Part shown: positions 1 to 22,947 of the stretch, piece by piece
Layout of the letters: every line of letters begins with the position of its first letter
Position numbering within the stretch: position 1 is the stretch's first letter
DNA from: a virus
Virus record (IMG/VR): IMGVR_UViG_3300001450_000339
Coordinates: 1-22,947 of that record
Reading direction: 5' to 3' (one strand)
DNA: 22,947 nt
Translations under genes and position numbers: made by a program
Notes under the pieces: generated by a model
What the model saw: only the letters and a program-made list of their open reading frames with translations
Database searches by the model: none
Told to the model about the DNA's origin: nothing

Positions 1-885
1 GATTGATGCAATAAGCTCGTCAAGCGTAGCGGCCTGACTTGCGTTTTGCTCTGCAAGCTCTGCCTTGGTGACCGTCTTAGCCTTAACCGCTGTACCAGAG
101 AATTGTTGCCCACGAAAAGCTGACATTGCTTTCCTGACGGCTTCCGACTGTTGTAATTCTCCGCTCTCCAACTCTTTTTGTTTACCACCGAAAACATAAT
201 TGAAAAACTCTATTTCTTGCTCACCCGTTAGAACCTTCTTTGCCATAGCTCGTGCAAAGGTCTCAAACTTTCCGAAGCTCTTTGAGCTGATGCCTAAAGC
301 TACCTTCATAGCCTCAGAGTCAAAAGGTACTTTATGATTATGTGTCACTATGTCGTTAGAGTTTTCTAAAGCTAGACGCATCGTGTTGTTACATACTACT
401 CTTATAGGCGTTAACAATGCGCTATTAGCATTCTGCCCAGTATGGGCAATGGTGAACAATAAGTTACTATTAACCTGATCGTCTTTTCCTAAGGTGAAGC
501 CTTCGTTAGTCGAGGCCATGCACCATACTTTTCTACCACCAAAAAGCGATCCGGCAGTATGAAGAAACATACTACCATTTTCGATGAACGGCTCAAAAAA
601 CATAAACAGATCATGATTCTGAAAAGGCTTATATTGAGTACCTGCTACATACTCCCCAAGGATTGAACCGTCATTTGATCGTTCAATAAAATGGGAATTA
701 GGCACTGGCTCACCTGCATGGGTTGAATGGTCTGGTGGGTAGTGGTTAGCCGTAAGCGAGACATCCCAATCTAGACCGGCCTTAGTCATCATTTCAGCCG
801 GTGTCATGTCGTTGGTAACTGGTATCCCAAGACCATGCCAAGGAACTTCTCCTACGTAGGCCATAGTTTCAATTTCATGTGACAT
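1..885 (-). CDS. DUF932 family protein, C-terminus cut by window edge
   Basis: The reading frame is open for 295 codons from ATG at 885 to the left edge without a stop, so the gene is partial. The start is supported by GGAG about 6 bases upstream, and the protein begins MSHEIETMAYVGEVPWHGLG. The early PWHGLG segment, the middle VVCNNTMRLAL segment and the helical, Lys/Glu-rich later part fit the DUF932 (phage/plasmid-like TIGR03299) family common in phages and plasmids. The biochemical role of the family is not established. The visible C-terminal part is Ala/Gln/Glu rich. It is the last visible gene of the leftward cassette and is separated from the gene upstream by 67 bases that hold a TTGACA inverted pair, so it may have its own promoter. 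Family assignment is from pattern memory and is fairly secure; any function is not. Confidence 0.82.
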   Translation of the reverse strand, partial: MSHEIETMAYVGEVPWHGLGIPVTNDMTPAEMMTKAGLDWDVSLTANHYPPDHSTHAGEPVPNSHFIERSNDGSILGEYVAGTQYKPFQNHDLFMFFEPFIENGSMFLHTAGSLFGGRKVWCMASTNEGFTLGKDDQVNSNLLFTIAHTGQNANSALLTPIRVVCNNTMRLALENSNDIVTHNHKVPFDSEAMKVALGISSKSFGKFETFARAMAKKVLTGEQEIEFFNYVFGGKQKELESGELQQSEAVRKAMSAFRGQQFSGTAVKAKTVTKAELAEQNASQAATLDELIASI

Positions 886-915
886 ATTTAATCTCCATTC
901 CGTGTTGTGTCAGGA

Positions 916-956
916 TTGACATTAACATAAGTTGCACAAAAGTTAGTGATTGTCAA
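916..956. promoter_or_regulatory. Face-to-face TTGACA pair, promoter or operator upstream of DUF932 gene
   Basis: TTGACA occurs on the plus strand at 916-921 and its reverse complement TGTCAA at 951-956. The minus-strand box fits a sigma70 -35 for the DUF932 gene, but the best -10 candidate is poor (ACTTAT at 932-927, 18-base spacing). The box overlaps the stop codon of the upstream 75-residue gene. The same pair with identical spacing occurs at 4981-5021, which favours a real control element. A repressor or activator dyad is an alternative to a promoter. Confidence 0.5.
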
Positions 957-1180
957 CTAAGATTACAGCGTTTTAAAAACATATTAGGCCTATATAGTTC
1001 ATTATCCTCTGAAAACATAACGTTAAGCTTATTTGCTATATTACGTCTTACTTTCTCATCATCAACGCTTGCCAAGATATCCGCTAACAATACGTAATGT
1101 CTCCGCTGAAACTTAGCTTTACCAAATATCTTTTCTGCTTTAGAATCGACTACTTCACTTAAATTAATCTTAACTGGCAT
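953..1180 (-). CDS. Small hypothetical protein (75 aa)
   Basis: I do not recognise a family with confidence. The protein is charged and soluble, starts MPVKINLSEVVDSKAEKIFG, and looks mostly helical with no membrane segment or Cys cluster. The start is backed by AGAGG about 8 bases upstream. It lies between the DUF932 gene and a 98-residue unknown gene on the same strand. Its stop codon sits inside the TTGACA box at 951-956. The KIFGKAKFQRRHYVLLADIL stretch resembles small conserved proteins I associate with marine phage genomes, but that is an impression only. Confidence 0.75.
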   Translation of the reverse strand: MPVKINLSEVVDSKAEKIFGKAKFQRRHYVLLADILASVDDEKVRRNIANKLNVMFSEDNELYRPNMFLKRCNLS

Positions 1181-1266
1181 GTTTCTATCCTCTCTAAAAT
1201 GATAATGGTGAATTTAATTTATTAAAGCAGATAACACAAGTTTTTATTTTGTTAGATTAAAACACT

Positions 1267-1563
1267 TTAAACATATGTTACAGAAATACCTTCCTTAGAT
1301 TTGAAGCATTGTCTCCCCCATTTACTTTTACAGTACTCAGTAGCAGCTCGTTTATTCTTTAAAACCTCGACAACTGCCCACCGACCTATAACCCTATTAT
1401 TAGGGACTAGATCAAAAGTATCTGGTGTAAAATCAGAATTGTTGAAACATTGATAAAATAATTCTCTTATATTGTTTAGAGTTATCCCTTCCCATGCATA
1501 GAAATATTGCCAAACATTATATTTCCCATCTGATCTCTTTTTAACTTCTACGTTGATAGACAT
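1267..1563 (-). CDS. Hypothetical protein (98 aa)
   Basis: Family not recognised. It is a soluble protein rich in aromatic residues (several Trp and Tyr) with a basic C-terminal half and two Cys, starting MSINVEVKKRSDGKYNVWQY. A good ribosome site (AGAGGA about 9 bases upstream) supports the ATG at 1563. It is followed on its 3' side by 86 bases without an evident gene, before the 75-residue gene. Just upstream of its start lies the 24-base tandem array at 1581-1648, which is therefore the likely control region for this gene or for the block 953-1563. Confidence 0.75.
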   Translation of the reverse strand: MSINVEVKKRSDGKYNVWQYFYAWEGITLNNIRELFYQCFNNSDFTPDTFDLVPNNRVIGRWAVVEVLKNKRAATEYCKSKWGRQCFKSKEGISVTYV

Positions 1564-1580
1564 TATATTTAGTTCCTCTG

Positions 1581-1648
1581 TTTTAAAGGGTTGACAAAAT
1601 CTTTTAAAAAAGGGTTGACAAAATCTTTTAAAAAAAGATTGACAAAAT
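1581..1648. repeat. 24-base tandem array carrying three TTGACA boxes
   Basis: The unit GGGTTGACAAAATC plus TTTTAAAAAA repeats at a period of exactly 24 bases: full copies begin at 1588 and 1612, a diverged partial copy begins at 1636, and a partial copy precedes 1588. TTGACA therefore occurs at 1591, 1615 and 1639 on the plus strand, which is opposite to the direction of all genes nearby. It could be a set of -35 boxes, a protein-binding array, or AT-rich iteron-like sites. The sequence shows the repeat directly; function is inference. Confidence 0.85.
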
Positions 1649-1661
1649 TATTACCGAAATA

Positions 1662-1674
1662 GGTTAGTTTAACC
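1662..1674. promoter_or_regulatory. 13-base dyad next to the tandem array
   Basis: GGTTA-GTT-TAACC is a perfect 5-base inverted repeat with a 3-base centre. It begins exactly 17 bases after the third TTGACA box, where the -10 element of a plus-strand promoter would be expected, and no good -10 is present there. This placement suggests an operator, but chance is possible for so short a dyad. Confidence 0.35.
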
Positions 1675-1785
1675 CTTCAAGTTATGTTGTGTACCACGTT
1701 CAGTGACAAGTTTCTCATCTAATATATCACGAACAGTTTCATAGAGCTTACAAGCTCTCTTAATCAAGGCTTTGTCAGTACACAA
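1669..1785 (-). CDS. Possible tiny gene (38 aa) with TTG start
   Basis: An open frame of 38 codons begins with TTG at 1785, overlaps the 3' end of the 75-residue membrane-protein gene and ends at TAA inside the 1662-1674 dyad. The product contains an amphipathic, charged stretch (KALIKRACKLYETVRDILDE) that reads like real helical protein. There is no ATG in this frame and the ribosome site is poor, so the start is uncertain (a second TTG lies further in). It would otherwise be an unexplained stretch of about 90 bases. I rate this as a candidate only. Confidence 0.3.
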   Translation of the reverse strand: MCTDKALIKRACKLYETVRDILDEKLVTERGTQHNLKG

Positions 1786-1991
1786 CTTACTACATAGCTC
1801 CCGTCTTCATTCTTCTGTTTAAACAAGATATAAGGTTTATAACCTTCTACCTGAGCAGGATACACTTTAGCGTTAGTCTGCACCACTGTACCAACTTGAT
1901 TACACTCATGGTATCCTACATACTTCCATTCGTTATCGTGATATTGATCTATTCCTACTATTAAGGATATTAATATTACTGCTATAACCAT
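1764..1991 (-). CDS. Small membrane-anchored or exported protein (75 aa)
   Basis: The first 13 residues (MVIAVILISLIVG) are strongly hydrophobic and are followed by a soluble domain with two Cys (one in GYHECNQVG, one near the C-terminus in VVSCVL). It therefore looks like a signal peptide or N-terminal anchor with a small periplasmic domain that could hold one disulfide. The hydrophobic segment lacks the usual positive charge in front, so signal-anchor is uncertain. AAGGAA 8 bases upstream supports ATG at 1991 even though this overlaps the preceding gene by 59 bases. Family not recognised. Confidence 0.65.
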   Translation of the reverse strand: MVIAVILISLIVGIDQYHDNEWKYVGYHECNQVGTVVQTNAKVYPAQVEGYKPYILFKQKNEDGSYVVSCVLTKP

Positions 1992-2508
1992 CTTCTATTC
2001 CTTTCATCTCGGCTTCACGTATTTTTGTTGTGTACCATACAGGTACATCTCGCTCTGTCCACCGTGCCATATATGCTTTGTCACCAGCATAATACTCACG
2101 ATAGGCTTCAATAGAGTCTCCGTCTTTCTTATAGTGTATAGGCATACATTGAGGTACAGGTGTGTTACTTACGCCTTCAGGTAGTTCATAAGGTGTATTA
2201 CAGAGATCATCTATTATCCCTTTACGTTTAGTAAGATGTACCTTTCTATACCTATAAGTGTACTCTTCAGAGAGATACCACAAAAGAGTATGCAACCAGT
2301 TATAGTTATAGCTATTCTCTCTAGCCCACAGAGCAGAGGGATGGTTCTTATGAGTAGCTTTATAACATGTAATAGAAGGAACACCATCACACTCATGGTG
2401 TGCCGTAGAGAGTAACTGACTGTACTCTAATATCATCTTTACAACGTGCTTATCACAGTGCATCTTAGCACAGATAAGTGGATCATGATGAAGATAAAAG
2501 ATGTTCAT
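1933..2508 (-). CDS. Conserved phage protein, often labelled pyrimidine-dimer DNA glycosylase
   Basis: The product (191 aa from this start) begins MNIFYLHHDPLICAKMHCDK and carries the segments HVVKMILEYSQLLSTAHH, ATHKNHPSALWARENSYNYN, EEYTYRYRKVH, PQCMP and EAYREYY, a pattern I recall from a family widespread in marine phages. Those relatives are often annotated as pyrimidine-dimer DNA glycosylase, which would repair UV damage, but similarity to T4 DenV is not obvious and the label may be wrong. I chose ATG at 2508 rather than one 17 codons upstream because it has GAGGAAG about 9 bases before it, overlaps the upstream stop as ATGA, and family members begin at this point. The last roughly 20 residues overlap the next gene and look unlike the family. 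Confidence 0.7.
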   Translation of the reverse strand: MNIFYLHHDPLICAKMHCDKHVVKMILEYSQLLSTAHHECDGVPSITCYKATHKNHPSALWARENSYNYNWLHTLLWYLSEEYTYRYRKVHLTKRKGIIDDLCNTPYELPEGVSNTPVPQCMPIHYKKDGDSIEAYREYYAGDKAYMARWTERDVPVWYTTKIREAEMKGIEDGYSSNINILNSRNRSISR

Positions 2509-2672
2509 TCGCTTTCTTCCTCTATATCCCAATATCTCTCTTCTTCTATAATATCCCAAGCAACTTCGTATGCAGCATCGTAATTATTCGAATATCCACT
2601 ACTGATCATTTGTTCTGCCATTAGTCTAGCTTTATAATTATCACATGGTTCGTAATCGAAAGGTAGCTTCAT
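2505..2672 (-). CDS. Small acidic hypothetical protein (55 aa)
   Basis: This frame begins ATG at 2672 (MKLPFDYEPCDNYKARLMAE) and ends in a very acidic tail (IIEEERYWDIEEESE). Its TGA stop overlaps the ATG of the next gene (ATGA), and its start lies 2 bases after the stop of the EF-hand gene, so it fits the operon perfectly. A GGAAG ribosome site lies upstream. No family is recognised. Small acidic phage proteins are sometimes inhibitors of host nucleic-acid enzymes, but nothing here shows that. Confidence 0.65.
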   Translation of the reverse strand: MKLPFDYEPCDNYKARLMAEQMISSGYSNNYDAAYEVAWDIIEEERYWDIEEESE

Positions 2673-2674
2673 TT

Positions 2675-3016
2675 CTAACGTCTTCCGCTGCTATTTGACA
2701 TATAGGCTGTCATCCCCATATAGGCTCCGACAACCCCTGCTTGACCTATATAAAACAAACCGAATAAATCTGCAAGTGCTTTTATTCGGCTATCAGGAAA
2801 AATAGGTAAAAAAACCAACAAGGTAAATATGATCATAGAAATCATAGCTACCCAAGCCATGTTTCTCTGTGCTTCCGACTTAGCTTCTTCGTTGATAGCG
2901 TGGATAGTTTTAAGTTCTTCGTCAGATACTATACCATCACCATCTACATCATACTCAGCGTACTTACTCTCTTCTTCTAGAGCTTTATCACCTTTTTTTA
3001 TTCGTAAACTGTTCAT
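2675..3016 (-). CDS. EF-hand membrane protein (113 aa)
   Basis: Residues 23-34 (DVDGDGIVSDEE) form a canonical 12-residue EF-hand calcium loop with Asp at positions 1, 3 and 5, Gly at 6 and Glu at 12. Two hydrophobic segments follow, about 53-73 (WVAMISMIIFTLLVFL) and 80-106, so the protein is probably a two-pass inner-membrane protein with a soluble calcium-binding N-terminus. Only one EF-hand is present, whereas functional EF-hands usually pair, which hints at dimerisation. The gene starts immediately after the stop of the upstream nuclease-like gene, with no gap, and is followed 2 bases later by the acidic 55-residue gene. The role in infection is unknown: membrane sensing, lysis control or superinfection exclusion are all open. 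Confidence 0.75.
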   Translation of the reverse strand: MNSLRIKKGDKALEEESKYAEYDVDGDGIVSDEELKTIHAINEEAKSEAQRNMAWVAMISMIIFTLLVFLPIFPDSRIKALADLFGLFYIGQAGVVGAYMGMTAYMSNSSGRR

Positions 3017-3472
3017 TTAAAATACATCCTTAAACTGCTTTATAGGTATGTAAACTACAGGCTCGACATCTTGCCAATCACCTCTATCTACTCTACCATT
3101 AAAACCTAATGAAAAATAATCATCTCTCTTTATACTATAATATCCTACTACATCTTTCCAACGTACTACTAGTTTAAAACCTACATTAAAGTTTCTAGTA
3201 TAGTTATAAGCACTCATCATTTTATCTGCTGAGAGCATATAACTATCATATTGACTTTTAGTGACAGTTCTATTTTTAATCTCTATAAAATTTATTATAT
3301 GCTTATCTTCATTTAGTTCAGCATAATCAAGTTTATATTTGACAGGTAACTTGACGAGTTCTCCTAAACCTAGTTTATCTTTGACAAAATCTATGGTAGA
3401 CTTCTCTCGTCCTCTATCTTCTTTTGTCTCGTACATTCTACGTCTAGCTGTCATGTTATTAGCTTTGTTCAT
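3017..3472 (-). CDS. Possible PD-(D/E)XK nuclease-fold protein (151 aa)
   Basis: After a basic N-terminus (MTARRRMYETKEDRGREKST), residues 49-66 show LDYAEL, a predicted beta strand, then FIEIKNR, matching the D-x(n)-E-x-K core of PD-(D/E)XK nucleases (Asp49, Glu64, Lys66), with an upstream Glu23 as possible first acidic residue. The C-terminal half has alternating hydrophobic strands. The size suits a small endonuclease, resolvase or VRR-NUC-like enzyme. The motif match is by eye and could be coincidental. The start at 3472 has AAAGGA 8 bases upstream. It abuts the EF-hand gene directly. Confidence 0.6.
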   Translation of the reverse strand: MNKANNMTARRRMYETKEDRGREKSTIDFVKDKLGLGELVKLPVKYKLDYAELNEDKHIINFIEIKNRTVTKSQYDSYMLSADKMMSAYNYTRNFNVGFKLVVRWKDVVGYYSIKRDDYFSLGFNGRVDRGDWQDVEPVVYIPIKQFKDVF

Positions 3473-3609
3473 ATTTAATCCTTTTCATACGTTGTATCTT
3501 TCTAAGATAATTAATATGTTTATGATAAAAGATATTACCTACTTTAGAGTATCTACTAAACACCCACAAGTATATATACATCATAAGTCTATAGTATCTA
3601 TATCTAATA

Positions 3610-4032
3610 TTATAGATGGTCAGGGTACTCCCTCGGTTTATATTGAATCATAACACTATTTAAAGTTTCCCAAAAATATTTGAAGAACTTAGGACAACTA
3701 AGTTCATAGTGTGCCGCTATAATATGAGAAGAGTTAGCAATTTCCATAGGAAACACTACAACACATTGTCTATTTAATCTGTTTCTGATCTTTTCAAAAT
3801 CTAAGTTAAGATGATAAACAATAGGAATATACTGTTCATCTGAGTGGTAAGATTTAATATCTTCTCCACCTGTTTTCTTGACAGTTAAGGGAAGAGTGTT
3901 TTCTCTCCAACGTAACATCTGAGAAATATGGTCTCCACCTTTCTGTGCATCATTTTCTAGGTACACATAAAAAGTATGTGGATTAAGCATCGGATCATTT
4001 TCATGTAGACGGTATTGATTTATTAAAGGCAT
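3610..4032 (-). CDS. Hypothetical protein (140 aa)
   Basis: No family recognised. It is a soluble, mixed alpha/beta protein beginning MPLINQYRLHENDPMLNPHT, with several Trp, Tyr and His and two Cys and no membrane segment. AGGAG 7 bases upstream supports ATG at 4032. Its start overlaps the end of the 58-residue Cys-rich gene by 10 bases, so the two are probably translationally coupled. The 137 bases between its stop and the next gene are very AT-rich (repeated ATCTATA-type words) and hold no convincing gene. Confidence 0.7.
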   Translation of the reverse strand: MPLINQYRLHENDPMLNPHTFYVYLENDAQKGGDHISQMLRWRENTLPLTVKKTGGEDIKSYHSDEQYIPIVYHLNLDFEKIRNRLNRQCVVVFPMEIANSSHIIAAHYELSCPKFFKYFWETLNSVMIQYKPREYPDHL

Positions 4033-4199
4033 TCTGTACTCCTGTCTATATAATCATCATATCCTTTACAGAACTCAGGTGGTCCAAATAACAACAAAGA
4101 ACATTCTACTTCTTTAGGGTGTGTAGAGGTTACTACTAAATATTCACAATCCCTACAATATTCCCCTTCATCAAATACTTCTTCTACTATGTTCCACAT
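4023..4199 (-). CDS. Cys-rich small protein, possible zinc-binding (58 aa)
   Basis: Short frame from ATG at 4199 to TAA at 4023, with GAGG about 10 bases upstream. Cysteines at 15 and 18 form a CxxC (EYCRDCEYL), followed by Cys33 (VEC), Cys44 (EFCKG) and Cys57, a spacing that would suit a small zinc ribbon using four of the five. It overlaps the next gene by 10 bases and the upstream helical gene by 29 bases, typical of this cassette. I do not recognise a named family. DNA or protein binding is plausible but not shown. Confidence 0.65.
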   Translation of the reverse strand: MWNIVEEVFDEGEYCRDCEYLVVTSTHPKEVECSLLLFGPPEFCKGYDDYIDRSTECL

Positions 4200-4371
4200 T
4201 ATATATTTTCCTCACTATCAATATTGTAGCTAAATCATCAACGATGTCTTTAGCCTTTGATATAGCAGAACCAATATCGGATAAATCTTCATGTCTTTCA
4301 GATAAACTATAAGCTTCGCCTAACAAGTTGTAAATTTTGTTTAATAAAAGTTCTTTTTCTGTTTCTTTCAT
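4171..4371 (-). CDS. Small helical hypothetical protein (66 aa)
   Basis: Begins MKETEKELLLNKIYNLLGEA and is rich in Leu, Ile, Glu, Asp and Lys with heptad-like spacing, so it is probably an alpha-helical or coiled-coil protein. An AGGGG ribosome site lies about 9 bases before the ATG at 4371. The 3' end overlaps the Cys-rich 58-residue gene by 29 bases. Function unknown. Confidence 0.6.
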   Translation of the reverse strand: MKETEKELLLNKIYNLLGEAYSLSERHEDLSDIGSAISKAKDIVDDLATILIVRKIYNVEHSRRSI

Positions 4372-4432
4372 TAGTTTTCCCCTACTATTCCTTACTATAT
4401 ACTACAGAAACCATCATACGCACACTGTTTCT

Positions 4433-4777
4433 TCAAAGCCAATATTTTTTACCACCATGTTTTATATGGTGAATGTTATCAATTTTAACATTACGATAGA
4501 ATCGCCTCTTATCTCCTTTAGAGTTAATATGCTTCTTACGGTCCATATCAAACACAATTAGAAACGTATCCTGATCAACAGTAGGAGCACTATCACCACA
4601 ATGAGCTTTTACGTTAAGCCTACAAGTCAATGACCTAAATGTACCATCTTTTTTAGTGAAAGATACATTAAATATACTATTACCTACTAATTTAAGAATA
4701 GCTTCTTTCTTGTTTTTAGCTTCAATAATATGTTCTTTAGGTTGATTAAACATCGTATCGTAATTGTTTATAAACAT
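4433..4777 (-). CDS. WYL_2 / SH3-like barrel protein (114 aa)
   Basis: Residues from about 36 onward read NVSFTKKDGTFRSLTCRLNV, then DTFLIVFDMDRK, then RFYRNVKIDNI. This is the signature I know for a phage SH3-type beta-barrel family (WYL_2, PF10902-like), in which a 'FTKKDGTxR' strand pair is followed by 'xVfDmxkxxyR'. Such proteins are usually small, of unknown role, and probably bind nucleic acid or a host protein. AAAGG about 7 bases upstream supports ATG at 4777. Its start overlaps the stop of the neighbouring basic gene. Confidence 0.68.
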   Translation of the reverse strand: MFINNYDTMFNQPKEHIIEAKNKKEAILKLVGNSIFNVSFTKKDGTFRSLTCRLNVKAHCGDSAPTVDQDTFLIVFDMDRKKHINSKGDKRRFYRNVKIDNIHHIKHGGKKYWL

Positions 4778-4944
4778 ACTTCTACCTTTCGTTTAAAATC
4801 GATATAAGAAAACTTTCTACCTTTCATTACCTTATTCCACATAGCAGTTGATTCTGTCAAGTGTTTAGGAGCAGAAGGAACTTTATTTTTTGTATTAGAA
4901 GATTTCTTCAATTTTTTAATTTTAACTTTTTTTGTTAAAGACAT
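4768..4944 (-). CDS. Small basic protein (58 aa), first gene of the leftward cassette
   Basis: I place the start at ATG 4944 (MSLTKKVKIKKLKKSS). An in-frame ATG at 4992 exists but sits upstream of the transcription start predicted from the minus-strand promoter (-35 at 5021-5016, -10 TACTAT at 4998-4993), so it would not be in the message. The first 20 residues are almost all Lys, Ser and hydrophobic residues, suggesting nucleic-acid or membrane-surface contact. The rest contains STAMWNKVMKGRKFSYIDFK. No family recognised. The ribosome site is weak (AAGAAAG). Confidence 0.6.
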   Translation of the reverse strand: MSLTKKVKIKKLKKSSNTKNKVPSAPKHLTESTAMWNKVMKGRKFSYIDFKRKVEVCL

Positions 4945-4980
4945 TTTTTTAACTTTCTTGAAAAAAGTTGTTGAAATACA

Positions 4981-5021
4981 TTGACAAATCATATAGTATC
5001 TGAATAGAAAATGGTTGTCAA
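4981..5021. promoter_or_regulatory. Divergence-point promoter region with face-to-face TTGACA boxes
   Basis: On the minus strand, TTGACA (5021-5016), a 17-base spacer and TACTAT (4998-4993, four of six consensus bases) make a good sigma70-type promoter for the leftward cassette. On the plus strand, TTGACA (4981-4986) with an 18-base spacer and TAGAAA (5005-5010) is a weaker promoter for the rightward replication operon. The two overlap, so only one polymerase can occupy the site at a time. The geometry equals that of 916-956. Confidence 0.6.
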
Positions 5022-5058
5022 CTAAAAAGTTTTAAATAAAAACAATAGGTTAAGGACA

Positions 5059-5235
5059 ATGAGTTACAGACGAAGACAAAGAGATTTAGAACGTCAAGAG
5101 CGTAAAAAACGTAGAGACTTTAAAAGGAACTACATAGCTAAAGAATTATATAGTCCTAAGTATAATCAAAGAATAGTTAAAGATAAAACTAAATATAACC
5201 GGAAGATTGAAAGTAATAGAAGTTATGATGAATAG
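5059..5235 (+). CDS. Small, very basic hypothetical protein (58 aa)
   Basis: First gene of the rightward operon. It begins MSYRRRQRDLERQERKKRRD and is about one third Arg and Lys, so nucleic-acid binding is likely, though charge alone cannot prove it. AAGGA lies just 2 bases before the ATG, closer than usual. The stop overlaps the start of the next gene. No family recognised. Confidence 0.6.
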   Translation: MSYRRRQRDLERQERKKRRDFKRNYIAKELYSPKYNQRIVKDKTKYNRKIESNRSYDE

Positions 5236-5410
5236 TATAGATACAGAGAAAGAAGCTAAGAAACGCTTAGTGTATCTTAGGAAATTTACTAATTCTAAGT
5301 TACCTGTAATAGTTATAGTAAAAAACATAGAAGAACTAAAAGTATATCAAAAGGCTATGAAAAGTATGCGAAAGATATCTAATTTAGAATTAAAAGTAAA
5401 TACAAAATGA
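5225..5410 (+). CDS. Small basic hypothetical protein (61 aa)
   Basis: The frame could open with TTG at 5207, but GGAAG lies only one base before it. ATG at 5225 or 5228 is better spaced from AGAAG and overlaps the stop of the preceding gene. The product begins MMNSIDTEKEAKKRLVYLRK, has a central beta-like stretch (KLPVIVIVKNI) and a Lys-rich C-terminus. Its TGA stop overlaps the next ATG (ATGA). No family recognised. Confidence 0.6.
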   Translation: MMNSIDTEKEAKKRLVYLRKFTNSKLPVIVIVKNIEELKVYQKAMKSMRKISNLELKVNTK

Positions 5411-5631
5411 ATATACGTAGATACCTTAGAGCTACGTTCCCTTTCATAACTCAGGGGTTATTATATTCTTTCCTTATTTCTAACCGTTTGTTTAGTAACA
5501 TACATACACATAGCTACATTACTAAGGTGTTTTATTTCAGATTAATAATTTTTTTATTGTGTATCGAAATATCTCTTCATGTTTTAGAGATAGTTATTGA
5601 CCTTTCACAAGTATATGGGATATACAGATGA
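5407..5631 (+). CDS. Small membrane protein upstream of the endolysin (74 aa)
   Basis: Residues 11-29 (FPFITQGLLYSFLISNRLF) and 40-63 (KVFYFRLIIFLLCIEISLHV) are hydrophobic, giving a likely two-pass inner-membrane protein with a basic N-terminus (MNIRRYLR). It is linked by ATGA stop/start overlaps to both neighbours, the second being the SleB cell-wall hydrolase. Its size, topology and position would suit a class II holin or a lysis regulator, but a clearer 3TM holin candidate exists at 14232-14621, so the role is open. No family recognised. Confidence 0.55.
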   Translation: MNIRRYLRATFPFITQGLLYSFLISNRLFSNIHTHSYITKVFYFRLIIFLLCIEISLHVLEIVIDLSQVYGIYR

Positions 5632-6119
5632 TCAAAGAAATGTTATTTGCAGGGTTTATTATGGGAGTTACTCCTCAAGAAGTCACTTGTCTAGCAGACA
5701 ACATGTATTTTGAAGCACGTAATCAAGGTGTAGCTGGTCTACTAGCTGTAACCAATGTAGTGATGAACAGGGTAGCCGATAACAGGTATCCAGACACTAT
5801 CTGTGAAGTTGTACAGCAAGGACCAACAGTGCTATCTTGGAAGGGTACAGGAGAAAATATACCCGTCAGAAACAGGTGTCAGTTTAGTTGGTACTGTGAT
5901 GGTAAATCAGATCAACCCACTGATCTAGAAACATACGATTATATCTATAGACTCTCCTTCGAGATACTTAATCAAGTGGTACCCTATTTAGATATTACCG
6001 AAGGAGCTACACATTACCATGCAGAGTATATCTTACCTGCTTGGGCTGCTTCTAAGATCAAGACAGTAGAGATAGAAGATCATATTTTCTATCGTTGGGA
6101 GACAGAGGATGCCCCGTAA
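5628..6119 (+). CDS. SleB-type cell wall hydrolase, endolysin (163 aa)
   Basis: This matches the Hydrolase_2/SleB family, which cleaves peptidoglycan glycan strands. Visible marks are the catalytic-Glu motif YFEARNQG (Glu29), AVTNVVMNRV, YPDTICEVVQQG, CQFSWYCDG, GATHYHAEYILPAWA and a C-terminal DHIFYRW. The family core is complete in 163 residues, so no binding domain is attached. The short hydrophobic N-terminus (MLFAGFIMGV) is too weak to call a signal peptide, so export probably needs a holin. It lies directly before the polymerase gene (12-base overlap), recalling T7, whose lysozyme gene 3.5 also sits among replication genes. Role: host lysis at the end of infection. Confidence 0.85.
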   Translation: MIKEMLFAGFIMGVTPQEVTCLADNMYFEARNQGVAGLLAVTNVVMNRVADNRYPDTICEVVQQGPTVLSWKGTGENIPVRNRCQFSWYCDGKSDQPTDLETYDYIYRLSFEILNQVVPYLDITEGATHYHAEYILPAWAASKIKTVEIEDHIFYRWETEDAP

Positions 6120-7824
6120 GATCATCATAGACATTGAAACAGATGCTATAAAAGCTACTCGAATATGGTGTGTAGTCTGTAAAGAGCTTAACAGTAAAAC
6201 TGAGTATTTCACAGACAGAAATGGTTTAATAGATTACCTGAAACCTGATGATGTCTTGATAGCACATAACGGTATAGCTTTCGATTTTCCTATTCTGAAT
6301 AATCTTTGGGGTACGTCTATCAAACTTAGGAACGTAGAGGACACATTAATCTTATCTCGTCTATACAATCCTGAAAGAGAAGGTGGACATTCTTTAGGTA
6401 ATTGGGGAAAGAAACTTAATTTTGATAAGATAGACTTCGAAGATTTCTCAACTTATACGGAGAAGATGTTAGATTACTGTATAAGAGATGTTCTAGTGAC
6501 AGAAAAAGTCTATAAGCATCTATGTGCAGAAGGCTTGAACTTCTCTCAAGAAAGTGCACAGCTAGAGTATCGTATAGCTCATATAATAGATAAACAGAAA
6601 CGTCATGGTTTCTATGTAGATAAACATAAAGCAGTTAGCCTTTTTCTAGAAACCAAGAACAAAGCTAAACAGATAGAAGAACTAATACATAAAGATTTTC
6701 TTCCTAGGGCTACTCTGATAAGGAGTATAGAACCTAGATACACTAAGGCAGGTGAGATGTCTAAGGTAGGTCTATCAGGTATACAAAATGTAAGTGGCCC
6801 ATTCTCTCTCATTGTTTTCAAGGAGTTTAATCTAGCCAGCCCTAAACAGATAGTACAACGTCTAAACGAGTACGGTTGGAAGCCTACAGTGTTTACACCT
6901 AAAGGCTCTCCTAAGATTTGTGAGGAGAATCTCTATACAGTCTACGACACAGCTCCTGAAGCTGCTAAGAGGTTAGCAGAGTGGAAGATGCTAGAGACAC
7001 GTTGGAAGACCGTAGAGGCATGGTTAACTAATTTGGACACAAACAGTAGGATACACGGTACTGTGTACACTATGGGAGCAGTTACAGGACGTATGACCCA
7101 TGCTAATCCTAATATGGCTAATATTGTCTCTAATGACAAACCTTACGGTAAAGAATGTAGGGCTTGTTTCACTGTACCTAATGACAATTACCGTATAGTA
7201 GGTATGGATGCTAAAGGTTTAGAGTTACGTATGTTAGCTCATTATATGAAAGACCCTGAGTATATAGATGTTGTATTGAATGGAGATCCACATGAGGTAA
7301 ACAGGATAGCAGCAGGTTTAGATACACGGGCTAAAAGTAAGTCTTTCATCTATGCTTTCTTATATGGGGCAGGTGCAGAAAAATTAGGTACTGTCGTAGG
7401 TGGAACCGCTAAAGATGGTGCTAGACTTAAACGTGACTTTCTATCTAATATGCCTACACTAGACACTCTCATAACAAGAGTACAGACTATGGCAGAGAAA
7501 GGTTCTTTACAGGGGTTAGACGGACGTAGAATATTCGTCAGACATCAACATGCCTCTTTAAATACGTTGCTACAAGGTGCTGGAGCAATCTCTTGTAAGC
7601 AATGGTCTGTATGTATGGATGACTATATAAAAGAGAAGAAATTACGAGCCTATCTTGTTAACACTATTCACGATGAAATGCAGTTCGAGGTTCACCGTGA
7701 CGATGTTGATGAAATTATTTTTGCATCTGACTTGACAATGCAAAAAGCAGGGCGTATACTGCGTGTACGGTTGCCTTTGAATGCCGATGCGAAGTTAGGC
7801 ACGAACTGGGCAGAGACACACTGA
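6109..7824 (+). CDS. T7-type family A DNA polymerase with 3'-5' exonuclease (571 aa)
   Basis: The replicative polymerase. The N-terminal exonuclease has Exo I (DIET, Asp8/Glu10), Exo II (HNGIAFDFP, Asp59) and Exo III (YCIRD, Tyr123/Asp127), so proofreading should be active. The polymerase domain has motif A MDAKGLELRMLAHYM (Asp367), motif B R407-x3-K411-x3-Tyr415-x3-YG, and motif C HDE (521-523). LYGAGAEKLG after motif B is very close to T7 gp5. It is shorter than T7 gp5 (704 aa), and I did not find the thioredoxin-binding loop by eye. Tyr415 equals E. coli position 762, where Tyr is typical of lytic phages. The start ATG overlaps the SleB stop and has AGAGG close upstream. Confidence 0.95.
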   Translation: MPRKIIIDIETDAIKATRIWCVVCKELNSKTEYFTDRNGLIDYLKPDDVLIAHNGIAFDFPILNNLWGTSIKLRNVEDTLILSRLYNPEREGGHSLGNWGKKLNFDKIDFEDFSTYTEKMLDYCIRDVLVTEKVYKHLCAEGLNFSQESAQLEYRIAHIIDKQKRHGFYVDKHKAVSLFLETKNKAKQIEELIHKDFLPRATLIRSIEPRYTKAGEMSKVGLSGIQNVSGPFSLIVFKEFNLASPKQIVQRLNEYGWKPTVFTPKGSPKICEENLYTVYDTAPEAAKRLAEWKMLETRWKTVEAWLTNLDTNSRIHGTVYTMGAVTGRMTHANPNMANIVSNDKPYGKECRACFTVPNDNYRIVGMDAKGLELRMLAHYMKDPEYIDVVLNGDPHEVNRIAAGLDTRAKSKSFIYAFLYGAGAEKLGTVVGGTAKDGARLKRDFLSNMPTLDTLITRVQTMAEKGSLQGLDGRRIFVRHQHASLNTLLQGAGAISCKQWSVCMDDYIKEKKLRAYLVNTIHDEMQFEVHRDDVDEIIFASDLTMQKAGRILRVRLPLNADAKLGTNWAETH

Positions 7825-7862
7825 AACCGAAAAGACTGAAATCAAAAAGGAGCTAAAATAAT

Positions 7863-8327
7863 ATGCGTACTAATTTAGTAATTAAAGGTGAAGCTAAGTG
7901 GGCTAGCCTGTTTGAAGTTAATGATCTGTCTCAAAAGTATGAGATGAATATATGTAACTTAGATAACTCTACCGTAAAAGCCTTAAAGGAATTAAGTATC
8001 CCTGTGAAGGAAGGAGAAGGAGATAAGGAAGACTACGGTCACTACATTATCGCTAAAACTAAGATTGAACCTAAAGTCATGGATGCAGCTAAGAATCCTT
8101 GGCCTAATAATCTCTCAGTTGGTAATGGAAGTAAGGTGAAGGTTTCTGTTTCACCTTATGATTGGAATTTCAAGAAGAAATCAGGTACGAGTGCCTCTCT
8201 CAATGCAGTCATGGTTATTGACTTCAAAGAATATACTGGGGGTACAACTGGTTTAGATGTTGAAAAAGACGGTTTCGTATTGGACATATCAGATGATATA
8301 CCATTCGATACCGATGACGATCTCTAA
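7863..8327 (+). CDS. ssDNA-binding protein, T7 gp2.5-like (154 aa)
   Basis: The protein has a beta-rich body (starting MRTNLVIKGEAKWASLFEVN) and a disordered acidic C-terminus ending IPFDTDDDL, the usual layout of phage single-stranded DNA-binding proteins, whose tails contact polymerase and helicase. Length (154 aa; T7 gp2.5 has 232) and the position between polymerase and exonuclease fit. The YxxxxPWP and KVKVSVSPYDWNFKKKSGTS segments resemble those in SSBs of marine T7-like phages. AGGAG about 10 bases upstream supports the start. Assignment rests on tail, size and context more than a catalytic motif. Confidence 0.72.
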   Translation: MRTNLVIKGEAKWASLFEVNDLSQKYEMNICNLDNSTVKALKELSIPVKEGEGDKEDYGHYIIAKTKIEPKVMDAAKNPWPNNLSVGNGSKVKVSVSPYDWNFKKKSGTSASLNAVMVIDFKEYTGGTTGLDVEKDGFVLDISDDIPFDTDDDL

Positions 8328-8328
8328 A

Positions 8329-8405
8329 ATAGTACTACCTCTATTATATTAATGGTAGGGTACTCTACAATGAAGGAGTAAAACGGTAGAGAGGGACGGT
8401 ACTAT
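8329..8405 (+). ncRNA. Candidate structured RNA between SSB and exonuclease genes
   Basis: The longest gap in the rightward operon (144 bases) has no open frame. ATAGTAC (8329-8335) pairs with GTACTAT (8399-8405), an internal loop follows, then CCTCT (8338-8342) pairs with AGAGG (8390-8394). Inside, competing pairings exist: GTAG (8355-8358) with CTAC (8365-8368), TACTC (8361-8365) with GAGTA (8376-8380), or CTCTAC (8363-8368) with GTAGAG (8386-8391). It could be an RNA switch, a processing site or a small RNA. By-eye folding only. Confidence 0.45.
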
Positions 8406-8427
8406 CGTTACATAAGTCTAAAGGTCA

Positions 8428-8459
8428 GGGGATGCCTCATAAATCCCCATTTTAATTTT
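8428..8459 (+). terminator. Hairpin followed by T-rich run, possible intrinsic terminator
   Basis: GGGGAT (8428-8433) pairs with ATCCCC (8443-8448) around a 9-base loop, followed by ATTTTAATTTT. The stem is GC-rich and the tail T-rich, as in a Rho-independent terminator, although the T-run is broken by AA. It lies about 10 bases before the ribosome site (AAAGGAG) of the exonuclease gene, so partial termination or mRNA processing between the polymerase-SSB and exonuclease-helicase halves of the operon is likely. Confidence 0.5.
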
Positions 8460-8471
8460 AAAGGAGCTAGT

Positions 8472-9332
8472 ATGCCCAAAACAAAAAAGAAACATATCTC
8501 TACACTTATTACAGACGTTCAAGAATTAATATTGAACGGTAAAGAAGAACTAGATACAGATAAATTAAATGATTTTTTAGAACTTATTAAAGAAGAGATG
8601 GTTAGATTTCTACAACCCTACGAAGGAGAGACAAAGCGTTTACGTCTATCGGCTGTAGGAAGGGATGATCGTAAGCTCTGGTATGAAATAAATGATCCTA
8701 TCAAACGTAAAGAAACTCCTCAACTTCGTATGCGTTTTTTCTACGGACACATCTTAGAAGCTATTCTACTCTATCTAGCAGAGGAAGCAGGACATAAGGT
8801 AGAACATAGACAGAAAGAAGTTACCTTAGAAGGTGTTAAAGGACATATAGATGCTGTTATAGATGGTGCTTTAATAGATGTTAAGTCAGCATCAGATTAT
8901 AGCTTCAGGAAGTTTAGAGATGGTAGCCTGATTAATGCTGATCCTTTCGGTTATATAGGACAGATTAGCAGTTATATGGAAGCGTTAGATTTAGATGAGG
9001 GTGGTTTCTTCGCAATCAATAAAAACACAGGGGACATATGTATGCTTCCTATAGATGAGTTGATGACTATCAATGCTTCTGAAAGAGTACGAACCTTGAA
9101 GAAAGTAGTAGCCTCCAAGAAGATACCCCCTAAGTGTCATGAGGACATTGCTGATGGTCAGAGTGGTAATAGAATACTAGACAAAGGATGCGTTTTCTGT
9201 GACTATAAGGATAGATGCTGGACAGATGCTAATGGTGGTGAAGGTCTTCGTGTATTCCGTTATTCTAATGGATACCGTTACTTCACTAAAGTCTCTAAGG
9301 TACCTAATGTAGATGAACTTCTAACGTGGTAA
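8472..9332 (+). CDS. RecB/Cas4-like PD-(D/E)XK exonuclease with four-Cys cluster (286 aa)
   Basis: The core shows GHILEAILLY then VKGHIDAVIDGALIDVKSAS, that is Asp127, Asp136 and Lys138 of the PD-(D/E)XK motif, followed by GYIGQISSYMEAL, the QxxxY motif of RecB-family nucleases. Cys222, Cys240, Cys243 and Cys249 (C-x17-C-x2-C-x5-C) recall the iron-sulfur cysteines of Cas4 and AddB. It likely does the work of T7 gp6: degrading host DNA, removing primers and producing recombination ends. It stands between SSB and primase-helicase in the replication operon and has a strong ribosome site (AAAGGAG). Confidence 0.85.
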   Translation: MPKTKKKHISTLITDVQELILNGKEELDTDKLNDFLELIKEEMVRFLQPYEGETKRLRLSAVGRDDRKLWYEINDPIKRKETPQLRMRFFYGHILEAILLYLAEEAGHKVEHRQKEVTLEGVKGHIDAVIDGALIDVKSASDYSFRKFRDGSLINADPFGYIGQISSYMEALDLDEGGFFAINKNTGDICMLPIDELMTINASERVRTLKKVVASKKIPPKCHEDIADGQSGNRILDKGCVFCDYKDRCWTDANGGEGLRVFRYSNGYRYFTKVSKVPNVDELLTW

Positions 9333-9344
9333 AAGGATAAGAGT

Positions 9345-10940
9345 ATGTCTAAACTTATCAAGGCCCATCAACCTTGTCCTATGTGTGGAAGCAGTGACGC
9401 ACTGTCTATATACGAAGACGGTGAATATTGTTTCTCTTGTAATACTTCAACAGTAGGTGGTGTAATGGAAAACGAACAGGGTATTTCTACAGTAGAGAAC
9501 AACAGTGAGCTTACTGTAGGAACTACAAAAGCTATGGCTAAACGTAATATCACTAAGGATACATGTTATAAGTACAGTGTAACAGTGTCAGATAGTGGGC
9601 AGCATCTCTATCCATACTTCAACAGTTGGAAGGAACACATCGCTAATAAGATACGTGGTAAGAACAAATCCTTCTCTGTAGAAGGCACGATAGGAAAAGC
9701 TGGTCTATTTGGGCAACAGCTTTTCAAGAAAGGTGGTAAATATATCACTATTTGTGAGGGTGAGTTAGATGCTATGTCAGCTCACCAGATGTTCGAAAGT
9801 AAGTGGCCTTGTGTATCTATCAAGACAGGGGCTGCGGGAGCCTCTAAAGACATAGAAGACAACTACGAATATCTGATGAGCTTCGATAGTATTGTTATAG
9901 CTTTCGACAGTGATAAAGCAGGTATGGAGAATGCACACCGTATAGCAGAACTTCTCTCTCCTAAAGCTAAGATAATGAAGATGAGGTACAAAGATGCGTC
10001 AGAGTATCTTATGGAGAACAAAGCTACAGAGTTTACCGCTGATTGGTGGAATGCAGATAGCTTCACTCCTGATGGTATCGTAGCAGGTACTGACTTATGG
10101 GACACACTCATAAAAGGTCCAGAAAAATCTATAGTAGATTATCCTTTTACTGGTTTGAACAATATGACCTACGGTATTCGTAAGGGAGAACTCGTAACAA
10201 TCTGTGCAGGTACAGGTATCGGAAAGAGTAGTTTTTTACGTGAGATTATCTATCATATCTATGCTAACTCTGAGGAGAACATAGGCTTGATGTTTATGGA
10301 AGAGAGCGTAAGAGCTACAGCAGAGAGCCTGATGAGCTTACATATGAATAAGCCTCTTCACCTTCCTGATACTGTTGTAGAGGATGAAGCCTATCGGAAG
10401 TCTTATGATGATGTCCTAGGATCAGGAAGATTCTTCTTCTTCGATCACTTCGGCTCTAATACTATAGAAAACATCATAGCCCGTGTACGTTATTTGGTTA
10501 GAGCATTAGGATGTCGATACATCGTATTAGATCATATCAGTATACTTGTGAGTGCTCAAGAGAATGCTATGGATGAACGAAAGACTATAGACTCCTGTGT
10601 AACTAAGCTACGAACTTTAGTACAAGAGCTAGGTATCTGTCTTTTCATGGTATCTCATCTACGCCGACCTTCTACAGGGTCACATGAAACCAACTCAATC
10701 AATGTGAGCCTCAGTGACCTCAGAGGATCACACAGCATAGGACAACTATCAGACATAGTAATAGGCTTAGAACGTAACGGCCAAGCAGACTGTGTAATAG
10801 AGAGACACACAACTTATGCTAGAGTGATAAAGAATCGTTTTAGTGGCTTGACAGGACAGTGTACTAAGTTGTACTATGACTACACTACTGGACGTATAAC
10901 AGAAGCAGAACTATTATATAATAAACTAGAGGAGCTATAA
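9345..10940 (+). CDS. Primase-helicase, T7 gp4-like (531 aa)
   Basis: It primes lagging-strand synthesis and unwinds the fork. Domains in order: zinc-binding domain with Cys11/Cys14 and Cys29/Cys32; TOPRIM primase with ICEGELDA (Glu138) and FDSDKAG (Asp188/Asp190); RecA-like hexameric helicase with Walker A AGTGIGKSS (Lys294), a Walker B-like YIVLDHISILVS, FMVSHLRRP, and RVIKNRFSGLTG near the end. Length is near T7 gp4 (566 aa). The start follows AAGGA. An in-frame ATG at 9465 (Met41), preceded by AGGTGG at 9455-9460, could give a shorter product lacking the zinc domain, as gp4B does in T7. Its stop directly abuts the endonuclease start. Confidence 0.95.
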   Translation: MSKLIKAHQPCPMCGSSDALSIYEDGEYCFSCNTSTVGGVMENEQGISTVENNSELTVGTTKAMAKRNITKDTCYKYSVTVSDSGQHLYPYFNSWKEHIANKIRGKNKSFSVEGTIGKAGLFGQQLFKKGGKYITICEGELDAMSAHQMFESKWPCVSIKTGAAGASKDIEDNYEYLMSFDSIVIAFDSDKAGMENAHRIAELLSPKAKIMKMRYKDASEYLMENKATEFTADWWNADSFTPDGIVAGTDLWDTLIKGPEKSIVDYPFTGLNNMTYGIRKGELVTICAGTGIGKSSFLREIIYHIYANSEENIGLMFMEESVRATAESLMSLHMNKPLHLPDTVVEDEAYRKSYDDVLGSGRFFFFDHFGSNTIENIIARVRYLVRALGCRYIVLDHISILVSAQENAMDERKTIDSCVTKLRTLVQELGICLFMVSHLRRPSTGSHETNSINVSLSDLRGSHSIGQLSDIVIGLERNGQADCVIERHTTYARVIKNRFSGLTGQCTKLYYDYTTGRITEAELLYNKLEEL

Positions 10941-11318
10941 TTGTCTAAGAGATTTCGATCTCAGTTCGAAGCTAACTTTCATAGAGATTTACGTGAAAGA
11001 AAGATTAAAGCAGAGTATGAGCCAGACAGGATACAATTTATTCCTAAAGCTAGGCACTATACTCCTGATTTCTACATCGAAGAAAGAGACTTCTATGTAG
11101 AGACTAAGGGTTATTTTGTATCCGCTGATCGTACTAAACATCTATTGATTAAGGAACAGCATCCTGATTTAGATATACGGTTTGTGTTTTTAAATGCTAA
11201 TAATAGATTAAGTAAAAAATCTCAGACTACCTATGCACAGTGGTGTGATAGATATGGTTTTAAATATTCAGATAGAAGGTTGCCTGAACAATGGATGATA
11301 CCGAAGATAAAGTCTTAG
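10941..11318 (+). CDS. Endonuclease I, T7 gp3-like Holliday junction resolvase (125 aa)
   Basis: It resolves branched DNA and helps degrade host DNA. Similarity to T7 gp3 is plain: RSQFEANFHRDL (Glu10), YTPDFYI (Asp43), YVETKGYF (Glu54, Lys56), KHLLIKEQHPDLDIRFVF and a C-terminal LPEQWM. All four active-site residues of the T7 enzyme (Glu20, Asp55, Glu65, Lys67) have matches. The start is TTG, immediately after the helicase stop, with GAGGAG about 7 bases upstream, and it aligns with T7 family N-termini. The 3' end overlaps the next gene by 28 bases. Confidence 0.93.
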   Translation: MSKRFRSQFEANFHRDLRERKIKAEYEPDRIQFIPKARHYTPDFYIEERDFYVETKGYFVSADRTKHLLIKEQHPDLDIRFVFLNANNRLSKKSQTTYAQWCDRYGFKYSDRRLPEQWMIPKIKS

Positions 11319-11746
11319 AGGCTATCTACAAGATAGAGACTATTCTAAAAGAAATGAGTAAAAAAAATAAAATGAATACAATTGCTCCCGGTGTTATGAT
11401 CCTTCTAGAGCAAGATGATAAAGATATAGATAACTTTAATGTATCTATGTTTGACTATAACAAGAAAGAGGGTATTTTAGATGAAGATTATCCTGTTTGC
11501 ACTATAATTGCTTGTGGACTATTGAGCATCCTAGAGTTAGACACAGATTTTGTATTTACGGAAGGTTTAGAACACCTGCATAAGAAGTATGAAGAGGAAA
11601 TGCGAAAGTCTCGACAAGGAGAAGTTATAAATTTTAATAACTACAGACAGAAAAAATGTGCGAAAGATTTAAATGAAAACTTGACTTCTCAAACAAGATA
11701 CACTACAGATAGACAGGAGAAAGGAGATGATGACTATGACGCATAA
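11291..11746 (+). CDS. Hypothetical protein (151 aa)
   Basis: No family recognised. It has a charged helical N-terminus (MDDTEDKVLEAIYKIETILK), a hydrophobic middle (VCTIIACGLLSILELDTDFV) too short and polar to be a clear membrane span, and a highly charged, probably disordered C-terminus ending DRQEKGDDDYDA. The chosen ATG overlaps the endonuclease gene by 28 bases with a distant AAGG; ATG at 11354 is another possible start. It lies between endonuclease and the DUF3310 gene and overlaps the latter by 20 bases, so it belongs to the nucleotide/replication operon. Confidence 0.7.
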   Translation: MDDTEDKVLEAIYKIETILKEMSKKNKMNTIAPGVMILLEQDDKDIDNFNVSMFDYNKKEGILDEDYPVCTIIACGLLSILELDTDFVFTEGLEHLHKKYEEEMRKSRQGEVINFNNYRQKKCAKDLNENLTSQTRYTTDRQEKGDDDYDA

Positions 11747-12077
11747 TGATGATGTTAATCATCCACAACATTATAACTTGAATGAACATGGAGTAGAGTG
11801 TATAGATGCTATTCAAGCGTGTACGAGTAAAGAAGGTTTCGAGGAGTATCTTCGTGGTAATGTCATGAAGTATCTCTGGAGATGTAACTATAAAGATCAC
11901 AAGATTAAAGACCTCAAGAAAGCCCAATGGTACTTAGAGAAGCTACTCAGTGTAGCAGATGTAGAGTTGTCAGAGTCAGAACCAGAACCTGATCTCTTCT
12001 CTATACATGTAGGTGGTAACGGAAAAGAGGTATTATTTGTAGAAAATATAAAGGAAACAGTAAATGCAGCAGAGTAA
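11736..12077 (+). CDS. DUF3310 protein, T7 gp1.7-like nucleotide kinase family
   Basis: The segments DDVNHPQHY, GVECIDAIQACTSKEGFEEY and LRGNVMKYLWRCNYKDHKIK, then LKKAQWYLEKLL, are the DUF3310 signature. In T7, gp1.7 is a nucleotide kinase acting on dTMP and dGMP; related proteins are often annotated as nucleotide kinases, and placement just before ribonucleotide reductase fits dNTP supply. No P-loop is seen, as in gp1.7. ATGs at 11727, 11730 and 11736 are in frame; AGGAG abuts the first, so 11736 has the best spacing. The C-terminus is acidic (SESEPEPD). The end overlaps the reductase start by 14 bases. Confidence 0.82.
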   Translation: MTHNDDVNHPQHYNLNEHGVECIDAIQACTSKEGFEEYLRGNVMKYLWRCNYKDHKIKDLKKAQWYLEKLLSVADVELSESEPEPDLFSIHVGGNGKEVLFVENIKETVNAAE

Positions 12078-14025
12078 TTCTTTCGACACATATCAATCTT
12101 TTATCTATAAGAGTCGTTATGCTCGTTGGTTAGATGAGAAAGGTAGGCGTGAGAATTGGGATGAAACAATAGAGCGTTATATCTCTTTCGTTAAAGATCA
12201 TATACTAAAACTAGAGACATTAGATAAGAAATCAGTAGAGATGCAACCTGCTTCTTATTTTTCATTGAGTAAAATCTTCGATAAATTAGGGTATATGATA
12301 GAAGAGCAACAGATCATGCCCTCTATGAGAGCTTTGATGACAGCTGGTCCTGCACTAGCTAGAGAGAATATAGCAGGTTATAACTGTTCCTACGTTCCTA
12401 TAGATAATCCTCGTTGTTTCGATGAGATACTCTATATCCTAATGAATGGAACAGGTGTAGGTTTCTCAGTAGAACGTAATTTTATAAATAGTCTTCCTTC
12501 TATTCCTAATGTATCTTTTTACCACACAGATGACCTTATCTCTGTAGCAGATAGTAAAGAAGGATGGGCTAGGAGCTTACGTGATCTTATCAGCTATCTC
12601 TATACTAATCGCATTCCTAAGATAGATTACAGTAAGCTACGTCCTGCAGGAGCACGATTGAAGACTTTTGGTGGTAGAGCTTCTGGCCCAGAACCCTTAG
12701 AGGATTTATTTAAATTTACTATAAACATCTTCACAGAAGCTAAAGGACGTAAGCTCTCCTCTATTGAATGTCACGACATCGTATGTAAAGTAGGAGATGT
12801 TGTAGTCTCTGGGGGAGTGAGGCGTTCTGCTCTTCTATCTCTCAGTGACCTCTACGATGATCGTATGCGTCATGCTAAAGCAGGAGAATGGTATAACACA
12901 GAACCACAGAGAGCATTAGCCAATAACTCTGTAGCTTATACACATCGTCCTAGTGTCGAAAGTTTTATGCAAGAATGGCTTGCACTGGTGATGAGTAAGT
13001 CTGGTGAGAGGGGTATGTTTAATCGTGAGGCTGCACAGAAACAAGCAGCACGTTTCGGTAGACGATCTGGTGATGCAGACTACGGCACTAACCCGTGTAG
13101 TGAGATCATTCTATTACCTAATCAGTTCTGTAATCTTACAGAAGCAGTCTGCCGCCCTAACGATACAGCAGAGACACTGATGGAGAAAGTTGCCTATGCT
13201 ACTATCCTAGGAACTTTCCAAGCCTCTCTAACTGACTTTCACTATCTTAGAAAGCGTTGGAAGGATACGACAGAGAAGGAGCGTCTATTAGGCGTATCCC
13301 TAACAGGTATCATGGATTGTCCGTTGCTTAATAAGAACGGAGAGTCTCTAGAGAAACTGTTGAACAAGCTGCGAGAACATTCAGTAGAAATAAATAAGAA
13401 ATGGTCTAAGGTGTTAGGTATTCCTGCCGCAGCCGCTATTACATGCGTTAAACCTTCTGGTACAGTTAGCCAGTTAACTAATGCAGCTAGTGGCATACAT
13501 CCTAGGCATTCACAGTACTATATTCGTACTGTACGAGGAGACAATAAAGACCCCTTAACCAAGTTCTTGAAAGAGGCAGGTGTCGTTAATGAGCCTGATG
13601 TCATGTCTCCTGATAATAATACCGTGTTCTCCTTTCCAGTAAAATGTACAGGAAAGACTGTAACCCGTAATGATCTCTCTGCAGTAGAGCATCTAGAACT
13701 ATGGGTAACTTACAGTGAACACTGGTGTGAACACAAACCCTCTATTACGGTGAGTGTTCGTGAAGAGGAGTGGATGGAAGTAGGTGCATGGTGCTATAAG
13801 AACTTCGATAGACTTAGCGGCATAAGCTTTCTTCCCCACTCTGATCACACCTATCGACAAGCTCCTTACCAAGATTGTACTAAAGAGGAGTATCAAGAAC
13901 TATATAAAATAACCCCTAGCAACATAGATTGGGAGAAGATGAATGAGTTTGAGTCAGAAGATAACACTAAAGCATCACAAGAGTTGGCCTGTACAGCAGG
14001 TGTGTGTGAAGTCGTAGATATATGA
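12064..14025 (+). CDS. Class II (adenosylcobalamin-dependent) ribonucleotide reductase, monomeric type (653 aa)
   Basis: It reduces ribonucleotides, most likely triphosphates, to feed phage DNA synthesis. Features match Lactobacillus leichmannii RTPR: Cys108 in AGYNCSYVPI (RTPR Cys119), NPCSEIILLPNQFCNL with thiyl Cys345, Glu347 and Cys356 spaced exactly as Cys408/Glu410/Cys419, ITCVKPSGTVSQL, and a C-terminal Cys643-x4-Cys648 pair (RTPR Cys731/Cys736) for re-reduction. GTGVGFSVE and GGRASGPEPL also fit. No small-subunit gene is adjacent, consistent with B12 as the radical source. Length is a little below RTPR (739 aa). AGGAAA upstream supports the start. Host cobalamin is implied. A chain from a mis-called class I clade is a less likely alternative. 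Confidence 0.93.
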   Translation: MQQSNSFDTYQSFIYKSRYARWLDEKGRRENWDETIERYISFVKDHILKLETLDKKSVEMQPASYFSLSKIFDKLGYMIEEQQIMPSMRALMTAGPALARENIAGYNCSYVPIDNPRCFDEILYILMNGTGVGFSVERNFINSLPSIPNVSFYHTDDLISVADSKEGWARSLRDLISYLYTNRIPKIDYSKLRPAGARLKTFGGRASGPEPLEDLFKFTINIFTEAKGRKLSSIECHDIVCKVGDVVVSGGVRRSALLSLSDLYDDRMRHAKAGEWYNTEPQRALANNSVAYTHRPSVESFMQEWLALVMSKSGERGMFNREAAQKQAARFGRRSGDADYGTNPCSEIILLPNQFCNLTEAVCRPNDTAETLMEKVAYATILGTFQASLTDFHYLRKRWKDTTEKERLLGVSLTGIMDCPLLNKNGESLEKLLNKLREHSVEINKKWSKVLGIPAAAAITCVKPSGTVSQLTNAASGIHPRHSQYYIRTVRGDNKDPLTKFLKEAGVVNEPDVMSPDNNTVFSFPVKCTGKTVTRNDLSAVEHLELWVTYSEHWCEHKPSITVSVREEEWMEVGAWCYKNFDRLSGISFLPHSDHTYRQAPYQDCTKEEYQELYKITPSNIDWEKMNEFESEDNTKASQELACTAGVCEVVDI

Positions 14026-14243
14026 GAGAAGCAGAAACTATCCTTTCAGAACTCAAGGTAATTCTAAATACGAAAGGGAACATCGAAGTAGAATACAACA
14101 ATGTTCCCTCTAAAGATTTTATAGAAGTTATGAGAAAGAAAGTTCCTGAATATGAAAACACACACATCATTGCTGCTTTCATAGACAGGGTAAAATCGTT
14201 AAGTCAATCTTACTATGATGATATAAATAAATTACTTCTTTAA
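14022..14243 (+). CDS. Small hypothetical protein (73 aa), last gene of rightward operon
   Basis: It overlaps the reductase stop as ATGA, so translation is likely coupled. The product is charged and helical (MREAETILSELKVILNTKGN; later SLSQSYYDDINKLLL) with no recognised family. Its stop lies inside the 3' end of the opposing holin gene (12-base overlap), and no terminator separates the two convergent operons. A redoxin role next to the reductase was considered, but it has no Cys pair. Confidence 0.65.
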   Translation: MREAETILSELKVILNTKGNIEVEYNNVPSKDFIEVMRKKVPEYENTHIIAAFIDRVKSLSQSYYDDINKLLL

Positions 14244-14621
14244 AAACTTAGAGAAGCCTTTAATACCGAAGGATGCTGAGATAGCTATCATCAAGGCATT
14301 CTGATACCACTCAGGCAGTTCATTGAGTACTGTGAAGCCTCGTTGTATGATGTCTTCCATTCCCGGTACGAACACTAAGATAGCAGGAACAGTCAAGATA
14401 ACTACTAAATATTCATCCTTCCAGCTTTCCCCACTAGCTGCTGCCATAGTCTTTTCCCACTCAACTTCACCAGTGGCTACTTTTTTGTGTACCTCTGCTT
14501 CTGCTTCAGCCTTAGCAATCTTAACCTGTGACTTAGCTTTAGTCTCTTGAAGTTTACCTTCCATCCAAGAGCCACCGATGTTACTAACTGCACTGATAAT
14601 TGGGCCTATTAAGGGGATCAT
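14232..14621 (-). CDS. Holin, 3TM GTA-type family (129 aa)
   Basis: The layout is that of the 'holin of 3TMs' (PF11351-like) family: an N-terminal hydrophobic segment (MIPLIGPIISAVSNIGGSWM), a long charged helix (EGKLQETKAKSQVKIAKAEA...), the conserved SGESWKDEYLV entry, then hydrophobic segments at about 73-90 (VVILTVPAILVFVPGM) and 104-124 (YQNALMIAISASFGIKGFSKF). It would permeabilise the inner membrane and release the SleB enzyme. It is the last gene of the leftward virion operon, 9 bases after the 1549-residue protein, with GGAAA upstream, so it should be made late with the structural proteins. Confidence 0.75.
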   Translation of the reverse strand: MIPLIGPIISAVSNIGGSWMEGKLQETKAKSQVKIAKAEAEAEVHKKVATGEVEWEKTMAAASGESWKDEYLVVILTVPAILVFVPGMEDIIQRGFTVLNELPEWYQNALMIAISASFGIKGFSKFLKK

Positions 14622-14630
14622 ATTATTTCC

Positions 14631-17600
14631 TTAATCTAAAGGGATAACATCAGGAAGAGTATTTGAAGGGGTATTGTTAGAATCAATAGGAACAAAAGGA
14701 ACGTCTTCATTCATATTTTCAATATCAGACCCTCTCAGTCGCCTAGCAAAAGTATCTAATTTATCACGTATCCAACCTTCATCTCTTGTTGTTCTAGGAT
14801 CATCATCTCCCATGTTTAGATAAAAAAATGTTATGGCTAAGTTTAATGTCTTCTTAACAGTGTCTTTTGTTATATTTCCTGATTTTACATCTTTTAAAAT
14901 TTCATCAACAATTTTAGTTGTAGAAGGTTTTATTATAGTTTGTAACAAGTGTGTGCTGTTCATCAGTTGCGCTCTTTTAACAGCCATTTCAGTTGCTACG
15001 TATCTTGGAGATATAACACCTCTAGATATACCATATAATCTAGATATAACTGCACCGGGAGTAGTTGATGAAACTATTTCACCTATACCAGACATAACTG
15101 CAGGTTTGCCTTTTGTAACTACACCTAGTTGGTATATCCTTTTTATTCTTTCTAATTGTTCTGGATCATCTGCCCATAATATTTCAAGAGATTTTTGATT
15201 TTTGTTTAGAACATCTGCAAAATCTTCAATTTTAACAGTCTGAGATAAAGATATAGCTCCTCTTATTTCGTTTTGTTTTTTAGTACGAAATTTTAGTGGA
15301 GCATCAGCTACAACTGTTTTAAGAGTTTTTGTATTTGTAAAACTAAAAGCATTTTCAGCTATATACTCTGTAAACATTCCTTTTAGAGCTAAACGCACTC
15401 TTTCTTGTTGTGCTGGATTATCTTCAAAAATTTCTAAAGTTATTTGAATAGGGCTTTTACCTTTAGCTCTACTTGTTTCTAAGATACGTGGTCCTACAAG
15501 TTCAAGAGCTTCATCAGCTAATGCTTTTGGAACACCTGCAACATTTAACGTTTCGGCTGTTCGTTTAGATTGAACAACTCTTTCTTGTTCTGCTAATTTA
15601 GTATATTCTTCCAAATCTTCAAGTCTACCCGACTCTTCATACCTCTTTTTATAAACATTTAAAGGTTCTCTACCATAATGATAAGCATTTTCAGCTTCAA
15701 ATACCTCTTTCTTTATAAATATCTTTGATAATCTACTTGTATCTCCTTTAGTTTCTTGAACGCTGCCTAAAAGACTTCGTTCCAAAGCTATTCGTTTATC
15801 CTCACTTAATTGTTTAAATATTATGTTAAGTTCATCTGAATGTTCTTTAAATGGAAGTTTACCAAAATCATATGTTTTTTCATTAAGTCTAGCAGAAAAA
15901 AATAAATTTTTATCTTCTTTATTTGCTCCTTTTAAAAGATTAAGACTAGCTTGAGGTGAACCTGTAAAAATAGATTTTTTTGTAGGATACATTGGAGTAT
16001 CAGTTAAAAAATTAGATACAAAACTATTAGACAGTGATTTTAAGCCAAGTTCGTTTCCTTCTCCTTTAACCATGTGTCTCCTCAAAGCTTGTTTCAACAA
16101 AGCTATGGCTTCAGGACTTATTGTATTAGGAATAGGTTTCCCCGTTTTAGCATCTAACTGAGAAAACATTATTTTAAATTGTTCAGCTTTTAGAGTGTGT
16201 CCACTACCCTCATTTCTTATAAAATAGTCAAACAATTCATCAGCATCAATAACATCTATTTGTTGAGCGCCACCTGTTTCTCTGCTATGATTTCTTAAAA
16301 ATTGTCCTAGACGTTGTTTATACGTTTTACCCATAGTGTTTTTATAAAAAGTATTAGCATCTTTAATTTTCTGTCTTTGATCTAAAGCTATTTTTATAGG
16401 TACACCAAAAATATTTTTTACATCTTTTTCTTGTTTAACTAAAGAATCAAACATATTCTCTATAGCATTATCAAATTGAATAGCAAAATTAGCTTTAGAA
16501 TACTCTATCTCATTTCTAGCCCTTTTTCCATAATAAGAAGTCATTATTTCTCTTCTTATCAAATGAATTTCTGAAGCATTTAAAGCTGTAGGTATAATCA
16601 TGTCTTCAACTCCATCTTTATCTACATCTTTAATTACTCTTTTCACACCTTGATCATCTACCATAAAGAATGGTCTTTTAAGTAAATCTATTTCAAGTTG
16701 TCTAATAGTTTCCTCTGGATCAGCATCAAAATTTTGTCTTTGTTGAGCAACAGAATCTGAAATAGTTTCGTTTGTTTTTCCTAATTTAGAATCAAATCTC
16801 GCATACATTGCTAATAATTCATCATAATATTCACTATCAGATAGGTTTCTTTTAAGATTTTCTAATCCTTTTTGCCTAGCTATAAAAACCATTCTGTTCT
16901 CTTGATTTTCTAATTTTTTTAATACAGGTTTAAATATAGAAACACTATCAATGTTTCCTTCTAAAAAATCTGCATGATTGGCTAATAAAGCATCTGTAGG
17001 TAAAAGCATGTCTTCTTTAAATGCATCCTCGTATTTAGCTTTAACTATACTATTAATTCTACTAACGCTAGAATTTAATTCCCTCTTCATAGTATTACCC
17101 ATAACTTCTTTAGCAATTGACGCGAGGTCTTCAGCACGGGTAGCGTTAATACCTCTGCTCACATGTGTTATTGCATTTGTTTCATCTTCACCAAAAATAC
17201 TATCAGTGGCTCTACGAACTTCAGCGTTGTTAGCTGCATCAACATCTTTTAATTTTACTTTACTTAATTTTTCAACACTACTTCTAGTTAACTTTCCGCT
17301 TTCTTGCACTCTTATTAGTTCTCTTTCAAGATTTGCATAAAGAATACCTACTACGCTTTCATCGGTTTCATCAATACCTAACTGTTTTTGAATTTTATTT
17401 TGTATTCCTTTCATAGATAAAACGAGGCCTGTTGTTTGTCCTTCAATTATATTTTGCATCCTGTCTAAATCGTTAATCATAAGAACGCGCTTTGTTCTAG
17501 CAAAACCTCCACTTTCTAAACCTTTTACTAATTGTTGTCTTGCATAAGACAAACCAGACAGAAGAGCTACTTGATCTATAAGTAGTGGAAACTGATCAGC

Positions 17601-19280
17601 TAAACCTTGAACATCTTTTTCTTTAAGAACACCTTTTTCTACATCTCTACGTAAATCTTTTGACAAACGCCTAGCACTTTCCATAGAAAAACTTATACCA
17701 GCTACGATGTCTTCGTACATTGCTTTATCTTCTTCTGTACCACTTTTTCTTAATGTCTGAAGATATTCTCCAAACTCTTGTGCATTTTTCATTTCTTTTT
17801 TACTAAGTAAAGCTAATTGTACTTGTGTGTTCTCATCCATTCCAGCTATTTGTCTATCAGAGTATTTTTTAGATCGAAGAATATGATATTTTGCTGCAGA
17901 CGTATCTCCGTACAAGGCTCCTTCAATATGTGCCATTCCAAGATGCCTTAGTTGGTCAAAACTTTGTATGCTTCCTTTTATAACAGCAGGAGCAAAAGGA
18001 GCAACTACTAAAGCAGGTATAAAAGATAACTTAGCGTATGGTTCTAGTTCAGTTCCTTTTAAAAGATTTTCAGTAGTTACCATTGTTCCTGCGGCTATAC
18101 TTGCTACTAATGCATCGTCTGTTAATTCTCTTTTAGTTCCAGCCATAAGACGTTTTGCTAATGGTACTCCTGCCATAGCTCTACCTAAATGTCTTGATTT
18201 TATAGAAAATTCAGCTAACTTGCGTCCTTGTTTAAAAATACCTGTACGTATTGCAACTTCTTTAAATCTGTCTGCTCTTAAAATTCCTTTACTTTTTTTT
18301 ATTTCTTTAAGAGCATCAGGGTCTAAAGCTTTTGGTATTGGTTGGCCTTTTTTATCTTTTTTACCTTTTTTAAATATTATTGTTTTACCTGTAGCTGCTT
18401 CTCTTTTGATTACAACATCAGATAATTCATCTTTCATTTTTGACATTTGTTCTTTAGCTTTGAGCCAAGAAGCTTCTATCATTTCAGGACTGTCTTTTCC
18501 TAATACTCTTCTTACTCCCATATAAGGCATAAACATACTGGTGAATAATCTTGTAAAATCAGTTTCGATACTTCTTTGATCTTCAGGAACTTTGTAAGCA
18601 GCATGTATATGATCAACATACTTTTTATAAGCACCGGGAAATTCTTTAACATCTTTTTCAATACCAGCAACGTCTAATCCAGCCTGAAGTAATGCAGGTA
18701 TTTGATGATGTAAAAAATTATCAATTTCATCTTGTTCGTCAAGTATAGGTTTATATTCAAAAAAAGTAGGATCATTAAAAATAGCTTCTCCTACATATTT
18801 TTCATACGCATCATGAACAGCAAGTTTAGAAATACCTCTTATACCTTCTTCTACAGTTCTTTGTACTGCAGAGGGTGCTCTAATTAAACCGTACTCTGCA
18901 GCTAGAACTGCTAATTCAGGAAGAGCAAATATAAAATCTTTACTTGCTCCCATAACTGCTGATTTTGCGATATTTTCGTAATAAGTTGCTGTGTTAGATA
19001 GATACCTTTTACCGTATTGTACTGCATCATCTAACAAATCTATTTCTTCTGTTGTAGCATCCTCTTCTTTTCCTTCTTGAAAAGGTGCAGTTACTCTTTC
19101 TAATGCGTCTAACTCATTCTCATGAGGATGAGGAATTGAAGATGGTCCTTTACTCATACCTATTTTTAAATCTTCAATTTGTATATTTTCTGTAGGAATA
19201 GATTGTTCTTCTAAAGGAACAACATTCTTAGGTTCAGTAGATAAAGAAGCCATTTGTTGATCTAAATCAATTGTCGCCAT
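14631..19280 (-). CDS. Very large internal virion (DNA ejection) protein, T7 gp16-like by position (1549 aa)
   Basis: The largest protein here, probably an inner-core or ejectosome component. It is mostly helical and charged, with two hydrophobic stretches at about 105-135 (SAVMGASKDFIFALPELAVL) and 395-440 (FIPALVVAPFAPAVIKG) that could enter the membrane, and a C-terminal segment RLYGISRGVISPRYVATEMA that I associate with phage ejection proteins. T7 gp16 is 1318 aa and starts with a transglycosylase domain; I see no such motif. The order 137-189-888-1549-holin parallels T7 14-15-16 and 17.5. DNA here is more AT-rich, with more Lys (AAA) codons, than the replication genes. Start has AAGGAAA 6 bases upstream. 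Confidence 0.75.
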   Translation of the reverse strand: MATIDLDQQMASLSTEPKNVVPLEEQSIPTENIQIEDLKIGMSKGPSSIPHPHENELDALERVTAPFQEGKEEDATTEEIDLLDDAVQYGKRYLSNTATYYENIAKSAVMGASKDFIFALPELAVLAAEYGLIRAPSAVQRTVEEGIRGISKLAVHDAYEKYVGEAIFNDPTFFEYKPILDEQDEIDNFLHHQIPALLQAGLDVAGIEKDVKEFPGAYKKYVDHIHAAYKVPEDQRSIETDFTRLFTSMFMPYMGVRRVLGKDSPEMIEASWLKAKEQMSKMKDELSDVVIKREAATGKTIIFKKGKKDKKGQPIPKALDPDALKEIKKSKGILRADRFKEVAIRTGIFKQGRKLAEFSIKSRHLGRAMAGVPLAKRLMAGTKRELTDDALVASIAAGTMVTTENLLKGTELEPYAKLSFIPALVVAPFAPAVIKGSIQSFDQLRHLGMAHIEGALYGDTSAAKYHILRSKKYSDRQIAGMDENTQVQLALLSKKEMKNAQEFGEYLQTLRKSGTEEDKAMYEDIVAGISFSMESARRLSKDLRRDVEKGVLKEKDVQGLADQFPLLIDQVALLSGLSYARQQLVKGLESGGFARTKRVLMINDLDRMQNIIEGQTTGLVLSMKGIQNKIQKQLGIDETDESVVGILYANLERELIRVQESGKLTRSSVEKLSKVKLKDVDAANNAEVRRATDSIFGEDETNAITHVSRGINATRAEDLASIAKEVMGNTMKRELNSSVSRINSIVKAKYEDAFKEDMLLPTDALLANHADFLEGNIDSVSIFKPVLKKLENQENRMVFIARQKGLENLKRNLSDSEYYDELLAMYARFDSKLGKTNETISDSVAQQRQNFDADPEETIRQLEIDLLKRPFFMVDDQGVKRVIKDVDKDGVEDMIIPTALNASEIHLIRREIMTSYYGKRARNEIEYSKANFAIQFDNAIENMFDSLVKQEKDVKNIFGVPIKIALDQRQKIKDANTFYKNTMGKTYKQRLGQFLRNHSRETGGAQQIDVIDADELFDYFIRNEGSGHTLKAEQFKIMFSQLDAKTGKPIPNTISPEAIALLKQALRRHMVKGEGNELGLKSLSNSFVSNFLTDTPMYPTKKSIFTGSPQASLNLLKGANKEDKNLFFSARLNEKTYDFGKLPFKEHSDELNIIFKQLSEDKRIALERSLLGSVQETKGDTSRLSKIFIKKEVFEAENAYHYGREPLNVYKKRYEESGRLEDLEEYTKLAEQERVVQSKRTAETLNVAGVPKALADEALELVGPRILETSRAKGKSPIQITLEIFEDNPAQQERVRLALKGMFTEYIAENAFSFTNTKTLKTVVADAPLKFRTKKQNEIRGAISLSQTVKIEDFADVLNKNQKSLEILWADDPEQLERIKRIYQLGVVTKGKPAVMSGIGEIVSSTTPGAVISRLYGISRGVISPRYVATEMAVKRAQLMNSTHLLQTIIKPSTTKIVDEILKDVKSGNITKDTVKKTLNLAITFFYLNMGDDDPRTTRDEGWIRDKLDTFARRLRGSDIENMNEDVPFVPIDSNNTPSNTLPDVIPLD

Positions 19281-19282
19281 TA

Positions 19283-21949
19283 TTAATTTCCTTCAACCTT
19301 AGAAAAGTTATTATAAGCGCGTACAATTACACTATTTAGCATACTTTCAAGACTTTTATTATAGTCTTTATCAGGATACTTTTGTTTAAAAGCAGCTTCG
19401 TCACTGTAAGTACGCTTAAATATTCCGGTAACAACTCTTTTTAAAACATCTACTACTTTCTTAGTTTTAGGAAGTTTTGTATTTTTAATTAAACCCGCAC
19501 CATCAGGTACCTTTTCGTCAGTAATTGCTTTCAGATAAAAACCAAACTTATCCCCTAATTGAGCTAAATTCTCAATATCTTTTAAATCTTCGTTCTCGGT
19601 TTCACGTATAGTCTGCGCTACAGAGGCATTTACTTCATTTCGTATTTTTATACGAACATCTTTAACATTAGGTAGTGTTTTTGTTGCATACAGAGGAGTT
19701 ACATTCTTACCTAAAACATTTTGAATAAAGTGTGAAGTATTAAAATTTGCAACAGAATCTTGCACTCTTGATGCTATTTTAATAGTTTTAGAATCAACAC
19801 TATCACTTATAGTTGAAAATCTACTATTCCTTGCTTCAAAAAATTGTCTTAGGTATTCCATTTTAGGACCGAAAGAATAGCCTTCTCCCCATAATGCACT
19901 AGCAGCTACATCATAGTCTTGGTTAGAAATAGTCCTACCTGAAGAATCTCCTTGAAATAATCCTGATAAACGGTAAGTCAGTGCCATTTTTTGTAACACA
20001 ATAAGTTTTCTTAAACCTGCTTCTCTTGATGTAATAATACTTTTTCTTAAGTTTTCATCTGTTTGTGCGTTCATTTCTTCAGCTATTTTTTCAAAATACT
20101 CAGTAGTTTCGTTCCTCTCTCCCATGAAATTACCACGATTATTTTCTGCACTGGTAGCTGCTTTTATATTTCTTTGTCTTATAGTTTGTAAATCATTATC
20201 TTCACCAAATATTTTAATAAAAGAACTTTTAAATTTTTCTCCTAAATTTCCTAATGCTGTTCCTGCAAAATCTGCTATACCTTTTCCATAAGACCTTATA
20301 TCGCTAGTCAACATTTCTATTCCAGCGCCAAGACCTAATGGATTTGTTTCTACTAACGAAACTGTTCCTTCTAATACAGTTATCATATTAAGTGCTTCAT
20401 TAGAAGAATTTAACTGATCTTGTGCTTTCTTCTTAAAACTTCCAATTACATTTTCAGATAAACTATCATATATCTGATTGTTATTTCTAGGCATTTGTGT
20501 ATCGTCATCTCGTTTCATTACTTTATCTGGTTCTAAATACATAACAGCATCAACAATGTCTGCTACTTCTTGTCCTTTTTTAGATATATTGTTATCTCGC
20601 ATAAATGTAACAAGAGCGTCTAACCTATCACCTTTTCTATATCTATCCTTTACCCAATCTTGCATTAATTTACTAGCTTGTGATATATTAATTAACTCTG
20701 AATCTGTTTCTAGGTCTAAACCACCTAAAGTTAAATCAACACCACCCTGTTTTGTGCTTGCAACTAAAAAAGAAGAAGCTTTCGAAAGGTCTTCACTATT
20801 TCTAGGGTAAGTCTGCTCTGAAACTGAAGCGTATATTTGTTTAATAAGTTCAGGTTGACCCTCGTTACGTCTTGATATAACCTTTGTAGGTATAACTGGA
20901 GAAGGTATTTCTGGTTCTTTTGCAACAAGTTTTTGAACTGTTGGATATCGCTTTAAAGTGTAAATATGTATTCCTTTTTTTGTAGTACTTTGTAGCAATT
21001 CTTTTTCATATAGAAAAGCGTTAAAAGCTTTATGTTTTCTTATGGCTCCATCAGGCATTCCTCCGTCTTTCATTTTTTTAAACAAATCCTCATATTGCAA
21101 AAGCCTACTTCTATATTTAGCTATTAGTGCGGAACCTTCCTTATTTTTGTAAGAAGACTCATACGCTTGTGTATTTATAAATGGAACAATTTCACCACTA
21201 GGTAATTCATATGTAACCATGTTTTCATCTATAGACTTTTTATTAGCGGCTACTGTTTGAGAAATACCTTTAAAAATTTTTAATTGGTCTTTATAAGGCA
21301 CATTTGGAAAATTACCATAACTTTGCATTCTTTCGTGCATCTTTGGAGTATACACAGCTTTTACACTGTTTTCTGTTGGATATCCTCCTTTACCTAAATC
21401 TTGTATTGTGGCAAAATCATTTGTTCTTAATTTTACACGTTCTCCTTCACTTAATTTAGCTTTATTTCCTAAACGGTGTAATTGAATTTTTTCGTTAATA
21501 AAAGAAATACCTAATACTTTTCCAAATCTAGCTACAAATACTGATTTTATTCTTTCAAAATCTTTACCTTCAAATTTATAATTATCACCTAAAGAATTTA
21601 AACTTGCTGTAAAATCAGTTCTAGCTTGCGTTTCTTTTTTTACTAGAGCAGCATCTAATCTATTTGCTTCATTTTCGTCATATTTACGTAATTCTAAATC
21701 GTACGCTCTTTTAGCTGTTTTGTCTGCTTGTTCTCTGGTAAGTCCTGCTTGTTCTATAGTAGTAGCTCTGCCTTTTTCAGATTGGTCAGCTTGAAACGCA
21801 CGAGTTTCTTCATCTCGTTTAAGAAGACGTTGATACGCTCTATCTTCTTCAGCTATCTTAGCTTCTGCACGTTGCCTACTAAGTTCTGATTCAGCAAATC
21901 CTCTTTGATAGCCTAAACTACGTATCTTTCCTAAATTAATATTAGCCAT
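19283..21949 (-). CDS. Internal virion protein, T7 gp15-like by position (888 aa)
   Basis: It begins MANINLGKIRSLGYQRGFAE and has about 110 residues of strongly charged helix or coiled coil (Arg, Glu, Gln, Ala), then a mixed, mostly helical body with no enzyme motif I can see. Size compares with T7 gp15 (747 aa), and it precedes the giant gp16-like gene by 2 bases and overlaps the preceding gene by 8 bases. The likely role is a structural core protein that helps carry DNA through the envelope. Function is inferred from size and order, not from sequence homology. Confidence 0.7.
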   Translation of the reverse strand: MANINLGKIRSLGYQRGFAESELSRQRAEAKIAEEDRAYQRLLKRDEETRAFQADQSEKGRATTIEQAGLTREQADKTAKRAYDLELRKYDENEANRLDAALVKKETQARTDFTASLNSLGDNYKFEGKDFERIKSVFVARFGKVLGISFINEKIQLHRLGNKAKLSEGERVKLRTNDFATIQDLGKGGYPTENSVKAVYTPKMHERMQSYGNFPNVPYKDQLKIFKGISQTVAANKKSIDENMVTYELPSGEIVPFINTQAYESSYKNKEGSALIAKYRSRLLQYEDLFKKMKDGGMPDGAIRKHKAFNAFLYEKELLQSTTKKGIHIYTLKRYPTVQKLVAKEPEIPSPVIPTKVISRRNEGQPELIKQIYASVSEQTYPRNSEDLSKASSFLVASTKQGGVDLTLGGLDLETDSELINISQASKLMQDWVKDRYRKGDRLDALVTFMRDNNISKKGQEVADIVDAVMYLEPDKVMKRDDDTQMPRNNNQIYDSLSENVIGSFKKKAQDQLNSSNEALNMITVLEGTVSLVETNPLGLGAGIEMLTSDIRSYGKGIADFAGTALGNLGEKFKSSFIKIFGEDNDLQTIRQRNIKAATSAENNRGNFMGERNETTEYFEKIAEEMNAQTDENLRKSIITSREAGLRKLIVLQKMALTYRLSGLFQGDSSGRTISNQDYDVAASALWGEGYSFGPKMEYLRQFFEARNSRFSTISDSVDSKTIKIASRVQDSVANFNTSHFIQNVLGKNVTPLYATKTLPNVKDVRIKIRNEVNASVAQTIRETENEDLKDIENLAQLGDKFGFYLKAITDEKVPDGAGLIKNTKLPKTKKVVDVLKRVVTGIFKRTYSDEAAFKQKYPDKDYNKSLESMLNSVIVRAYNNFSKVEGN

Positions 21950-22511
21950 CTTGAGCCATCTCCATATCTCTACGATTAATAAATCCTTCGGGCATAGAAA
22001 CTTCTTCTATGTTCATCTCATCTTTTATATCCATCATAGACGCTACATCTTGCATACCTTCTTCTCGTAATCTTTTAAACTTTTGAGGATTCAGAGATTG
22101 CATAACCTGAAGTTTATCTTCTATCTGTATTTGTTTAGGCATATCAGTATTTACTATGTTCATGTCTTCAATACCTGCTTTAGCCGCTTCTTGTGTAATA
22201 AACTGTATTAAAGGAACTTTTATAAGTTCAGATATATTCGGATCAAATACACCTTCTGTAAAAGACTGAAGAATGAATGCAGAAGCTACTGTCTCAACAC
22301 TTATGCCCATATCTAACACATCAAATAATTCATCTCGTACTTCTTCATTACCTAACATACCATTGAGGCAATATTGTAAGGCTTTATCCGGTTTCGTTAT
22401 CTGTGGAGGACGCTCATATGGCCTCTTTCCCGGTTCTTCTGTGAGACTAGCTCCGGGAATCGGTTTCATATTTAATAAATCTACTTCGAGTAATTCTGTT
22501 TTCTGTGCCAT
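21942..22511 (-). CDS. Virion-associated hypothetical protein (189 aa)
   Basis: The N-terminal PIPGASLTEEPGKRPYERPP motif recalls a family seen in marine phage structural clusters (PGxSLTxxPxxxPWExPP). The rest is helical and acidic, ending EGFINRRDMEMAQDG. It has AGGAAG about 8 bases upstream of ATG at 22511, and its stop overlaps the start of the 888-residue gene. By position it would be an assembly or head-tail component rather than a membrane protein. The motif memory is not tied to a proven function. Confidence 0.7.
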   Translation of the reverse strand: MAQKTELLEVDLLNMKPIPGASLTEEPGKRPYERPPQITKPDKALQYCLNGMLGNEEVRDELFDVLDMGISVETVASAFILQSFTEGVFDPNISELIKVPLIQFITQEAAKAGIEDMNIVNTDMPKQIQIEDKLQVMQSLNPQKFKRLREEGMQDVASMMDIKDEMNIEEVSMPEGFINRRDMEMAQDG

Positions 22512-22521
22512 ATTATACTTC

Positions 22522-22935
22522 CTACACTATACGTGTCTGTGCAAAACCTTCTTTTGGTAAATCTTTACGAAGAGATGCTAAAGCTTTATCTTGTGCATCC
22601 CATTGTGCGAAGATATTTTTAACTGTTATAGGATCAGCCCCTTGACGTATTAACTGTGCTACAACTTGATTACGTACGTCATCTGGTTCGATATTAGACT
22701 TAACGAAGTTAGCCATTTCATTCTGTGCTTTAAATGGACTAGTAGCTTGACCTTCACGAATACCTGTATCTGCTCTACGTTGAGCTAGATTAGCTTGTTG
22801 ATATGCTGTTTGTTGTGCAGACTGTTTCTGTGCAGCTGCAGAGGAAGCTCCACTACCTGTAGGCTTAGGATCATCTATAAATTGATCTAATACAAAATTA
22901 GCCGCTACACTTCCTACTGAACTCCAAAAACTCAT
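22522..22935 (-). CDS. Small internal virion protein candidate (137 aa)
   Basis: It begins MSFWSSVGSVAANFVLDQFI, a weakly hydrophobic N-terminal helix, followed by a Gln/Ala-rich stretch (SAAAQKQSAQQTAYQQANLA) and a soluble C-terminus. A small protein with an amphipathic N-terminus at the head of the ejection-protein genes resembles T7 gp14 in position, though gp14 is longer (196 aa). AGGAG lies 7 bases upstream at the window edge. Identity is positional inference; a head-tail or tail adaptor role is also possible. Confidence 0.65.
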   Translation of the reverse strand: MSFWSSVGSVAANFVLDQFIDDPKPTGSGASSAAAQKQSAQQTAYQQANLAQRRADTGIREGQATSPFKAQNEMANFVKSNIEPDDVRNQVVAQLIRQGADPITVKNIFAQWDAQDKALASLRKDLPKEGFAQTRIV

Positions 22936-22947
22936 TGTTTAACTCCT

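Follow-up and report, generated by a model that had tools for sequence, protein, structure and literature searches.

A polar array of direct repeats in front of a small phage gene, paired with a second array in related marine phages, and its possible role as a regulator site

The strongest tandem repeat of the window, i.e. the whole 22,947-base IMG/VR record analysed here, is an array of direct repeats whose core is conserved in related phages. In these relatives the core, (A/T)(A/T)TTGTCA(A/G)C in the sense of the genes (it appears as a rightward TTGACA in window coordinates), occurs in two arrays per genome. One array, A1, ends 201–277 bp upstream of a DUF932 gene and the other, A2, is placed 1.3–3.1 kb beyond it on the upstream side. 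The units, mostly 2–5 per array, are oriented alike in both arrays with respect to the leftward genes. In the window, A2 is kept in front of the gene g98 while A1 is absent, together with its hairpin or GC-rich segment. We give about even weight to the reading that the array is one of paired polar arrays read by a regulator, which would control or punctuate two successive leftward transcription units.

The window array lies at 1585–1648 (minus strand) and consists of three direct repeats with a period of 24, reading ATTTTGTCAA(C) in gene sense. Tandem Repeats Finder gave it 2.7 copies, a 95% match and a score of 114, the runner-up array of the window scoring 53. Its unit cores (1591–1600, 1615–1624 and 1639–1648, minus strand) carry the motif common to the arrays of 12 related loci. 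An earlier note on this DNA had described a 24-base period with three TTGACA boxes, each accompanied by an AT-rich core. The period was borne out, since TTGACAAAAT was found on the plus strand at 1591, 1615 and 1639, spaced by exactly 24 bp; a scan of the window yielded one further plus-strand copy at 3381. The AT-rich core (TTTTAAAA) is present after units 1 and 2 but not after unit 3, and the hexamer, although present, is only part of a longer conserved unit. When first-order Markov windows were generated, 1 in 200 gave a non-overlapping 10-mer three times within 100 bp. The repeat array is thus confirmed as an observation, the decisive evidence for it being its conservation in relatives and not this statistic.

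As the same note had remarked, the boxes point rightward in all three units and the neighbouring genes (g98, g75a, DUF932, g75b and others) leftward. The 98-aa gene g98 (1267–1563, minus strand) has its start codon 21 nt past the array end. The 75-aa gene g75a (953–1180, minus strand) is located between g98 and the DUF932 gene (1–885, minus strand), which is cut by the window end and upstream of which relatives carry A1. On the other side, transcription passes the stop codon of g75b (1764–1991, minus strand) before it reaches the array. A likely early leftward promoter (TTGACA-17-TACTAT, 4993–5021, minus strand), with counterparts at L071:8905 and L082:9776, would feed the leftward block containing the array, and a promoter-like site (TTGACA-16-CAACTT, 929–956, minus strand) is found in the DUF932 leader with its −35 at −71. 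The window also encodes DNA polymerase A, a primase-helicase and a ribonucleotide reductase with B12-dependent-type domains. The GGTTA-GTT-TAACC dyad that had been singled out beside the array is exact (1662–1674), but as a signal it did not hold. Thirty perfect 5-3-5 dyads occur in the window (about 0.26 per 200 bp, i.e. chance level), so that this one is not notable, and its sequence was not found at the corresponding place in L071, L079 and L082. We consider it incidental.

Relatives were sought in IMG/VR, where they are uncultured marine phages, most of the contigs being fragments; they include contigs of 50.3 kb (G001), 49.1 kb (G002), 52.9 kb and 53.8 kb. An exact 22-mer scan of IMG/VR gave no match, g98 alone returned no loci from viral contigs, and a g98 profile returned three close relatives only. 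In L071, L079 and L082, arrays of the window core, with spacings of 12, 20 and 21 bp, stand in front of the g98 orthologue, and a second array with the same motif, position and orientation lies upstream of DUF932. A gene-blind IMG/VR scan for at least three TTGACAAAA led to L162, L164 and L167, which represent a different branch of these phages (PolA 54%, primase 60%, DUF932 48%) and carry an array of period 16 upstream of DUF932, again in the same orientation. A DUF932 profile search added L182–L193, in which the motif is present where upstream sequence suffices, namely in L182, L184–L188 and L190–L193. The array is thus present in relatives, whose complete lack of it the earlier note had named as counter-evidence. 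Its copy number varies as anticipated and the core is kept, but the spacing is not: across loci the units are 12, 14–21, 24, 25, 27 or 34 bp apart, although single arrays can be regular, as with the 24 bp of the window. The nearest cultured relatives by PolA are the pelagiphages HTVC104P, HTVC103P and HTVC115P (about 40–42%). A distant group IV of HTVC103P-related genomes, with hosts unknown, has been described (PMC8528129), and we infer that the window phage belongs to it.

The motif is strongly polar and concentrated. In the 450 bp upstream of DUF932, TTGTCARC was found 31 times in sense versus 3 times in antisense, at a density of 5.3 per kb versus 0.26 per kb elsewhere (about 20-fold), and 10 of 13 loci have at least two sense matches; as the loci are related, these counts are not independent. 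None of 55 more distant DUF932 loci (38–45% identity) had a sense match. All eight TTGACAAAA of G002 fall in its two arrays, and in G001 all 12 TTGTCARC are on one strand, nine of them in A1 or A2. The unit search required T[TG]GTCA[AG], so that the conservation of the TTGTCA core is in part built in, but it left free the flanking positions, where A is preferred at −3 and C at +7.

A1 and A2 of one genome share the same variant, TTTTGTCAAC or AAATTGTCAGCC. Both arrays read mainly TTTTGTCAA(C/T) in L071, L079, L082, L190, L191, L193 and L162, and mainly AAATTGTCAGC in L184, L185, L186 and L188; A1 of L182 reads TTTTGTCAGC, and its A2 is off the contig. That two arrays lying apart in a genome have changed together points to a shared reader and is what a single trans-acting factor recognising both would produce; as the loci are related, the independent cases of concordance are limited to perhaps five or six lineages. 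In L186 and L188, where the arrays overlap small ORFs, some of the spacings are not multiples of 3, which points to selection acting on the DNA and not on an encoded peptide.

The perfect −35 hexamers, with TTGACA present three times on the plus strand, had suggested tandem or decoy rightward sigma-70 promoters giving rise to antisense RNA. This reading fails because no −10 box is conserved in relatives at 16–18 bp and because the AGC-type relatives read GCTGACAA, in which the TTGACA match is lost at its first base and the rest of the motif is kept. Moreover, the window offers no better −10 partner than TAGGTT, at 15 bp, and several of the top −10 scores correspond to the CAAAAT of a neighbouring repeat unit. 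We regard such promoters as very improbable. Of the earlier proposals, which also included a decoy, titration or repressor array and iteron-like sites, that of an antisense promoter accordingly finds no support; a protein-binding array is supported.

Promoter-like sites in the sense of the genes are constant in position. The −35 of the best sigma-70-like site before DUF932 falls between −65 and −90 in 14 of 14 loci (13 relatives and the window), and eight loci have, within their two best, a sigma-70-like site 150–240 bp downstream of A2; in most relatives such a promoter follows each array at 130–240 bp. As the scores are moderate (the background 90th percentile is 8.6), this positional constancy weighs more than the scores themselves. 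Separately, back-to-back 12/12 sigma-70 matches were observed between DUF932 and the terminase-side block at L071:44–140 and L082:585–680 and are likely to be strong divergent promoters.

A hairpin or GC-rich segment lies between A1 and the DUF932 promoter in most relatives; the hairpin is strong in L071 (z −5.7 over 261 nt), L079, L082, L182, L190 and L193. At L071:3190–3330 (minus strand), a long hairpin is followed by a U-rich tail, with counterparts in L079 and L082 that keep the place while the sequence differs in each genome; it may be an intrinsic terminator or a structured RNA preceding DUF932. In the AT-rich phages L190, L191 and L192, a tract of GGCTC pentamers is found about 100–200 bp upstream of DUF932, its length differing between close relatives, and L082 and L079 have 22-bp and 13-bp repeats in its place.

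One rival explanation is an RNA-level element, in which the sense transcript would present repeated AUUUUGUCAAC sites to a protein, for example as an antiterminator-loading or 3′-UTR element acting on the hairpin downstream of A1. The strict polarity relative to transcription would fit, as would the strong hairpins, several of them with U-rich tails, that A1 precedes in L071, L079, L082, L162, L190 and L193. On the other hand, L188 has no comparable hairpin (z about 0), the A2 units lie within translated-looking ORFs in L184–L188, and no terminator-like site was found after A2 in the window. We judge this explanation quite unlikely.

Short repeats associated with packaging or terminal repeats were also considered. 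Heptamer arrays occur near the genome ends of T7, and the two arrays described here are near the border with the terminase-side block. They are nevertheless tied to DUF932 and to the borders of transcription units rather than to terminase, and the window lacks A1, which makes a packaging role hardly probable.

The favoured reading, an array of sites for a regulator, would involve an asymmetric DNA site of about 10 bp, (A/T)(A/T)TTGTCA(A/G)C in gene sense, recognised at both arrays by a sequence-specific factor. Polarity, combined with the overlap with stop codons or ORFs, suggests that the site acts as DNA and is read along the direction of transcription. Spacing this irregular speaks against cooperative binding in helical phase, and the factor, probably phage-encoded, may therefore bind as independent monomers. 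The arrays lie at the borders between successive leftward transcription units. In the typical case, the stop codon of one unit falls at or just before the array, and the promoter of the next follows 130–240 bp downstream. Occupancy of the arrays would control units that include the g98/GP88-like genes and DUF932. This could occur by polar blocking of elongation from upstream, a stoperator-like punctuation that we slightly favour, or through the array acting as an upstream regulator site. The sequences themselves establish the motif, its polarity, the pairing and placement of the arrays, the concordance of variants and the lack of A1 in the window, whereas protein binding, the identity of the binder and the sign of its effect are what we infer here. 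Contrary to this regulator reading, g98 begins within a few tens of nt after A2 in the window, L071, L079 and L082, so that the geometry of array, 170 bp and promoter does not hold in these four, and the window manages without A1. Taken together, the earlier interpretation is partly supported.

Most genomes with arrays have a g98 homologue close to them, but L186 yielded none and those of L190, L191, L193 and L162 match weakly, which also counts against the regulator reading. The gene has no Pfam or PDB relative, its AlphaFold models reached pLDDT values of 58 and 69, and two PDB fold searches with them gave no usable match. A blastn match to the 'DNA binding protein' of HTVC008M was considered for g98 and rejected, as it belongs to the phrog_624 gene (about 2400 in the window). 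Among the genes scanned (part of the gene set), no repressor with a helix-turn-helix was recognised, and an integrase gave no match above the cut-off.

Similar-looking arrays elsewhere were examined as possible relatives. Other viral or bacterial TTGACAAAA arrays were set aside, most of them being paired −35 boxes, units resembling dyads or repeats whose context is unrelated. A more distant relative carries direct repeats of GCTAACAAAA, spaced by 17 bp, in its divergent early region (L093:8311–8392, and likewise L094); they adjoin a rightward gene, to which their orientation is opposite, and are possibly a diverged counterpart of the window array. Tandem dyad-like TTGACAAAAATGTCAA-type units of about 21–24 bp in unrelated viral contigs (L152, L154, L155, L165 and L156, L161, L166) resemble classical operator arrays, and a run of TTGACAAAACCGGCTTGG-type units at 18 bp is present in a bacterial genome, the Magnetococcales contig L179 (873–972, minus strand). 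The HTVC103P-type pelagiphages (HTVC103P, HTVC104P, HTVC115P) have their convergent arms arranged similarly; within the compared part of HTVC104P, neither a g98 or DUF932 homologue (gene comparison) nor a matching array was found.

Among known systems, the iterons of plasmid and phage origins (PMC4980987, PMC5043065) resemble the arrays in that one asymmetric site recurs in tandem, in direct orientation, within AT-rich DNA. An origin of this type would have a phage initiator bound to the repeats of A1 and A2, with promoter, GC-rich tract and hairpins as origin parts. The two clusters are close together and in one orientation, and next to A1 are a GC-rich, structured segment and tandem runs of short repeats, consisting of 22-mers in L082 and of GGCTC pentamers in L190. 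Unlike regularly phased iterons, however, the units are spaced by 12–34 bp across loci, with arrays 1.3–3.1 kb apart at the borders of transcription units; no initiator gene was recognised, the window lacks A1 and the hairpin segment, and the GC skew, which here tracks transcription, switches at the divergent promoter region and not at the arrays. We thus consider an iteron-type origin unlikely. The intergenic TAACTGA direct repeats of marine Beggiatoaceae (PMC4679880), with 169 sets in a bacterial genome and a proposed translational role, are likewise short sets of 2–6 copies upstream of start codons, proposed to be regulatory and with an unknown binder; their motif is another one, and the phages have two arrays per genome.

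The arrays offer an entry point to gene regulation in a group of marine phages that lacks cultured members: they provide a defined motif with two defined targets per genome, and their natural motif variants could serve as bait for the binding protein and, by array swaps, in tests of specificity. The regulator reading has a parallel in the stoperators of cluster A mycobacteriophages. The stoperator site of L5 presumably shares the string TGTCAA with the array motif and otherwise differs. Stoperators are 13-bp sites at more than 20 places across the genomes of phages such as L5 and TipsytheTRex (PMC9283540, PMC6550527); they are asymmetric, their orientation is tied to transcription, and reversal abolishes repression (PMC9283540). 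The two systems have in common short asymmetric sites in one orientation relative to transcription, a location in short intergenic spaces and genome-specific motifs, and monomer binding, known for stoperators, would tolerate irregular spacing. They differ in that no immunity repressor was recognised here among the genes scanned, and in that the marine-phage sites are clustered in two arrays instead of being dispersed as many single sites; owing to this clustering, membership of the stoperators is not claimed. It is conceivable, and we propose it tentatively, that the arrays belong to an undescribed phage system, in which a monomer-binding factor and its motif would co-evolve between genera and two clustered polar arrays would punctuate two unit borders. 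By analogy, and just as tentatively, such a system may be the clustered counterpart of stoperators in marine phages.
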